64,000 nucleotides of DNA, from positions 1,798,001 to 1,862,000 of the forward strand of contig NZ_CP017562.2 of NCBI RefSeq assembly GCF_001865575.2. Direction: 5' to 3'. Positions 1-64,000 of this stretch are shown in pieces. The stretch's first letter is position 1. Every line of letters begins with the position of its first letter. The notes beneath the pieces are model-generated. The model was given only the letters and a program-made list of their open reading frames with translations, searched no databases and was not told where the DNA came from. The DNA comes from Paraburkholderia sprentiae WSM5005. Lineage in GTDB: Bacteria > Pseudomonadota > Gammaproteobacteria > Burkholderiales > Burkholderiaceae. Made by a program: the position numbers and the translations under genes.

Positions 1-66
1 TTCGATGTCCTGAAGTGCCTGCGGGTGGTCGATGGGGTGGTTCCGATAGAAGCCAATCGCTTTCAT
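1..66 (-). CDS. Zinc-type alcohol dehydrogenase/quinone reductase, N-terminal fragment
   Basis: Only the first 22 codons are inside the window; the gene runs off the left edge on the minus strand. The visible residues begin MKAIGFYRNHPIDHPQAL, which resembles the N-terminus of the zinc-binding alcohol dehydrogenase (quinone oxidoreductase-like) family of medium-chain dehydrogenases. It is divergent from the LysR gene that follows, so that regulator may control it. The family call rests on a short stretch and needs the rest of the gene. Confidence 0.6.
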   Translation of the reverse strand, partial: MKAIGFYRNHPIDHPQALQDIE

Positions 67-158
67 ACAAGTGATCTCCGACGTTGCATTGCGGCTATGG
101 TATCTTTCGGCGATATGCGGATAAACACCCGCTGCGCCCAAACACTTTCCGCATTTCG

Positions 159-1085
159 ATGAAAATGATCCGGCTGGATGACATTGAGATCTTCGTGCAC
201 ACGGTGGACGCCGGCAGCTTCTCGGAGGCGGCACGCCAGCTCAACATCGCACCCGGACATGCGAGCGCTTCGGTGCAGAGGCTCGAAAAGGCGCTGGACG
301 CCCGCCTGTTCACGCGTTCGACGCGCAGCATGCAGCTGTCGGAGGCCGGGGAGCGCTATCTGCCTCACGCGCGAATCATGGTTGGCGCGCGCGAGCAAGG
401 CGAACAGGCGTTAGCGAACGGCCGCGGCGCATTGTCCGGTCCTCTGCGGTTGTCCGCTCCGTCTGACTTTGGACGCAACCTGCTGTTGCCGTGGCTGGAT
501 GAATTTCAGCACCGGCACCCGGGTTTGTCGCTGCACCTGAAAATGAGCGACCGTGCGGCGGACCTCATCCGGCAGCCGCTGGATGCCGTGGTGCGCTATG
601 GGGCGCTGCCTGATTCGTCTCTACTGGCGATGAAGCTGGTCGACAACAACCGACGCGCGTTGTGCGCCGCACCGGCGTACGTCGAACGGCATGGCGCACC
701 GGCTAAAGTTGACGACCTGCGGCGGCACAACTGTCTTCGGTATGTCTGGAGCGAGCAGATCCATGAACGCTGGCGCTTTACCCCGCCTGGCGGCGAACGC
801 ACCGTGGCAGTGACGGGCAATCGCATCAGCGACGATGCGGATGCGGTTCGTCGCTGGGCGATAGCCGGAGAAGGCCTCGTCTATAAGTCGCGACTGGACC
901 TCATCGACGATTTGAAGGCACGGCGACTGGTGGAGTTATTTCCGCCGGAGTATTGCGAGCCTTCGCCGCTGCACTTGATTTGTGCTCACCGTGCGCAACT
1001 GACCCCGGCGATCAACGCGTTGCATGCCTTCCTGCGCGAGCGCTGCTCTGCATTGCTTGCCAGCTACCGCTCGGGTGGCGCCTGA
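159..1085 (+). CDS. LysR family transcriptional regulator
   Basis: 308-aa protein starting at the ATG in MKMIRLDDIEIF. A longer frame from position 84 exists, but its extra residues do not look like a LysR N-terminus. The winged HTH is at about residues 5-60, with the typical SFSEAARQLN and SVQRLEKALDARLFTR segments. A substrate-binding domain (periplasmic-binding-protein fold) follows at about 90-295. It is probably a DNA-binding activator or repressor that responds to a small molecule. The divergent alcohol dehydrogenase at the left edge is the likely target (inference from layout). The effector is unknown. Confidence 0.9.
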   Translation: MKMIRLDDIEIFVHTVDAGSFSEAARQLNIAPGHASASVQRLEKALDARLFTRSTRSMQLSEAGERYLPHARIMVGAREQGEQALANGRGALSGPLRLSAPSDFGRNLLLPWLDEFQHRHPGLSLHLKMSDRAADLIRQPLDAVVRYGALPDSSLLAMKLVDNNRRALCAAPAYVERHGAPAKVDDLRRHNCLRYVWSEQIHERWRFTPPGGERTVAVTGNRISDDADAVRRWAIAGEGLVYKSRLDLIDDLKARRLVELFPPEYCEPSPLHLICAHRAQLTPAINALHAFLRERCSALLASYRSGGA

Positions 1086-1182
1086 CGTGGGTAACGAAGT
1101 TGCCGTTTCGTGCCGACATGCGCCGATAGACGCGGGTGTGACAAGGTAGTACCCTCGATCCATACCCTTCGAAGGATCAACA

Positions 1183-1425
1183 ATGTCGAGCAAATACGCG
1201 GTGAGTGTGTCGCTGACGGAACACCTGTGTGAGTTCGTCGCCGAGCAGGTAGCCTCCGGCAGATATCGCACCGCGAGCGAGGTAGTCCGACAAGCGCTTA
1301 GGCTTTTGGAAACGCAGTTTTCGGACCCGCAGCCGTCCAACGGGGACGTTGCCAAGTCGACCGACACAGGCAGCGGACCGGTCACCCCACATGGCGCGGC
1401 GCAACTGCGGCGGAGCGGCTCATGA
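1183..1425 (+). CDS. ParD-like ribbon-helix-helix antitoxin protein without a toxin partner
   Basis: 80-aa protein preceded by an AAGGA ribosome site. Residues 1-45 match the ParD/CopG ribbon-helix-helix pattern: a short beta strand (YAVSVSLT), then helices through FVAEQVASGRYRTASEVVRQALRLLE. The C-terminal 35 residues are low-complexity, where a ParD would normally hold its toxin-binding tail. No ParE-type toxin follows. The stop codon instead overlaps the start of the CheB/CheR/HWE kinase gene as ATGA, so the two are translationally coupled. It may be a DNA-binding autoregulator of the signalling operon or a relic antitoxin. The family call is firm; the role is not. Confidence 0.8.
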   Translation: MSSKYAVSVSLTEHLCEFVAEQVASGRYRTASEVVRQALRLLETQFSDPQPSNGDVAKSTDTGSGPVTPHGAAQLRRSGS

Positions 1426-4400
1426 GTGCCCTGTTGAGGTTTCCCGTTGCCGGCGTCGGCGCTTCTGCGGGAGGGATAGAAGCGCTCGACGGCTTCTTTC
1501 GCGGACTGCCCGCTGACCCCGGTGTCGCCCTGATCATCGTGACGCATCTGGGCCCGGAGCGCGAAAGTCTGCTGCACGAGATCATGGCACGATACACGGC
1601 ACTGCCGGTTCATGTGGCGGCGGACGGTATGCAGGTGGAAATAAACAACGTCTACGTGCTGCCATCCGATGTCATTCTCGGCATCGAGAATGCCCATCTC
1701 CGGGTTCGCGCGCAACAGACGGGCCGGCGCGAACGCAAGCCCATTGATATCTTTTTCAGCGAACTGGCCAACGACCGGGGCGAGTTGGCGGTAGGCATCG
1801 TCCTGTCCGGTGGCGACTCCGACGGAACGCTCGGGGTCAAGGCGGTCAAGGAACATGGTGGTCTCACCATGGCGCAGATTGCCGACGGCTTCGGGCCTCA
1901 GCATCCGAGCATGCCCGAGAGCGCGATCGCCACAGGCCTCATCGACTTTGCCGTCCCTGTCGAACAGATGGGCGCGAAGCTTGCTGAGTTTGCCCGTAGC
2001 ACCTATGTGCTGGACGATATTGCGTCCATTGCGAGGAATGCGGCGGACCAGCAACAGCTCGACGACGCGCGTAAGGAAATTTACGGCATCCTGCGAAGCC
2101 AGCTTGGCCACGACTTCAGTGGCTACAAGACCAAGACTTTCATGCGTCGCGTGCAGCGCCGTATGCAGGTGATCCAGGTCGAAGCAGTGGACGCGTACGT
2201 CGAACGCCTGCAACACGATCCCCAGGAAGTCGGCGCACTGTTCCGCGACCTGCTGATAAACGTGACCAATTTCTTTCGCGACGCGGAAGCTTTTGAGAAC
2301 CTCGCGAAATTGGTGATCCCGAGTCTCTTCGAAGAGCGCGGCGCGGACGATGTAGTACGCATATGGGTGCCAGGTTGTGCGACCGGCGAAGAGGTTTACT
2401 CGCTGGGTATCCTGTTGCGCGAACACATGGACAAGCTTCCCATTGCGCCCCGGGTGCAGATCTTCGCCAGCGATATCGACGAACATGCACTTGCGGTCGC
2501 GCGCGCCGCCAAATATCCCAGGCAGTCGCTCGAGGGCGTATCCCCGGAGCGCCGCGACCGTTTCTTCGTTCCCGACGGTGCGAGCTATGTCGTGGCCAAA
2601 GAGGTGCGCGACCTGTGCATCTTCTTCCCACATAGCGTCATTCGTGACCCGCCTTTTTCACGAATTGATCTGGTGTCCTGCCGCAACCTGCTGATCTATT
2701 TCGGCCAGGACGTGCAGGGGCAGGTCATTCCGACGTTTCACTACGCGTTGCGCCCCGACGGCTACCTGTTTCTTGGCACCTCGGAAAGTGTCAGCCAGTT
2801 CGAGGACCTCTTTGCGCCGGTCGAGAAAAAGCATCGCATCTTCCGTCGCCGCTCGGTTGCGGCGCCGCACGCGCGCCTGCCGCTCATGGTCCCATCGATG
2901 CGCGCGGGACACGCGGGCGACTTGGCGGCGCGGCGCGCAGAAGCCGGCGGCGCGGCCCTTCGCCAGATGGTTGACGCACACGTGCTGGAGCGATTTTCCC
3001 CGCCCCATGTGCTGGTCAATCGTGACGGTGAGGTCACGTATTACTCCGCGCGCACCGGCAAATATCTTGAACCGCCCGCTGGGATGCCCTCGCGGCAGAT
3101 ATTTAGCATGGCGCGAAAGGGCATCCGCCTCGAACTGCGCACTGTGTTCCGGGAAGCCGTGGAGTCCGGGCGTCCGGTAACACATGAGGGCATACCCGTC
3201 GAGGAAGACGACGGTCGCGTACAAATCGTCACTGTCACGATCGAGCCGCTGAGCAGCCGGCCCGGCGTTGAGCCGCTTTACCTGATTTTATTCATTGATC
3301 AGGGGCCGGTCCTGAGTCGTGAAGAAGCGTTGAGTCGCGCGCATGCCGCTCATGACGGGACGGCCGTGCAGATGGAACAGGAACTGCGCGAAACGCGCGA
3401 GCGCCTCCAATCCACGATCGAAGAATACGAGACCGCGCTGGAGGAGCTGAAGTCGTCTAACGAAGAACTGGTTTCGGTCAACGAGGAGATGCAGTCCACC
3501 AACGAAGAGCTGGAAGCGTCGAAGGAGGAACTGGTCTCGCTCAACGAAGAACTGCACACGGTCAACGGCGAACTGAACGGAAAGATCGAAGCGCTCGATC
3601 GCGCGAACAGCGATCTGCAGAACCTGTTCGAGAGCACGGCGGTCGCCACGGTGTTTCTGGACAAGCATCTGGTGATTCGCAGCTTCACGCCGGCCATGAC
3701 GGAAGTGTTCAATATCCGCCCGGTCGACCGTGGGCGACCCATCACTGATCTGGCGAGTCAATTGCACATGCCACACTTGGACCGCGACATCGCGCGCGCG
3801 GTGAACGAAGGCGGCGTGATCGAACGCCGTATCGATACCAACGATAAGGCGACCAATTATCTGGTGCGTCTCGCGCCCTACCGGAACGGTGACCGTCGAC
3901 CGGAAGGGGTCGTAGTCACGTTTCTCAATATCACAGGCCTTACCAAGGCCGAGACCCGCCAGAAGATGCTCATTGCGGAACTCCAGCACCGCACACGCAA
4001 TCTCCTCGCTCTGGTCGAGTCGATCGCGCGGCAGACGTTGCAGAAAGAGCCGCAGCTCGAGTCTTTTATCTCGCGATTGCGTGCGCTGGGACGTCTGCAG
4101 GGCCTGCTTGGAAAGGCCACGAGCGAACGTATCGATCTGGGCGATATCGTGCGCATGGAGATCGAGACGATTGCCGGGGTCGACGCTGACAATATTACTG
4201 TCACCGGTCCGAGCGTTCCGCTCGGTCTCGAGTGTGTACAGAACATCGCGCTGGCCGTCCATGAACTCGCGACGAACGCAACGAAGTACGGGGCGCTGAA
4301 AGACAACCAGGGCCGGCTCGATATCAGGTGGCGCGTTGAAAACGTACAGCAGGACCAGTCCTTGCTGGTGTTCGACTGGCGGGAGAGCGGTCTTGCCGTC

Positions 4401-4565
4401 CCGCCCGAATCTTCGAAGCGTGGATACGGACGACAGTTGATCGAACAGGCGTTGGCGTATTCGTTGCGGGCGAAGGCACAAATGGTTTTCGGTGACGAAG
4501 GTGTTGCATGCCGGATCGAAATGCCTTTCGAGCGAAAGCGCCGCTTTGCTGATGACGAGACTTGA
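1422..4565 (+). CDS. CheB/CheR/PAS/HWE histidine kinase hybrid
   Basis: 1047-aa cytoplasmic signalling protein. Residues 5-190 form a CheB methylesterase domain with the expected catalytic Ser15 (GASAGG), His41 (VTHLGP) and Asp134 (GDSDGT). Residues about 205-480 are a CheR methyltransferase domain with the SAM-binding segment WVPGCATGEEVYSLG. A PAS-like region and a long Glu-rich coiled coil (about 645-740, repeated NEEL units) follow, then a second PAS, then an HWE-type kinase with His856 (ELQHRTRN), an N box (ELATNATKYGAL) and the W-x-E motif at Trp986-Glu988. There is no membrane segment. It probably links methylation-type signalling to phosphotransfer to the next gene, a response regulator. 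The start is fixed by the 4-base overlap with the ParD-like gene. Confidence 0.93.
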   Translation: MSALLRFPVAGVGASAGGIEALDGFFRGLPADPGVALIIVTHLGPERESLLHEIMARYTALPVHVAADGMQVEINNVYVLPSDVILGIENAHLRVRAQQTGRRERKPIDIFFSELANDRGELAVGIVLSGGDSDGTLGVKAVKEHGGLTMAQIADGFGPQHPSMPESAIATGLIDFAVPVEQMGAKLAEFARSTYVLDDIASIARNAADQQQLDDARKEIYGILRSQLGHDFSGYKTKTFMRRVQRRMQVIQVEAVDAYVERLQHDPQEVGALFRDLLINVTNFFRDAEAFENLAKLVIPSLFEERGADDVVRIWVPGCATGEEVYSLGILLREHMDKLPIAPRVQIFASDIDEHALAVARAAKYPRQSLEGVSPERRDRFFVPDGASYVVAKEVRDLCIFFPHSVIRDPPFSRIDLVSCRNLLIYFGQDVQGQVIPTFHYALRPDGYLFLGTSESVSQFEDLFAPVEKKHRIFRRRSVAAPHARLPLMVPSMRAGHAGDLAARRAEAGGAALRQMVDAHVLERFSPPHVLVNRDGEVTYYSARTGKYLEPPAGMPSRQIFSMARKGIRLELRTVFREAVESGRPVTHEGIPVEEDDGRVQIVTVTIEPLSSRPGVEPLYLILFIDQGPVLSREEALSRAHAAHDGTAVQMEQELRETRERLQSTIEEYETALEELKSSNEELVSVNEEMQSTNEELEASKEELVSLNEELHTVNGELNGKIEALDRANSDLQNLFESTAVATVFLDKHLVIRSFTPAMTEVFNIRPVDRGRPITDLASQLHMPHLDRDIARAVNEGGVIERRIDTNDKATNYLVRLAPYRNGDRRPEGVVVTFLNITGLTKAETRQKMLIAELQHRTRNLLALVESIARQTLQKEPQLESFISRLRALGRLQGLLGKATSERIDLGDIVRMEIETIAGVDADNITVTGPSVPLGLECVQNIALAVHELATNATKYGALKDNQGRLDIRWRVENVQQDQSLLVFDWRESGLAVPPESSKRGYGRQLIEQALAYSLRAKAQMVFGDEGVACRIEMPFERKRRFADDET

Positions 4566-4572
4566 GGGACGG

Positions 4573-4947
4573 ATGGGACAGGGTACGGAACTACGGGGAC
4601 GCCGGATACTTGTCGTCGAGGACGACTTCTCCGTCGCGCAGGCGCTGTGCGGCCTGATCGAAGAGGCCGGGGCAAAGGTCGTAGGGCCGATTGGTTGGTT
4701 CGACCAGGCGCTGACATACGTCAAAGCCAATCAGGACGAATTCGACGGCGCGGTACTCGATGTGGATCTGCACGGCGAAAAGTCATACGCGATCGCCGAC
4801 TGGCTCGCCGAGCGCGGCGTCCGTTTTGTTTTTACGACCGGATACGGGGCGGACGCGCTCGACCCCGCGTACGCCGGATATCCCCGCTGCGAAAAACCCT
4901 TCGATCCACGTTTGCTTTTTAAGACGCTTGCTCCAGGCGCCGTCTGA
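4573..4947 (+). CDS. Single-domain response regulator, HWE-kinase partner
   Basis: 124-aa receiver-only protein beginning 7 bases after the kinase stop, with GAGG just before the ATG. An in-frame extension back to 4492 would overlap the kinase gene and lacks a ribosome site. The receiver has the acidic pair at Glu16-Asp17, the phospho-acceptor Asp63 (VLDVD), an FTTGY segment at 87-91 and Lys108 (CEKPFD). FTTGY resembles the FATGUY motif known from receivers paired with HWE/HisKA_2 kinases. There is no output domain, so it probably works by protein contact or as a phosphate sink. It is the cognate partner by position. Confidence 0.88.
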   Translation: MGQGTELRGRRILVVEDDFSVAQALCGLIEEAGAKVVGPIGWFDQALTYVKANQDEFDGAVLDVDLHGEKSYAIADWLAERGVRFVFTTGYGADALDPAYAGYPRCEKPFDPRLLFKTLAPGAV

Positions 4948-4992
4948 ATTCAATCGTCCGGTTCCTGCGGGTCGACGGCGAGGGGCGCAGGA

Positions 4993-5844
4993 CTACCCTG
5001 CCATGTCCTGTTGTCGCCGCACTCGCGCGTCTTCGTAAAGACGTGTCTCTTCGAGTTCTTGCAGCACGCCATCGAGGTCGACAGGTCGCGTGTCGAGTTC
5101 GATGCGGCCGGTTAATTTGACATCGACGTGCAGCCCGCCGGCTTCGAATAACGCCCAGATCTCCGTACCGTAATCCGCGCTGAGAAGTTGCGGTGCGAAC
5201 CGTCCGAAGTACGCAGCCAGGTTGTCGACGTCACGCTTGAGCATCGACGCGGCTTCGTTGTTGGCGGCTGCGTCGATGGCCTGAGGCAGGTCGATGATCA
5301 CCGGTCCATCCACTGCCAGCAGGATGTTGTATTCGGAGAGGTCGCCGTGAATTACACCGGTGCAGAGCATGCGGACAACCTGGTTGAGCAACAGAGCGTG
5401 CAGTTCGAGGGCGCGCGCTTCGGTCAGATCGACGTCGCTCAGGCGTGGCGCGACGTCACCCGCTGCGTCGACCACCAGTTCCATCAGTAACACGCCATCG
5501 GTACAAATATAGGGTCGCGGCACTCGCACGCCCCCGTCGGCGAGCCGGAAGAGTGCATCGACTTCGGCGTTTTGCCACAACTCTTCCTGCATCTGGCGGC
5601 CATAGCGCGTGCCTTTTTCCATCGCACGCGCCTGCCGGCTGTTCTTGACTTTGCGGCCATCCCGATACGACGCGGCCTGCCGGAAACTGCGCTGCTTCGC
5701 GTCCTTGTAGACCTTTGCGCAACGCATCGAGTCGCCGCTGCGCACGACGTAGACCGTTGCTTCCTTGCCGCTCATCAACTGGCCGATCACCTCGTCGATG
5801 AGTCCCTCGTCGAGCAGCGGCGCAAGCCGTTTCGGTATTTTCAT
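4993..5844 (-). CDS. RIO1-type serine protein kinase
   Basis: 283-aa protein with the RIO kinase fold. The nucleotide loop is SGKEATVYVV (25-34), with ATP lysine Lys44 (CAKVYK), the catalytic loop HGDLSEYN (166-173, catalytic Asp168) and the metal-binding IIDLPQAID (183-191). These are the RIO1 hallmarks; the activation loop and APE motif of ordinary Ser/Thr kinases are absent. Archaeal and eukaryotic RIO1 acts in small-subunit ribosome maturation; the role of bacterial members is largely unknown. It is convergent with the response regulator gene and stands alone. The ATG at 5844 begins the conserved MKIPKRLAPLLDEG stretch. Confidence 0.88.
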   Translation of the reverse strand: MKIPKRLAPLLDEGLIDEVIGQLMSGKEATVYVVRSGDSMRCAKVYKDAKQRSFRQAASYRDGRKVKNSRQARAMEKGTRYGRQMQEELWQNAEVDALFRLADGGVRVPRPYICTDGVLLMELVVDAAGDVAPRLSDVDLTEARALELHALLLNQVVRMLCTGVIHGDLSEYNILLAVDGPVIIDLPQAIDAAANNEAASMLKRDVDNLAAYFGRFAPQLLSADYGTEIWALFEAGGLHVDVKLTGRIELDTRPVDLDGVLQELEETRLYEDARVRRQQDMAG

Positions 5845-6134
5845 ACGACCGGCCAGTGCGGCTCGTGGCGCGTGCGTTCAAAATGCGTGGAAGGCGAAAC
5901 GGCCGCTGAAGTGCGCGGAATCGGCAAACCGATGAATCGCGTGGGCGGTTCCGCTCGTCGGGTGGCTGCATGGGGAGTGGAAGTCATGCCGGATTATAAG
6001 GGGAGCGAGGCGATGCGACGCAAATCGCCTGGCGACTGCGTGGCTGCATTGCCGTCGCTCCTCGCCGCTGGCTATCCAATGAAAGTCAAGCATTGGGCCT
6101 CGCCCATCGCGATCATTCGGGCGAATGCGCTCGA

Positions 6135-6290
6135 CTACGGCTTGTCGTCCTCGCGATCGGGGTCGAGGTCGGGATCGAGCGGCGGCTCATCCGGGTCCTG
6201 CGACGGACCGACGTCGGGCAAATCCGTCTGCACGACGTCGGACTGATCGGGCCGTATCGGGTTGTCGTCTTTGTTCGGTGTGGTGGCCAT
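6135..6290 (-). CDS. Small acidic, proline-rich hypothetical protein (51 aa)
   Basis: A 51-codon gene with a perfect AGGAGG ribosome site 7 bases before its ATG. The product is almost entirely Asp, Pro, Glu and Gln: it begins MATTPNKDDNPIRPDQSD and ends in a run of Asp-Pro pairs (DPDEPPLDPDLDPDRED). It is predicted to be disordered, with no signal peptide, membrane segment or Cys. The strong Shine-Dalgarno and clean reading frame argue that it is real. No function can be assigned. It lies alone between the RIO kinase gene and the DUF1479 gene. Confidence 0.65.
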   Translation of the reverse strand: MATTPNKDDNPIRPDQSDVVQTDLPDVGPSQDPDEPPLDPDLDPDREDDKP

Positions 6291-6371
6291 GGCCGGTCCT
6301 CCTAATTTCGTTGCTGTGACCGATCTAGCAGCAAGTTCTACTCCCGATCCCGAGGCGGCCAGATCCTTCGC

Positions 6372-7616
6372 TCACAAACCGAAGCCCATTTGAGAACGGC
6401 CAAGCTCAGTGAGATCGTCTGCCGTCGCGCGCCCGACGAAATCGACTTCGAAGTGATCGGCCGGAAAATCCGGCGGGCTGTTGCCATCGAGAAAGCTCGA
6501 CAGCTGCCGCTTCAGATACGCATCGTTCTTCGCGCAGGCCGGCAGCGAAGCGATATACATCACGTTGCTATAGCCGTTGCCGCGATGCGCGTCCTCGACC
6601 GCGTGAATGACGTCGCTGTGCCAGAACACGGTGTCGCCCGCCTGCATCAGCGGAATCGACGACAGCGCATGAAACAGCGGCGCATGATATTCGGCCTTGA
6701 TCGACAGCGCGCGACCGGGCATCGCTCCGCACAGATCGTCTTCGGCAACATCATCCTGAAGCGCGCGCATCAGGATGTAGACCATCGAGTTCGCCATTGG
6801 CACCAATTGCAGCGTGCCGTCGCCGGGACCCTGCGGCGTCAGCGCGGTCCAGCCTTGAAACGTGCGGAACATCGAGCAGACGGCCGGCGAAGCGATCTCC
6901 TCGACCTCGGTTCGCCATGCGGCATCGAACGGATCGTAGTCGCGCCAGCGGCCCGAGAACACGTGGCGATACACCTTGCGGAAATTCGACTCGATCCAGC
7001 GCTCCACCGAACCACCGTCGCAATGCGCCGACAAGCCGAGCGATTCCGACCCGGGCGGCCGACGACGCAGGCGGTCGGCATACACCGGCACATGGTTCGG
7101 ATCGAAATGCACGCCCCCTTCGCTTTCGGTGCGCCACAGCCGGTTCAGAAACACGCGGGCCTGCGTGAGCTCGGTCGACTGCCGCGCGAGCACCTGCGGT
7201 TTCGACCAGTACACACCGTAGATTTGCGGCTTGCTCGAGGCGAGCTGACCGAAGTACTTGTCTTCCGCGCGATTCAGCAGCTTTGCGTCGAGGTTGTTGC
7301 GCTCGACGTATTCGGCGATGTCCTGATCCCATTGCTCGACGCGAGACCGGTCGAACACGTTGCGGATCACACAGGCGCCGCGTGCCTTGACGGACGCGAT
7401 CTGCTCGTCGGTGATGCGGTTCGCCACGATGTCGGCGAACTGGATTTCCGGAATGACCGGCTCGTCGCGCTCACGCAGCGTGGCGATTCGCTCCGCCTCT
7501 TTCGTCATCGCCGCTTCGACGTCGGCGAACACTTCACGGTAGCTCGGCAGCATCTCGCGGAGTTCGCGCTTCGCGCGACGGATGGCTGCCGGCAGGTCGT
7601 CGATTTGCAAGGCCAT
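6372..7616 (-). CDS. DUF1479 (YbiU-like) iron/2-oxoglutarate-type oxygenase
   Basis: 414-aa protein of the DUF1479 family, which has the jelly-roll fold of Fe(II)/2-oxoglutarate dioxygenases. The metal triad is visible as His198-x-Asp200 (AHCDGG) and His338 (VIHAVED), with an Arg a few residues later that could hold the co-substrate. I chose the ATG at 7616, which gives MALQIDDLPAAIRR and has GGAAA upstream; the ATG at 7646 has no ribosome site. The substrate is unknown. It is divergent from an AraC regulator whose start is about 95 bases away, so that regulator probably controls it. Confidence 0.85.
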   Translation of the reverse strand: MALQIDDLPAAIRRAKRELREMLPSYREVFADVEAAMTKEAERIATLRERDEPVIPEIQFADIVANRITDEQIASVKARGACVIRNVFDRSRVEQWDQDIAEYVERNNLDAKLLNRAEDKYFGQLASSKPQIYGVYWSKPQVLARQSTELTQARVFLNRLWRTESEGGVHFDPNHVPVYADRLRRRPPGSESLGLSAHCDGGSVERWIESNFRKVYRHVFSGRWRDYDPFDAAWRTEVEEIASPAVCSMFRTFQGWTALTPQGPGDGTLQLVPMANSMVYILMRALQDDVAEDDLCGAMPGRALSIKAEYHAPLFHALSSIPLMQAGDTVFWHSDVIHAVEDAHRGNGYSNVMYIASLPACAKNDAYLKRQLSSFLDGNSPPDFPADHFEVDFVGRATADDLTELGRSQMGFGL

Positions 7617-7711
7617 TGCATCGTTTCCATGTGGTTTCTGATGCATGAAGCGTACGCGAACGAGCGACGCCCGCGTGATACTATCCGGTCAAAGATTTGA
7701 CGATTCCGGAC

Positions 7712-8704
7712 ATGAAAGCCGCTTTAGAGCACGTGGATTTTGGTCGGGACTGTTCGGTCAGGGTTTACCACCGCCGGCTGTCCCGCATCCCTTTCGAATG
7801 GCATCACCATCCCGAGTACGAGCTGACGCTGACGATGAACAGTCAGGGCAAGCGGTATATCGGAGACTCCGTCGCGAGTTACGGCGCCGACGATCTCGTG
7901 CTGGTTCCGCCGAATCTGCCGCACACGTGGGCCTCGAACCGCTCGATCGACGCGGCGCACCCGCAAGTCGCGATCGTCGTATGGTTCGACGGCGCGTGGG
8001 TGCGGCGACTCGCCGATGTCTGCCCCGAATACAACGGACTATGCGACGTGTTGCGCAGAGCGGCCTGTGGCCTCGCGTTCGGGGACGGTGCCGGGACGCG
8101 CATGCGCGAACACCTCGAGCGCCTGCTGTCCGACAAACCGCGCGAACGCTTGCAGGCGGTGCTCGACGTGCTGGATTTGCTGTCGCAGCTTCCCGCCACG
8201 CCGCTTACGTCCCCGAGCGCATTCGATGCGCGGTCCGGCGCGCCGACTGGCCATGAATCCGATCAGATCAACCGCGTGCTCGCGTTGATCGAAACGCAGT
8301 TCGCGCATCCGCTTCGACTTTCTGCGCTTGCCAAGGCGTCGGGGCTTTCCGAGCGCTCGTTGACGCGGCATTTCACGCAGCATCTTGGCCAGAGCGTCGG
8401 GCGATACGTGACGCGCGTGCGAATCGGACACGCGTGCCGGATGTTGACGGAAACGCTAGCGCCCGTTTCCGTCATTGCGACGCGGTCCGGATTTTCGAAC
8501 GTGGCGAATTTCAATCGGCAGTTCAAAGCCGCGAAAGACATGACACCGGTTCAATTCAGGCAGCAGTTCGTGGGCGCGCGGCATGCGGAGAATGAAATGT
8601 CACCGATGCTCACTGAGCGCTCGCCTTCTCTTCGGAGACTTCACAAGAAAGGGAACGGCAAGCGGCTGTCTCGGCTGTCAGGAGCGGGCCGGCAGTCCGA
8701 ATGA
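7712..8704 (+). CDS. AraC family regulator with cupin sensor domain
   Basis: 330-aa protein: an N-terminal cupin-like sensor (about 15-110, with the His cluster FEWHHHPEYELTL) and a C-terminal double HTH (about 195-290: SALAKASGLSERSLTRHF and IATRSGFSNVANFNRQFK). The basic last 35 residues are outside the family pattern. The ATG at 7712 is preferred over the TTG five codons earlier. It is divergently arranged with the DUF1479 oxygenase, its likely target. The inducer is unknown. Confidence 0.9.
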   Translation: MKAALEHVDFGRDCSVRVYHRRLSRIPFEWHHHPEYELTLTMNSQGKRYIGDSVASYGADDLVLVPPNLPHTWASNRSIDAAHPQVAIVVWFDGAWVRRLADVCPEYNGLCDVLRRAACGLAFGDGAGTRMREHLERLLSDKPRERLQAVLDVLDLLSQLPATPLTSPSAFDARSGAPTGHESDQINRVLALIETQFAHPLRLSALAKASGLSERSLTRHFTQHLGQSVGRYVTRVRIGHACRMLTETLAPVSVIATRSGFSNVANFNRQFKAAKDMTPVQFRQQFVGARHAENEMSPMLTERSPSLRRLHKKGNGKRLSRLSGAGRQSE

Positions 8705-8853
8705 CGTGACCCCGGCGAGCAACGTTGCAGGCGAGCGCATTCCACCGGCTTCGGAAGGTCAATTACGACGCGGATTATGCCGCTAGGGGGAGAATGTCGA
8801 TGCGGCCACCACTTGCGGCCGGTCGATTGCACACCTGGATCTGGAGACACTGC

Positions 8854-9237
8854 ATGAACGAAGAAGCCCTGCGTGAAGCCTTGAACGCACACTGGCGAGC
8901 GTCGGCGGACGGCGATCTCGACGCCGAGCACGCTATCTACGATGACGATGCGATCTGCGACTACCCCCAATCAGGCGAGCGAATTCGCGGCCGAATCAAT
9001 TTGCAGGCACTGCGCGCTCATCATCCCGGCAAGCCATCGGGTTTCGACGTCAGGCGAATTCAAGGCGACGGCAATCTCTGGATAACCGAGTACACCATCA
9101 ACTATCAGGGGCGTATCGCGTACACGGTCAGCATGATGGAGTTCCGCGGAGGCAAGGTCGTCCACGAGACCCAGTATTTTGCGGATCCGTTCGAGGCACC
9201 GGGTTGGCGCAGTCAATGGGTTGAGCGGATCGAATGA
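8854..9237 (+). CDS. SnoaL-like/NTF2-fold protein
   Basis: 127-aa protein with the NTF2-like pattern: an N-terminal helix (MNEEALREALNAHWRASADGD), then ADAEHAIYDDDAICDYPQSGERIRGR and a sheet-rich C-terminal half ending in QYFADPFEAPGWRSQWVE. SnoaL_2-type proteins are small isomerases, hydrolases or binding proteins, and sequence alone does not say which. GGAGA sits before the ATG; the longer in-frame extension to 8725 has no family similarity. It lies about 150 bases after the AraC gene on the same strand. Confidence 0.8.
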   Translation: MNEEALREALNAHWRASADGDLDAEHAIYDDDAICDYPQSGERIRGRINLQALRAHHPGKPSGFDVRRIQGDGNLWITEYTINYQGRIAYTVSMMEFRGGKVVHETQYFADPFEAPGWRSQWVERIE

Positions 9238-9270
9238 AAGCGTGTTGCGGCGGTGTAGGACCAAGGGCGC

Positions 9271-9495
9271 TCAGCCGCGACCGTCAATCCATTTGTGCGC
9301 CCACCGGTGCGAGTGACGAATCGCTTCGTGCTCGTCGGAGAAATATTCGAGCGAATAGAACTGGTAGCGCGCCGTTCCGGACGATGTGCACGGTCGCTCG
9401 AGCACCAGGTTCGACGAGAAATAACCGTCAGACATGCGGTGCGCGGATGGGTGAACGGCGTAGCCGTGGTAATTCTCAATAGGTGTTTTTTGCAT
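9271..9495 (-). CDS. Small conserved-looking protein (74 aa) near cold-shock gene
   Basis: 74-aa soluble protein beginning MQKTPIENYHGYAVHPSAHR, with later VLERP and YQFYSLEYFSDEHEAIRHSHRWAHKW. It has many aromatic and His residues and no membrane segment. The regular alpha/beta look suggests a folded domain. I believe similar small proteins occur beside cold-shock genes in Burkholderia, but cannot verify this here. It is on the same strand as and downstream of the cold-shock gene. Function unknown. The ATG at 9495 is chosen over an upstream start that adds nine unlike residues. Confidence 0.6.
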   Translation of the reverse strand: MQKTPIENYHGYAVHPSAHRMSDGYFSSNLVLERPCTSSGTARYQFYSLEYFSDEHEAIRHSHRWAHKWIDGRG

Positions 9496-9603
9496 TTTAA
9501 TTTTCGATGCGCGACTGCACACGGCGCCATCAAGGGCGCGGCAATTTGCGTTGGGGATTGCGTGCGTCGCTGGCGCCAGAAGGGATAGTGTCTGGCGACG
9601 AGA

Positions 9604-9626
9604 CTGGCGCTTCAGGAAAGCGCCAG
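9604..9626. other. 9-bp inverted repeat between cold-shock gene and 74-aa gene
   Basis: Perfect 9-bp stem (CTGGCGCTT/AAGCGCCAG) with a 5-base loop. It lies downstream of the minus-strand cold-shock gene, with a second hairpin closer to that gene at 9664-9690. Neither has a clear T-run on the minus strand, so they could be transcript-processing or weak termination structures rather than classic terminators. Confidence 0.4.
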
Positions 9627-9700
9627 GGAGTGGGAGGCGGGTGCCACGAAGACGAAAGCTGCAGTCCGGGTCCTCGCGGGGACACCGGACCTGTTATCCG

Positions 9701-9904
9701 TTATAACGGCTTGATATTGGCGGCTTGAAGACCCTTGGGGCCACGCTTCGTTTCGAAGCTTACCTTCTGGTTTTCAGCGAGGCTCTTGAAACCGTCGCCC
9801 GAAATCTCGGAGAAGTGAGCAAAGAGGTCATCGCCGCCATTGTCGGGGGTAATGAAGCCGAAGCCCTTGCTGTCGTTGAACCACTTTACAGTACCGGTAT
9901 CCAT
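9701..9904 (-). CDS. cspA: Cold-shock protein, CspA family
   Basis: 67-aa single cold-shock domain. RNP1 is KGFGFI (13-18) and RNP2 is DLFAHF (26-31), both intact. Members bind single-stranded nucleic acid and act as RNA chaperones in the cytoplasm. The gene follows the S21 gene on the same strand with a leader of about 250 bases, and AAGGATTC precedes the ATG. A long untranslated leader is typical of cold-regulated csp mRNAs; cold control is an inference. Which paralogue it is cannot be told, so the symbol is generic. Confidence 0.95.
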
Positions 9905-10161
9905 GAAGAATCCTTGAGAAAATAAATAAAGTTAGCTCCGGCGAGGAGCAGAAGAAGCGTCAAGGAGGGAATGGACAACGAATACCGCGGAGGGGAACGG
10001 GACTATTGATGAGCAGCACTCAGACTTCTTGAACTTCGCCACGACTTTAACACTTTGCGTGCGAACGGTCAAACGACTGTCTTCGGCGTCCGACTGAGGA
10101 CATTGCCCGACGCAGCCGTTTCCCGCTCGCGGCGCTCCGTCGGGACGCAAACCGAACCCGC

Positions 10162-10374
10162 TCAGTACAGTTTCCTTGGCGGTTTCGACCGCCGAATGCG
10201 TTGTCGTTGACGGGCGACAGCCACTGCCTTCTTACGCTTGCGTTCGGCCGTCGGCTTCTCATAAGACATCCGAGCTCGCAGTTCCTTGATCAAACCGGTG
10301 TGCTCTATGGCTCTACGGAAGCGGCGCAGCGCGACCTCAAGCGGTTCATCTACCTTCGGAGTTATCGTAGTCAA
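10162..10374 (-). CDS. rpsU: 30S ribosomal protein S21 (TTG start)
   Basis: 70-aa S21, the usual length, when started at the TTG that gives [26 protein letters not shown] lies 7 bases before it. Starting at an upstream near-cognate codon would add nine residues the family lacks. The Arg/Lys-rich helices and the terminal PPRKLY match S21. S21 binds the 16S rRNA 3' region and aids initiation. Burkholderia usually carry more than one S21 gene; this copy sits directly before a cold-shock gene, which suggests a temperature-linked variant (inference). Confidence 0.92.
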
Positions 10375-10461
10375 ATCAATCCTTGAGCTCGCCTCGAACA
10401 ACGCGGTTCACCGCACATCCATCATGTTGATGATTTTCGTCGCTGTTGATAGGTGAGCTGG

Positions 10462-10737
10462 TTATAAGTCGGCAACGGATGCGCCATCGACCTTTCCGTC
10501 GATGATGTCCCTGCCGCGTTGATAGGCAGTCCTTCTAGCGACTCCGAAGTCGGCGACGGAGTCTCGCAACTGAAGCCGAAACACACGGCTATCGCTTGCT
10601 CCGACACGACAAATGCGTACCGCAACGTCGTAGCCTTCCGAATACCTGGAATGCGCGTCAAACCGGGCGAACGGGCGCGAAAAGACCAATGGATAAAGTT
10701 CGAACCCCTTGTAGGAGCCCAGTTGCAGTACCGACAT
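10462..10737 (-). CDS. Hypothetical protein upstream of rpsU (91 aa)
   Basis: 91-aa protein from the ATG of MSVLQLGSYKGFELYPLVFS, with GGAG 9 bases upstream. It contains YDVAVRICRVG, VFRLQLRD and RTAYQRGRDIIDGKV, consistent with a small alpha/beta domain. No known domain is recognised. It is on the same strand as rpsU and cspA, about 90 bases ahead of rpsU, and could be part of the same cold-responsive cluster. Confidence 0.6.
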   Translation of the reverse strand: MSVLQLGSYKGFELYPLVFSRPFARFDAHSRYSEGYDVAVRICRVGASDSRVFRLQLRDSVADFGVARRTAYQRGRDIIDGKVDGASVADL

Positions 10738-10934
10738 GACAACGCTCTCCGACAAAGGGATGCCTCACTATACACGCTATTTGGCCCGGTTCCCGTTTGG
10801 CGAATCCGATGGCTGAAGCAATGATGCGGCTTTGCCTTGCGAGCCGCAAACCAGTGCGTCGCAGATGCCACCGGAGTGACGCGCGTTTCTTTCCCGCAAG
10901 AATTCGTTGTCCGCGCCGGCGTCCAGACAACGCT

Positions 10935-12152
10935 TCACTTGCCCGTGCCGCTCGCCTCAAAAGCCCCTCGATCATAAGCTTCGCGATAAGCCTTCCAATC
11001 CGCCGCGACCTGCGCCGCGCACTGCGCCGCAAGCTCGATCAACGGCATTTGCCAATCGCGCCGACTGCCAAACGCGATCAGATCATCCGCAATCGCCGAC
11101 TTCTGCCGTCCTCCGCTGCGCAGTTGCGCCCACGCGCTCAACTGGGCCATGTTGTTGATCACTTCCTCGAGCCGCGGCAGCTTGCCGCCCCAGTCGGCAA
11201 GCGCGACACGATCTTCCGACGGCTGCAAACTCCGCAGCACATAGGAGCGCTGGTTGAATTCGACCGCGTGCAAAAACGCCTGCGAGACCGCCTGATTGCG
11301 CCGCTGCACTTCGACGACCCGCTGCGCCTCGGTCTGCCACTTCGGCTGCGTTACCTTCACGTGCGCACTCACCGACGACGGCAGCGCCTCTTTCAGATCG
11401 ATCAGGTAATTGCCATCCGGCGAGCCTTTGCCCTCGACCAGAATCACATAACGATCGACACCCAGGCTGCCAGTCCCCGCGATGCGCCGCGCGACATCGA
11501 GCGTGCGGTAGAACTCGGGGTTCGGCTCCGTCAGCGCGAATCGCTGCATGAACTGCTCGACCGCCGCGCGCCGTTCGTCGCTGACGGGTAGCGCTTTCTT
11601 GCCGTCGACCTTCAGCATGCGCGTCTTGCCCTTGAGCACAGTGCGGCGGTCCAGATGCGCGGCGCGCGTGCGGCTGGCGAGCGCGACGAACAGATCGCGC
11701 ACCATGCCGGTCGCGGTCTCCGCTTCGATCCAGCGCGACTTGCCGTCCGCGAGCGCGGCGCTGTAGGCATCGAGCGCGGTATGGCAAAGCGCGAGCGCCT
11801 CGGCGCGGCTCAGCTTGAGATCGGCCGCGCCAACCAGCACGCTCGTCAACAGACGCACGAGCTCGTAGGAAGCCGGCGCAAGACAGGCTTCGTCGAAGTC
11901 GTTGTTGTCGAAGTAGACGAGGCGATTGTCGCCCTTGTAGCTGCCGAAGTTTTCGAAGTGCATATCGCCGCAGATCCACACGTGCGGCGCATCGTCGAGC
12001 ACCTTCGCGCGCGGCAGACGCTCGTAGAACAGATGACAGGTGCCGCGCAGAAACACGAACGGCGAACCGCGCATGGCTTTGTATTTCATCGCGAGCCGTT
12101 CGGGGTCGCGCCCGGCGTTGAAACTGGCGATGATGTTTGTGATATCGGACAT
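10935..12152 (-). CDS. DUF2252 family protein
   Basis: 405-aa protein of the DUF2252 family. The central WICGDMHFENFGSYKG and YFDNNDFDEA motifs resemble the catalytic GDxHxxN and metal-binding DFD elements of aminoglycoside phosphotransferase/kinase-like folds, so a phosphotransferase is conceivable. The start at 12152 gives MSDITNIIASFNAGR with GGAAC upstream; the frame open further upstream runs through the neighbouring gene and is ignored. It follows the DUF4239 gene on the same strand by about 80 bases, probably in one transcript. Substrate unknown. Confidence 0.85.
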   Translation of the reverse strand: MSDITNIIASFNAGRDPERLAMKYKAMRGSPFVFLRGTCHLFYERLPRAKVLDDAPHVWICGDMHFENFGSYKGDNRLVYFDNNDFDEACLAPASYELVRLLTSVLVGAADLKLSRAEALALCHTALDAYSAALADGKSRWIEAETATGMVRDLFVALASRTRAAHLDRRTVLKGKTRMLKVDGKKALPVSDERRAAVEQFMQRFALTEPNPEFYRTLDVARRIAGTGSLGVDRYVILVEGKGSPDGNYLIDLKEALPSSVSAHVKVTQPKWQTEAQRVVEVQRRNQAVSQAFLHAVEFNQRSYVLRSLQPSEDRVALADWGGKLPRLEEVINNMAQLSAWAQLRSGGRQKSAIADDLIAFGSRRDWQMPLIELAAQCAAQVAADWKAYREAYDRGAFEASGTGK

Positions 12153-12235
12153 AGCGGTTCCGTTGGATGAGCCAGCTCGTCGTGAGCGCCATGCCTGCTG
12201 CCGTGAGTTCGGCGCACCGCGAATTCGATGCGGGT

Positions 12236-13003
12236 TCACCTCGGATGCAGCGAACTCACCAGCGCCTGCAGATCGACCGGGCGCACATGGATCATGCCGC
12301 CACGCGGGCTGTCGATATCGGCGATTAGCGAAAACGCCAGCGCCACCACGAGCGGCACGACCAGCAGCAAGCCAGCGCCGGCCGTCAGTGCTCGCGCGCC
12401 GTAGCCGACCAGAAGATTCGCGCCAATCGCGATGAGCGTCATCAACCCCCATGCTGCATACGGGATGCGGTTCCACCACGCGGCCTGCGCGTAGCCTTGG
12501 GTGTTCAGCACGTCGTTGATCGCGCTCACCACGAGCGCCGTGATCGGCGTCGGTTGAGCGACCGCTGCATTCCTGACCCTCGTCCACATTTCCTGTTGCA
12601 GGCGCGTGGTGTCCGCGTCGACTCTGTCGAGTTCCCGCGCATCGCGTGTCGTGTAGAACAGCGCGCGCACGTCGAGGTACTTGACGAGCAACGCGCGGAC
12701 GGCGGCCGCATCGGCGGCGGGGAGCAGGTCGGCGCGCAGGTAGGCGGTGCTGATCGCACTCGCCTCCTCTTCCTCATAATGTTCGCGAAGGTCGTAGCGG
12801 CCGACCGCCATCGAGAACGTAAAGCCGATGATCAGCGCGAGCAGCGTCAACGTCGCGGTCTGGATCACGCTGAAGTCGTCGCGGGCATCGTCGGCGATGG
12901 TTCCGACGCGCCGCAATATCGTGGCGCCGATGCGCGCCGCCAACCACATCGATATGAACGACAGCAGAAACACGAGCTCGGCATGATTCAGTACGTTTGG
13001 CAT
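12236..13003 (-). CDS. DUF4239-like membrane protein
   Basis: 255-aa integral membrane protein. Predicted membrane segments lie at about 8-28, 48-66 (LTLLALIIGFTFSMAV), 180-200 and 208-232. The GFTFSMAVGRYDLREHYEEEEASAI stretch is characteristic of DUF4239 (bestrophin-like) proteins, whose possible channel role is unproven. A soluble helical region of about 100 residues separates the two hydrophobic halves. It is first in a likely two-gene unit with the DUF2252 gene. Confidence 0.8.
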   Translation of the reverse strand: MPNVLNHAELVFLLSFISMWLAARIGATILRRVGTIADDARDDFSVIQTATLTLLALIIGFTFSMAVGRYDLREHYEEEEASAISTAYLRADLLPAADAAAVRALLVKYLDVRALFYTTRDARELDRVDADTTRLQQEMWTRVRNAAVAQPTPITALVVSAINDVLNTQGYAQAAWWNRIPYAAWGLMTLIAIGANLLVGYGARALTAGAGLLLVVPLVVALAFSLIADIDSPRGGMIHVRPVDLQALVSSLHPR

Positions 13004-13115
13004 GGCGCGCGTTTTTTCTTTTGCTGAGAGTCTGGGAACGCTGGCGGACTGAAACGACTACGACGACGATGCATGCCTATCCGCCTGCATGATAAGCGTC
13101 GCGGGCAGTTCGCGA

Positions 13116-14078
13116 CTAGCACCCTTGCCCACCGAACCTGCGCCGGTACATGCCCGGACTCGTCGACGTGAGCCGGCGAAAATGCCGCCGCAGCGATTCC
13201 TCGGACCCGAACCCCGCCAGCTGGGCGACACGCGCCATCGGCAGCGGCGTCGCGGCTTCGAGCAACTCACGCGCGATGGCGACGCGTTCCCTGACGAGCC
13301 ATTCATAAGGCGCCATGCCGGTTGCGTCGCGGAACTGCCGTTGCAGCGTGCGCGGGCTCATCGCCGCGCGCCCGGCGAGCGAGCGCAGCGTATGCGGCTC
13401 GGCCGCATGGCTGCGCAGCCAGTCCATTAGCTTCGCGACACGCCCGCCTTCGTCGTGCGGCATCGGGCGCGGCACGAACTGCGCCTGGCCGCCCTCGCGA
13501 TGCGGCGGCACCACGAGCCGTTGCGCGACCCGATTCGCGACGGCGCTGCCATGATCGCGCCGCACCAGATGCAGCAGCATGTCGAGCCCGGCCGCCGATC
13601 CCGCCGACGTGATCACCTGACCTTCATCGACATACAGCGCATCGGGTTGCACGCGCAGGTGCGCATAGCGCTGCTGCAACTTGTCGGCGTAGCGCCAGTG
13701 GGTGGTCACGGTCTTGCCGTCGAGCACGCCGGCCGCCGCCAGCACGAACACGCCCGAGCAGATCGAACAGAGCCGCGCGCCGCGCTCGTAGGCCGCGCGA
13801 AGCTTGCGCAGCAGCGCGGCCGGCGGCACTTCGTCGGCATCGCGCCAACCCGGAATCACGATCGTGTCGGCGCTCGCGAGCAGCTTCAGCGTGTACGGCG
13901 CGGCCAGCGTAATGCCGCCCGCCGCGCGGATCGGACCGGGCTCGCCCGCGCAGACCGCGAAGCGATACCAAGGCACGCCGAGTTCGGGCCGCTCGAGCGC
14001 GAACAGTTCGGTCACGCAGCCGAATTCGAAGGTGCAGAGCCGGTCGTAGGCCAGCGCGACGACGAGATGATTGTGCAT
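13116..14078 (-). CDS. ftrA: FtrA-like AraC regulator with DJ-1/PfpI domain
   Basis: 320-aa protein: an N-terminal DJ-1/PfpI (GATase1-like) domain (about 5-185) with the nucleophile-elbow Cys in ARLCSICSGVFVLAAAG, then two AraC-type HTH motifs (about 225-310: SLAGRAAMSPRTLQRQF and VAQLAGFGSEESLRRHF). The architecture and the WFR-rich N-terminus match FtrA. It is divergent from a rhodanese-like gene, a pairing that suggests control of that gene in a sulfur or aldehyde stress response (inference). Confidence 0.85.
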   Translation of the reverse strand: MHNHLVVALAYDRLCTFEFGCVTELFALERPELGVPWYRFAVCAGEPGPIRAAGGITLAAPYTLKLLASADTIVIPGWRDADEVPPAALLRKLRAAYERGARLCSICSGVFVLAAAGVLDGKTVTTHWRYADKLQQRYAHLRVQPDALYVDEGQVITSAGSAAGLDMLLHLVRRDHGSAVANRVAQRLVVPPHREGGQAQFVPRPMPHDEGGRVAKLMDWLRSHAAEPHTLRSLAGRAAMSPRTLQRQFRDATGMAPYEWLVRERVAIARELLEAATPLPMARVAQLAGFGSEESLRRHFRRLTSTSPGMYRRRFGGQGC

Positions 14079-14197
14079 GGCGCGATGTTACCGAAGATTG
14101 ACGATCACGCCACTTATCCGTCGCCCCGCCACGCGCCACAATCGTCGGGCCTGAAACGCGCGCGCCAGACCACTCGTCAATTCAACCGTTCCTTGCC

Positions 14198-14653
14198 ATG
14201 ACTTACGACAAACACACCGCCGCCCCGAACGCCGTCACCACGATCCCCGCCGCCGACAGCGCCGCGGCGCTCGCGCACTTTCACGCGTCGCTGCGCTTCG
14301 AAACCGATTGCGCCGACGTCCACGCCGCGCTAGCGAGCGGCGCGCCCGGCTTCGTGCTGCTCGACGTACGCAGTCCCGCGCTGTTCACGCAGGGACACCT
14401 GCCGGGCGCGCTCAATCTGCCGCACGGCAAGATCGTCGCGTCGAAGCTCGCGGCCTATGCGCTGGACACTTTGTTCGTTACGTACTGCGCGGGCCCGCAC
14501 TGCAACGGTGCAGCGCGCGGCGCACTGCGGCTCGCCCAGCTCGGGCGGTCCGTCAAGCTGATGGCAGGCGGCATCACCGGCTGGCTCGACGAGGGCTTCG
14601 CGCTGAGCCGTCACGACGCCGATTCGGCGTCCGATCCGCGCTCCGATGCATAG
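14198..14653 (+). CDS. Rhodanese-like sulfurtransferase
   Basis: 151-aa single rhodanese domain. The conserved LLDVRSPALFTQGHLPGALNLPH (54-76) is followed by the active-site loop with Cys97 in VTYCAGPHCNGA and a late GGITGWLDEGF. Cys97 would carry the persulfide. The loop has a second Cys (102), unlike the CRxGxR loop of thiosulfate:cyanide enzymes, and fits the rhodanese homologues found next to FtrA-type regulators. The protein is cytoplasmic and its natural sulfur donor is unknown. Confidence 0.88.
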   Translation: MTYDKHTAAPNAVTTIPAADSAAALAHFHASLRFETDCADVHAALASGAPGFVLLDVRSPALFTQGHLPGALNLPHGKIVASKLAAYALDTLFVTYCAGPHCNGAARGALRLAQLGRSVKLMAGGITGWLDEGFALSRHDADSASDPRSDA

Positions 14654-14801
14654 CCTGCCCGCACCCCACACGCGTTCCAGCGCGGCATCGGCCGACGACC
14701 GCGCACCCGTTTCGTGCCGTGACAGCAAATCTCAAATAAGTTCAACAAAGTTGAAAAACTGCCGATAACATGTCCGCCGGACTCCTCCGCGCGGACCCAA
14801 T

Positions 14802-16871
14802 ATGCAGAGTTCTTACAATTTCTGGCTCGTGACGATTTCGTTCGCGGTCGCGACCCTCGCGTCATACACCGCGCTCAATCTGACAGGCCGCATCTTTCTG
14901 CTCGCCACGGCGCCCCGGCGGCATGCATGGCGGCTCGGCGGCGCGCTGGCGCTCGGCGTCGGCATCTGGTCGATGCACTTCGTCGCGATGCTCGCGTTCT
15001 CGCTGCCGATCCCGCTCGGCTACGACCTCGCAACAACCGCCTGTTCGCTGGCCCTCGCGATCGGCGCCTCGTATCTGGCGCTCTCCTTGACGACCCAGCA
15101 GCGCCTGACGCCGGGCCGGCTGCTGACGGGCGGCGTGGTGATGGGCATCGGTATCGCCGGCATGCATTACACCGGAATGGCGGCGCTGCGCATGGCGCCC
15201 GCGATCCACTACCGACCGGGATGGTTCGCGGCCTCGATCGCAATCGCGGTTGGCGCGTCGAGCGCCGCGCTGTGGATGGCGCGCGCGCTCAGCAACGAAC
15301 AGCAGCGCCATATCGCGAGCAAACGTCTCGCCGCGGCGCTGGTGATGGGCATCGCCATCAGCGGCATGCACTACGCCGGCATGGCCGCCGCCGACTTCGC
15401 GCCCGGCGCGATCTGCGGCGCGGCCAACGGCATGCACGCGCAATGGCTCGCCACCTCGGTGATCCTGCTCACGTTCGCGGTCCTGATCGTCACGCTGATG
15501 CTGACCCGCTTCGACGTGCGTACCACCCTCCTGCTCGGCGCGGTGTCGAAGCTGAACGGCCAGATCGTGCGCCTCGCGACGCTCGACGTGCTCACGGGCC
15601 TGCCGAACCGCGCGACGCTGACGGAGCGGATCGAACGCGCGATTAGCGGCGCGCGCCGCCAGCGTACGACGTTCGCAGTGCTGTTCATGGATCTCGACGG
15701 CTTCAAGACGATCAACGATTCGCTCGGCCACTCGGCCGGCGATGCGGTGCTCTCCGCGTTCGCGCAACGCCTGCAGCAATGCGTGCGTTCGAGCGACACC
15801 GTCGCGCGGCTCGGCGGCGACGAGTTCGTCGTGCTCGCGGAGGAGCTCGGGTCCGCCGCCGACGCGGCTGCGCTCGCCGACGGCGTGCTCGAGCGGATGC
15901 GCCAGGGCACCTGGAGCGACGAACAACCGCTGCAGGTGATGCCGAGCATCGGCATTGCGCTCTATCCGCGCGATGGCGACAGCGTCGAGACGCTGCTCAA
16001 GCATGCGGATGCCGCGATGTACGAAGCGAAGCGCGCCGGCCGCGGCACCTACCGCTTCTTCGAACGCGCGATGAACGAGGCCGCGACGCGCACGTTGAAG
16101 ATCCAGCAGGTGCTGCATGAAGCCTTCGCGAACGATCGTTTCTCGCTGATGTTCCAGCCGAAGTTTCATGGCGGCGGCGACGCGCTCGCGGGCGCCGAGG
16201 CGCTGATCCGTCTGCACGATCCCGAGCTGGGCGCGCTGACGCCGCTTGAATTCATCCCGGTCGCCGAGCGTTCCGGACAGATCGTGCAGATCGGCTACTG
16301 GGTCGTGCGCGAAACCTGCCGGCGCATTCGCGGCTGGATCGAACAGGGCCTGCCGACGATGAAGGTGGCGATCAACCTGTCGCCGCGTCAATTGCTGCAG
16401 CCGGAGCTCGTCGAGACGATCCTCGACATCGTCAGTGCCGAGGGCGTCGCGTGCGAGCAGATCATGTTTGAAATCACCGAGACCGTCGCGATGCAGGACG
16501 CCGCGCGCACCGTCGAAGTGATCCGCGCGTTCCAGCAGTGCGGCTTCGACATCTCGATCGACGACTTTGGCACCGGTTATTCGAGCCTCGCGTATCTGCA
16601 GCGCTTCCGGGCGAAGCAGTTGAAGATCGACCGCTTCTTCACCCACGGTCTCGACGCGAACGGCACCGCGGGCAGCGCGATCGTGTCGGCAATCATCGCG
16701 CTCGCGCACTCGCTCGAAATGGACGTGGTCGCCGAGGGTGTCGAAACGCAATCGCAACTCGACAAGCTGCGCTCGATGATGTGCGACGAGATGCAGGGCT
16801 TCCTGCTCGGCCAGCCGATCAGCGCCGACGACTTCGGCGAAATGCTCAGAGCGCGAATGATGACCGCGTAG
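14802..16871 (+). CDS. MHYT-GGDEF-EAL cyclic-di-GMP enzyme
   Basis: 689-aa membrane protein. The N-terminal MHYT sensor (about 8-245) has seven predicted helices and the motifs SMHFVAM, GMHYTGM and GMHYAGM, thought to bind metal or a diatomic gas. A GGDEF domain (about 262-425) has an intact active site RLGGDEF and inhibitory I-site RSSD. An EAL domain (about 440-685) retains AEALIR, INLSPRQL, FEITET, DDFGTGYSSL and VAEGVET, so phosphodiesterase activity is expected. Both activities look possible. It stands alone, without a regulator. Confidence 0.93.
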   Translation: MQSSYNFWLVTISFAVATLASYTALNLTGRIFLLATAPRRHAWRLGGALALGVGIWSMHFVAMLAFSLPIPLGYDLATTACSLALAIGASYLALSLTTQQRLTPGRLLTGGVVMGIGIAGMHYTGMAALRMAPAIHYRPGWFAASIAIAVGASSAALWMARALSNEQQRHIASKRLAAALVMGIAISGMHYAGMAAADFAPGAICGAANGMHAQWLATSVILLTFAVLIVTLMLTRFDVRTTLLLGAVSKLNGQIVRLATLDVLTGLPNRATLTERIERAISGARRQRTTFAVLFMDLDGFKTINDSLGHSAGDAVLSAFAQRLQQCVRSSDTVARLGGDEFVVLAEELGSAADAAALADGVLERMRQGTWSDEQPLQVMPSIGIALYPRDGDSVETLLKHADAAMYEAKRAGRGTYRFFERAMNEAATRTLKIQQVLHEAFANDRFSLMFQPKFHGGGDALAGAEALIRLHDPELGALTPLEFIPVAERSGQIVQIGYWVVRETCRRIRGWIEQGLPTMKVAINLSPRQLLQPELVETILDIVSAEGVACEQIMFEITETVAMQDAARTVEVIRAFQQCGFDISIDDFGTGYSSLAYLQRFRAKQLKIDRFFTHGLDANGTAGSAIVSAIIALAHSLEMDVVAEGVETQSQLDKLRSMMCDEMQGFLLGQPISADDFGEMLRARMMTA

Positions 16872-17092
16872 GCGAAGCGCGGTTTGGACCGGTTGCCCAT
16901 GGGCGCATACCCATACGCCGACGCTGACGGGATCGATCTGGTCTGACCTCTTCCCCTCCTCAACGCGAGATTCAGCGCGACGAAACGCTCGGCCGCCAAT
17001 GCGTCGACGCCGCGATCGCTTCGCTCCCACCCGCGGACATCGTCGTGAAGAGCTCGAAGTCGAGCCGCATGCCGGCCCGCCGACAAAATCGC

Positions 17093-17135
17093 TTGACTTC
17101 TGCACGCGGCAAACTAATATACGCACCGCGTATAT
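17093..17135 (+). promoter_or_regulatory. Promoter and 8-bp palindromic operator of HTH-aspartate carbamoyltransferase gene
   Basis: A sigma70-type promoter: TTGACT (17093-17098), a 16-base spacer, and TAATAT (17115-17120). Overlapping the -10 and start region is a perfect inverted repeat, ATATACGC-acc-GCGTATAT (17117-17135). A repressor there would block RNA polymerase. The gene that follows encodes an enzyme with its own DNA-binding domain, so autorepression is the obvious hypothesis (inference). The leader to the ATG at 17190 is about 60 bases. Confidence 0.65.
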
Positions 17136-17189
17136 CACCGCGTTGTGCTGCCTTACTCCCTCGCCCCAAAATTTGCGACAGGTGCCCTG

Positions 17190-18482
17190 ATGAGCGTTCC
17201 GCAACAAGCCTTCCTACGCGATGCGATGCGTCGCCTGAACATGACGCGCGACACGTTCGCGAACCGTATCGGCGTGTCGCGCCGGGCGCTGGATACGTGG
17301 CTGCTGCCGGACGACTCGCAAGAATCGCGGGCGATGCCGGAAATCGTCGAGCGCTTCGTGTCGGAGATCGTCGCGAGCAGCGAGCCGGGGGAAGGATATA
17401 CGCAAAGCGTAGATTCGCAATCACTCGCGAGCCAGATGCTGTTCGAGGGCAAACCGCAACTGCTGTCGGTCGATCAGTTTTCGCGCGACGCGGTCGAGGC
17501 GCTGTTTCGCGTCGCCGACATCATGCAGCCGATCGCGCAGCGCCGCAAAATCTCACGCGTGCTCGAAGGCGCGGTGCTCGGCAATCTGTTCTTCGAGGCG
17601 AGCACGCGTACCCGTGTCAGCTTCGGCGCGGCGTTCTGCCGACTCGGCGGCTCGGTGTGCGACACCACCGGCTTCACGTTTTCGTCGATGGCGAAGGGAG
17701 AATCGATCTACGACACCAGCCGTGTGATGAGCGGCTATGTCGATGCGCTGGTGATCCGCCACCCGGAGCAAGGCTCGGTGGCCGAATTCGCGCGCGCGAC
17801 CAACGTGCCGGTGATCAATGGCGGCGACGGTCCCGGCGAACATCCGAGCCAGGCGCTGCTCGATCTCTACACGATCCAGCGCGAGTTTTCGCGTCTCGGC
17901 AAGATCGTCGACGGCGCGCATATCGCGCTGGTCGGCGACCTGAAGTACGGACGGACCGTGCATTCGCTCGTGAAGTTACTGGCACTGTATCGCGGCATCA
18001 AATTCACGCTGATCTCCCCGCCGATGCTCGAAATGCCGGGCTACATCATCGAGCAGATCTCACGCAACGCTCACGTGATCGAACAAACGCACGACCTGCA
18101 CACCGGTCTGCGCGGCGCCGACGTCGTGTACGCGACGCGCATCCAGAAGGAGCGCTTCACGAACGAATCGTTCGAGGGCTACACGCCCGATTTCCAGATC
18201 AACCAGGCGCTCGTCGACAGCGTGTGCGGCGCCGACACGCTGATCATGCACCCGCTGCCGCGCGACAGCCGCCCCGGCGCGAACGATCTGAGCACCGATC
18301 TCAATCACGACTCGCGGCTCGCGATTTTCCGGCAAACCGACAACGGCATCCCGGTGCGGATGGCGATTTTCGCGGTGCTGCTCGGTGTCGACAAGCAGGT
18401 CCAGCATTCGATGCGCGATGCCGCGTGGCGCCCACCGGCCTACCTCGGTCCGGACGACGCGGTGTTTCACGGGATCGATTAA
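17190..18482 (+). CDS. pyrB: Aspartate carbamoyltransferase with N-terminal HTH domain
   Basis: 430-aa protein, longer than the usual 310-340 aa. Residues about 5-65 form a helix-turn-helix (MTRDTFANRIGVSRRALDTWLLP, the XRE-like pattern). Residues about 85-425 are aspartate carbamoyltransferase: STRTRVSF and AKGESIYDT for carbamoyl phosphate, RHPEQG, GEHPSQALLDLYTIQ, GDLKYGRTVHS, RIQKERF and HPLPR, so all main catalytic residues seem present. The body resembles the E. coli PyrB type more than the PyrR-operon type. It catalyses formation of carbamoyl aspartate in pyrimidine synthesis. The ATG at 17190 follows a leader with a palindrome. No other pyr gene is nearby. It is probably a regulated paralogue. 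Confidence 0.9.
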   Translation: MSVPQQAFLRDAMRRLNMTRDTFANRIGVSRRALDTWLLPDDSQESRAMPEIVERFVSEIVASSEPGEGYTQSVDSQSLASQMLFEGKPQLLSVDQFSRDAVEALFRVADIMQPIAQRRKISRVLEGAVLGNLFFEASTRTRVSFGAAFCRLGGSVCDTTGFTFSSMAKGESIYDTSRVMSGYVDALVIRHPEQGSVAEFARATNVPVINGGDGPGEHPSQALLDLYTIQREFSRLGKIVDGAHIALVGDLKYGRTVHSLVKLLALYRGIKFTLISPPMLEMPGYIIEQISRNAHVIEQTHDLHTGLRGADVVYATRIQKERFTNESFEGYTPDFQINQALVDSVCGADTLIMHPLPRDSRPGANDLSTDLNHDSRLAIFRQTDNGIPVRMAIFAVLLGVDKQVQHSMRDAAWRPPAYLGPDDAVFHGID

Positions 18483-18502
18483 ACCTCGCAGCCGTTCGCC
18501 AG

Positions 18503-19357
18503 TCAGGCCGCGGCGCGCGCGTCACGCATGTCGCGCGCCGCCTGCCGGAACGTGCCGGCAAAGAACGACACCTGATATTTGACCGCGTTCGACCAGTACT
18601 TCCATGTATGGCCACCGGGCCGCTCGGCGTAACCGTGCGGCACGCCGAGTTCGACGAGCCGCTCGTGCAGCAGGCGGTTCGACTGCACGAGCGAGTCGCT
18701 CGCGCCGCAATCGATCGTCAGCGCGATATGGTCACGGCCGAAATCTTCCGCACTCGCGACGATCGCTACGCGATTCCAGAAGTCCGCATACTGCATCGGG
18801 TCGCCGAACACACGTTCGATGCCCGGCTCACCCTCGCTGCGGCGCGGGTCCACCGCGCCGCTCATGCTGCCCGCCGCGCCGAAAGCGTCGGGCCGGTCGA
18901 GCGCAATACGTAGCGCGCCGAATCCTCCCATGCTCAAGCCCGTGATAGCGCGCGCCTGCTTCGTCGCGATCGTGCGGAAATGGCTGTCGATATAGGCGAC
19001 CACTTCGGTGCCCACGTAGGTTCCGTAGCGGCTGCGCGGGTCGACCGGGCTATCGATATACCAGCTTTCGTGCCCGCCGTCGGGCATCACCAGAATCACG
19101 TGATAGCGGTCGGCGAGCTTACCGATACGCGAATTCGCGGTCCAGTCCGTGTAATCGCCGCCGGAGCCGTGCAGCACGTAGACGACCGGAAAGCGCGGCG
19201 CCTGGCTGCCACGCGCGTATTGGTCGGGCAGCACGACGGTTGCTTCGAACGTGCGATGCATCGCCGCGCTCGGAATATTGACGACGCGCGACTGGAACGC
19301 CCACGTCGGCGGGGCGATCAGCATCAAAATAAGCCAGAACGTATGGACTGGGTTCAT
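18503..19357 (-). CDS. Secreted esterase, S-formylglutathione hydrolase-like fold
   Basis: 284-aa alpha/beta hydrolase with a signal peptide (about 1-20, cut after PPTWA). The family signature runs FPVVYVLHGSGGDYTDW (57-73), nucleophile Ser142 in GLSMGGFGALR, an Asp in TIDCGASDSL and His in GGHTWKYW. The similarity is to the esterase D/acetyl-xylan esterase-like group, so the substrate is probably a carbohydrate or small acyl ester outside the cytoplasm. It is convergent with the aspartate carbamoyltransferase gene, with no operon partner. Confidence 0.85.
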   Translation of the reverse strand: MNPVHTFWLILMLIAPPTWAFQSRVVNIPSAAMHRTFEATVVLPDQYARGSQAPRFPVVYVLHGSGGDYTDWTANSRIGKLADRYHVILVMPDGGHESWYIDSPVDPRSRYGTYVGTEVVAYIDSHFRTIATKQARAITGLSMGGFGALRIALDRPDAFGAAGSMSGAVDPRRSEGEPGIERVFGDPMQYADFWNRVAIVASAEDFGRDHIALTIDCGASDSLVQSNRLLHERLVELGVPHGYAERPGGHTWKYWSNAVKYQVSFFAGTFRQAARDMRDARAAA

Positions 19358-19502
19358 GGTGGATCGCCCTTGCGCTTGCTTACGGCTGCTTACATTCGTC
19401 AGGCATCCGAAGAAAACCGCCCCGGTATGCCTCGGCCTATGTCCGTCGACGACTCTAGCAATGGCGACTTACAACCAAATTTCAGCGAAACATACGTTCC
19501 AG

Positions 19503-20327
19503 TCAGGCTTCAGTCGCTTCGTCCGCTTCCGTTGCTGTCTCTACGCCCTCATCGTCGACGTGTGCGGCAAATCCCACCCGCCCCGGCGCGAGGTCGTCCC
19601 GCAATGTGAGCGCGGGAATCGCATACGCGCCGCCATTCTGCGGCCGGAACGCGATCGGCGGCGTCGTCCACAGAGCGTCGAGCCGCCGCCCGAGCGCATC
19701 GCTGAGCTCGGCGTACTTCGCCTCGTCGACGCGGCTCGCGCGATAGACGACGAACGGCGGCAATACATCGAAGCCAGGGTAATACAGCACGCCGTGCTGA
19801 ATGGGGAACAGCACGTCGTCGATCGGACCGTTGATGCCGCGTGCGCTGTAGTGCGACTCCCAGCCGCCCGTCGTGACGACCAGCATCGCGCGCTTGCCCG
19901 CGAAACGGCCCTCGCCATAACGCTCGCCCCAGCGCGCATCGGAATGCTCGCCGACGCCATACGCGAGACCGTAGGCATAGACGCGCTCCACCCAGCCCTT
20001 CATGATTGCCGGCATCGAGAACCACCACAGCGGAAACTGCAGGATCACCGCATCGGCCCACGTCAGCTTGTCCTGTTCTCGCGCGATGTCTTCGCTCTGC
20101 AAGCCGTTTTCGAACGCATGCTTCGATTCGAGCGATGGAAAGAAACGCTCGCCGTTGTGACGCTCGCTGCTATCGTTTGCATCGAGTGACGCTTTCCAAT
20201 TCATCGCGTACAGATCGGACAGCTGGACCGTGTGGCCGGCGCGTTCCAGATGCCGGACCGTGAAGTCCTTCAGCGAACCGTTCAACGATTTCGGTTCGGG
20301 ATGCGCATAGATGATAAGCACGTTCAT
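19503..20327 (-). CDS. NAD(P)H:quinone oxidoreductase-like flavoprotein
   Basis: 274-aa flavodoxin-fold protein of the NQO1/KefF-like family (Flavodoxin_2). Residues 1-12 (MNVLIIYAHPEP) begin the FMN/FAD-binding strand. FPLWWFSMPAIMKGWVERV and the TTGGWESHYS segment are the usual flavin-site motifs. It carries out two-electron reduction of quinones or nitro compounds with NAD(P)H. The start at 20327 has AAGGT upstream; the longer frame is antisense to the next regulator's promoter. It is divergent from a LysR gene that probably controls it. Confidence 0.88.
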   Translation of the reverse strand: MNVLIIYAHPEPKSLNGSLKDFTVRHLERAGHTVQLSDLYAMNWKASLDANDSSERHNGERFFPSLESKHAFENGLQSEDIAREQDKLTWADAVILQFPLWWFSMPAIMKGWVERVYAYGLAYGVGEHSDARWGERYGEGRFAGKRAMLVVTTGGWESHYSARGINGPIDDVLFPIQHGVLYYPGFDVLPPFVVYRASRVDEAKYAELSDALGRRLDALWTTPPIAFRPQNGGAYAIPALTLRDDLAPGRVGFAAHVDDEGVETATEADEATEA

Positions 20328-20378
20328 GATGGGACCTTGGTGGCTGAAAACAGTCACGATAGACATCGCCGGGGTATA

Positions 20379-20396
20379 TTGGAAATGAATTCCCAA
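20379..20396. promoter_or_regulatory. Imperfect palindrome between quinone reductase and LysR genes
   Basis: TTGGAAATGAATTCCCAA is an imperfect inverted repeat (TTGG...CCAA ends, 7 of 9 pairs) in the 70-base divergent spacer. It fits a LysR-type recognition site serving both genes. It touches the ATG at 20398, which hints that the true LysR start may be slightly downstream. Confidence 0.4.
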
Positions 20397-20397
20397 C

Positions 20398-21306
20398 ATG
20401 TCAGGTATTGCGGTGGTTAATCTCAGAAGGCTCGATCTCAACCTCCTGGTCACGCTCGACGTGCTGCTCGAAGAGCACAACGTGACCCGTGCCGCCGAAC
20501 GGCTGAGCTTGTCTCAGCCGTCGGTCAGTGTTCATCTGGCGAAACTGCGCGACGTGTTCGGCGATCCGCTGCTGTTGCCTGGACCGCGCGGCATGCGGCC
20601 CACCGCGAAAGCGCAGGCGTTGCGCGAGCCGTTACGCGAAGCGCTCGACGCGCTGCAACGCGCGGTCGCGCCCACCAAGCCGTTCGATCCAGCCGCGGCG
20701 ACGCAAACCTGGCGCATTGCCGCAACGGACTACGCGGAGTCGACGATCATCCTGCCGATGCTCGCCGGTCTACGCGCGGTGGCCCCCGGCACGCGTCTCG
20801 CGATCGTCGAGGCGGCGCCGCCGCGGCTCGCGCGCCAGGCTGAGTTGGGCGACATCGATATCGGCTTTCATACGAGCGAAGGCGCGCCCGAAGGCTTGCG
20901 CCGCCGCGTGCTGTTTGCCGAGCGCTATGTGCTGGTCGGCCGCGCGGGTCATCCGAAGCTGAAGCGCCGGCCCTCCCTGGCGCAGTTCTGCAAGCTCGAA
21001 CACGTGATCGTGTCGCCCGACGGCGGCGGTTTTGTCGGCGTCACCGACGAGACGCTCGCGAAGGTGGGGCTTGCGCGCAAGGTCGTGCTGTCAGTGCCGC
21101 ACTTCCTGTTCATGCAATCGGTGCTCGCCAGCACGGATCTCGTGGGAATGCTGCCCGCACGCCTCGTGCGCGGCTCGCACGCGCTGCGGATGGTCGAGCC
21201 ACCTGTCGAGGTGCCGGGCTATGAGATGGCGATGCTATGGCACGAGCGGGTGCATCGCGATCCCGGACATCAATGGTTGCGGGAGTTCATTGCGGCATCG
21301 ATTTGA
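20398..21306 (+). CDS. LysR family transcriptional regulator
   Basis: 302-aa LysR protein. The winged HTH lies at about 12-65 (LVTLDVLLEEHNVTRAAERLSLSQPSVSVHLAKL), matching the NodD/SyrM-like LysR subgroup, and the effector-binding domain at about 95-295. It is divergent from the quinone reductase. The first six residues before VVNLRRLDLNLL are not typical, so a GTG at 20413 is an alternative start. The effector is probably a quinone or aromatic (inference from the neighbour). Confidence 0.88.
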   Translation: MSGIAVVNLRRLDLNLLVTLDVLLEEHNVTRAAERLSLSQPSVSVHLAKLRDVFGDPLLLPGPRGMRPTAKAQALREPLREALDALQRAVAPTKPFDPAAATQTWRIAATDYAESTIILPMLAGLRAVAPGTRLAIVEAAPPRLARQAELGDIDIGFHTSEGAPEGLRRRVLFAERYVLVGRAGHPKLKRRPSLAQFCKLEHVIVSPDGGGFVGVTDETLAKVGLARKVVLSVPHFLFMQSVLASTDLVGMLPARLVRGSHALRMVEPPVEVPGYEMAMLWHERVHRDPGHQWLREFIAASI

Positions 21307-21333
21307 GCCACGCCGCAATGTCTAAGCCGACCC

Positions 21334-22209
21334 TCAGCCCTTTTCAGCGCCGATCGCATCCAGTCGGTCGAGCACCTCGTCGCTCAGCTTCAACTGCGCC
21401 GCCTGCAGGTTTTCGCGCAGATGGCCAACCGAAGACGTGCCCGGAATCAGCAGAATGTTCGGTGCGCGATGCAAGAGCCACGCGAGCGCGATCTGCATCG
21501 GCGTCGCACCGAGCGTCTTCGCAAGCTCCGACAGTTCCGACGATTGAATCGGCGTGAAGCCACCCAACGGGAAAAACGGCACGTAGGCAATGCCCTGCTT
21601 CGCGAGCGCATCGATCAATGCGTCGTCGTGGCGATGCACCAGGTTGTAGTGGTTCTGCACACACACGATCTTCGTGATGCGCTGCGCCTCGGCAATCTGC
21701 GCGGCCGTCACGTTGCTCAGACCGACATGACGCACGAGCCCGCGCTGCTGCAGCTCGGCGAGCGCCGTGACCTGCTTTTCGATCGAGCCCTCGCTCGGCT
21801 CGTGCACGTTGCCCATCACGCGCAGGTTGACCACATCGAGCGCGTCCAGACCGAGGTTGCGCAGATTGTCGTGCACCGCGCGCTCGAGATCGGCGGGCTC
21901 CTGCGCCGGCAGCCACGCGCCGGCGCTGTCGCGCACCGCGCCCACCTTGGTGACGATCGTCAGATCGCGCGGATACGGGTACAGCGCTTCGCGGATCAGC
22001 TGATTGGTCACGTGCGGCCCGTAAAAATCGCTGGTATCGATGTGGTCGACGCCCGACGCGATCGCTTCGCGCAGCACCGCGAGCGCCGCATCGCGGTCTT
22101 TCGGCGGCCCGAACACGCCGGGGCCGGCCAGTTGCATCGCGCCATAGCCCATGCGCCGCACCGGGCGGCCGGCTAGCGCGAAGGTGTCGATGGAGCTGAA
22201 ATTCGGCAT
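21334..22209 (-). CDS. Aldo/keto reductase
   Basis: 291-aa TIM-barrel reductase. It has the catalytic set of the AKR family: Asp and Tyr in HIDTSDFYGPHV, Lys in IVTKVGAV, and LRNLGLDALDVVNLR in place of the usual His segment. NADPH-binding residues fall near IPGTSSVGHLRENLQA. The protein is of the YdhF/PdxI-like type and reduces small aldehydes or ketones. An AAGGAG ribosome site lies 6 bases before the ATG. It is divergent from a LysR gene 100 bases away. Confidence 0.88.
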   Translation of the reverse strand: MPNFSSIDTFALAGRPVRRMGYGAMQLAGPGVFGPPKDRDAALAVLREAIASGVDHIDTSDFYGPHVTNQLIREALYPYPRDLTIVTKVGAVRDSAGAWLPAQEPADLERAVHDNLRNLGLDALDVVNLRVMGNVHEPSEGSIEKQVTALAELQQRGLVRHVGLSNVTAAQIAEAQRITKIVCVQNHYNLVHRHDDALIDALAKQGIAYVPFFPLGGFTPIQSSELSELAKTLGATPMQIALAWLLHRAPNILLIPGTSSVGHLRENLQAAQLKLSDEVLDRLDAIGAEKG

Positions 22210-22311
22210 GACGTTCTCCTTAAGTGATGAGCGGCAGTATCCCGGAATTGCGTTGTTGAATAAACGGGTCTAACGTGTACGGGTTGTTCAAAATTCTGCA
22301 CAGTCAATCTA

Positions 22312-23238
22312 ATGGAACTGAACGATCTGGCCGCCTTCGTCTCGGTCGCCCGCGCCGGGGGCTTTCGCGATGCGGCGCGCGTGAGCGGGGTGTCGGCGTC
22401 GAGTCTGAGCGTCGCGGTGCGGCGCCTCGAAACCAGGCTCGGGTTGCGGCTGCTGAACCGCACCACGCGCAGCGTCGCGCCGACCGAAGCCGGGCTGCGT
22501 CTGATCGAGAAGCTGACGCCGCTGTTTGGCGAAATGGAAGCGGCGCTCGATGTGCTGAACGGCTTTCGCGACAAGCCGACCGGCACGCTCAAGCTCAATG
22601 TGCCGTCGAGCGTCGCGCGCATCGTGCTGCCCGACGTGCTCGCGCGCTTTCTGAAGAAGTACCCGGATATTCGCATCGAAGTGGTGGTCGAGGATGGCTT
22701 CGTCGATGTGCTGTCGATCGGCTGCGATGCGGGCATTCGCTACGACGAACGCCTCGAGCAGGACATGATCGCGGTGCCGATCGGCGCGCGCGTGCAGCGC
22801 TTCGCGACCGCGGCGTCGCCCGCGTATCTCGACGCACATGGCCGCCCCGGGCATCCCAGCGAACTGCTCGCGCATGCATGCCTGCGCGGACAATTCGCGA
22901 GTGGCGCGATGCCGACGTGGTACTTCGAGCGCGATGGCGAACTGCTGCAAGTGAATCCGACCGGACCGCTGCTGGTGCGGCCGGGCGCCGCGATCGACCT
23001 CGCGGTCAGCGGTGCGATCGCGGGCCTCGGCATTGTCCATCTGTTCGAAGAGATGCTGCGGCCGCATCTGGACAGCGGCGCGCTCGAAGCGATCCTCGAA
23101 CCCTGGTGGCAGCGCTTTTCAGGGCCTTTTCTGTACTATCCGGGCCATCGTCATGTGCCCGCGCCGCTGCGCGCCTTCGTCGATTTCCTGAAGGCCGATT
23201 CAGCGGATCTCGTCAGTCATGATGTGACACGCAGTTAG
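22312..23238 (+). CDS. LysR family transcriptional regulator
   Basis: 308-aa LysR protein with HTH at about 2-60 (DLAAFVSVARAGGFRDAARVSGVSASSLSVAVRRLE) and a CrgA-like effector domain (about 90-300, with GIRYDERLEQDMIAVPIG). That subgroup commonly controls divergent oxidoreductases, and here an aldo/keto reductase gene is divergent with about 100 bases between, its probable target. The ATG at 22312 starts directly at the conserved N-terminus. Confidence 0.9.
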   Translation: MELNDLAAFVSVARAGGFRDAARVSGVSASSLSVAVRRLETRLGLRLLNRTTRSVAPTEAGLRLIEKLTPLFGEMEAALDVLNGFRDKPTGTLKLNVPSSVARIVLPDVLARFLKKYPDIRIEVVVEDGFVDVLSIGCDAGIRYDERLEQDMIAVPIGARVQRFATAASPAYLDAHGRPGHPSELLAHACLRGQFASGAMPTWYFERDGELLQVNPTGPLLVRPGAAIDLAVSGAIAGLGIVHLFEEMLRPHLDSGALEAILEPWWQRFSGPFLYYPGHRHVPAPLRAFVDFLKADSADLVSHDVTRS

Positions 23239-23520
23239 TGTGATAACGACTGCGGCAACGGCGACTCGTGCCGTATCGGCACCGTGGCGCGCAATCCCTA
23301 ACATCATGGATTGCAGACGGAATGTGCTTGCTGTCTGATGAGAGTCTTGCGAGACCTGTTACACAGACGGCAATTACGCGGATAATGACGCGGTTGCCGG
23401 CGCGCATCGGGTCGCCTGGCCGACCGACGGCGAAACAGGCTCGCGCTGCCCGCGCAAATCGAGGCGTTCGGAACCGTTCGTGCGTTTATACGTTGTCTAA
23501 ACTCCATCCCGGTATCCATC

Positions 23521-24729
23521 ATGATCGACAGACGCGTAGGCCCGCTGCGCAATTTCGCCAACTTCATCCGGGCGGAGCGCGGCCGCCTGACGCGGCAATG
23601 GATGCATGCCGTCTCTATCGACGCCCATCTCCCCGAAGCGGACAAGCTCACCTACCAGCAACTGGCCGACCACCTGCCGGAAATTCTCGAAGAACTGTGC
23701 GTCGTGCTCGATGCGGAAGATCTGGAAGGCGTCGAAACGTTGATCGAACGCGACGCGAAGAAGCACGGCAAGGTGCGCTGGCGCCAGGGTTACCGGATCG
23801 AAGAGCTGGTGCGCGAACTTGACCTCTTTCACAAGGTGCTCGCCGAAGCGCTCGAAGAATTCGTCGAACGCGACAGGACGTGCACGCGCCGCCACGAGGG
23901 CCGCGCGCGGCGCCTGATCGCCGAAGCATTCAGCGTGATTACCTATGCGTCGATCAAGGAAGTCGTCGCCGAACGCGATCGCACGATCGATGAATACACG
24001 GGGCGGCTCGAACGCGCGAATCACGAATTGACGCTCAAGCAGCGGCTGGTCGGCGATCTGTACGAATCGCGCATGCACATCACGCGCTGCGTCGCGCATG
24101 ATCTGCGCAATTTCCTCAATGCGTTTTCGATCGCGCTGCAACTGATCGAGCGAGCGCCGTCGAATGCCGATGCCGCGTTGACGCTCGCGAAGCGCCAGGC
24201 TGCAGACATGAAGCAACTGGTCGACCAGACGGTCGAGTACTCGGTCGTGCTTGGCGACTCGGCGCCGCTCGTGCTTGAAGACGTCGATTTGCGCGAGCTG
24301 TTCGACGAACTGGTCGCGTCGACGCGGCCGTCGATCGACGCGAAGGGGCTCGCGTTGCGCAGCTCATTCGACGCGACGCTGCCGATCGTCACGTCGAATC
24401 GGCTCAAGCTCAAGCAGATCGCGCTCAATCTATTGTCCAACGCGATCAAATATACGAAGTCGGGGCAGGTCGAATTCCGCTTCGCGACGCATGGCGCCGA
24501 ACACTGGTCCATGCGGGTGTCCGACAGCGGCATCGGCATTGCGCCGGCCGACGCCGAGCGCGTGTTCGACGAGTTCGAGCGCGCGGCCGGCAAGGACATT
24601 CCGGGCACCGGGCTCGGGCTCGCGATCGTCAAGGAGCTCTCCCGGGTGCTCGATGGGCAAATCGAGTTCGCGTCGTGCGAAGGCGTGGGGACCACGTTCG
24701 AAATCCGGTTTCCGTTGCGCATGCAGTGA
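23521..24729 (+). CDS. Cytosolic histidine kinase with RsbRD N-terminal domain
   Basis: 402-aa protein with no membrane segment. Residues about 15-155 match the RsbRD_N/RsbR helical sensor region (LTRQWMHAVSIDAHLPEADKLTYQQL...). A coiled coil (about 155-185) leads to the kinase: phospho-acceptor His193 in VAHDLRNFLN, N box NLLSNAIKYT, G1 SDSGIGI and G2 GTGLGLAIVK. It should autophosphorylate in response to an internal stress cue. There is no response regulator next to it, so it is an orphan kinase. The 282 bases upstream hold no gene I can support. Confidence 0.88.
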   Translation: MIDRRVGPLRNFANFIRAERGRLTRQWMHAVSIDAHLPEADKLTYQQLADHLPEILEELCVVLDAEDLEGVETLIERDAKKHGKVRWRQGYRIEELVRELDLFHKVLAEALEEFVERDRTCTRRHEGRARRLIAEAFSVITYASIKEVVAERDRTIDEYTGRLERANHELTLKQRLVGDLYESRMHITRCVAHDLRNFLNAFSIALQLIERAPSNADAALTLAKRQAADMKQLVDQTVEYSVVLGDSAPLVLEDVDLRELFDELVASTRPSIDAKGLALRSSFDATLPIVTSNRLKLKQIALNLLSNAIKYTKSGQVEFRFATHGAEHWSMRVSDSGIGIAPADAERVFDEFERAAGKDIPGTGLGLAIVKELSRVLDGQIEFASCEGVGTTFEIRFPLRMQ

Positions 24730-24810
24730 GCCGATCCATCGCTTGATCCCTCTGCATACCGCTCGCTTGCCCGAGCAACGCCGCATGCGTCTGGACGCGC
24801 TGCCGACCGT

Positions 24811-25182
24811 TCAATGTGATTGCGGTGCAGATCTGCCCCGGCCCGCCGGTAGACACTCGCTCATCGCACCGTTACGCTCGCTCAATCCACGCACGACCAT
24901 CTCGGACGATTTGCCGTCACGCCGCGCGAGTTCGGCCAGATCGAGCAACGCGGCGTAGCGCGCGGAACAGTCGCTCGCTGCGCGGGTGGCGGGAGTCGCG
25001 CGAAGGTCGTCGGTTCGCTCGAGGTACGCGTTTAGCGCCAGCAGTGTTGCAATCATGATCGTCGCCAGCGCAGCCGCGTTACCGAGCGCGCGCCATGCAG
25101 CCACGCCGGCTCCCGGGTAGCGCATCGCGCGACGGGATCGCCATGCTTCGACGCAGGTTCGGATTCGCATCGCCGCGCTCAT
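24811..25182 (-). CDS. Small membrane-anchored hypothetical protein (123 aa)
   Basis: 123-aa protein whose ATG comes two bases after the stop of the preceding repeat-protein gene (TGACGATG), so the two are translationally coupled. It has a basic N-terminus, one membrane helix (about 34-52, NAAALATIMIATLLALNAY), then a soluble part with Cys72 and helix ARYAALLDLAELARRDGKS. No known domain. It is likely anchored in the inner membrane with the C-terminal part outside. Its job is probably tied to the secreted repeat protein. Confidence 0.65.
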   Translation of the reverse strand: MSAAMRIRTCVEAWRSRRAMRYPGAGVAAWRALGNAAALATIMIATLLALNAYLERTDDLRATPATRAASDCSARYAALLDLAELARRDGKSSEMVVRGLSERNGAMSECLPAGRGRSAPQSH

Positions 25183-25184
25183 CG

Positions 25185-26177
25185 TCAGGCCCAATGCGCC
25201 GGCACCCACACGCGCCCGATCCAATGGCCCGGCACCCAGACGGCAGCACGCGGCGCGACATACACCGGACGCGGCGCGACGTACACAACCGGCGGCGGGG
25301 GCGGAGGCGCAAGCACGACCGGCGGCGCAACGTAGACCGGCGGGGCCGTCACCACGACCGGCTTCGGCGGCACGTAGACGACCGGCGGCGGCACGATGAC
25401 CGTCGCAGGCGGCGGCGCGACCACCACCGGCTTCGGCGCGACGACCACGGTCGTGCCGGTCGTCGTCCCGCCCGCGACCACCACGCCGCCTGTTACCACG
25501 GTACCGCTCGATGTCACCGTGTGGCCCTGCGTGCCGGTCACGCTGGTCGACGTCGTCACGACGCCGGGTGCGACCCGCGTCGCGGTGCCCGAGTGATAGA
25601 CGCTGTTGTCGTTCTGGCCCGCCACCGTGCCCGAGCGCGCGCAGGTCGACCCGGCGCAATTCGTCGACGCGGAATGATCGACCGTATTGCCGTTCGACCC
25701 CGTGATCGAGCCCGACGACGAGTACTGGCCCGGCGCGGTGCGCGTCACGTCGCCGGACGTCGTCGCCGTTTTGCCGTCGGGGCCGCTCAGCGTGCCGTTG
25801 TGCGAGCAGGAGCCGCCCGCGCAGCTGGTGTCGCCGGAATGCTGCACCGAATTGCCGTAGCGGCCCGTTGCGGTTCCCGAGTTCGAGAACTGGCCGGGCG
25901 CGGTGCGCGTGAGCGTGCCGGTGTTGCTCGCGAAGCCGCCATACGGACCGGCCACACCGCCCGCATGCGAGCAGCTACCGCCGCCGCAGGAGCCGGAGTG
26001 GGCGCCGTTATAGACGCCGCGCGACGTGTACGCGGTGCCGTGACCTGACCACGCGAACGCCGATGCGCTGCCGAGCGCGAATACGGCGGCGGCCGCGCCG
26101 AGCAGCGCCTTGCGCAGCGCGCGTCGCGCCACGCCGCGGCAGACCTTGTCGGAACCTGCGAACGAATGATTTTTCAC
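25185..26177 (-). CDS. Secreted repeat-rich protein with proline/valine tail
   Basis: 330-aa exported protein. A GTG start at 26177 with AAGGA upstream gives a 43-residue signal region (VFALGSASAFA). The mature part has three imperfect repeats of about 50 residues rich in Gly, Ser and Thr, with paired Cys (SCSH...CAGG) and recurring TRTAPGQ and NSGT motifs. A Pro/Val-rich spacer of about 90 residues (PKPVVVAPPP, YVPPKP) follows, ending in VWVPGHWIGRVWVPAHWA, like the YXWQPGHW outer-surface motif. It resembles cell-surface or adhesin-like spacer proteins; function unknown. It is coupled to the 123-aa membrane protein gene. Confidence 0.75.
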   Translation of the reverse strand: MKNHSFAGSDKVCRGVARRALRKALLGAAAAVFALGSASAFAWSGHGTAYTSRGVYNGAHSGSCGGGSCSHAGGVAGPYGGFASNTGTLTRTAPGQFSNSGTATGRYGNSVQHSGDTSCAGGSCSHNGTLSGPDGKTATTSGDVTRTAPGQYSSSGSITGSNGNTVDHSASTNCAGSTCARSGTVAGQNDNSVYHSGTATRVAPGVVTTSTSVTGTQGHTVTSSGTVVTGGVVVAGGTTTGTTVVVAPKPVVVAPPPATVIVPPPVVYVPPKPVVVTAPPVYVAPPVVLAPPPPPPVVYVAPRPVYVAPRAAVWVPGHWIGRVWVPAHWA

Positions 26178-26405
26178 GGTATGTCCTTGCTGGATTCGGG
26201 CCACTTGCGTCACTGCCGCGTGGCGACGAACGGACTATAGAAGGACACACCGCGGAAATCATCACGGAAGATATGTCGCGCGGTTTCACCGCGATGCGCG
26301 CCCGTCAGGCAAGGCTTAGCGGGCATTTGGCGGGAGCCGCGACATATTTCGACATACTGTGCTTAGCGAACGCGGCCGCACGACCACTGCCGCGCCCTTC
26401 CCCCG

Positions 26406-26984
26406 TCACTGCCCGACCGGTGTCACCTGCACGGCGGCGGCCGACACGAACGCCGCGTGCACGGTATCGCCGACCTTCATGTCGCGCAGATCCACATCGG
26501 GCGCGGCTTCGAAGGTCTGCGTCTGATACGCGCCGCGCAGCGTGACGAGGCGCTGCTTGCGATCGATCTTCAGTACGGTCGCGAACACCTCGGTCTGCCG
26601 CGCCGCCTCGTACCCGCCCGACGCCGGCCTGTAGCTCTGTCTGTCGGCCCGCTCGCGAATCCCCTTGCCCGCGCCGCTTGCCTTGTCGACTTTGGTGAGC
26701 AACGCATTCTTGTACAGCACGTCGACGCGATCGCCGATCTTCAGCTGATCGAAGGCGGCAACCTGCTGGCCGACGAGTACGATCGCGACGTCGCCGTGCG
26801 GGCCCTTCAGTGTCAGCGAGCGGTTGCCCGCATCGATGGCGACGATCTCCGCCGTCATATGCACCGGCTGCGCCGCGCTCAGCACCGCTTGCGCGGTGCT
26901 CGCCATGTCGTCCTGGGCGCGCGCCGGCGAGGCCGCGGCCGCCACCGCGACGACCCATGCTGCAGCTAGCGTCGCTGTTCTCAT
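26406..26984 (-). CDS. Periplasmic hypothetical protein with two tandem repeats
   Basis: 192-aa protein with a signal peptide (about 1-24, cut after SPARA) and a GGAGA ribosome site. The mature part consists of two related units of about 55 residues: EIVAIDAGNRSLTLKGPHG...LKIGDRVDVLYKNA and TVLKIDRKQRLVTLRGAYQ...MKVGDTVHAAFVSA. Each looks like a small beta-barrel, joined by a basic linker. No Pfam-type family is recognised with confidence. Neighbours give no clear functional link. Confidence 0.7.
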   Translation of the reverse strand: MRTATLAAAWVVAVAAAASPARAQDDMASTAQAVLSAAQPVHMTAEIVAIDAGNRSLTLKGPHGDVAIVLVGQQVAAFDQLKIGDRVDVLYKNALLTKVDKASGAGKGIRERADRQSYRPASGGYEAARQTEVFATVLKIDRKQRLVTLRGAYQTQTFEAAPDVDLRDMKVGDTVHAAFVSAAAVQVTPVGQ

Positions 26985-27128
26985 CCGCGTTCTCCTCGAG
27001 CAAGGCTTCAAGACGGCTTGACGGTCGGTCATGCGCGCCGCGCGCAATCGCTTCGCGCCCCGCAGCATTCATGCCCGCGCATCGACATCCGCCCTTCGAA
27101 CCGCGACAGCAAACAGTATGATGCGGCT

Positions 27129-27197
27129 ATGTCGCATCTGAGTGAACACAAAGACGACTGATTGAAGCGCATTCGCCGTTATTCGAAGTGGGTTTCT
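27129..27197 (+). pseudogene. dmeR: Probable remnant of DmeR metal-sensing repressor gene
   Basis: A short frame starting at ATG 27129 reads MSHLSEHKDD then TGA. If the stop is ignored, the frame continues LKRIRRYSKW into the exporter gene. The start strongly resembles the N-terminus of DmeR/RcnR-CsoR-type repressors (MSHxxxHKDxLLxRVRRIRGQ), which precede dmeF genes. The remaining 70 or so residues, including the metal-binding His/Cys, are missing. It looks like an internal deletion that fused the repressor's first codons to the exporter leader. Alternatively it is a chance upstream frame. Confidence 0.4.
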
Positions 27198-28115
27198 ATG
27201 ACTGACAACATGATCTACAAGCACGAGCACTCGTTTCTCGGCAGTTCGCACGACGAAAACGCACGCCGGACCCGTTCCGTCGTCGCACTCACCCTTGCGA
27301 TGATGGTCGGCGAAATCGCGGCCGGCTACATGACCGGCTCGATGGCGCTGCTCGCCGATGGCTTCCACATGGCGACGCACGCCGGCGCGCTGGGAATTGC
27401 GGCGCTCGCGTATGCGTTTGCGAGACGCAACGCGGCAAACCGCGCTTTCAGCTTCGGGACCGGAAAAGTGGGCGAGCTTGCCGGCTTCGCTTCGGCGTTG
27501 ATTCTCGCGCTGGTGTCGCTGGGCATCGGCATCGAATCGGCGTTCCGGCTCATCCATCCCACCGGTGTCGCGTTCGGGCAAGCAGCGGTGATTGCGGCGA
27601 TCGGGCTGGTCGTGAACATCGTCAGCGCGTTGCTGTTGTCGGGCGGCCATGCGCACCATGGGCATCACGATCACGACCATCATCACGGCCATGCGCACGG
27701 GTCCGACAACAACCTGCGCTCCGCCTACGTGCACGTGCTCGCCGATGCGCTGACCTCGGTGCTGGCGATCGTGGCCCTGCTGGCCGGCCGCTATCTCGAG
27801 TGGGTGTGGCTGGACCCGCTGATGGGCATCGTCGGTTCAATCGTCATCGCGCGCTGGGCGTGGACGCTGATGCGCGACACGGCCAGCGTGCTGCTCGATA
27901 AAACCGACGAGCATGTTGCCGGCGAAATCCGCGAAATCCTCGGTTCGCACGGCGACGCCGAAATCGCCGATCTGCACGTCTGGCAGATCGGCCCGGAAGC
28001 GCGAGCCGCGATCGTCAGTGTTCGCACGCACGGCGGCGTCACCGCGGAGACGATCCGCGCGCGGCTCGCGCAAGTGCACGAGGTCACGCATCTGACGGTC
28101 GAAGCGGCGTCATAA
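27198..28115 (+). CDS. dmeF: DmeF-type cation diffusion facilitator exporter
   Basis: 305-aa inner-membrane exporter with six membrane helices (about 30-215) and a cytoplasmic C-terminal domain (about 215-300, DLHVWQIGPEARAAIVSV). Metal-site residues appear in LLADGFHMATHAG (second helix) and HVLADALTSV (fifth helix). A very His-rich loop lies between helices four and five (HAHHGHHDHDHHHGHAHG). The family exports divalent ions by proton antiport; DmeF members favour cobalt and nickel. The ATG at 27198 gives MTDNMIYKHEHSF. A repressor would be expected upstream, but only a fragment is visible. Confidence 0.9.
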   Translation: MTDNMIYKHEHSFLGSSHDENARRTRSVVALTLAMMVGEIAAGYMTGSMALLADGFHMATHAGALGIAALAYAFARRNAANRAFSFGTGKVGELAGFASALILALVSLGIGIESAFRLIHPTGVAFGQAAVIAAIGLVVNIVSALLLSGGHAHHGHHDHDHHHGHAHGSDNNLRSAYVHVLADALTSVLAIVALLAGRYLEWVWLDPLMGIVGSIVIARWAWTLMRDTASVLLDKTDEHVAGEIREILGSHGDAEIADLHVWQIGPEARAAIVSVRTHGGVTAETIRARLAQVHEVTHLTVEAAS

Positions 28116-28155
28116 CGGCTGCGTTCCAGCGAAAGCACGGCGCAACCAAAACAAA

Positions 28156-28195
28156 GGGCCGGCGTGTCTCGACGACACGCCGGCCCTGCTGCTTT
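28156..28195. terminator. Bidirectional rho-independent-type terminator
   Basis: Perfect 13-bp stem (GGGCCGGCGTGTC/GACACGCCGGCCC) with a 5-base loop, followed on the plus strand by TGCTGCTTTT and on the minus strand by TTTGTTTT. It lies between the convergent dmeF and pcaF genes and can serve both. Confidence 0.9.
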
Positions 28196-28268
28196 TGACT
28201 ATTCAGCTTGCGCCGAGACCCGCAAACATAGCGCGAGGACGGAACCGCGCGCTAAGACAACGCTCGCA

Positions 28269-29471
28269 TCACACGCGCTCGATCGCGATCGCAATGCCCT
28301 GGCCGACGCCGATACACATCGTGCATATCGCGAAGCGGCCCTGCGTGCGTTGCAGCTGATACGTCGCGGTCGTCACGAGACGCGCGCCGCTCATGCCGAG
28401 CGGGTGGCCGAGCGCGATCGCGCCACCGTTCGGGTTCACGCGGGGATCGTCGTCGGCGACGCCGAGGGCGCGCAGCACCGCGATGCCTTGCGAGGCGAAC
28501 GCTTCGTTCAGCTCGATCACATCGAACTGGTCGATCGTCATGCCCAGACGCGCGAGCAGCTTCTGCGTCGCGGGTGCCGGACCCATGCCCATCACGCGCG
28601 GGTCCACGCCGGCCGTCGCGATGCCGAGCACGCGGGCGCGCGGCGTCAGCCCAAAGCGCTGCGCGGTTGCTTCGTTCGCGAGCAGCAACCCGGCCGCGCC
28701 GTCGTTCACGCCCGACGCGTTACCGGCCGTGACCGTGCCGTCCGGACGCACGACGCCCTTCAGTTTCGCGAGGGTTTCGAGGCTCGTTTCGCGCGGATGC
28801 TCGTCCTGCGTGACCGTGATCGGATCGCCCTTCTTCTGGGCGATCGTCACGCCGACGATTTCCTGTGCGAGCGTGCCGTCGCGTTGCGCGCGTGCGGCCT
28901 TCTGCTGGCTGCGCAGCGCGAACGCGTCCTGGTCGGCGCGGCTGATGTTGTAGTCGGTCGCGACGTTTTCGCCGGTTTCCGGCATCGAGTCGACGCCGTA
29001 CAGCTTCTTCATCAGCGGGTTCACGAAACGCCAGCCGATCGTCGTGTCGTAAATCTCGGCCTGACGCGAAAACGCGGTCGGCGCCTTGCCCATCACGAAC
29101 GGTGCGCGGCTCATGCTTTCGACGCCGCCGGCGATCATCAGCGCGGCCTCGCCCGACTTGATCGCGCGCGCGGCGATGCCGATCGCATCCATGCCCGAGC
29201 CGCACAGGCGGTTGACCGTCGAACCCGGCACGTCCTTCGGCAAGCCCGCGAGCAGCAGCGACATGCGCGCGACGTTGCGGTTGTCGTCACCGGCCTGGTT
29301 CGCGCAGCCGTAGATCACGTCGTCGATCGCGGTCCAGTCGACGTTCTTGTTGCGCTCCATCAACGCCTTGAGCGGCACCGCGCCCAGGTCGTCGGCGCGC
29401 ACCGACGACAGCGAACCCGCATAGCGGCCAATGGGGGTGCGAATCGCGTCGCACAGGAATGCTTCGGTCAT
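28269..29471 (-). CDS. pcaF: 3-oxoadipyl-CoA thiolase
   Basis: 400-aa thiolase, the usual length. Catalytic residues: Cys90 (NRLCGSGMDA), His356 (GHPLGMSGAR) and Cys386 (CTMCIGVGQG). The start MTEAFLCDAIRTPIGRYAGSLS and FAICTMCIGVGQG closely match the PcaF/PaaJ branch, which splits 3-oxoadipyl-CoA into succinyl-CoA and acetyl-CoA at the end of the beta-ketoadipate pathway. GGAGA precedes the ATG. pcaIJ are not adjacent. It stands as a single gene, with possible IclR-type boxes in its promoter. Confidence 0.93.
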   Translation of the reverse strand: MTEAFLCDAIRTPIGRYAGSLSSVRADDLGAVPLKALMERNKNVDWTAIDDVIYGCANQAGDDNRNVARMSLLLAGLPKDVPGSTVNRLCGSGMDAIGIAARAIKSGEAALMIAGGVESMSRAPFVMGKAPTAFSRQAEIYDTTIGWRFVNPLMKKLYGVDSMPETGENVATDYNISRADQDAFALRSQQKAARAQRDGTLAQEIVGVTIAQKKGDPITVTQDEHPRETSLETLAKLKGVVRPDGTVTAGNASGVNDGAAGLLLANEATAQRFGLTPRARVLGIATAGVDPRVMGMGPAPATQKLLARLGMTIDQFDVIELNEAFASQGIAVLRALGVADDDPRVNPNGGAIALGHPLGMSGARLVTTATYQLQRTQGRFAICTMCIGVGQGIAIAIERV

Positions 29472-29679
29472 GGGATGTCTCCAGTTGAGATGCTGCGTGC
29501 GCTGTGCCGCGCGCCGGGTTTACACCGATGACGCCGGTTCGATGCGCTGCGGCATCGGGTGGCCAACGGCCGCGGGCGGGAAGCTGCACATGAAGGCGGC
29601 GCGGCGGCCCTCACGTCGGACCAGCTTAGCGCAGGATCGTGAACGATGGGCTTCGGCTCGACGACTCGCCCGGCCTTGT

Positions 29680-29713
29680 GTTCTATACACGAACGTCCGG
29701 TCATATATCGAAC
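29680..29713 (-). promoter_or_regulatory. PcaR/IclR-type binding boxes upstream of pcaF
   Basis: On the minus strand the sequence holds GTTCGATATATGA followed by GTTCGTGTATAGAAC, the latter itself an inverted repeat (GTTC-n7-GAAC). Both resemble the box described for Pseudomonas PcaR, GTTCGATAATCGCAC. They lie about 210-240 bases ahead of the pcaF start. The rest of the 336-base gap (29472-29807) holds no gene I can support. Confidence 0.45.
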
Positions 29714-29807
29714 AAAACAGGCTCGATGATAGGCGTGGCCGCGAAAGCATGTCAAGCACAGCCGCAGCCGTGCCGGGCGACACCAGGGGATACGCGGAGA
29801 GCGGATT

Positions 29808-30788
29808 TCAGCGAACCTGGATTCCCTCATCGGCGATGTAGCCGCGGATCACCTCCGCGAAACTGCGCTCGGCCGCAAGCCCGAGCCGTTCGGCGCGCGA
29901 TGTATCCCACGCACCGGGCCAACTGCCGACGATCTGCTCGATGCGCTCGTCGGGCTGCCGTACGATGCGGCTCGCCACCGCATCGCCCGCGACCTCGCGC
30001 AGTGCCGCGATCATTTCGTCGACGCTGACCGACAGGCCCGGCAGGTTCAGCACGCGCTGCTTGCCGAGCGCGGCGCCCTCGAGTTCGAGGCCGGCGATCA
30101 GGCTGTCGATCGCCTTGCGCGGCGACAGCAGCCATAGCCGCGTCGAACCCGCGACCGGACACACGGCCTCCTCGCCATTGAGCGGCTCGCGGATGATGCC
30201 ACTCGCAAACGACGAAGCCGCCGCATTCGGCCGCCCCGGCCGTACGCTGATGGTCGGCAGCCGCAATACCCGGCCGTCGACGAAACCGCGCCGCGAATAA
30301 TCGTTCAGCAGCAGTTCCGCGATCGCCTTTTGCGCGCCATACGACGACTGCGGGTTCAGCGCGGTGTCGTCCCGCACGACCGCAGGCAGATCGCCACCAT
30401 AGACCGCGACCGAACTGGTGAACACGACGCGCGGTCGGTGCCCGCGCTGACGGCAGACTTCGAGCAGCAGCCGCGACGCATCGAGATTGATGCGCATGCC
30501 GAGATCGAAGTCCGCCTCGGCCTGGCCGCTGACGATCGCGGCGAGATGAAAGATCGCCGACGTTTGAGCGTCGATCACGCGTTCGAGCACGCTGCGCTCC
30601 GCGATATCGCCGACTTCGGTGCGCACGCGCGCATCGCCGAAATCGTGGGCGCGCACGACGTCGAGCAGCACCAGCCCGGTAATCGCTTGCGGTGCGCCGT
30701 GCGCATCTTTCAGCGCGCCGCGCGCGAGCAGTTCGCGCGCGAGGCGCTGGCCGAGAAAACCGGCGCCGCCGGTGATGAGTACTTTCAT
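29808..30788 (-). CDS. denD: D-erythronate dehydrogenase
   Basis: 326-aa short-chain dehydrogenase/epimerase-fold enzyme. The NAD site is GGAGFLGQRL (7-16), with catalytic Tyr-x3-Lys as YGAQK and Ser in TSSVAVYGG. The neighbours define the substrate: DenD oxidises D-erythronate at C2 to a 2-oxo-tetronate in the pathway described for DUF1537 kinase clusters. It is the last gene of a six-gene minus-strand operon. Similarity to UDP-sugar epimerases is only fold-level. Confidence 0.88.
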   Translation of the reverse strand: MKVLITGGAGFLGQRLARELLARGALKDAHGAPQAITGLVLLDVVRAHDFGDARVRTEVGDIAERSVLERVIDAQTSAIFHLAAIVSGQAEADFDLGMRINLDASRLLLEVCRQRGHRPRVVFTSSVAVYGGDLPAVVRDDTALNPQSSYGAQKAIAELLLNDYSRRGFVDGRVLRLPTISVRPGRPNAAASSFASGIIREPLNGEEAVCPVAGSTRLWLLSPRKAIDSLIAGLELEGAALGKQRVLNLPGLSVSVDEMIAALREVAGDAVASRIVRQPDERIEQIVGSWPGAWDTSRAERLGLAAERSFAEVIRGYIADEGIQVR

Positions 30789-30801
30789 GATGACGTATCC
30801 G

Positions 30802-31620
30802 TCAGTGGTTGTCGGAAAGAGTCGACGCGCCGTCGAGATAAGGCTTCAGCCAGCCCAGCCCCGCCGAGGTCGCCGCGCGCGGCCGGTATTCGCAGCCGAT
30901 GTAGCCGTCGTAGCCGAGCGCATCGATCAGATCGAACAAGTACGGGTAGTTCAGTTCGCCGATGTCGGGCTCGTGCCGCTCCGGCACGCCGGCAATCTGG
31001 ATATGGCCGATGCCGGCCATATCGCGTTTGAGCTTGATCGCGAGATCGCCCTCGACGATCTGGCAGTGATAGCAATCGAACTGCACTTTCAGATTCGGCG
31101 CGCCCACTTCGGCGCAGATCGCCTGCGCGTCGTCTTGCCGATTGAGGAAATAGCCGGGTATGTCTCGCGTGTTGATCGGCTCGATCACGACCATGATCTG
31201 ATCGGCTTGCGCGGCCCGCGCGGCATAGGCGAGATTGTTCAGGTACACGTCGCGTTGCGTGTTGCGCTGCGTTTCGCCCGCCCGATCGCCGGCGATCAAC
31301 CCCGCCATCACATGCAGCTTGCGATTGCCGAGCACGCGCGCGTACTCGAGCGCCGTGTCGACGCCGCGGCGGAACTCGTCCTCGCGGCCCGGCAGCGATG
31401 CGAGGCCGCGCTCGCCGCCGTGCCAGTCGCCGGGCGGCGCATTGAACAGCGCCTGCGTGAGGCCGTGCGCGTCGAGCCGTGCCTTCAGTTCGTTCGCGCG
31501 GAACTCGTACGGAAACAGGAATTCGACCGCGTTGAAACGGTCGCGCGCGGCGGCGGCGAAACGGTCGAGGAACGCGTGTTCGTTGTACATCATCGACAGA
31601 TTGGCGGCGAAGCGAGGCAT
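30802..31620 (-). CDS. otnI: 2-oxo-tetronate isomerase (hydroxypyruvate isomerase family)
   Basis: 272-aa TIM-barrel protein of the xylose isomerase-like superfamily, subfamily hydroxypyruvate isomerase. Metal and substrate residues are in [24 protein letters not shown] and [12 protein letters not shown], and a Glu in GCEYRP. In tetronate pathways OtnI converts the 2-oxo to the 3-oxo acid before phosphorylation by OtnK. AAGGA precedes the ATG. It lies between otnC and denD. Confidence 0.9.
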
Positions 31621-31680
31621 GGCGGCAGTTCCTTTAAGACAGTGCGATAAGGTGCGCGGCGTTCATCGGTCACGCCCCCG

Positions 31681-32343
31681 CTACCAGCGCGCGCCGAACG
31701 CGGCACATAGCGCTTCGATCGCGGCGGCGTCGAGCGGCGCGGGCCGCGGATTGGTCATCAGCCACAGGCGCGCGGTCTCCTCGAGTTCTTCGAGCACATA
31801 CGACGCATGCGCGACCGAGCGCTCCCACACCACCGGCCCCAGACGTTCGAGCAATACCGCGCGCACCCGATCGGCCAGCGCGGCGATCTGCGCGGCGACT
31901 TGCGGATCGCCCGGGCGTCGATAGCGAATCAGCGGTACATGTCCCACTTTCATCACGTAGTACGGCGTGATCGGCGGCAACACGTCCGCTTCGCTCCACA
32001 CGCCCGCGAGCGTCAACGCGACTAGATGCGTCGAATGGGTGTGGACGATGCCGCGCACGTCGGCGTTGCGTGCATAGATGCCGCGATGCAGCGCGAGCGT
32101 TTTCGACGGCTTGGCGCCCGACACCGCATGGCCATCCGCGTCGACCTTGGCGATGTCGGCGGGGTCGAGGCGGCCGAGGCACGCGTCGGTCGGCGTGATC
32201 AGCCAGCCGTCGTCGAGCCGCGCGCTGATGTTGCCGGCGCTGCCGACGGTATAGCCGCGCTGATACAGACTCGCGCCGACCGCGCAGATTTCCTCGCGCA
32301 CGCGCGCTTCGGTGGCGGTGTGAAGTGCCGGCGCGCCGCTCAT
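31681..32343 (-). CDS. otnC: 3-oxo-tetronate 4-phosphate decarboxylase, class II aldolase
   Basis: 220-aa class II aldolase/adducin fold protein. The zinc ligands His-x-His are in GIVHTHSTHLVAL and a later His is in YYVMKVGHVPLI. The phosphate loop is SAGNISARL. OtnC decarboxylates 3-oxo-tetronate 4-phosphate to dihydroxyacetone phosphate and CO2, which feeds glycolysis. Its start overlaps the otnK stop as ATGA, so it is translationally coupled. Confidence 0.9.
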   Translation of the reverse strand: MSGAPALHTATEARVREEICAVGASLYQRGYTVGSAGNISARLDDGWLITPTDACLGRLDPADIAKVDADGHAVSGAKPSKTLALHRGIYARNADVRGIVHTHSTHLVALTLAGVWSEADVLPPITPYYVMKVGHVPLIRYRRPGDPQVAAQIAALADRVRAVLLERLGPVVWERSVAHASYVLEELEETARLWLMTNPRPAPLDAAAIEALCAAFGARW

Positions 32344-33653
32344 TGCGAGGCTCCGTCGAGATGGCGCAGCGCCTTGTCGAAGAAGTCGGTCGTGCCGAAG
32401 TTGCCGGACTTCAGCGCAAGCGCGAGCGGCTCGGCGCCCGTCGTCGCCGTGGCCGGCACACCCGGATCGATCTGCGCGCCGATGCGCAGCATGTGCACGT
32501 CGAGCGCCTGCACGACCGCGCCCGAGGTCTCGCCGCCCGCGACGACGAACTTGCGCACGCCGAACTCGCGCAGGCCGCGCGCAATCGATGCCAACGTCAT
32601 CTCCACCAGATGCCCGGCCTCGTCGACGCCGAGTTCGCGCTGCACGGCCTGCACTTCGTCGGGCGATGCGGTCGCATAGATCAACACCGGCTCCGCGTGC
32701 ACGAAGCGCTGTTGCGCGAACGCGAGCGCCTCGCCGATGACGTCCTCGCCGCGCGCCGCCGCGAGCGGATCAATGCGGAACGCGGGCCGCGTCGCGCACC
32801 ATGCGGCGACCTGCGCGTTGGTCGCTTTAGACGCACTGCCCGCGAGCACCGCCGACAAACCTTCGACACGCGGCAATTGCGCGGCATGGCTCGGCTTGCC
32901 GAGCAGACCCGCGCGCCGGAAGTTGGCCGGCAAGCCGAGCGCGACGCCCGAGCCGCCCGTGATCAGCGCGAGGTCCGCGCAGGCCGCGCCGAGCGTGTGC
33001 AGATCGGCGTCGGACACCGCGTCCGCAATCGCGATGCGCACGCCGTCGGCGCGCAATGCGTCGAATGCGGCGCGCACGCCCGCGTCGCCTTGTGTGAGTG
33101 CGTCGTAACGCACGAGTCCGACCTTCGATCGAGTTTGCCGCTGCAGCACGCGCACGAGGTTCGCGTCGCGCATCGGCGTCAGCGGATGGTTTTCCATGCC
33201 CGACTCGTTGAGCAGCGCATCGCCGACGAACAGATGACCGCGAAAAATCGTGCGGCCGTTCTCGGGAAACGCGGGACAGGCGATCGTCAACGACGCGCGC
33301 TCGGCGAACTCGACGCACAGCGCATCGAGCAACGCATCGGTTACCGGGCCGATATTGCCCGCATCGGTCGAATCGAAGGTCGAGCAGTACTTGAAGAAGA
33401 ATTGCCGGCAGCCTTGCGCGCGCAGCCAGGCGAGCGCGGCCAGCGATTGCGCGACCGCGTCGGCGGCGGGGATCGTGCGCGACTTCAGCGCGACGACGAG
33501 CGCGTCCGCGTCGAGTGCTTCGCCAGATGCGGGTACGCCGATCGTCTGCACGGTACGCATGCCGCCGCGCACGAGCATGTTGGCGAGATCGGTGGCGCCG
33601 GTGAAATCGTCGGCGATGCAGCCGAGCAACGCGGGGTTCGTTCGAGCCGTCAT
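32340..33653 (-). CDS. otnK: 3-oxo-tetronate kinase (DUF1537/OtnK)
   Basis: 437-aa acid-sugar kinase of the DUF1537 family. The N-terminal domain starts LGCIADDFTGATDLANMLV, the family's signature acid-sugar site. The C-terminal nucleotide domain has VVAGGETSGAVVQAL and the final GNFGTTDFFDKAL. It phosphorylates 3-oxo-tetronates at C4 with ATP. A much longer open frame to 34385 reads through the next gene antisense-like and is rejected. Coupled to otnC by a 4-base overlap. Confidence 0.92.
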   Translation of the reverse strand: MTARTNPALLGCIADDFTGATDLANMLVRGGMRTVQTIGVPASGEALDADALVVALKSRTIPAADAVAQSLAALAWLRAQGCRQFFFKYCSTFDSTDAGNIGPVTDALLDALCVEFAERASLTIACPAFPENGRTIFRGHLFVGDALLNESGMENHPLTPMRDANLVRVLQRQTRSKVGLVRYDALTQGDAGVRAAFDALRADGVRIAIADAVSDADLHTLGAACADLALITGGSGVALGLPANFRRAGLLGKPSHAAQLPRVEGLSAVLAGSASKATNAQVAAWCATRPAFRIDPLAAARGEDVIGEALAFAQQRFVHAEPVLIYATASPDEVQAVQRELGVDEAGHLVEMTLASIARGLREFGVRKFVVAGGETSGAVVQALDVHMLRIGAQIDPGVPATATTGAEPLALALKSGNFGTTDFFDKALRHLDGASQ

Positions 33654-33667
33654 GACCCGCCCCTCGC

Positions 33668-34558
33668 CTATTGCTTCGCCGGCAATTCGATGCCGGGAAA
33701 AATCTTCACGACCGCCGAGTCGTCTTCGCCACCGTGGCCCGCCGTCGACGCCATCATGAACATCTGATGCGCTGCCGCCGACAGCGGCAGCGGAAATTTC
33801 GTGCGACGCGCGGTATCGAGCACGAGGCCCAGGTCCTTCACGAAAATATCGACCGCCGACAGCGGCGTGTAATCGCCCGCGAGAATATGCGGCACGCGGT
33901 TTTCGAACATCCACGAATTGCCCGCGCTGTGCGTAATCACGTCGTACAGCGCGTCCGGGTCGACGCCTTCGCGAAGGCCGAGCGCGAGCGCCTCGGCGGC
34001 CGCCGCGATATGCACGCCGGCCAGCAGCTGGTTGATGATCTTCACCTTCGAGCCCACGCCATGCGCGTCGCCGAGCCGATACACCTTGCCGGCGATCGCG
34101 CCGAGCACGTCCTCGCACGCCGCGTAAGCGGTTGCTGGACCGGACGTCATCATCGTCATTTCGCCCGACGCGGCGCGCGCCGCGCCGCCCGACACCGGCG
34201 CATCGAGCATCAGCAGACCGGCCGCCTCGACGCGCTTGCCGAGATCGCTCGCGAATTCCGGCGCGACCGTAGCACTCGAGATCACGACGCCGCCCGGCTT
34301 CATCGCCGCGAGCGCGCCTTGCTCGCCAAACAGTACGGCTTCGGTCTGCGCCGCATTCACGACCAGCGTGATCACGACCTCGCAATGCGCGCCGAGATCC
34401 GAGGGCGTCGCACAGCCGACGCCACCTTCATCGACGAACGCCTGCAGCACGTCGCGCCGCAAGTCGCATGCGTGGACCTTGAAGCCCGCGCGCAACAGCG
34501 AGCGCGCGACGCCGAGCCCCATGGCCCCCAAACCAATGACACCGACATTTCTCGACAT
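33668..34558 (-). CDS. ltnD: L-threonate dehydrogenase
   Basis: 296-aa beta-hydroxyacid dehydrogenase. The NAD site is GVIGLGAMGLGVARSLLRAGF (6-26), with the substrate motif DAPVSGGAARAASGEM and catalytic Lys in KIINQLLAGVHIAAAAEAL. In LtnD clusters the enzyme oxidises L-threonate at C2, giving the 2-oxo acid that OtnI/OtnK/OtnC process. It is the first enzyme gene of the operon, just after the GntR gene. GAGGT precedes the ATG. Confidence 0.9.
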   Translation of the reverse strand: MSRNVGVIGLGAMGLGVARSLLRAGFKVHACDLRRDVLQAFVDEGGVGCATPSDLGAHCEVVITLVVNAAQTEAVLFGEQGALAAMKPGGVVISSATVAPEFASDLGKRVEAAGLLMLDAPVSGGAARAASGEMTMMTSGPATAYAACEDVLGAIAGKVYRLGDAHGVGSKVKIINQLLAGVHIAAAAEALALGLREGVDPDALYDVITHSAGNSWMFENRVPHILAGDYTPLSAVDIFVKDLGLVLDTARRTKFPLPLSAAAHQMFMMASTAGHGGEDDSAVVKIFPGIELPAKQ

Positions 34559-34630
34559 GCGTGACCTCTAAGGATTGGTGCGGCATTCGTGGGTTCGCGC
34601 GCGTCGCCATCACCGCGCGCACTCGGCGCG

Positions 34631-35335
34631 TCAGACGATGCCCGCCTCGGCAAGCCGCCGCGCCGCGTTGTACAGATGCGTCTGCGCGGCGATGCGTGCC
34701 GCCATCGGATCGCTGCCACGAATCGCCGCGGCAATCGCCGCGTGCTCGTCGCGCACCTGCCGCGAGAAGTCCTCGCGCAGCGCCTCGTTGCGGCGCGTAA
34801 CGAGCGTGCCCGCTTCAAGGTACTGATTGAGGAAACTCAACGTCTTCAGCAAATAGGGATTGCCCGTCGCCGCCGCGATCGCCCGATGAAAGGCGACGTC
34901 TTCGGCGACGCCGTCTTCGCCGTCGGCGACCGCCCGTTCGATGCGCTCGAGCGCGGCGTCGATCGCCGCCATGTCGGCGTCGCTGCGGCGCATCGCGGCT
35001 TCCGACGCGACCTCCGCCTCGATCGCGCGGCGCAGCGCGAGGATCTGCACGACCGAGCCCGGTTCGACGGCTTCCGCATAGTCGATCCGCAACGGGCGGA
35101 TCGCGCCGTGCCCGGCGACGAACACGCCACTACCCTGGCGCGGCTCGACCACCCCCTCGTTCTTCAGCCGCGACAGCGCCTCGCGAATCACCGTGCGGCT
35201 CACACCGAACTGTTGCGCGAGCACGGCTTCGGTCGGCAGCCTGGCGCCACGCGCGAAGGTGCCCTTGTCGATCTGTTTCAGCAGTTGCTGCGCGACGGTG
35301 TCGCTCATCGCACGCGCGGGAATCTTGTCGAACAT
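34631..35335 (-). CDS. GntR/FadR-type regulator of the tetronate operon
   Basis: 234-aa protein. It has a winged HTH (about 10-75, GARLPTEAVLAQQFGVSRTVIREALSRL) and a C-terminal FCD ligand domain (about 95-220) with metal-site His in DVAFHRAIAAATGNPYL. It is first in the operon, so it is likely autoregulated and responsive to an acid sugar or its 2-oxo product. I take the ATG of MFDKIPARAMSDTVA; the upstream frame extension crosses the promoter region. Confidence 0.88.
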   Translation of the reverse strand: MFDKIPARAMSDTVAQQLLKQIDKGTFARGARLPTEAVLAQQFGVSRTVIREALSRLKNEGVVEPRQGSGVFVAGHGAIRPLRIDYAEAVEPGSVVQILALRRAIEAEVASEAAMRRSDADMAAIDAALERIERAVADGEDGVAEDVAFHRAIAAATGNPYLLKTLSFLNQYLEAGTLVTRRNEALREDFSRQVRDEHAAIAAAIRGSDPMAARIAAQTHLYNAARRLAEAGIV

Positions 35336-35579
35336 GGTGAACCGGTGGGATGGGTTGCCGTGAAGTGATCTGGTTATCGGGTCATCATACAAATTTGAAG
35401 CGCGAATCGCATCCACGCAAACCCTAAGCTTGATGAAGGCCCAAGCGTCATTTGGCGAAATAGAAGGCTTAAGCTATCGTCTCGCCTTTGCGCCGCAACG
35501 CAAAACGCGGCTCCGCATCGAAACGAACGCGCGTCGCGCGTCCTTCGTGCGCACTTTTCCGACACCACGATCAAGGTCC

Positions 35580-36404
35580 ATGAGCAAAGCCCTGCCGCCG
35601 TCTTCCGTCGCGCCCGCCAACGCCGAACCGGCCCCGGAGAAACCGGGCGACTCGTACGTGCAGTCGTTCGCGCGGGGCCTCGCGGTCATCCGCGCATTCG
35701 ACGCGACGCGCCCCGAACAGACGCTCACCGACGTCGCCGCGGCGACCGGCCTCACGCGCGCCGGCGCGCGCCGGATCCTGCTCACCCTGCAAACGCTCGG
35801 CTACGTGGAAGCCGAGGGGCGCCTGTTCCGTCTGACGCCGAAGATTCTCGACCTCGGCTTCGCGTACCTGACCTCGATGCCGTTCTGGAATCTCGCCGAA
35901 CCGGTGATGGAGAGCCTGTCGGCGCAGGTGCACGAAAGCTGCTCGGCGGCCGTGCTCGATCGCACCGAGATCGTCTACGTGCTGCGGGTGCCGACTCACA
36001 AGATCATGACGATCAACCTGTCGATCGGCAGCCGCCTGCCCGCGTACTGCACGTCGATGGGCCGCGTGCTGCTCGCCTCGCTCGACGACGAGACGCTCGA
36101 CGCAACGCTGAACTCGACGCCGCTCTACGCGCACACGCCGCGCACCGTCACCGACAAGGAAGAGTTGAAGAAGTTGATCGAGCAGGTGCGACGCCAAGGG
36201 TGGGCGATCGTCGATCAGGAGCTCGAAGGCGGCCTGATTTCGCTGTCCGCGCCGATTCGCAATCGCCAAGGCCGTGTGATCGCCGCGATGAACATCAGCG
36301 GCAACGCGCAGCGCAATTCGGCCAAACAGATGGTGAAGGCGTTTCTGGAACCGCTGCAGCAAGCCGCGCAGACGGTCTCGGAGATGGTCGCGCGGCGGGG
36401 CTGA
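35580..36404 (+). CDS. IclR family regulator, PcaR-like
   Basis: 274-aa IclR protein with a winged HTH (about 25-85: SFARGLAVIRAF, LTDVAAATGLTRAGARRILLTLQTLGYV) and an effector domain (about 95-265: SMPFWNLAEPVMESLS, SIGSRLPAYCTSMGRVLLA). These stretches resemble PcaR/PobR-type activators of aromatic catabolism. AAGG lies before the ATG at 35580; the 50 residues upstream in frame are not IclR-like. It is divergent from the tetronate GntR and convergent with the M20 gene, so its target could be the distant pcaF boxes (inference). Confidence 0.85.
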   Translation: MSKALPPSSVAPANAEPAPEKPGDSYVQSFARGLAVIRAFDATRPEQTLTDVAAATGLTRAGARRILLTLQTLGYVEAEGRLFRLTPKILDLGFAYLTSMPFWNLAEPVMESLSAQVHESCSAAVLDRTEIVYVLRVPTHKIMTINLSIGSRLPAYCTSMGRVLLASLDDETLDATLNSTPLYAHTPRTVTDKEELKKLIEQVRRQGWAIVDQELEGGLISLSAPIRNRQGRVIAAMNISGNAQRNSAKQMVKAFLEPLQQAAQTVSEMVARRG

Positions 36405-36438
36405 CGAACCCGCGCCGCGCGGCGTTTGCTCCGATCGC

Positions 36439-37629
36439 TCAGTGCGCGAGATAGCGCTCCACCAGCCGCGCCCAGAACGCCGCGCCGATCGGCAGGCTGC
36501 GGTCGTTGAAGTCGTAGTGCGGGTTGTGCACCATGCAGCCGTCCTCGCCGACGCCATTGCCGATGCGCAGGAACGTGCCCGGCCGCTTCTGCAGCATGAA
36601 CGCGAAGTCCTCGCTGCCCATCAGGATGTCGGTCTGCTCGACCACCTTGGCCTCGCCGACCAGCTCGCGCGCGACCTGCACCGCGAAATCCGTTTCGGCG
36701 TCCGTATTGATGACGACCGGATACCCTTCGATGTACTCGACGTTCGCCGTGCCCCCATAGCTCGCGGCCTGCGATTCGGCCAGCTCGGTGATGCGCTTCT
36801 TCAGCAACGCGCGCACCTCGGGGCTGAACGAGCGCACGCTCAGTTCGAGCCGCGCGCTGCTTGAAATCACGTTGTTCGCGGTGCCCGCGTGCATCGAGCC
36901 GACCGTCACCACAGCTGGCTGCGACGGGTCGACGTTGCGCGCGACGATCGTCTGCAGCGCCATCACGATGCTCGCGGCCACCACGACCGGATCGACCGTC
37001 AGATGCGGACGCGCCGCATGGCCGCCGACGCCTTCGATCGTGATGATCGCCTTGTCGCCCGCCGACATGAACGGCCCCTTGCGGAACAGCAGCGTGCCCG
37101 GCTCCGCGCCCGGATGGTTGTGCAGGCCGAACACGGCGTCGCACGGGAAGCGCTCGAACAGGCCGTCGTTGATCATCTTCAGCGCGCCGCTGTCAATGCC
37201 GCTTTCCTCGGCCGGCTGGAAATACAGATGCACGGTGCCGGAGAAATGGCGCGTGGCCGCGAGCCGTTGCGCGGCGCCTAGCAGGATCGTCGTGTGGCCG
37301 TCGTGGCCGCACGCGTGCATCTTGCCGTGAGTGCCGCTCGCGTACGGCAGACCGGTCTGCTCGATGATCGGCAGCGCGTCCATGTCCGCGCGAATGCCGA
37401 TGCTGCGCTTGCCCGCGCCGACTTTCAGCGTGCCGACCACGCCGGTCTTGCCGACCCCGCGCGTGACTTGCCAGCCCCACCGTTCGAGATTGTCGGCGAC
37501 GAGCGCCGCCGTCTGCACTTCCTCGTACGCGAGTTCGGGATGGTGATGAATGTGATGGCGAATCTCGCGCAGGCTCGCGGCGGCGGGCTCCAGATCGGAC
37601 ACTTCGGTCAAACGCGGGGTCTCGTTCAT
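36439..37629 (-). CDS. M20 family amidohydrolase (hippurate hydrolase-like)
   Basis: 396-aa metallopeptidase of the M20D group. Metal and catalytic residues are visible in ADMDALP, MHACGHDGHT, PAEESG and, at the end, MGSEDFAFML; the dimerisation domain is in the middle (about 185-300). Such enzymes release acyl or aromatic-acyl groups from amino acids (hippurate, N-acetyl or indole-acetyl conjugates). GGAG precedes the ATG. It is divergent from a LysR gene 111 bases away, the likely regulator. Confidence 0.9.
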   Translation of the reverse strand: MNETPRLTEVSDLEPAAASLREIRHHIHHHPELAYEEVQTAALVADNLERWGWQVTRGVGKTGVVGTLKVGAGKRSIGIRADMDALPIIEQTGLPYASGTHGKMHACGHDGHTTILLGAAQRLAATRHFSGTVHLYFQPAEESGIDSGALKMINDGLFERFPCDAVFGLHNHPGAEPGTLLFRKGPFMSAGDKAIITIEGVGGHAARPHLTVDPVVVAASIVMALQTIVARNVDPSQPAVVTVGSMHAGTANNVISSSARLELSVRSFSPEVRALLKKRITELAESQAASYGGTANVEYIEGYPVVINTDAETDFAVQVARELVGEAKVVEQTDILMGSEDFAFMLQKRPGTFLRIGNGVGEDGCMVHNPHYDFNDRSLPIGAAFWARLVERYLAH

Positions 37630-37740
37630 AGCGGGCAGGGCTCCAGTGAGTAGCCTCGCACTATAGCCACGCCGTTTTGTTCGAATAAGATGCTATTTTT
37701 TTGACCCCGATTAACGAAACTTATATAGGGGCCCACCCTT

Positions 37741-38649
37741 ATGAAGCTGCAGCAGTTGCAGGCCTTCGTCGCCGCCGCGCATCACCGCAGCTTGCGCGCC
37801 GCCGCGCGCGAACTCGGCGTCACGCAGCCGGCCGTCACTCATACGATTCGCGAACTGGAGAGCGCGCTCAATGCCGAGCTGATGGTGCGCAGCGTGCGCG
37901 GCATCGAGCTGACCGCGTGCGGGCTCGCGCTGTTGCCGCGCGCCGAGCAGTTGCTCGGCGACATGCGCCGCACCGTCGAGGCCGTCGAGCAGGTGAAGGG
38001 CGAATTGGCCGGCAAGGTCAGCGTCGGCACCATGCCATCGCTGGCGCTGACGGTGCTGCCGCATGCGGTGTCGAGCTTCCGCGAGAAGATGCCGCTCGTC
38101 GATCTGCATCTGGAGGAAGTGACGGTGCCCGACGCGCTTGCGCGTCTGCGCAACGGCGCGCTCGATCTCGCGGCGATCCATCACGTCCAGGCATTGGACA
38201 GCGATCTGGTGCAGGTGCCGCTGTACTCGACGCAGTTCGTCGTCACGATGCGCGCCGGCCATCCGCTCGCGAACGTCACGCGTCTGTCCGAACTGCTCGA
38301 CGCCGAGTGGATCGTCACGGTCGGCGCCGATCATTTCCCGCACAGCGTGATGATGGCGATGTTCAGCGCACATGGCCTGCCGGTGCCGAAGCGGCTGTTG
38401 CGCGCGCCGTCGTCGTTTGCGGTGACGCTCGGGCTCGTGTCGCAGACCGACGTGATCAGCTGCTTCACGCGGCCGCTCGCGCAGAAGGTCGCGCCGCTCG
38501 GCATTCGTGTCGCGCAGATCGAAGACGCGCTGCCGAACTACGATCTAAGCATCATCTCGCGACGCGATCTGCTGCCGACGCCGGCCGTGCAGCAGTTCGT
38601 CGCCTGTTTGCGGCAAGTGACGCGGGAGCGGATGGGAAGCGTGCAATAG
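37741..38649 (+). CDS. LysR family transcriptional regulator
   Basis: 302-aa LysR protein with HTH at about 2-60 (LQQLQAFVAAAHHRSLRAAARELGVTQPAVTHTIRELE) and a CbbR/GbpR-like effector domain (about 92-295). It is divergent from the M20 amidohydrolase gene with an AT-rich 111-base spacer (TTTTGTTCGAATAAGATGC), where its operator should lie. It ends convergent with phnN. Confidence 0.9.
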   Translation: MKLQQLQAFVAAAHHRSLRAAARELGVTQPAVTHTIRELESALNAELMVRSVRGIELTACGLALLPRAEQLLGDMRRTVEAVEQVKGELAGKVSVGTMPSLALTVLPHAVSSFREKMPLVDLHLEEVTVPDALARLRNGALDLAAIHHVQALDSDLVQVPLYSTQFVVTMRAGHPLANVTRLSELLDAEWIVTVGADHFPHSVMMAMFSAHGLPVPKRLLRAPSSFAVTLGLVSQTDVISCFTRPLAQKVAPLGIRVAQIEDALPNYDLSIISRRDLLPTPAVQQFVACLRQVTRERMGSVQ

Positions 38650-38691
38650 GCCGCTTGCCCACATGAGCGTGAGCATGAGCGTGTACTTGCG

Positions 38692-39243
38692 CTACACGCT
38701 CACCCGCTCCTTGAGCACCGTGATCAACGCCTGCCCCGCTGCTTCGAGCGCGCCGGAGTTGTCGATCGTCGTACAGCGCACGCCGGCGGGCAACGCAAAC
38801 GGCGCGCGCCGGGTGAGCCGCGCCGCGACCTGCTCCGCCGATTCGCGCGCCCGCGCCCCGAGCCGCGCTTCGAGAATATGCGGCGCGGCGCTCACGTGCA
38901 CCACTTCCGCGCGTGGATAGCGCGCGAGCGCCTGCTGCACGTACTGCCGCGAGCCGTTGACGACCACCGTGCAGCCGCGCCCAAGCCACGCATCGAGTTC
39001 GATACCGATGCCATAGCGCAGCGAATGGCTCGACCATTCGAGCGCGAACAGGCCGAGCACCGAACGCGCGGCGAACTCCTCGACGCTCAGTGCCACGTGC
39101 ACTTCACCATTGCCGCTCGGCCGCGTGATGTAACGATGCGCGAACAGGACCGGCTCGCCGGCAAGGCGCTTGCGCGCGAATTGCAGCAGCGAGTCCTTAC
39201 CCGCGCCCGACGGCCCCATCACATAGATCAAACGCCCTGTCAT
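38692..39243 (-). CDS. phnN: Ribose 1,5-bisphosphate phosphokinase
   Basis: 183-aa kinase of the guanylate kinase fold. The P loop is GPSGAGKDSLL (9-19), followed by FAHRYITRPSG and later DNSGALEAAGQ. PhnN makes 5-phosphoribosyl pyrophosphate from ribose 1,5-bisphosphate, the last salvage step of C-P lyase. Its start overlaps the stop of the DUF1045 gene by four bases (ATGA). A 9-bp inverted repeat (38677-38701) overlaps the stop codon and may help end both this and the convergent LysR transcript. Confidence 0.93.
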   Translation of the reverse strand: MTGRLIYVMGPSGAGKDSLLQFARKRLAGEPVLFAHRYITRPSGNGEVHVALSVEEFAARSVLGLFALEWSSHSLRYGIGIELDAWLGRGCTVVVNGSRQYVQQALARYPRAEVVHVSAAPHILEARLGARARESAEQVAARLTRRAPFALPAGVRCTTIDNSGALEAAGQALITVLKERVSV

Positions 39244-40004
39244 TGGCTGCTCACCTCGTGTTGCTGCCTGTCGTTGCGATCACCGGGTTGCGCGCCGTCG
39301 CTGAACGGCAGCGCCTGCCACAGCACGAACGGCTCGCCCGGCGCCGGTTCGACGAACAGCGCGGCCTGATCGATCGCGAGCGGCCCGAGCGCGGGCGTGC
39401 GCTCACGCCACCATGCGAGCAGCGTCGCGCGCTCGTCGGCATCGGCGAGCGAACTGGACAACGTTATATGAAAACGAAACTCATCGAACACGTAGGGATA
39501 GCCCCACTGCAGCAGCAACGCACGTTGGCGGTCGCTCAGCGGCGCGGCGAGCCGGCGCTCGAGATCGGCCGCCGACGGTCGCGCGCGCAGCCCGTCGAGC
39601 GACTGCAGCGCGCTCGACGCGAGTTCGCGAATGCGCGTCTCGCCATCTGCATTCGCGGGACGCAACGCGACGAAGTCGCCGAGCGTGGCCGCTTCCACCG
39701 GCAATGTGAACGCCCGCTGCGCGAGCGCCCAGCCACGCGCGGCCGCCAGCACGTCGTGCTGCGTGAGCCCGGCGCCGAGCCGGAACGGCGCGACCAGCGT
39801 GCCATGCCAGCCATAGCGGCGCGGCGCATCGGTCAACGCGGCGAGCGGGCGCGTCAATCCCGGCGGCTGCGGCTGCGCACAGCGCTCGCCGCTTTGCGCA
39901 TCGCGGCCGAGCCATGTCGAGCCGGCCTGCCACCACGCGGATTCGCACGACGGCGCGTAGTACAGCGCGAAGCGCGCGTCGGCATTCCATGCGAGTGCGC
40001 TCAC
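39240..40004 (-). CDS. DUF1045 2H phosphoesterase-like phosphonate metabolism protein
   Basis: 254-aa protein of DUF1045, usually found in phn operons. Two H-x-T motifs, YGWHGTLVAPF and FRFHITLSS, identify the 2H phosphoesterase superfamily, whose members open cyclic phosphates. The GTG start at 40004 overlaps the phnF stop by four bases (GTGA), so it is coupled to phnF; no ATG in frame is close. No phnP appears in the window, so a role in opening the cyclic ribose phosphate left by C-P lyase is a reasonable hypothesis, not a demonstrated one. Confidence 0.85.
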   Translation of the reverse strand: MSALAWNADARFALYYAPSCESAWWQAGSTWLGRDAQSGERCAQPQPPGLTRPLAALTDAPRRYGWHGTLVAPFRLGAGLTQHDVLAAARGWALAQRAFTLPVEAATLGDFVALRPANADGETRIRELASSALQSLDGLRARPSAADLERRLAAPLSDRQRALLLQWGYPYVFDEFRFHITLSSSLADADERATLLAWWRERTPALGPLAIDQAALFVEPAPGEPFVLWQALPFSDGAQPGDRNDRQQHEVSSQ

Positions 40005-40759
40005 AGGTCGTGCTCCACGAGCAGTTGCACACGGTCGGCCGCGAAATGCGTGAAGCCGTATTTGACCGGCGTGCCTTGCAGATCGACGTCGACGTTCTCG
40101 ACCCACAGCACCGGCTGCTGACGGTTGATGTTGAGCCGCCGCGCGACCTCGGGCTCGGGCAGCACGCTGCCGATGCGGCTCCACTTGCGCAGATAATCGT
40201 CCACGCCGAATTCGGCCAGCGCCTTCGTCGTGCCACCGAGGCGTTGCACCACCTCGGGCAGATCCGGAAAACGTGTGGCCGGATACCAGCTGCGCGCGAA
40301 CGTGAGCGGCACGCCGTCGGACGCGTTCAGCGATTCGATGCGATACACGGCCGCGCCCGCGCGCAGACCCAACGCCTTCGCGACGCTGGGCTCCGCCTTG
40401 ACCCGCGCGGCCGACAGCATCGTGCCCGCGGGCGAGTGATGCTGCTGACGCAGGTTTTCGGTGAAGCGCGTACGGCGGCCGATCGAATAGTCGATCGCGC
40501 CGGGCTGCACGAACGTGCCGCGCCCCTGCTCGACGCTGACGAGGCCGAGCGCGGCGAGGCCGAGCATCGCGCGACGCACCGTGTGGCGGTTGACGTCGAA
40601 GCGCTTCGCCAGCTCGCCCTCGCTCGGCAAGCGCCCTTCGTCGCCGAACCCACTCGCCGCGATCTCGGCGGCCAGGATCTGTTCGATCTGTCTCCAGACG
40701 GCCACGCCCGCGCCGCGTTCGAGCGTCGTGGCCGGTGCCGCGCTGTCGTTCGATGTCAT
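40001..40759 (-). CDS. phnF: PhnF-type GntR/HutC regulator
   Basis: 252-aa GntR regulator of the HutC subfamily. A winged HTH (about 18-85: GRLPSEGELAKRFDVNRHTVRRAMLGLAALGLVSVEQGRGTFV) is followed by a UTRA effector domain (about 100-245: RFTENLRQQHHSPAG, WYPATRFPDLPEVVQ). It is the first gene of the leftward arm, divergent from phnG. It probably represses the cluster through the palindrome at 40874. The effector may be a phosphonate or phosphate-related metabolite. Confidence 0.9.
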   Translation of the reverse strand: MTSNDSAAPATTLERGAGVAVWRQIEQILAAEIAASGFGDEGRLPSEGELAKRFDVNRHTVRRAMLGLAALGLVSVEQGRGTFVQPGAIDYSIGRRTRFTENLRQQHHSPAGTMLSAARVKAEPSVAKALGLRAGAAVYRIESLNASDGVPLTFARSWYPATRFPDLPEVVQRLGGTTKALAEFGVDDYLRKWSRIGSVLPEPEVARRLNINRQQPVLWVENVDVDLQGTPVKYGFTHFAADRVQLLVEHDL

Positions 40760-40873
40760 GGTGCTGTCATTCCCTTCGGTTCAAATGATCGCCGTCACGT
40801 GCATTGTAGTGCGCGAGCCGTGATGGAAATATGAAACGTCAGCCGCGTACGACAGTCCAGACAACTACGCGTG

Positions 40874-40891
40874 TAAACGTCTAGACGTTTA
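40874..40891. promoter_or_regulatory. 18-bp perfect palindrome, likely PhnF operator
   Basis: TAAACGTCTAGACGTTTA is its own reverse complement. It lies in the phnF/phnG divergent spacer, 49 bases ahead of the phnG ATG and 115 from the phnF start. A degenerate copy of its core (GTCCAGAC) occurs at 40855-40862. The position fits control of both arms. Confidence 0.75.
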
Positions 40892-40939
40892 GATGAATCA
40901 ATGCTTCAATGCCCACTCGCTGGATCGACAGGAAAGCCG

Positions 40940-41446
40940 ATGAGCCCGAGTTCCGTTCCGCCCTCTTCGCCGCTGCCGGCCGTGTCTTCGGCGGCGCGGC
41001 GCGCCTGGATGGCCGTGCTGGCGCGCACGCCGCGCGCCGACCTCGAAGCCGCGCTGCAGCGCGCGCTGCAAGGCCGCCCCACCCCCGCGTACGACTGGTT
41101 GCGCGCTCCTGAAATCGGCCTCGCGATGGTGCGCGGACGGATCGGCGGCAGCGGCGATCCGTTCAATCTCGGCGAAGCGACGGTCACGCGCGCCACGCTG
41201 CGTCTGCATGCCGGCAGCGACGCCGAAGCCACCGTCGGCGTGGCCTGCCATCTGGGACGCGACCGCCGTCGCGCCGAACTTGCCGCTCTCGCCGATGCTT
41301 TGCTGCAGATGCCCGAGCATCACGACAGCGTGCATCGCCAGCTGATCGAGCCGTTCGCCGCGCAGCAGCAAGCGCGGCGCGCGCAACGGCAACAGGATGC
41401 CGCGGCGACGCGCGTCGAATTCTTCACGATGGTGCGAGGCGACTGA
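40940..41446 (+). CDS. phnG: C-P lyase core subunit PhnG
   Basis: 168-aa PhnG. Family segments: ARRAWMAVLARTPRADLEAAL, PEIGLAMVRGRIGGSGDPFNLGEATVTRATL and GVACHLGRDRRRAELAALADAL. It is part of the cytoplasmic PhnGHIJ complex that cleaves carbon-phosphorus bonds. AGGAAA precedes the ATG. First gene of the rightward operon; its stop overlaps the phnH start by one base (TGATG). Confidence 0.93.
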   Translation: MSPSSVPPSSPLPAVSSAARRAWMAVLARTPRADLEAALQRALQGRPTPAYDWLRAPEIGLAMVRGRIGGSGDPFNLGEATVTRATLRLHAGSDAEATVGVACHLGRDRRRAELAALADALLQMPEHHDSVHRQLIEPFAAQQQARRAQRQQDAAATRVEFFTMVRGD

Positions 41447-42057
41447 TGGAACATTCACCGATTGCGTTGTCCACGCTGACGCCAGGTTTCGCGGACCCGG
41501 TCCACGATAGCCAGGCCGTGTTTCGCACGCTGCTCGACACGTTGTCGCGGCCCGGCACGATCGGCGCGATCCGTGACGTGCTGCCCGAGTCGCGCAACAC
41601 GCCGGTCGAACCCGCCGCGTTCGCGGCGCTGCTGACGCTGTGCGACTACGCGACGCCGGTCTGGCTCGCGCAGCCCGATACCGCGCTCGCGTCGGCATTG
41701 CGTTTCCATAGCGGCGCGCCGCTCGTCGATGCGCCCGCCGCGGCCGCCTTCGTGTATGTGCACGATGCCGACGCGTTACCGTCGCTCGAAAGCTTTGCGC
41801 CCGGCAGCGCCGAGTCGCCCGAACAGTCGGCCACGCTGCTGATCCGCGTCGACGCGCTGAGCGGCGGCACACCGGTCACCCTCAGCGGGCCCGGCATTCG
41901 CGACACCGAAACAATTTCGCCGGTCGGTCTTCCCGCGCGGTTCTGGCAAGAACGCGCGATGCTCGCACCGCTGTTTCCGTGCGGCATCGACTGTTATCTG
42001 GTTTGCGGCCCGCGCGTGATCGGCCTGCCGCGCACAACCGAAGCGAAGGTGAACTGA
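41446..42057 (+). CDS. phnH: C-P lyase core subunit PhnH
   Basis: 203-aa PhnH. Typical segments: LTPGFADPVHDSQAVFRTLLDTLSRPGTI near the N-terminus and GPGIRDTETIS with FPCGIDCYLV later. It has a PLP-transferase-like fold without cofactor and is a structural part of the PhnGHIJ core. Coupled on both sides by one-base TGATG overlaps with phnG and phnI. Confidence 0.94.
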   Translation: MEHSPIALSTLTPGFADPVHDSQAVFRTLLDTLSRPGTIGAIRDVLPESRNTPVEPAAFAALLTLCDYATPVWLAQPDTALASALRFHSGAPLVDAPAAAAFVYVHDADALPSLESFAPGSAESPEQSATLLIRVDALSGGTPVTLSGPGIRDTETISPVGLPARFWQERAMLAPLFPCGIDCYLVCGPRVIGLPRTTEAKVN

Positions 42058-43193
42058 TGTACGTCGCCGTCAAAGGTGGGGAACGCGCGATCGAAGCGTC
42101 GTGGCGCTTGCTCGACAAAGCGCGCCGCGGCGATACGCAGATCGCCGAACTGAGCGTCGCGCAGATTCGCGAGCAGTTGCGACTCGCGGTCGCGCGCGTG
42201 ATGACTGAAGGCTCGGTGTACGACGAAGAGCTGGCCGCGCTCGCCATCAAGCAGGCGGCCGGCGATCTGGTCGAAGCGATCTTCCTGCTGCGCGCGTACC
42301 GCACCACGTTGCCGCGCTTCGGCTATACGCGTGCGATCGACACCGAAACGATGCAGGTCGAGCGGCGCATCTCGGCGACTTTCAAAGATTTGCCCGGCGG
42401 TCAGCTGCTCGGCGCGACCTACGATTACACGCAGCGTCTGCTCGATTTCGCGTTGCTGGCCGAAGCCGATGGCGCGCAACAGGAGGTGACGCGAGACAGC
42501 GCGCCGGCTCCGCAACAACCGCTCGCGCCGGACGCGATGCCACGCGTCGTGTCGCTGCTCGACAAGGAAGGCCTGATCGAACAGGAGCGCCCGACACCCG
42601 ACGGCGCGGAACCCGGCGATCTGTCGCGCGAACCGCTCGCGTTTCCGGCGAGCCGCGCGACGCGTCTGCAAAATCTCGCGCGCGGCGACGAGGGCTTTCT
42701 GCTCGCGATGGGCTATGCGACGCAACGCGGCTACGCGCACTCGCATCCGTTCGCGGGCGAGATCCGCTTCGGCACGATCGCGCTCGATATGGACCTCGAC
42801 GAACTCGGCGAAGCGGTCGACATCGGCGATATCGACATCACCGAATGCCAGATGATCAATCAGTTCGCGGGCAGCAGCGCGGTGCCGCCCACCTTCACGC
42901 AAGGCTATGGTCTCGCGTTCGGCCACTCGGAGCGCAAGGCGATGGCGATGGCGCTTGTCGATCGCGCGTTGCGCGCCGAAGAACTCGGCGAAACGCTCGC
43001 GTCACCGACGCAGGACATCGAATTCATGCTCTCGCACAGCGATAACGTCGAGGCGTCGGGCTTCGTGCAGCATCTGAAGCTGCCGCATTACGTCGACTTT
43101 CAGGCGGAGCTGGAACTGGTGCGGCGTCTGCGCGCGCAGCATCGAAGCAACGATGCGACGACCAACGCCGCCGACAAGGAGCAAGCAGCATGA
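42057..43193 (+). CDS. phnI: C-P lyase core subunit PhnI
   Basis: 378-aa PhnI beginning MYVAVKGGERAIEASWRLL. With PhnGHL it forms the activity that attaches a phosphonate to ribose of ATP, releasing adenine (nucleosidase function). Conserved segments: YTRAIDTETMQVERRIS, LARGDEGFLLAMGYATQRGYAHSHPF and EIRFGTIALDMD. The start is fixed by the TGATG overlap with phnH, and the end overlaps phnJ by four bases. Confidence 0.95.
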   Translation: MYVAVKGGERAIEASWRLLDKARRGDTQIAELSVAQIREQLRLAVARVMTEGSVYDEELAALAIKQAAGDLVEAIFLLRAYRTTLPRFGYTRAIDTETMQVERRISATFKDLPGGQLLGATYDYTQRLLDFALLAEADGAQQEVTRDSAPAPQQPLAPDAMPRVVSLLDKEGLIEQERPTPDGAEPGDLSREPLAFPASRATRLQNLARGDEGFLLAMGYATQRGYAHSHPFAGEIRFGTIALDMDLDELGEAVDIGDIDITECQMINQFAGSSAVPPTFTQGYGLAFGHSERKAMAMALVDRALRAEELGETLASPTQDIEFMLSHSDNVEASGFVQHLKLPHYVDFQAELELVRRLRAQHRSNDATTNAADKEQAA

Positions 43194-44122
43194 ACGCGCC
43201 CGACACCGCGCTCGCAAACACGTCCTACGACAGCGCCGCGCACGGCTACAACTTCGCGTATCTCGACGAGCAGACCAAGCGCATGTTGCGCCGCGCGTTG
43301 CTCAAGGCAGTCGCCGTGCCGGGCTACCAGGTGCCGTTCGCGTCGCGCGAAATGCCGCTGCCGTATGGCTGGGGCACCGGCGGCATCCAGGTGACGGCCG
43401 CCATCATCGGCAAAACGGACACACTGAAGGTCATCGACCAAGGCTCCGACGAGACCACCAACGCGGTCAACATCCGCCGCTTCTTCGCGCGCACCACGGG
43501 CGTGGCGACCACGCGCCACACCAGCGAAGCGACGATCATCCAGACGCGGCACCGGATTCCCGAAACGCCGCTGACCGAGCGGCAGATCCTCGTCTATCAG
43601 GTGCCGATGCCCGAGCCGCTGTACCGGCTCGAACCGCGCGTCGCCGAATGCAAAAAGCTGCATGCGCTCGCCGATTACGGCCTGATCAGCGTGAAGCTGT
43701 ACGAGGACATCGTGCATCACGGCAGCATCGCGACCACGTACGACTATCCGGTGATCGTCAATCATCGCTATCTGAGCTCGCCCTCGCCGATCCCGAAGTT
43801 CGACAACCCGAAGATGCATATGAACGCCGCGCTGCAACTGTTCGGCGCGGGCCGCGAGCGCCGCATCCACGCGATTCCGCCTTACACGCCGGTGCGCAGC
43901 CTCGACTTCGACGATCATCCGTTCGACGTGCAGAAGTGGCAGCATGCATGCGCGCTGTGCGGATCGAAGGAGAGCTTTCTCGACGAAATGATCGTCGACG
44001 ATGCGGGCACGCGCATGTTCGTGTGCTCGGATAGCGACTACTGTTACGAGCGGCGCGGCGATGGCGACATCGAACCGCAAGCGCCGCTGCCCGATACCGC
44101 GCGCGAAGGACAATCCGCATGA
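43190..44122 (+). CDS. phnJ: Carbon-phosphorus lyase, radical SAM subunit PhnJ
   Basis: 310-aa PhnJ. The four functional Cys are Cys254, Cys257, Cys279 and Cys285, with the same spacing (3, 22, 6) as the E. coli enzyme: the first three bind the [4Fe-4S] cluster and the last carries the thiyl radical. Family segments include FAYLDEQTKRMLRRALLKAVAVPGYQVPF and PYGWGTGGIQ. It cleaves the C-P bond of 5-phosphoribose 1-phosphonate. Overlaps with phnI and phnK are ATGA. Confidence 0.96.
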   Translation: MNAPDTALANTSYDSAAHGYNFAYLDEQTKRMLRRALLKAVAVPGYQVPFASREMPLPYGWGTGGIQVTAAIIGKTDTLKVIDQGSDETTNAVNIRRFFARTTGVATTRHTSEATIIQTRHRIPETPLTERQILVYQVPMPEPLYRLEPRVAECKKLHALADYGLISVKLYEDIVHHGSIATTYDYPVIVNHRYLSSPSPIPKFDNPKMHMNAALQLFGAGRERRIHAIPPYTPVRSLDFDDHPFDVQKWQHACALCGSKESFLDEMIVDDAGTRMFVCSDSDYCYERRGDGDIEPQAPLPDTAREGQSA

Positions 44123-44889
44123 CGCCGCTTCTGAGCGCACGCGCGCTCACCAAACAATATGGCGGCCGCAACGGTTGCCGCAACGTGAGTTTCGACTTGT
44201 ATCCGGGCGAGGTGCTGTGCATCGTCGGCGAATCGGGCTCGGGCAAGACCACGCTGCTCAACACGCTGGCGCTGAAGACCGAGGCCGATAGCGGCTCGCT
44301 GCACTACACCGCGTCGCACGGCGACTCGCTCGATCTGCGCGCGCTGTCCGAGCCGCGCCGCCGTCTGCTGATGCGCACCGAGTGGGGCTTCGTGCAGCAG
44401 AATCCGCGCGACGGCCTGCGCAGCGGCGTATCGGCCGGGGCCAACATCGGCGAGCCGCTAATGGCGGTCGGCGCGCGCCACTACGGCGAAATTCGCCGTA
44501 CGGCCACGCAATGGATGGAACGCGTCGAGCTCGACGCGACCCGCATCGACGAATTCCCCGCCGCGTTTTCGGGCGGCATGCAGCAGCGTCTGCAGATCGC
44601 GCGCAATCTCGTCACGGGTCCGCGTCTCGTGTTCATGGACGAACCGACCGCCGGTCTCGACGTGTCCGTGCAGGCGCGCCTACTCGATTTGCTGCGCACG
44701 CTGAGCTCGACGCTGCATCTGTCGGTGCTGATCGTCACGCACGATATCGGCGTCGCGCGTCTACTCGCGCATCGGCTCATGGTGATGCAGGCGGGCGAAG
44801 TCGTCGAAGCCGGCCTGACCGATCAGGTGCTCGACGATCCGCAGCACCCTTATACGCAAACGCTGGTTTCCTCGGTTCTGCCGGTTTGA
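44119..44889 (+). CDS. phnK: Phosphonate C-P lyase ATP-binding protein PhnK
   Basis: 256-aa ABC-type ATPase. Walker A GESGSGKTTLL, signature FSGGMQQRLQIARNL, Walker B LVFMDEPTAGLD and H-loop VTHDIG are all intact. PhnK binds the PhnGHIJ core rather than a membrane permease, as known for the C-P lyase complex. It overlaps phnJ by four bases. Confidence 0.95.
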   Translation: MTPLLSARALTKQYGGRNGCRNVSFDLYPGEVLCIVGESGSGKTTLLNTLALKTEADSGSLHYTASHGDSLDLRALSEPRRRLLMRTEWGFVQQNPRDGLRSGVSAGANIGEPLMAVGARHYGEIRRTATQWMERVELDATRIDEFPAAFSGGMQQRLQIARNLVTGPRLVFMDEPTAGLDVSVQARLLDLLRTLSSTLHLSVLIVTHDIGVARLLAHRLMVMQAGEVVEAGLTDQVLDDPQHPYTQTLVSSVLPV

Positions 44890-44898
44890 GGCTCACAC

Positions 44899-45675
44899 AT
44901 GCGATCCACTGAGGTAGTCATCGACGCAGGCAGCGATGCGCGCCACAGCGAGCGTGCTTTCGCCGACAACGCGGCGCTGATGCTGCGCGCCGCCGGCATC
45001 GGCAAGACCTTCACGCTGCACGGCCAGGGCGGCGTGCGGATCGACGCGCTCGCGAACGTGTCGCTCGAAGTCGAGCGCGGCGAATGCGTGGTGCTGGTCG
45101 GGCCGTCCGGTGCGGGCAAGAGCACGCTGCTGCGCTGTCTGTATGGCAACTATCTGGCAAGCGCCGGCTCGATCGCGATTCGCGACACCAGCGATCGAGA
45201 CCGGCCTGTCATGATCAGCGGTGCGGAACCGCGTGACGTGCTGCGCCTGCGCCGTAGCGTGGTCGGCTACGTGAGCCAGTTTTTACGCGTGATTCCGCGC
45301 GTGCCGACGCTCGCGTTGGTCGCCGAGCCGCTGCTGTTGCACGGCGTCGGCGAACCCGAAGCCCGGGCGCGCGCCGCTGAATTGCTCGCGCGGCTGAACG
45401 TGCCCGAGCGCCTGTGGCCGCTCGCGCCCGCGACGTTTTCGGGCGGCGAGCAGCAGCGCGTGAACATCGCGCGCGGTTTGATCGCCGGCCATCCGCTGTT
45501 GCTGCTCGACGAGCCGACTGCTTCGCTCGATGCGGAAAACCGCGACGTGGTGGCCGATCTGATCGTCGAGGCGCGCCAGCGCGGCGCGGCGATCGTTGGT
45601 ATCTTTCACGACGAAGCGACCCGCAACAAGGTCGCGACGCGCCGCCTGGAACTGCGCCCGCCGCTGCGGCACTAA
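44899..45675 (+). CDS. phnL: Phosphonate C-P lyase ATP-binding protein PhnL
   Basis: 258-aa ABC-type ATPase with Walker [13 protein letters not shown], signature [15 protein letters not shown] and Walker [13 protein letters not shown]. The N-terminal 30 residues are longer than usual. PhnL joins PhnG, H and I in making ribose triphosphate-phosphonate, with PhnK in the same complex. It begins nine bases after phnK. Confidence 0.94.
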
Positions 45676-45711
45676 GCTGAAACCAGTCCCGACTGACTAC
45701 GGAGCAAGTCG

Positions 45712-46845
45712 ATGTTGATTAGCAACGCTCGCATCGTGACGCGAGACGAAGAATTCATTGGCACGGTGCGCGTCGAAGACGGCGTGATTCGCGACGTCGA
45801 CCGCGGCGCGAGTTCGGCGCGCGACGCCGAAGACTGGGACGGCGATTATCTGCTGCCCGGTCTGATCGAACTGCATACGGACAACCTCGAGAAGCACCTC
45901 GTGCCGCGTCCCGGCGTCGAATGGAATACCGACGCGGCCTTCGTGATCCACGACGCACAGGTCGCCGCGGCCGGCATCACGACGGTATTCGACGCGCTGG
46001 CGATCGGTTCGCGCTCGAACGTCGGTCTGCGTAACCGCGACGTGCAGACGCAATGCGCCGATTCGTTGTTGCGGCTGTCCACACGCCGACTGCTGCGCGC
46101 CGAGCACTTTCTGCATCTGCGCTGCGAGATTGCGACCGCCGACGTGCTCGAGGTATTCGATTCGCTCTGCGCGCATCCGTTGTTGCGGCTCGCGTCGGTG
46201 ATGGACCATACGCCGGGCCAGCGCCAATGGCACGACCGCGAGCAATGGCGCCGCTACCAGGAGCGTAACGGCAGGATGAGCGACGAGCGCGTCGCAACCG
46301 CGCTCGCCGAGCTTGCGGTCGAACAGGAGCGTTACGCGGATGCGCACCGTCGCGAGATCGTCGAGCGTTGCGGGCGGCTCGGCATTCCGGTCGCGAGTCA
46401 CGACGACACGCTGATCGAGCACGTCGAACAGGCGAAGGCCGAGGGCATCGTGCTTGCCGAATTCCCGACCACGCGCATCGCCGCGCAAGCCGCGCGCGAG
46501 CACGGCATCGCGACGATCATGGGCGCGCCGAACATCGTGCGCGGCGGCTCGCATTCGGGCAACGTGTCGGCGCTCGAACTCGCGCGCGCGGATCTGCTCG
46601 ACATTCTGTCGTCGGATTACGTGCCGTCGAGCTTGCTGACCGCGGTGTTCGATCTCGTCGAAAAAGCGGGCTGGTCGCTGCCGCGCGCGATGGCAACCGT
46701 CTCGGCCGAACCGGCGCGCACCGCGGCCCTCACGGATCGCGGCGCGATCGAACCGGGTCTGCGCGCCGACCTCGTGCGCGTGACGATGCTCGACAAGCTG
46801 CCGGTGCCGCGCGCGACTTATCGCGGCGGAGTGCGGATCGTGTGA
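45712..46845 (+). CDS. phnM: Alpha-D-ribose 1-methylphosphonate 5-triphosphate diphosphatase
   Basis: 377-aa amidohydrolase-fold enzyme. Metal residues are in LIELHTDNLEKHLVPRPGVEW, SHDDT and the typical IMGAPNIVRGGSHSGN. PhnM removes pyrophosphate from the ribose triphosphate phosphonate before PhnJ acts. Last gene of the rightward arm; no transporter genes (phnCDE) follow within the window. Confidence 0.95.
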   Translation: MLISNARIVTRDEEFIGTVRVEDGVIRDVDRGASSARDAEDWDGDYLLPGLIELHTDNLEKHLVPRPGVEWNTDAAFVIHDAQVAAAGITTVFDALAIGSRSNVGLRNRDVQTQCADSLLRLSTRRLLRAEHFLHLRCEIATADVLEVFDSLCAHPLLRLASVMDHTPGQRQWHDREQWRRYQERNGRMSDERVATALAELAVEQERYADAHRREIVERCGRLGIPVASHDDTLIEHVEQAKAEGIVLAEFPTTRIAAQAAREHGIATIMGAPNIVRGGSHSGNVSALELARADLLDILSSDYVPSSLLTAVFDLVEKAGWSLPRAMATVSAEPARTAALTDRGAIEPGLRADLVRVTMLDKLPVPRATYRGGVRIV

Positions 46846-46931
46846 GTGGGTTATTTGGGCGCGCCTGCGTCTCGGTTCGACAACGCAAGGCGACACAGGC
46901 GAAAGCGCTCATCGATCCGGACAAAACCGCG

Positions 46932-48773
46932 TCACGCGGTGGGCTCCGCCTCGCGCCCCTCGGTCGCATCGCGCGCGGCCTGCGCCTGGGCGAGCTGGGC
47001 GCGGGCAAGCTCCCGCGCCTGCTCAGCCTGTTCGTCGAGCCGCGCCGCGAGCAGATCCCGATAGCGCAGATACGCGCAACGTCCGCCCGATTTCGCCGCA
47101 TACATCGCGGCATCGGCATTCAGCAGTAGTTCCTCGGCATTGCCGCTGTCGTGCGGGAACTCGCTGATGCCGATGCTCGCGCCGACCGTCATGCTATTGC
47201 CGTCGACGCTCAGCGTTTCATTCAGCGCATCCATGATGCGCGCGGCGATCGCGGGCGTGACTTCCGCCGCGCGCGGCCCTTCGATCAGCACGATGAATTC
47301 GTCGCCGCCGAGCCGCGCGACCACGTCCGCGGCGTACAGCACGTCCTTCAGACGGCGCGCGATCGTGACCAGCACCTTGTCGCCGACGGAGTGACCGAAC
47401 TGATCGTTGATCTGCTTGAAGCCGTCGAGGTCGACGAACAGCACGGCGAGGCCTTCGCGGCGAAATCTTGCCTCGTCGATCGCGTTTTCGAGCTTCTGCA
47501 TGAACAGCATGCGGTTCGGCAAGCCGGTCAGCACGTCGTGCGAGGCCAGATGCACGAGCTCGCTTTGCTTGCTGTGCAGCGCATCCATCTGCGCGCGAAT
47601 TTCGCGGCGCAAACGCTCGAAGCAGCGCGCGAGCACGCCGATTTCGTCGGTGCGTTTGAGCGGCAAGGTGTGCATCGCGTGCTCGGCGAACAGGTGAGTC
47701 GCCGCATGCGCGAGCAGATGCAGCGGCTTGGTCAGCGCCCGCGCGAACAGGATCGCCAGCAGTACCGACAAGGCGCTGAACACCAGCACCATGCGAATGA
47801 TCCGCGAGCCGAGCTGATTGGCACCGCTCAACACGTCCTCGAGCGGCTTGGCGAGACCGAGCACGATGAAGCGATTGCCCTCCGAACCGCCGAACGGCCG
47901 CCGCACGAACGCGAGCACGCGCCCGGCCGCCTCGCCGGACCCGGTGAGACCGTTGACGAGCACCTCGCTCTGCCGTTGCTCGAACAGCTGCTTCGTGACC
48001 GGGAAGCTGTCCTGCATCAGCACGCGCCGGCCGCGGTCGAAGCCGAAGGTCTTCGACGCGTCGGGATGAACCAGGAAGTCGCCCCACTCGTTCGCCAGAT
48101 AGACCTGATAGTCGCTCGGCAGATCGCTCTGCAAACGCCGCAGCATGCCGGCCAGGTCGATGTCGATCACGACCACGCCGACCACCGCGCCGCGCGCGTC
48201 CGCGATCGGCGTGCCTAGGCGCAGCGTCGGCTTGCCTTGCGCCGCATGCGTGCCGGATTCGTGATTGACCGAAATCGGTGACGTGTAGATGCGGCCCGGC
48301 GAAAACGCGAGCGTTTCGAACACGTAGGGGAATTGAGCTTTTTCCTGCAGACCGTCACCCTTGACCCGCACGAGACCGTCGCTGTCGCGATCGAAACGGA
48401 TCGCCTCGAGCCCGTGATGCTGCCGCGTGATCAGCCGCATCTGCAGATACTCCGCGTGGTGCAGCATGAAGCTCGAATACACCTGCGCGAGCCGCTCGCG
48501 GGCAAGGTTCGGGCCGATGCCGTCGTCGGTCTGCGCGACGATTACCGACGACGGCATCGTCGCGAGCACGAGCGCGTCCGCCGCGACGTCGTCGATCGAT
48601 ACCGCGATGCGCTGGCCGAGCAGCTCCGTCGAAGTCTGCAGGCTGTGCTCGGCTTCGTTGACGAGCATCGTGCGATTGGCGCGATACGCGTAATAGCCGG
48701 TCGCGCCCGACGCCAGCACGCCGATGCACGCGAGCAGCACGGATAGCTTGAAGGTCAGGCCGCGGCGCAGCAT
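46932..48773 (-). CDS. Membrane diguanylate cyclase with periplasmic sensor
   Basis: 613-aa protein. A membrane helix (about 8-30) is followed by a periplasmic region of about 260 residues with a Cache-like pattern (VVGVVVIDIDLAGMLRRL), a second helix (about 310-332), HAMP (ALTKPLHLLAHAATHL) and a GGDEF domain (about 405-565) with intact RLGGDEFIVL. The inhibitory site is degenerate (YAAD in place of RxxD), so product inhibition may be weak. The last 40 residues are an Ala/Gln coiled tail. The start overlaps the stop of the binding-protein gene (TGATG), so it is translationally coupled to it. Confidence 0.9.
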   Translation of the reverse strand: MLRRGLTFKLSVLLACIGVLASGATGYYAYRANRTMLVNEAEHSLQTSTELLGQRIAVSIDDVAADALVLATMPSSVIVAQTDDGIGPNLARERLAQVYSSFMLHHAEYLQMRLITRQHHGLEAIRFDRDSDGLVRVKGDGLQEKAQFPYVFETLAFSPGRIYTSPISVNHESGTHAAQGKPTLRLGTPIADARGAVVGVVVIDIDLAGMLRRLQSDLPSDYQVYLANEWGDFLVHPDASKTFGFDRGRRVLMQDSFPVTKQLFEQRQSEVLVNGLTGSGEAAGRVLAFVRRPFGGSEGNRFIVLGLAKPLEDVLSGANQLGSRIIRMVLVFSALSVLLAILFARALTKPLHLLAHAATHLFAEHAMHTLPLKRTDEIGVLARCFERLRREIRAQMDALHSKQSELVHLASHDVLTGLPNRMLFMQKLENAIDEARFRREGLAVLFVDLDGFKQINDQFGHSVGDKVLVTIARRLKDVLYAADVVARLGGDEFIVLIEGPRAAEVTPAIAARIMDALNETLSVDGNSMTVGASIGISEFPHDSGNAEELLLNADAAMYAAKSGGRCAYLRYRDLLAARLDEQAEQARELARAQLAQAQAARDATEGREAEPTA

Positions 48774-50011
48774 CAGAAGCGCTCCGAACGGTCGCCCGAC
48801 ACGATCCGCGCCCACAGTTGCTCGCGGCGCTCGATATCCTCGACCGGACTGAGCCAGACGATGTGCGCGTCGGCGCTGCCTTCGGCCGGCTCGCTCAGCG
48901 TATTCGCGAGTCCCTGGCGCTGCGTGAGCAACGCGCTCACGCTCGGTTCGAGCATGTAGTTGATCCACGCGAGCGCGAGCGGCTTGTCGCTCGCCGCGCG
49001 CGTCATCGACCAGCAATCGAGCCACGCGAGCGCGCCTTCGTCCGGAATCACATAGCCGACGTCCGCGCCCGCACGCCGCAGCAACTGCACCTGCTGCGTG
49101 CCGTAGTTGCCGAACATCAGCGCGACCTTGTGCTGGATGAAGAACGCGGTCGCCTCTTCGGGCAGCGTGTAATAGGTGAGCAGGTTGCGGCGCAGATCGA
49201 CGAGCTTGTGCGCGATCGTGCGCATCTGCGCGGAGTCGAGTTCAAACGGATGCGGATAGCCGAGCGCGAGCGCGGTGAACGAGAAGTTGTGCTGCGCACT
49301 ATTGAAGTCGAGCACCTTGCCGCGATAGCGCGGGTTCCAGAGTTCGAGCATCGAATGGGGCGCCACCGGAATCTGCTGACGATCGTAGATGAGTCCCATC
49401 GACGAATACGTGAACGGAATCGCGTACACCTTGCCCGCCGACGTCAGCCCGTCGATCGCACCGAGTGCCTGGAAACGCGGCAACTGCTTCTTCGTGTTCG
49501 GCAGACTCGCGAGATCGAGCGGCGCGAGCAGATTCGCCTGCGTGTAGCGGCGAATTTCCGCGGTATTGGCGGCGAGTACGTCGAACGGCGGCGTGCCCTT
49601 GCTGTGCATCTGCGCCCACAGCGCCTCGTCCGAATCGACGAGCGTGACCTCGACCTTCGCGCCATAGCGCGTTTCGAACGCCTTCACGACGTCCGGATCC
49701 GCATAGCCGGGCCACGCCAGCACGTGCAGCACTTTGTCGGCGGCCGCGGCGGGCGCCGCCGCGCCGAAACCGGCGCACAGGAATGCCCCTATCACGAAGC
49801 GCAAGACGCGGGGTAAAACCCCGCACAAAACGGCGCACCAAAATCCGGATCCGCCAATCGATGAAAATCCCGATGCAAAGATCGACGAAAAACCGCGCAA
49901 AAACCGGCGCTGAAATAATGGCGCGCCAGCCTGCGCACCGGCGCTCGCGATTGGTCGCTTAAAAGCCGGTTTGGAAGAGCCTGTTTGATCCGCCGTGAAC
50001 ATCGTGCGCAT
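48773..50011 (-). CDS. PotD-like periplasmic polyamine-type binding protein
   Basis: 412-aa protein with this start. The mature part, from about 93 (ADKVLHVLAWPGYADPDVVKAFETRYG), follows the spermidine/putrescine-binding family: IPFTYSSMGLIYDRQQIPVAP, LWNPRYRGKVLDFN and ALAWINYMLEPSVSALL. The export signal is VLRFVIGAFLCAGFGAAAPAAAA, well inside the frame, so the true start is probably downstream of the listed ATG. A 7-bp hairpin (49808-49824) lies in that leader. There is no permease or ATPase gene near it. The next gene is a membrane diguanylate cyclase overlapping by one base, so it probably acts as a sensor, not in uptake. Confidence 0.8.
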   Translation of the reverse strand: MRTMFTADQTGSSKPAFKRPIASAGAQAGAPLFQRRFLRGFSSIFASGFSSIGGSGFWCAVLCGVLPRVLRFVIGAFLCAGFGAAAPAAAADKVLHVLAWPGYADPDVVKAFETRYGAKVEVTLVDSDEALWAQMHSKGTPPFDVLAANTAEIRRYTQANLLAPLDLASLPNTKKQLPRFQALGAIDGLTSAGKVYAIPFTYSSMGLIYDRQQIPVAPHSMLELWNPRYRGKVLDFNSAQHNFSFTALALGYPHPFELDSAQMRTIAHKLVDLRRNLLTYYTLPEEATAFFIQHKVALMFGNYGTQQVQLLRRAGADVGYVIPDEGALAWLDCWSMTRAASDKPLALAWINYMLEPSVSALLTQRQGLANTLSEPAEGSADAHIVWLSPVEDIERREQLWARIVSGDRSERF

Positions 50012-50053
50012 AAATGACACCGTTGAGCAGAAAGGCCTTTTGAGCGAGCGCAA

Positions 50054-50664
50054 ACGCGCGGCATTTGAATCTTGACGGCTGTCCGACGACGACCTGCCTC
50101 AGAGCGATCCGCCCCGCGCGGCGGACGCCGTCCAGCGCAGGGAGCATCGATCATAGCGCCAAAGCCCGCGTTTTTACACCGCTTCGAAATGGCGGCGAAC
50201 AAATGTCGGGCGTTGGCGATGACGTGTAATGCAATGATCCCAACGCTCCGGTTAATTAACGGCAATTTCAGGCGCGAGCTTTAATCATCCGTCCGCGTTT
50301 CAAACTCGCGTTTCAAACCGGCTTTCGGCAAAACTCGCGAGAAACCGGTTGTAAATGCAGTCGATTACGCTCGCGCACCCGCCGTATTACCGCTCGCGCA
50401 TTACACCCGCGTTACGCAAACTCCCCCGACCGTGTACGATCCGGTCGCACCGGCTTGCGCGCAAGCGTTACTCTAGAGAGCTTCCTCCTGCGCCATCCGG
50501 TGTTTTCCTAGCTTCCCAATATTTTTGAACTGATAAGCTTGGCGCGCGTTGCAGGCCACCTGGGCTTGCAGCCTGACCAGAAGCCCGGTCGTGAGACGCG
50601 CTGGGCGTCCCAAGGCGGCACAACCGTCGAGGGCGAAATTGAACTACACCGAGGAGTAAAAACA
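50054..50664. other. 611-base gene-free stretch with repeats and ABC leader
   Basis: No convincing gene. It holds the upstream regions of the divergent binding-protein genes. A 12-base unit CGCGTTTCAAAC is repeated in tandem with a 13-base period (50294-50318), and AACCGG/CCGGTT arms flank the adjoining sequence. The last 130 bases before the GTG at 50665 can fold into GGGCTT...AAGCCC-type hairpins and may be an mRNA leader. Confidence 0.5.
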
Positions 50665-51447
50665 GTGAAGAAACTGCTAGCGGCTTTGACGGTTGCTCTG
50701 CTTGCCACCGTCTCGATTGGCGCACACGCTAAAGATTGGTCGACGATCCGTTTTGGCGTTGATGCCAGCTATCCCCCGTTCGAGTCGAAAGGCGCGGACG
50801 GCAAGCTCGTTGGCTTCGATATCGACCTCGGCAACGAAATTTGCAAGCGCGTCGGCGCGAAGTGCGTGTGGGTGGAAAACGACTTCGACGGCATGATTCC
50901 GGCACTGAAGGCAAAGAAGTTCGACGGCGTGCTGTCGTCGATGTCGATGACGCCGCAACGCGCTGAGCAGATTGCCTTCTCGTCGAAGCTGTTCAACACG
51001 CCGACCCGCCTCGTCGCGAAGAAGGGCTCGGGCATCATGCCGACCGCTGAATCGCTGAAGGGCAAAACGGTGGGCGTCGAACAGGGCACCATCCAGGAAA
51101 CCTACGCGAAGACCTACTGGGAACCGAAGGGCGCGAAAGTCGTGCCGTATCAGAACCAGGACCAGGTCTACGCCGACCTGATTTCGGGCCGTCTGGACGC
51201 AGCACTGCAGGATGCGGTGCAGGCTGAGCAGGGCTTCCTGAAGACGCCGCGCGGCGCGGGCTTTACGTTCGTCGGCAAGGACCTCGACGATCCGAAGATC
51301 CTCGGCAACGGCGCCGGCATCGGCATGCGCAAGGAAGACACCGATTTGAAGGCGAAGGTCGACAAGGCGATCGCCGACATGATCAAGGACGGCACCTACA
51401 AGAAGATCGAGAAGAAGTACTTCGACTTCGACGTGTACGGCAGCTAA
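50665..51447 (+). CDS. Basic amino-acid ABC transporter binding protein (HisJ/ArgT-like)
   Basis: 260-aa periplasmic binding protein with a GTG start and GAGGAG 8 bases upstream, giving a signal peptide cut after AHA (about residue 22). Ligand-fold segments: IRFGVDASYPPFESKGADGKLVGFDIDLGNEIC, GVLSSMSMTPQRAEQI and LQDAVQAEQGFLK. These match the lysine/arginine/ornithine-histidine group. The permease and ATPase genes are not in the window. A strong terminator follows, so it is probably transcribed alone. The AstE-like gene downstream is a possible metabolic partner. Confidence 0.92.
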   Translation: MKKLLAALTVALLATVSIGAHAKDWSTIRFGVDASYPPFESKGADGKLVGFDIDLGNEICKRVGAKCVWVENDFDGMIPALKAKKFDGVLSSMSMTPQRAEQIAFSSKLFNTPTRLVAKKGSGIMPTAESLKGKTVGVEQGTIQETYAKTYWEPKGAKVVPYQNQDQVYADLISGRLDAALQDAVQAEQGFLKTPRGAGFTFVGKDLDDPKILGNGAGIGMRKEDTDLKAKVDKAIADMIKDGTYKKIEKKYFDFDVYGS

Positions 51448-51490
51448 ACCGCCCGCGCGCGCCGCACGGCGCGCCGGCAGCTTGCCAGAG

Positions 51491-51521
51491 ACGGGCTCCG
51501 CGACGCGGAGCCCGTTTTGTT
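51491..51521 (+). terminator. Rho-independent terminator after the amino-acid binding protein
   Basis: Stem ACGGGCTCC/GGAGCCCGT with a GC-rich loop, followed by TTTTGTTTT. It lies 44 bases after the stop of the binding-protein gene. Confidence 0.9.
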
Positions 51522-51714
51522 TTGCGGTTGCACATCAAGCCGCATCAAGCCACATCGTGTGGCATATCGGCTAAGATCGTGCCAAACGCGGCCGACGCGA
51601 GACAGGCTGCCGTCGCCCGCGCACGCGGACTCCGCGCGCAGCCGGCGCGTATCTTTCCCCTTGCAATCAACTACCTAGCGCGGCTGCTCCGGAACGGGCC
51701 GCGAAGCCAAAACC

Positions 51715-52830
51715 ATGCAAACCCAGACCCATCCGCTGATTGCCCCGTCGCTTGGCACTGCCCGCGAACTGACGAGTTTCCACTACGGTCCCGGCGGCGG
51801 ACAGAAGATCTATATCCAGTCGTCGCTGCACGCGGACGAGCTGCCCGGCATGCTGGTGTCGTGGTCGCTGCGCCGCAAGCTGGCCGCGCTTGAAGCCGCG
51901 GACAAGCTGCGCGGGGAAGTCGTGGTCGTGCCGGTGCCGAATCCGATCGGCCTGAACCAGCATCTGCTCGGCCAGATGCTCGGCCGCTTCGAAACCGGCA
52001 GCGCGCAAAACTTCAACCGCAACTTCTATGACCTCGCCGAACTCGTGCTGCCGGTCATCGAGTCGCGTCTGAGCGGCGACATCGACGCGAACCGCGCCGC
52101 CATCCGCACGGCGATGCGCGAAGCGCTCGACGCGCAGCAGCCGACCACCGAACTCGGCTCGCAGCGCCTCGCGCTGCAAAAGCTCTCGTACGACGCCGAC
52201 GTCGTGCTCGATCTGCATTGCGACTGGGAAGCAGCGTTGCACCTGTACACCAATCCGGACCTGTGGCCCGAAGTCGAGCCGCTCGCGCGCTACCTGGACG
52301 CGAAGGCGTCGCTGCTCGCGCTGAACTCGGTCGGCAATCCGTTCGACGAAATCCACAGCTTCTGCTGGTCGGATCTACGCAGCCGTTTCGGCGAGCGCTT
52401 CCCGATCCCGAACGGCGGAATTTCGGTCACGATCGAGCTGCGCGGCCAGCGTGACGTGTCCTACGAGCTGGCCGAAAAAGACGCACAGGCCATCATCGAC
52501 TATCTGACCTCGCGCGGCGTGATCCACGGCGAACCGGCGCCGCTGCCGCCGCTCGAATTCGCGGCGACGCCGCTCGCGGGCACCGAGCCGCTCGTCGCGC
52601 CGATCAGCGGCGTGCTCGTCTATCGCTGCCCGGTCGGCGCGTGGGTGGACGTGGGCAAGGAAATCGCGGACATCGTCGATCCGCTGACGGACCGCGTCGT
52701 CACGATCAAAAGCACCGTGGCCGGCGTGCTGTACGCGCGGCATCTGGCGCGCTTCGCCACGGCCGGCCTCGAGTTCGCGCGCATTGCCGGCGCAACGCCG
52801 TTCCGCAGCGGCTCGTTGCTGAGCAACTGA
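51715..52830 (+). CDS. Succinylglutamate desuccinylase/aspartoacylase family protein
   Basis: 371-aa zinc carboxypeptidase-like deacylase. Zinc ligands appear in SLHADELPG (His and Glu, about residues 38-46) and VLDLHCDWEAALH (about 161-173), and the NPIGLNQ segment is typical. The C-terminal part (about 290-360, APISGVLVYRCPVGAWVDVGKEIADIV) resembles a biotinyl/lipoyl-like barrel often found in this group. It removes an acyl group from an N-acylated amino acid; the natural substrate is not clear. It is longer than AstE proper (about 330 aa). Confidence 0.85.
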   Translation: MQTQTHPLIAPSLGTARELTSFHYGPGGGQKIYIQSSLHADELPGMLVSWSLRRKLAALEAADKLRGEVVVVPVPNPIGLNQHLLGQMLGRFETGSAQNFNRNFYDLAELVLPVIESRLSGDIDANRAAIRTAMREALDAQQPTTELGSQRLALQKLSYDADVVLDLHCDWEAALHLYTNPDLWPEVEPLARYLDAKASLLALNSVGNPFDEIHSFCWSDLRSRFGERFPIPNGGISVTIELRGQRDVSYELAEKDAQAIIDYLTSRGVIHGEPAPLPPLEFAATPLAGTEPLVAPISGVLVYRCPVGAWVDVGKEIADIVDPLTDRVVTIKSTVAGVLYARHLARFATAGLEFARIAGATPFRSGSLLSN

Positions 52831-53142
52831 CGCCCTAGCCGCTGCGACTGTCGATCCCCTCGCAGCCGCCGATGTAACTGCATTTTCGACGCACGCATCT
52901 GAACTGAAGCAACCGATCGCCCGCCGCCCGGCGGGCGATCCGCCGCCACCGTCCCCCGCCTTACTTCAGGGTCGATCGACCCCGCCTCCGCCGGCAAAGT
53001 GTCGCGCCGACACGACACCGTGAAAACATTTTTTCACTGTCACATCCCTTACTCAGCGTTCCCTTAAATTCCCGGCCATCGCGCGATGTTGCCGCAGAGC
53101 AGCGCGTCGCGATTGCGAAAATTTCCTAACCGGAGAAGTGTT
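52831..53142. other. Non-coding porin promoter region with hairpins
   Basis: No gene. A perfect 11-bp stem (GATCGCCCGCC/GGCGGGCGATC, 52915-52940) without a T-run probably ends the previous transcript. Two more inverted repeats, GTGTCG-CGC-CGACAC (52999-53013) and GTGAAAA-catt-TTTTCAC (53020-53037), lie 105-145 bases before the porin start and could be regulator sites. Confidence 0.5.
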
Positions 53143-54321
53143 TTGAACAAAAAAATCCTGACCGCCGCCACGCTCGCCGTCTTCGCCACCGCCGCTCACG
53201 CACAAAGCAGCGTCACGCTGTACGGCCTGATCGACGCGGGCATCAGCTACGTGAACAACTCGAAAACGGCCACCGGCCACAGCAGCCTGACCAAGTACGA
53301 CGATGGCGTCGCGCAGGGCAGCCGTTGGGGCCTGCGTGGCACGGAAGACCTCGGTAACGGCCTGAAGGCGCTGTTCCTGTTGGAAAACGGCTTCAGCAGC
53401 GCGAACGGCACCGCCGGCCAGGGCGGCGCGATGTTCGGCCGCCAGGCGTACGTTGGTCTGGCACAGAACAACGTCGGTTCGCTGACCTTCGGTCGCCAGT
53501 ACTCGTTCTCGACCGACTACCTCGGCTCCAACTACGCGACCGGCGGCCAGACCGTCGCGGGTAACTACGCGTACCACATCAACGACGTCGATCAGCTCAC
53601 GTCGAGCCGTATCAACAATTCGGTGAAGTTCAGCAGCGCGAACTTCGCCGGCCTGACGTTCGGCGCGATGTACGGCTTCTCGAACACGGCTGGCGGCTTT
53701 GCCGGCACGCCGGCTACGGGCACGACGACGGCCCCGGTCGCGGGTTCGTCGCGCGCTTATAGCTTCGGCGCGAACTACGCGAACGGCCCGTTCGGTATCG
53801 GCGCAGCGTACACGGACATTCGTTACCCGGGCCAGGCATCGCCGGCCTTCTCGACGTCGCTGGCTAACGTGAGCTTCCCGACGATCGGCACCGGCCAGAT
53901 CCAGGATCTGCGCACGGTCGGCGTTGGCGGCCGTTACGCGTTCGGTCCGGCGACGCTGTGGGCGCTGTACACGAACACGCGCCTCGCACCGATCTCGGGT
54001 CAGTCGACCACCTTCGCGGCCTACGAAGCAGGCGCGAAGTACGCATTCACGCCGGCCATCACGGCAGGCGCGGGCTACACGTACATGCACCTGAGCGGCG
54101 CGAACGCCGGTCACTGGAACCAGGTGAACCTGAGCGGCGACTACGCGCTGTCGAAGCGCACGGACGTCTACGTGCTGGGCATCTACCAGATCGCGTCGGG
54201 CCACAACGGCACGCAGAATCTGCAGGCCCAGATCGGTTCGAGCGCGAGCTACTTCAGCACGTCGGGCGTCGGCGCCGACAACCAGCTCGCGTTCCGTGTC
54301 GGTCTGCGTCACAAGTTCTAA
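53143..54321 (+). CDS. Gram-negative outer-membrane porin
   Basis: 392-aa general porin with a TTG start (GGAGA 6 bases upstream) and signal peptide cut after AHA (about 1-20). The mature N-terminus QSSVTLYGLIDAGISYVN and the C-terminal FRVGLRHKF with terminal Phe are diagnostic of Burkholderia 16-strand trimeric porins. It forms diffusion pores for small solutes in the outer membrane. Codon use appears strongly biased, as expected for an abundant protein. Confidence 0.94.
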   Translation: MNKKILTAATLAVFATAAHAQSSVTLYGLIDAGISYVNNSKTATGHSSLTKYDDGVAQGSRWGLRGTEDLGNGLKALFLLENGFSSANGTAGQGGAMFGRQAYVGLAQNNVGSLTFGRQYSFSTDYLGSNYATGGQTVAGNYAYHINDVDQLTSSRINNSVKFSSANFAGLTFGAMYGFSNTAGGFAGTPATGTTTAPVAGSSRAYSFGANYANGPFGIGAAYTDIRYPGQASPAFSTSLANVSFPTIGTGQIQDLRTVGVGGRYAFGPATLWALYTNTRLAPISGQSTTFAAYEAGAKYAFTPAITAGAGYTYMHLSGANAGHWNQVNLSGDYALSKRTDVYVLGIYQIASGHNGTQNLQAQIGSSASYFSTSGVGADNQLAFRVGLRHKF

Positions 54322-54375
54322 GCAGACGCTTCGCGGTGGGGAACCCCCTGGGTCCCCGCCGGGCTGAATCGATGG

Positions 54376-54403
54376 AAAACGCCCTGCCGGGCGTTTTTCT
54401 TTT
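54376..54403 (+). terminator. Rho-independent terminator of the porin gene
   Basis: Stem AAAACGCCC/GGGCGTTTT with loop TGCC, followed by TTTTTCTTTT. It lies 55 bases after the porin stop, just before the convergent LysR gene. Confidence 0.9.
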
Positions 54404-54414
54404 GCAGCGCGAAC

Positions 54415-55329
54415 TCAGTCGAGCAACGCGGGATTCTCGATCGCACCCGTCAGCCATTCGACGAACGCCTGCATCACGCGCGGCAACGTGCGCCCCGCCA
54501 TCGTCTGCACCTGCAGCGTGCGCTGATGAAGCTCGGGATTACTGATCGGTATCACGGCAAAGCCGTCCGCCTCGAGCCTGCCGCGCACGGTCAGCAAGCC
54601 TGTAATCGTGACCGCGTCGGTTTGCAGCACGAAGCTGTGCAGCGCCGCATGATAGTTGCTGACGAACACCGGATCGAACACGAGCCCTTCGAGACTGCAT
54701 GCGATATCGAATAGCTGGCGGATCGTCACGCCCGGGCCGTTGATCGCAAGCGGCCACGGCAGCAGATCGGCAAGCGAGACGGAATCGCGTATCGCCAGCG
54801 GATGATCGCGCCGCACCAGCGCGAAGATCGGCGCGCGCTGCGAATGCAGCACGTTGATGTCCTGTTCGGGCGCCATGCTGAAGCACACTGCGATATCGGT
54901 AGTGCCGTCGCGCACGCGCTGCGTCGCGATGGACGGCGCCGATACGTCGAGCTGAAAATGCGTGGCCGGATGCATGCGCAGAAAGCGCGCGAATACCAGC
55001 GGCAGAAAATGCGGCGCGACGCCTTCCGAACTCGCGACGCGAATCGTCGCGCGGCCGCCGTTGCTCAAGCCGCGAATCTCCTCGGTCACGCGCTCCGCGT
55101 CGAGCAGGTTGCGCCGCGCATAGTCGGCGAGCAACCGCCCGGCGTCGCTCGGCACCATGCCGCGCGGACGCCGCTCGAACAGTGCCGCGCCGAGCTCCTC
55201 TTCCAGCTTCGCGATCTGCCGGCTCAGCGCCGATACCGCGACATACAGATTCTCCGACGCCTTGCTGAGCGACCCGCTGCGCACGACTTCGAGGAAATAG
55301 CGCAGCGCGGTGTTATCGATTTGAGTCAT
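54415..55329 (-). CDS. LysR family transcriptional regulator
   Basis: 304-aa LysR protein, HTH at about 5-62 (ALRYFLEVVRSGSLSKASENLYVAVSALSRQIAKLEEELG) and effector domain at about 92-298. The open frame extends far upstream through the divergent transporter gene, but only the ATG at 55329 gives a LysR N-terminus. It is divergent from an MFS transporter/serine hydrolase pair, which it probably controls. Confidence 0.9.
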   Translation of the reverse strand: MTQIDNTALRYFLEVVRSGSLSKASENLYVAVSALSRQIAKLEEELGAALFERRPRGMVPSDAGRLLADYARRNLLDAERVTEEIRGLSNGGRATIRVASSEGVAPHFLPLVFARFLRMHPATHFQLDVSAPSIATQRVRDGTTDIAVCFSMAPEQDINVLHSQRAPIFALVRRDHPLAIRDSVSLADLLPWPLAINGPGVTIRQLFDIACSLEGLVFDPVFVSNYHAALHSFVLQTDAVTITGLLTVRGRLEADGFAVIPISNPELHQRTLQVQTMAGRTLPRVMQAFVEWLTGAIENPALLD

Positions 55330-55491
55330 CGCTAGTTTGCTTTGCCGTTTCGGCAACGATATCTGCCAAATATTGTAATTGTCCATCAATATCGTCCACG
55401 CCAAGATCGGGTCACACGCTTCGAACCCCGCGCCCGCTCCGCCCACGCGACGCTGCCGGCGCGCCTCCACACGCCGCCAGAGGACTTCGTC

Positions 55492-56784
55492 ATGAGCATG
55501 GACTCCGTCACCACCGCCGACGCGCTCGCGCCGCACGCCTCGCGCTCGAGCGTATCGCGGCTGATTCTCGCGACCTCGATCGGCAACGCGCTGGAGTTTT
55601 ACGATCTCATCGTGTACGGCTACTTCGCGGCGGTGCTGTCGCGCACCTTTTTTCCGGTGCACGACCGCACCGTGTCGCTGCTCCTCACGCTCGGCACCTT
55701 CGCGCTGTCGTATCTGGCACGACCGATCGGAGCGCTCGTGCTCGGCTCGTTCAGCGACCGCAAAGGCCGCAAAGCATCGCTGACGCTGTCGATCGGGATG
55801 ATGACGCTCGGCACCGCCATGATCGCGCTGATGCCGTCGTATGCGGCGATCGGCATACTCGCGCCGATCGGCGTATTCGCGTCGCGGTTGTTGCAGGGAT
55901 TCTCGGCCGGCGGCGAGTTCGGCAGCTCGACCGCGTTTCTGATCGAACATGCGCCGGCGCGCAAAGGCTTCATGGCGAGCTGGCAGTTCTCGAGCCAAGG
56001 CGCGAGCACGCTGCTCGCGTCGCTGTTCGGCGCGGTGTTGACGAGCACGCTGACGCCCGCCCAACTCGAAGGCTGGGGCTGGCGCATTCCGTTTCTGTTC
56101 GGCATGCTGATCGGTCCGGTCGGGTTCTATATCCGCCGCCGCATCGACGAAACGCCGGAGTTCGAGCGCGCGGAAAAGTCCGCCTCGCCGGTGCGCGAAC
56201 TGCTCGCGACTCAAAAGGAACGCGTGCTCGTGTCGATCGGCGCCCTCGTGTTGACGACCACCGCCAACTACATGCTGCTCTATATGCCGACGTACGCGGC
56301 GCGGCAACTCGGACTCGCGCCGTCGTCGGGCTTCATCGCGACGCTCGTCGCCGGTCTGATCATGATGGTGCTCACGCCGATCGTCGGGCATCTGTCCGAC
56401 AAGGTGGGCCGCGTGCGCATCATGCTCGGCGCCGGCGTGCTGTTTTTCGCGACCGTCTATCCGGCCTTCGTGCTGATGAACGCGCGCCCGTCGCTCGGCT
56501 CGTTGCTTGCCGCGGTCATGTGGGTCGCGTTACTGAAGGCGACCTACTTCGCGCCGATTCCGGCCTTGATGTCCGAGCTGTTCCCGACCCGCACGCGCAC
56601 GACCGGCATGGCGCTCGGCTACAACATCGGCACCACCGTGTTCGGCGGCTTCACGCCGCTCGCCGTCGCTGCGCTGATCGCGGCGACCGGCAATAATCTC
56701 GCACCCGGCCTCTATCTCATGCTCGCGGCCGTGATCAGCCTTTTCACCGTGACGTGGGCGCGCGTGCGACTGCACGCACGCTGA
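55492..56784 (+). CDS. MFS transporter, metabolite:proton symporter type
   Basis: 430-aa membrane protein with 12 predicted helices. It opens with SVSRLILATSIGNALEFYDLIVYGYFAA and has the loop signature GSFSDRKGRKASL, both typical of the MHS (citrate/proline/shikimate-type) symporters. The cytoplasmic loop carries RRRIDETPEFERA. GAGGA lies 7 bases before the ATG. It is likely co-transcribed with the serine hydrolase 42 bases downstream, so its substrate may be an ester or amide handled by that enzyme. Confidence 0.9.
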   Translation: MSMDSVTTADALAPHASRSSVSRLILATSIGNALEFYDLIVYGYFAAVLSRTFFPVHDRTVSLLLTLGTFALSYLARPIGALVLGSFSDRKGRKASLTLSIGMMTLGTAMIALMPSYAAIGILAPIGVFASRLLQGFSAGGEFGSSTAFLIEHAPARKGFMASWQFSSQGASTLLASLFGAVLTSTLTPAQLEGWGWRIPFLFGMLIGPVGFYIRRRIDETPEFERAEKSASPVRELLATQKERVLVSIGALVLTTTANYMLLYMPTYAARQLGLAPSSGFIATLVAGLIMMVLTPIVGHLSDKVGRVRIMLGAGVLFFATVYPAFVLMNARPSLGSLLAAVMWVALLKATYFAPIPALMSELFPTRTRTTGMALGYNIGTTVFGGFTPLAVAALIAATGNNLAPGLYLMLAAVISLFTVTWARVRLHAR

Positions 56785-56826
56785 GCTCGCGCCTCGCGGG
56801 CTTCGTTGAACCGACAGGACTTATCC

Positions 56827-57882
56827 ATGCAAGACCGTTTGCAGCAAGCCGTGCAGTTCGCGGTGGATCATGAATCGCTTTGGGACCGCCATGTGGGTGG
56901 CGCATGGGGTGTGCACGTGAACGACCCGCCGCCATGGAACACGCTGCTTGGTCCAGTGCATGATCGTGGGCCGGTGTCCGGCGCAATCGCCGTCGACGGC
57001 CGCGTGCTGACGAGCTGGGGCGAGCCGGATCGCGCCGATCTGACCTTCAGCGTCGCGAAGATGTACCTCGCGCTGCTCGCCGGCGTTGCGCACGATCGCG
57101 GCCTCTTGCCCGACGTCGACGAACCGGTGCGCGTGCGGGTGCCCAACATCGGCTTCGACGACGAACACAACGCGCCGATCAGCTGGGCGCATCTGCTGCA
57201 GCAAACGAGCGAATGGCGCGGCACGTACTTCGGTTTGTCGGATCAGGCGGACCACTACCGCGCGGTCAATTTCGCCGCGCCGCCCGATGGCAAGAAGGGC
57301 GAGCTGCGTCCGCTGCAACGGCCGGGCACCTACTGGGAATACAACGACGTACGCATCAACCAGTTCTCGCTCGCGCTGCTGCATCTGTTCCGTCAGCCGC
57401 TGCCCGAGGTGTTTCGCGAAGCGATCATGCGGCCTTCGGGCGCAAGCGAAAACTGGCAATGGGTCGGCTACGACAACGCGTGGGTCGAGATCGATGGGCG
57501 ACGCATGCAGTCGGTGCCGGGCGGCACGCACTGGGGCGGCGGCATGTCCGTCAGCGCGAACGACCAGTTGAAGGTCGCGCAGATGCTGCTCGACGACGGC
57601 ATCGCGAATGGCCAGCGCGTGTTGTCGTCCGAATGGATCGCGCGCATGCGCATGCCGTGCGCGATCGCGCCGTTCTATGGGTACCTCGTGTGGCTCAATA
57701 CCGGACGCAAGGTATTTCCGAACGTGCCGGAGTCGAGCTATTTCGGCGTCGGCGCAGGCAGTTCGTTCACGTGGGTCGAACCGGAGCGGCGCATCACGGT
57801 GGTCGTGCGCTGGCTGAATCCGGCCGCGGCGAACGAGTTTTTCGGACTCGTGCTCGACGCGCTCGACAACCTCGGCCGCTAA
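56827..57882 (+). CDS. Beta-lactamase-fold serine hydrolase
   Basis: 351-aa class C beta-lactamase-like hydrolase with catalytic Ser75-x-x-Lys78 (TFSVAKMY) and a Tyr-containing second motif at Tyr172 (WEYNDVRIN). There is no signal peptide, so it is probably cytoplasmic; members include esterases and D-aminopeptidases rather than true beta-lactamases. The ATG at 56827 is preferred over the TTG seven codons earlier. It is downstream of the MFS gene in a likely operon. Confidence 0.87.
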   Translation: MQDRLQQAVQFAVDHESLWDRHVGGAWGVHVNDPPPWNTLLGPVHDRGPVSGAIAVDGRVLTSWGEPDRADLTFSVAKMYLALLAGVAHDRGLLPDVDEPVRVRVPNIGFDDEHNAPISWAHLLQQTSEWRGTYFGLSDQADHYRAVNFAAPPDGKKGELRPLQRPGTYWEYNDVRINQFSLALLHLFRQPLPEVFREAIMRPSGASENWQWVGYDNAWVEIDGRRMQSVPGGTHWGGGMSVSANDQLKVAQMLLDDGIANGQRVLSSEWIARMRMPCAIAPFYGYLVWLNTGRKVFPNVPESSYFGVGAGSSFTWVEPERRITVVVRWLNPAAANEFFGLVLDALDNLGR

Positions 57883-57902
57883 CGCCAACCCACCCAAAAG
57901 CA

Positions 57903-57934
57903 ATTCGGGCGATGCACGAATGCATCGCCCGAAT
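57903..57934. terminator. 14-bp perfect hairpin between convergent genes
   Basis: ATTCGGGCGATGCA/TGCATCGCCCGAAT with a 4-base loop, CGAA on the plus strand and TTCG on the minus. On the minus strand it is followed by TGCTTTT. It separates the serine hydrolase and the convergent dehydratase and can stop both transcripts. Confidence 0.85.
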
Positions 57935-57970
57935 GGTCATCAGCCGAGCCGTTGCCGTGGCAACGGCGCG

Positions 57971-59704
<1,734 letters not shown>

Positions 59705-59855
59705 GCTAGGTCCTTGATGCATGTGCCGGACCCTCACCGGCCAATTTGACTGAAGCGGCCCGCGTGGCGCTACGGCGCAAGCTTGCCGCTCAGTGTCCAG
59801 GGATGGTGCAGTGTACGGACCGGGTTGATATCTTTCCAATTATATTTTTGGTGAT

Positions 59856-59879
59856 ATCGATATCAGTTCTGGTATCGAT
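59856..59879. promoter_or_regulatory. Inverted-repeat operator upstream of the dehydratase
   Basis: ATCGATATCAG-TT-CTGGTATCGAT: two 11-base arms differing at one position. An additional GATATC is at 59847. It lies in the upstream region of the minus-strand dehydratase gene (start 59704), 152-175 bases away, beside an AT-rich segment. It fits a GntR or LacI-type site; no such regulator is nearby. Confidence 0.55.
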
Positions 59880-59941
59880 CTGGCCGGTGCTGAAGGCGCG
59901 GTGGGCGGGCGCGGCAATCGCGCGGGCGAGCTGTGCCGGCA

Positions 59942-60385
59942 TCAGGCGTGGTCAGTATTTGCCTCCCCGCCGCTTTCCTTCTTACTGTGAGCTTTCGGTT
60001 TCGCGCCGCGCGCGTTCTTCTTCAGGTGGCTCTGGTTGTAGTCGATTGCGGCGCGCACCAGCGCTTTCAGTGCGCGCTCGTCGACTTCGTCACCCTCGAT
60101 AAAGTCGATCGCGCGCCGCGCGTTGCCTTCGAGGCCCGCGTTGAACAAGCCGTCCGGGTCGGCCAGGCCCGCCCCGTGCGCGAAGGTCAGCTTGACCTTG
60201 CCTTTGTGCGCGTTGGCGACCGCGATCATGCCGGCGCGCGACCAGACCGGGCTGCCCATCCATTTGAACTCCTCGACGATGTCCGGGTCCGCCGCGAGCA
60301 CGCATTGACGGATGCGAGCGAAGGTTGCGCCGCGCCAGTCGGTGAGTCCTGCGATCAATTCGTCGATACGTTCGGATGCGTTCAT
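59942..60385 (-). CDS. DUF1801 domain protein
   Basis: 147-aa protein: DUF1801 domain (about 1-115, MNASERIDELIAGLTDWRGATFARIRQCV, VEEFKWMGSPVWSRAGMI, KVKLTFAHGAGL) and a Lys-rich tail (HLKKNARGAKPKAHSKK). The fold resembles the YdhG/frataxin-like group; some relatives are called iron chaperones, without good proof. The upstream in-frame extension is not conserved-looking. It stands alone upstream of the dehydratase regulatory region. Confidence 0.85.
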   Translation of the reverse strand: MNASERIDELIAGLTDWRGATFARIRQCVLAADPDIVEEFKWMGSPVWSRAGMIAVANAHKGKVKLTFAHGAGLADPDGLFNAGLEGNARRAIDFIEGDEVDERALKALVRAAIDYNQSHLKKNARGAKPKAHSKKESGGEANTDHA

Positions 60386-61106
60386 TGGAGCGAGGTCAAA
60401 ACGGCAGGATGCCGTAACAATCTTCCCATTGTAATCTCCGATCGCGTTCGCGGTTGGGCCGTCACCGTGCCCACGTTCATGGAAAATTAACGACAGCACC
60501 GAAGTGCAAGCGACAGCCCCTTTGAGGTGCCGCTGGCGCGGGCAACAACGAAGTGGCGGCGCCAATTGCAACGGAAGCGGGCAACAGAAGTGGATCGGGA
60601 AATGGAAGCGGAGTAATCGCGAATGACGTCGACTTTTAAAAAATTCACATCGCGCTATGGGCCTTCTGATACCTTCGGGCCTGCATCAACCACCTCGCCA
60701 CCTACTCACGATTCGACTGCACGCACGATATGACTGGACCATGAGCGCTACAGTCTCTAGAACCATTCCTTGCTAGCGTTGAATCGCTTGAGCAGCATCT
60801 GACGGTATGCATTGCTGATGCCGCATATCGTTTGGCACACGTATAAATTGAATGTCAGATATTGAAAAGTAGCTGATGCCGACGATAGTCTTCCCTACGC
60901 GTATCGGAAGCGCTGTGCCATTAGCATGGCCACGCCACTGCCCACCTGTATCCGCATATGTGTGGAAGCCGTTATCCTCCGGGATTCTTCTTTGTGCGCA
61001 ACGCGACGCGCTTTATACAGCAGTCCAGACACTTTGCTGGGAACCGCGGCGCATTGAGCAGAATCCCGTCTTTGCTCTCACACTGAAGGAACCTTGCACG
61101 GACGTC
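60386..61106. other. About 720 bases with lower GC and no recognisable gene
   Basis: The stretch is visibly richer in A/T than its neighbours (for example near 60640 and 60830-60870). Open frames cross it, but none has a convincing ribosome site or family. It may hold the promoter of the hypothetical gene at 61107 or decayed sequence. I see no transposon ends or tRNA. Confidence 0.4.
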
Positions 61107-61766
61107 GTGACGGATGAGCCATCCTCGTCTCGCCATTCGAAAGCGCGTCGGCGTGCACTCGCCGGACCTGCGTTTCTGATTGGTGGGGTCGCCGTCTGCG
61201 CGTGGATCGCGCTGAGTCATCCTCCGCTACGTGAATCCCGGTTTCATGCTGATGTCGTCTCAGACCCGGCGAGGCAGCGAGCGGTGGCGCCCCGCAAACT
61301 CTTCAGCCAGCAAGCCCCGCCGCCGCGCAGCACGGCGCTACCCGTGGCGATTGAAACGCATCGCATGCCTGCGCGGATCACGATGAAAACGAAGCTCGTT
61401 CGCGCCAGACCACAACCGGTTGGCAACGGCACGTCTGACGTGTCACGCAAACATCGACAGCATGACCGTCAGGCAGCGCAGCACTCATGGCTACCGTCGG
61501 ATTCGATGGGCGGGCACACCCGCCTCGAGGCCGCGCATCGGCCGCACGCGCGTGATCGCGCCGCGGATCGACACCTGTCGGCACTACCGTCGATGAGCGG
61601 CGCCAACCAGGATGCGTCGTTTGGACATTGGCCCGACGAACGACCCGCCACTGCGGTGACACGAGGATTGACAGCCGCCACCAACCCGGATGCAACCGAC
61701 TGGATGAACCATATCGTGCAGCGCCGAATCACAGACATAGCCGAACAATTTTCCGGGTCCAGGTAG
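61107..61766 (+). CDS. Hypothetical membrane-anchored protein
   Basis: 219-aa protein with the GTG start proposed here; an ATG at 60876 would add 77 residues with no clear membrane or domain pattern. A basic N-terminus (SSSRHSKARRRA) precedes one membrane helix (about 20-40, ALAGPAFLIGGVAVCAWIAL). The rest is polar, rich in Arg, His, Ser and Pro, with no recognised domain. It is probably anchored with a disordered outer part. The frame could be spurious, since it is unusual in composition. Confidence 0.4.
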   Translation: MTDEPSSSRHSKARRRALAGPAFLIGGVAVCAWIALSHPPLRESRFHADVVSDPARQRAVAPRKLFSQQAPPPRSTALPVAIETHRMPARITMKTKLVRARPQPVGNGTSDVSRKHRQHDRQAAQHSWLPSDSMGGHTRLEAAHRPHARDRAADRHLSALPSMSGANQDASFGHWPDERPATAVTRGLTAATNPDATDWMNHIVQRRITDIAEQFSGSR

Positions 61767-61924
61767 CGTTGCCGGCCCGTGCTCTTAGAGCGTTCCGTCG
61801 CATAACGAGCTGATGGCGCGCGCCGCGCGCGGAGCCCGCGACAGCCTGCCGATGCAGGGCCGGCTTCGGAGCAGACGCAAGCAAACGCTCCCTGATCCGA
61901 TCCGAAGTCCCGGACGACGCTGCG

Positions 61925-62695
61925 CTAGGCCGCCGGCGCGAGCCAAGGGTTCGGCTCGGCGCGCTCTTCCGGCGCCGCACTGACCGGCGCTTCGCTCGCC
62001 ACGCTACACACCACGACCTCTTCCAGGCGGTATCCGTGCGTATAGACGGTACTCAGGCGCACGCCGTTTTCCGAGTGCAAGGACAGCTTTCTGCGCAGCC
62101 GATAGATATGGGTGTCTACCGTGCGCGACGTGCTGTCGAGTTCGCGTCCCCAGGCAAGTTTGGCCAACAGGTCCCTGGAGACCGCGCGCCCCACGTTGGC
62201 GAAGAGAAACGCGGCGACGTCGAATTCCTTCGCCGTCAACTCTATTGTCTTGCCACGAAGCGAGACGTTGCGCCGCTCCACATCGAAGACGTAGGGTCCG
62301 ACGGCGATCGCGTTGTCGATATTTTCCTTCCGGCAGGTGCGACGCAATAGGGCGCCGATTCTGGCAACCAGTTCGATCGCGCGGAACGGCTTCACGATGT
62401 ATTCGTCCGCTCCCGCTTCGAGCGCGCGCACGATGTCGACCTCCAGCACTCTGCTCGTCAGAAACAGCACGGCCGGTTCACGACCCAGATTGCTGCGTAT
62501 CCAGTGCAGGACCTCGAATCCGGTCATTCCAGGTAACTGCCAGTCGAGCACCACGAGATCGACTTGATTGGCCTTGAGAAAGCGCACCGCATTCTCGCCA
62601 GAATCGGCCCGGCTGATTGTGTGCCCCGATTGCTGCAAGGCTTTTTCGACCGCCGCAGCTTGCGCAAGATCATCTTCTACCAACAGGATATTCAT
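61925..62695 (-). CDS. OmpR/PhoB-type response regulator
   Basis: 256-aa two-component regulator. The receiver (1-115) has the acidic patch Glu7-Asp8-Asp9, phospho-acceptor Asp51 (VVLDWQLPG) and Lys102 (IVKPF). The winged HTH (about 130-225) has SRTVDTHIYRLRRKL and VYTHGYRL. The last 25 residues are a Pro/Ala/Glu tail unusual for the family. No histidine kinase is next to it. It may be autoregulated. The 394 bases upstream hold no gene. Confidence 0.92.
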   Translation of the reverse strand: MNILLVEDDLAQAAAVEKALQQSGHTISRADSGENAVRFLKANQVDLVVLDWQLPGMTGFEVLHWIRSNLGREPAVLFLTSRVLEVDIVRALEAGADEYIVKPFRAIELVARIGALLRRTCRKENIDNAIAVGPYVFDVERRNVSLRGKTIELTAKEFDVAAFLFANVGRAVSRDLLAKLAWGRELDSTSRTVDTHIYRLRRKLSLHSENGVRLSTVYTHGYRLEEVVVCSVASEAPVSAAPEERAEPNPWLAPAA

Positions 62696-63089
62696 GTATC
62701 ACCTCGTTCTCTCGAGCCGATCGACCAGCGAATTCGGCATCCGGCGGAACGAACCGGAGTGCGCGATAGGCCCCCTACATGGATGGCCGGGTCGAGTAGG
62801 CGCGAAAACTCCCTTCCGGGAAAGACATCCGGCGAATGTTCGGGCTTGCGTCCCCAACAAACACCGTCGTTCCACATAAATTTTGTGAACTTCTGAATTT
62901 CAAGATAACGCGTGGCCATCGGCAAGATAGCCCCCCTTATGGGGGGCGGGGATCGATTCGGCGGGGTGGAGGCCGCCCTCGCTCATACCATCGCAAACGT
63001 TGTCGCGAGATGACGATCACGACGGGGGTTGACGTAAGGTTATAGAAAGTAAATCGAAACATCGTGAAGCACTGATCGATGCACACCCG
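62696..63089. other. 394-base non-coding region with G/C hairpin
   Basis: No gene seen. A perfect 7-bp stem, GCCCCCC-ttat-GGGGGGC (62930-62947), could end the DUF2827 transcript, though it lacks a T-run. The remaining bases upstream of 62695 should carry the response-regulator promoter; a TTGAAA element on the minus strand near 62905 is a weak candidate. Confidence 0.45.
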
Positions 63090-64000
63090 TCAGCGACATG
63101 GGCGCGTCATCAGCTCGGCGAGCAGCGCGGCGTAGGTTGCGACCAGTTGCGCGTTTTCCGGCAAATATCGGTCGATCAATGTCCGTTGCCGCGCCCGATA
63201 CGACGACGCCTGCGCATCGTGTGTGTCGATGGCCTCGATGACGCGTCGCGCGCCCTCGCTGGCGTCGTTGTCACGATAGTAGTAGCCAAGATCCTCACAG
63301 AGCGACGCGTTGTGTATCAGCGGGTAGCCTTGCCAGCACACTTCCAGGTAGAAGTAGTTAAGCGGATTTTCCATCTGGTGCGACACGACGATGTCAGTAT
63401 TAGCGGCAAGGAATGCCGGTGTGTCGTGACGCCCGAGAAACACCGCCTTATGCTCCTTCACGATATCCAGCTGATTGAGTAACGCGATGAATTCCAGGCT
63501 TTCTGTTGCGATCGCCTCCGCATTGGTCACCTGCAGAATAGCGATGCACTCGGGCCGCTCGCGATAAGCAAGCTCAGCAATCAATGCGGGATACAGGCAG
63601 AACTTCGCGACGTTGATATTCGGTTCCATCACGCTCAGACGCTTCGGACCGGGACGCGGCTGGTATTGTCCGGCGTGTTCGATGGCGGCGACGCGTTCAT
63701 CGACAAACATTGGACTCCACACGAACGGAACGACGCGGGCGGTCTGACGTCGCAAGACCTCGAAGTAGGACTGGCTGATATGCGCAACCTGCGGAATGAC
63801 CCAGATGTCGTCGTAACGCTGATTGACGAACAGATGTTCACCCCACAGCCGTCTGCGAAAAAGCACCGACTCCATCGCGTGAATGTATTCGAACCCGCAG
63901 CAATATGAGACGAGGCGCGCGCCGCGCTGCTTCAGGTAATCGGTCTGCGCGCCGTCGATCTGCCCGCCGAGTTCGATCAGTACGTCCACCGAATCTTTCG
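63090..64000 (-). CDS. DUF2827 family protein (partial, right edge)
   Basis: The frame runs in from the right edge on the minus strand and ends at 63090, giving about 303 residues; the N-terminus is missing. DUF2827 proteins are a Burkholderia-rich family of roughly 370-380 residues with a glycosyltransferase-like fold. Segments seen: VLIELGGQIDGAQTDYLKQRGARLVSYCCGFEY, VPFVWSPMFVDER and SHQMENPLNYFYLEVCWQGYPLIHN. It probably takes part in surface polysaccharide or protein glycosylation (inference from the family). A GTG at 63989 is internal, since the frame stays open to the edge. Confidence 0.85.
   Translation of the reverse strand, partial: KDSVDVLIELGGQIDGAQTDYLKQRGARLVSYCCGFEYIHAMESVLFRRRLWGEHLFVNQRYDDIWVIPQVAHISQSYFEVLRRQTARVVPFVWSPMFVDERVAAIEHAGQYQPRPGPKRLSVMEPNINVAKFCLYPALIAELAYRERPECIAILQVTNAEAIATESLEFIALLNQLDIVKEHKAVFLGRHDTPAFLAANTDIVVSHQMENPLNYFYLEVCWQGYPLIHNASLCEDLGYYYRDNDASEGARRVIEAIDTHDAQASSYRARQRTLIDRYLPENAQLVATYAALLAELMTRPCR

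What the first reader, a model, noticed from the sequence alone, without database searches (positions are those of the whole stretch)
46932..50011. Permease-less PotD-like binding protein coupled to a membrane diguanylate cyclase
A periplasmic polyamine-type binding protein gene and a membrane GGDEF gene overlap as TGATG, with no ABC permease or ATPase nearby. In Vibrio cholerae, NspS (a PotD-like protein) controls the c-di-GMP enzyme MbaA without transporting. Here the partner is a cyclase with a periplasmic Cache-like region and a degenerate inhibitory site, and it has no EAL domain. That would make a polyamine-to-biofilm switch of opposite polarity. The parallel with NspS/MbaA is inference.
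Basis: partly seen in the sequence, partly recalled or inferred. Interest (0 to 1): 0.75.

Follow-up and report, generated by a model that had tools for sequence, protein, structure and literature searches.

The report
Nutrient-binding protein coupled to c-di-GMP cyclase
Two adjoining genes encode a periplasmic nutrient-binding protein with no transporter beside it and a membrane enzyme predicted to make the biofilm signal c-di-GMP; comparison with relatives points to sugar acids rather than polyamines as the signal, which is untested.

Summary
A solute-binding protein (SBP) gene (48773-50011, -) and a membrane GGDEF gene (46932-48773, -) share one base (TGATG); no ABC importer permease lies in the window. 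The pair is real: the genes adjoin in 80 of 80 close relatives (overlapping in 77), and in an even sample of 399 Burkholderiales genomes all 16 that hold this cyclase have the SBP directly beside it. The reverse fails: 11 of the 27 genomes with the SBP lack the cyclase.

The polyamine reading is not supported. At four positions where PotD/PotF-type SBPs mostly carry acids, this SBP has S, H, Q and D. Its nearest importer-borne relatives (45-46% identical; 12 of 14 chosen pocket positions equal) lie in operons that look like oxidative pentose/sugar-acid catabolism. 'Opposite polarity' has no evidence; the lost I-site is lineage-specific.

Best reading: an SBP from a sugar-acid importer lineage lost its transporter and now gates a dCache-type receptor cyclase; relatives carry GGDEF or GGDEF-EAL on the same receptor. 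It works like NspS/MbaA, but membership was not shown. Ligand, contact and polarity are untested. New variant of a known kind.

The parts
48773..50011 (-). Solute-binding protein gene (412 aa from the ATG at 50011; residue n of the mature numbering used here is residue n+94 of this ORF)
   Evidence: SBP_bac_8 95.8 bits; best NCBIfam models PotF 82.5 and PotD 69.3 bits, far under cut-offs 636 and 582
49739..49807 (-). Likely signal-peptide hydrophobic stretch and cleavage region (VLRFVIGAFLCAGFGAAAPAAAA)
   Evidence: read; similar hydrophobic stretch before the L-x-V-L-A-W start in the relatives printed; no signal-peptide program was run
48776..49729 (-). Mature binding domain used in alignments A1/A4; pocket positions W6, Y9, N55, A57, N143, S144, H147, N148, Y187, N208, Q213, W236, D238, W240
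48771..48775 (-). TGATG: SBP stop and cyclase start sharing one base
   Evidence: overlap kept in 77 of 80 relatives
48782..48785 (-). GGAG, possible ribosome-binding site of the cyclase inside the SBP gene, 8 nt before its ATG
   Evidence: read; not tested
46932..48773 (-). Membrane diguanylate cyclase gene (613 aa)
48684..48752 (-). First membrane helix of the cyclase (about residues 8-30)
   Evidence: sequence and the long helix 4-72 of the model; limits approximate
47799..48677 (-). Periplasmic dCache-type receptor domain (about residues 33-325); PF21623 match at residues 92-246
   Evidence: 2p7j and 3lid, TM-score by target 0.78-0.82
47595..47750 (-). HAMP-like segment (residues 342-393)
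   Evidence: under the Pfam cut-off here; over it in several relatives
47079..47546 (-). GGDEF domain (residues 410-565), intact GGDEF motif at 47295-47309
47325..47336 (-). Degenerate I-site (YAAD in place of RxxD, residues 480-483)

Best explanation
The two genes form one signalling unit. The SBP is exported, closes on a periplasmic ligand and docks on the dCache-type domain of the cyclase, changing the packing of the membrane and HAMP-like helices and with it the activity of the GGDEF dimer, so that c-di-GMP rises or falls. The SBP comes from a lineage of sugar-acid ABC importers and has lost its permeases and ATPase; its ligand is most likely a sugar acid or the parent sugar (a pentonate such as arabinonate or xylonate, or a hexuronate), probably plant-derived, not a polyamine. 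Shown: gene overlap, co-conservation, absence of importer genes in the window, shared ancestry and shared pocket residues with importer SBPs of sugar-acid-type operons, intact GGDEF motif. Inferred: docking, direction of the response, the exact ligand, translational coupling.
For: Cyclase never without the SBP: 16 of 16 in 399 Burkholderiales genomes, and adjoining in 80 of 80 close relatives. Three further pairs outside the order (L222, L223, L228). Other PotD-like SBPs of the genome sit with their transporters. Tree: SBPs without importer genes form one clade (98/99) that joins importer SBPs L224-L227 and L229 at 97/89, apart from PotD/PotF-type rows. L224-L227 equal the window SBP at 12 of 14 chosen pocket positions, and all four have ATPase, two permeases, GguC/AraD1, a xylose-dehydrogenase-like SDR and an IlvD/Edd dehydratase in the same stretch. 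Sugar-acid-type genes also near Rhizobium and Phaeobacter importer relatives and near the pair itself in some loci: fructuronate-reductase-like in 17, ManD in 15, UxuA with an ExuR/UxuR-like regulator in 7 of 80. Receptor fold and relatives beside other SBPs. SBP-driven receptors are a described general mechanism (PMC9602780 passages).
Against: No binding, contact or c-di-GMP data. 11 of 27 SBP-bearing Burkholderiales genomes lack the cyclase. In the window the neighbours are phnM and an argT/astE pair, not sugar-acid genes; phnM is the neighbour in 21 of 80 loci. Neighbours in other loci are unrelated, and two could speak for amines: an arginase-family gene beside the pair in L062 and a tyramine oxidase about 3.4 kb from the Phaeobacter importer SBP. 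The sugar-acid neighbours of the pair are mostly on the opposite strand. The importer ATPase in L225 matches PotA best (369 bits, cut-off 482), and the SDR and the L-arabinonate-dehydratase equivalog are under cut-off. The SBP model is too weak for pocket geometry (mean pLDDT 64.7). Placing the pair inside its clade is unresolved.
Confidence: 0.6

Rival explanations
1. One reading: a polyamine sensor of the NspS/MbaA type with a cyclase in place of the GGDEF-EAL enzyme.
For: Best named models and solved relatives are PotF and PotD; W6, Y9, W236 and D238 are kept; overlapping SBP/c-di-GMP gene pair without importer, as in NspS-MbaA.
Against: At positions 144, 147, 213 and 238, where five PotD/PotF-type rows have acids in 4, 4, 5 and 5 rows, the window has S, H, Q, D; the spermidine-binding type 4eqb shows D and E where this SBP has N and H (alignment). 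The own-genome PotF-like SBP itself has A and Q at 144 and 147, so these positions are not strict. Nearest importer relatives lie in sugar-acid-type operons.
Confidence: 0.12
2. The cyclase binds its ligand directly through the dCache domain; the SBP only delivers or buffers ligand, or the two act independently.
For: Receptor core residues (R113, G121, E123, Q143, N170, E172, H236) are kept in most of 32 relatives that lack this SBP; dCache cyclases with proposed direct ligands are described (PMC8846402 passages).
Against: E144, F152 and H176 are kept in at least 15 of 16 paired members and in 0 of 32 others, as expected of a partner surface, although a different pocket could look alike; the cyclase was never found without the SBP.
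Confidence: 0.15
3. The SBP still serves an ABC importer encoded elsewhere; its linkage to the cyclase is only for co-expression.
For: The genome has 109 permease matches; 11 genomes keep the SBP alone, so it can be useful without the cyclase.
Against: Solo members too have no importer gene among 20 neighbour proteins scanned in 9 of 11 loci; the cyclase never occurs without the SBP.
Confidence: 0.08

Closest known systems
NspS-MbaA (Vibrio cholerae; Sinorhizobium meliloti)
   Same: PotD-superfamily SBP without importer, in an overlapping pair with a membrane c-di-GMP enzyme; MbaA also lacks the I-site (PMC9993111 section 17)
   Different: MbaA has GGDEF and EAL (SGDEF/EVL in V. cholerae) and a shorter periplasmic part (residues 24-256 in S. 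meliloti); NspS binds polyamines. The word Burkholderia does not occur in the main text of that survey. V. cholerae NspS/MbaA were not compared here directly
ArtI-STM1987 (Salmonella, L-arginine)
   Same: An SBP needed for the response of a dCache-type membrane GGDEF cyclase (PMC8846402 passage)
   Different: ArtI is another SBP family (SBP_bac_3 type, recalled); adjacency of the two genes not checked
Importer SBPs of L224-L227 and, further off, Rhizobium pRL12 and Phaeobacter
   Same: Same SBP family; 45-46% identity and 12 of 14 chosen pocket positions for L224-L227
   Different: They have an ATPase and two permeases and lie with catabolic genes; no cyclase receptor found in the stretches read
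Histidine kinases with a PhnD-like SBP upstream
   Same: Homologous receptor domain with an SBP gene directly upstream in 7 of 32 stretches read
   Different: SBP of another superfamily and kinase output
   Same: SBP_bac_6/8 protein, 4-nt overlap with a GGDEF gene
   Different: SBP lies outside the permease-less clade (long branch, place unsure); its receptor part shows no similarity to ours (single sequence); EAL match stops early

Membership tests
NspS-MbaA | PotD-superfamily SBP in an overlapping gene pair with a membrane c-di-GMP enzyme, no importer beside it | tested here: met
NspS-MbaA | Partner has both GGDEF and EAL | tested here: not met
   no EAL in the window; EAL only in relatives L121 and L222
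NspS-MbaA | Polyamine-type pocket in the SBP | tested here: not met
   roles of single residues are recalled, binding itself not testable here
NspS-MbaA | SBP orthologous to NspS | tested here: inconclusive
   NspS itself was not available; the NspS-MbaA-like L157 falls outside the permease-less clade but on a long branch
NspS-MbaA | Receptor domain homologous to that of MbaA | tested here: inconclusive
   only L157 could be compared: no similarity, but a single sequence
NspS-MbaA | c-di-GMP response to polyamines through SBP-receptor contact | not testable with these tools
   needs experiment
PotD/PotF polyamine-binding proteins | Score over the curated cut-off of the PotD or PotF model | tested here: not met
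   69.3 and 82.5 bits against 582 and 636
SBP family of sugar-acid-type importers (L224-L227 group) | Groups with these SBPs and shares their pocket residues | tested here: met
   97/89; 12 of 14 positions
SBP family of sugar-acid-type importers (L224-L227 group) | Binds a sugar acid or sugar | not testable with these tools
   the importers' substrate is itself inferred from operon genes
Active diguanylate cyclases | Intact GGDEF motif and catalytic residues | tested here: met
   RLGGDEF, D448, N456, D457 invariant in 28 aligned members; one of 80 relatives (L027) reads GSDEF
dCache / PF21623 receptors | Score over PF21623 cut-off and fold match | tested here: met
   39.4 over 27; 2p7j, 3lid; dCache_1 itself is under cut-off

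The most novel reading that the evidence does not exclude
The binding protein of a sugar-acid importer lost its transporter, in one event on the tree at hand, and became a free periplasmic nutrient reporter. In some lineages it is wired through one receptor domain to exchangeable c-di-GMP outputs (GGDEF, GGDEF-EAL, a longer GGDEF-EAL form); in others it stands alone and must talk to receptors not yet known. In Paraburkholderia it would turn plant cell-wall sugar acids into a biofilm or motility decision.
Probability: 0.5. Interest if true: 0.72.

Novelty: new variant of a known kind. Interest (0 to 1): 0.6.

Why it matters
For most c-di-GMP receptors the outside signal is unknown (general knowledge). 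This pair comes with a specific and cheaply testable ligand class drawn from its importer relatives, in a genus rich in plant associates (general knowledge), and with a natural series (importer, pair, solo) for studying how a transport protein becomes a sensor. It also warns that 'PotD-like' in an annotation need not mean polyamine.

Tried and rejected
Polyamine ligand: rejected as the leading reading. Phosphonate ligand, suggested by the neighbouring C-P lyase genes: PhnS model only 20 bits and phnM the neighbour in only 21 of 80 loci; rejected. Missing EAL and I-site as signs of reversed polarity: rejected. I first took the 1027-aa partner in L222 for a histidine kinase from its length; one search showed GGDEF-EAL. 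Histidine-kinase and PAS-GGDEF-EAL proteins with the same receptor part (P0303, P0304, P0281) have no known neighbourhood, so I do not count them as pairs. I first thought the SBP family confined to Burkholderiales (of 369 class genomes only the own one reaches family level, the next best being 6.9e-36); one search found it elsewhere. A search in the family of G660 (2 of 23 genomes matched at 1e-60) led nowhere. The SBP model is too weak for pocket geometry. I first counted 80 of 80 overlaps; with true start codons it is 77 of 80.
Full report
What is there. On the minus strand two ORFs share one base: a 412-aa exported solute-binding protein (48773-50011) and a 613-aa membrane protein (46932-48773) with a Cache-type periplasmic domain, a HAMP-like segment and a GGDEF domain. 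The SBP belongs to SBP_bac_8; its best named models are PotF and PotD, but at 82.5 and 69.3 bits, far below cut-offs of 636 and 582. The partner's receptor part passes PF21623 (39.4 bits, cut-off 27); dCache_1 and HAMP are below their cut-offs; there is no EAL. The model of the partner is good (mean pLDDT 84.2) and its receptor part matches the Cache-type structures 2p7j and 3lid (TM-score by target 0.78-0.82). The SBP model is weak (64.7) but still finds YdcS, PotF and PotD first.

No importer. None of the 109 ABC permease matches or 22 TOBE_2 ATPase matches of this genome lies in the window; the nearest permease is about 52 kb from the pair. The four other PotD-like SBPs found by sequence each lie beside a TOBE_2 ATPase and two permeases (positions). 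PhnL, and PhnK by position, are C-P lyase ATPases (PhnK recalled).

The pair is a unit. Of 132 confirmed loci the best 80 were kept. In 80 of 80 the cyclase follows the SBP; the genes overlap by 1 nt in 51, by 4 nt in 26 and are 2 nt apart in 3. The surroundings differ: 45 loci share the argT neighbour, the others do not. In an even sample of 399 Burkholderiales genomes, 27 have the SBP family, with a clear gap (weakest 1e-113, threshold 1e-30). In 16 of these the cyclase receptor lies beside it (E 1.8e-93 or better), and no genome of the sample has the receptor at that level without the SBP. Nine of these more distant pairs were read (L118-L122, L124-L127); there the genes abut or overlap, but start codons are not settled.

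Solo members. The other 11 SBPs have no such cyclase. I scanned 20 neighbour proteins in 9 of the 11 loci (L123, L128-L133, L136, L137); L134 is a near-copy of L133 and L135 was only listed. None of the 20 is an importer permease or a GGDEF protein. L133 has an exporter-type ABC protein next door, L129 an SBP_bac_3 protein, L123 a chemoreceptor and L137 a histidine kinase. L136 has a GGDEF match in a 370-aa ORF about 3.9 kb from the SBP. Three of the 11 genomes (G068, G151, G188) have a remote relative of the receptor elsewhere (1e-16 to 1e-17). So the cyclase goes with the SBP, not the other way round.

Outputs vary. One order member, L121, has GGDEF plus EAL (the other seven scanned there have GGDEF only). 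A phylum sample of 329 genomes (12 with a match, 13 places) added three pairs outside the order: L223 and L228 with GGDEF, and L222 with a 1027-aa protein matching GGDEF-EAL models, overlapping by 1 or 4 nt by ORF limits. The receptor of L228 is more remote (7.5e-30). In L222 GGDEF starts about 180 residues later than in the window; the extra stretch was not named by the library used. Other proteins with the same receptor part carry PAS-GGDEF-EAL or histidine-kinase outputs (P0281, P0303, P0304); their neighbourhoods are unknown to me.

The receptor recurs beside other SBPs. I fetched 32 stretches chosen from the hits. None has the present SBP; 7 of 32 have a PhnD-like SBP directly upstream (three confirmed as PF12974). 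Core residues such as R113, G121, Q143, Y150, N170, E172 and H236 are kept in at least 28 of 32; E144, F152 and H176 are kept in at least 15 of 16 paired members and in 0 of 32 others. I predict that these three lie on the SBP contact or in a pocket special to the pair.

Ligand. At 14 positions chosen from alignments to PotD/PotF-type SBPs (roles of single residues recalled) the window reads WYNANSHNYNQWDW and the other SBPs without importer read the same or nearly so; PotD/PotF-type rows read for example WESYDDEIAWDWDL; importer SBPs L224-L227 read WYNADNHNYNQWDW, equal to the window at 12 of 14. The PotD/PotF-type rows are five (the own-genome PotF-like SBP and four class hits, all four with an ABC ATPase in the stretch read) and were not checked against named families. 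The own PotF-like SBP also departs from the acids at two positions, so the test is not strict. In the tree of 45 rows the SBPs without importer form one clade (98/99) that joins importer SBPs L224-L227 and L229 at 97/89; these and four further importer SBPs, with the long branch L157, are set apart from PotD/PotF-type rows at 100/100. Origin of the pair within the clade is unresolved.

L224-L227 have an ATPase and two permeases and, in all four, GguC/AraD1, a xylose-dehydrogenase-like SDR and an IlvD/Edd dehydratase; the GntR-type regulator of L225 is matched in L226 and L227, not in L224. By NCBIfam (L224 and L225 only) GguC (490 over 340) and the dehydratase subfamily (941 over 539) pass, the L-arabinonate-dehydratase equivalog (853 and 871, cut-off 882) and the SDR (355 and 334, cut-off 400) fall short; the ATPase of L225 matches PotA best but under cut-off (369, 482). 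Next relatives in Rhizobium and Phaeobacter (33-36%) lie with ATPase, permeases and genes annotated RbsD/FucU, amidohydrolase, aldo/keto reductase, altronate dehydratase family, SMP-30 and mandelate racemase family; a tyramine oxidase lies about 3.4 kb from the Phaeobacter SBP. Near the pair itself, 17 of 80 loci have a fructuronate-reductase-like gene (470 bits, cut-off 603), 15 ManD (735 over 550), and 7 Burkholderia loci UxuA (420 over 200) with an ExuR/UxuR-like regulator (under cut-off); one representative of each cluster was scanned. Most of these lie on the other strand. Against this, phnM is the neighbour in 21 loci including close relatives of the window, L062 has an arginase-family gene beside the pair, and other loci have unrelated neighbours. 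I therefore put sugar acids ahead of polyamines without naming one.

Polarity and I-site. The sign of the response cannot be read from sequence. RxxD is present in 16 and absent in 64 of 80 relatives, all 16 being Burkholderia (L027, which reads GSDEF, was added). Both described MbaAs lack it (PMC9993111 section 17). In V. cholerae norspermidine-loaded NspS favours cyclase activity and the unloaded or spermidine state favours phosphodiesterase activity (PMC8967002 passages).

Known systems. SBP-driven receptors, including cyclases/phosphodiesterases, are described as a general mechanism (PMC9602780 passages); NspS-MbaA and ArtI-STM1987 are closest in logic. Seven searches of the held library (one search lists 12 of 40) listed no paper that from its title or abstract start describes this pair; most subscription papers are not held. 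Two surveys of B. cenocepacia c-di-GMP proteins were seen in part (PMC5835511 passages; PMC6335245 abstract, section 14 and passages); what I read mentions no SBP partner, and I did not map the orthologue.

Verdict. Observation confirmed, with two corrections of detail; coupling reading supported; polyamine and polarity readings not. New variant of a known kind, interest 0.6.

Noticed in passing
50539-52830: A second SBP without an importer in the window: a lysine/arginine/ornithine-type binding protein (TIGR01096, 282 bits over 256) followed by an AstE/AspA-type gene; both are kept beside the pair in 45 of 80 relatives.
   Followed up: partly
40901-46845: C-P lyase genes (PhnL and PhnM over their NCBIfam cut-offs, the rest named by position) run towards the cyclase gene with an 86-bp gap; phnM is near the cyclase in 21 of 80 relatives.
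   Followed up: partly
L123, L128-L137: Eleven Burkholderiales genomes keep the SBP alone, without the cyclase and without importer genes among the neighbours scanned; what it talks to is unknown.
   Followed up: partly
   Followed up: partly
L177-L180, L183-L185: PhnD-like SBP genes directly upstream of histidine kinases that carry a relative of the same receptor domain.
   Followed up: partly
P0124, P0165, P0195, P0200, P0210, P0231 (relatives of 46932-48773): Several orthologues of the cyclase carry the source name deoxyuridine 5'-triphosphate nucleotidohydrolase, which looks like a spread misannotation.
   Followed up: no
L071 9281-11299: A GGDEF-EAL protein is encoded on the same strand shortly after the pair in one Caballeronia locus.
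   Followed up: no
L136 763-1875: A solo SBP locus has a GGDEF match in a 370-aa ORF about 3.9 kb from the SBP.
   Followed up: no
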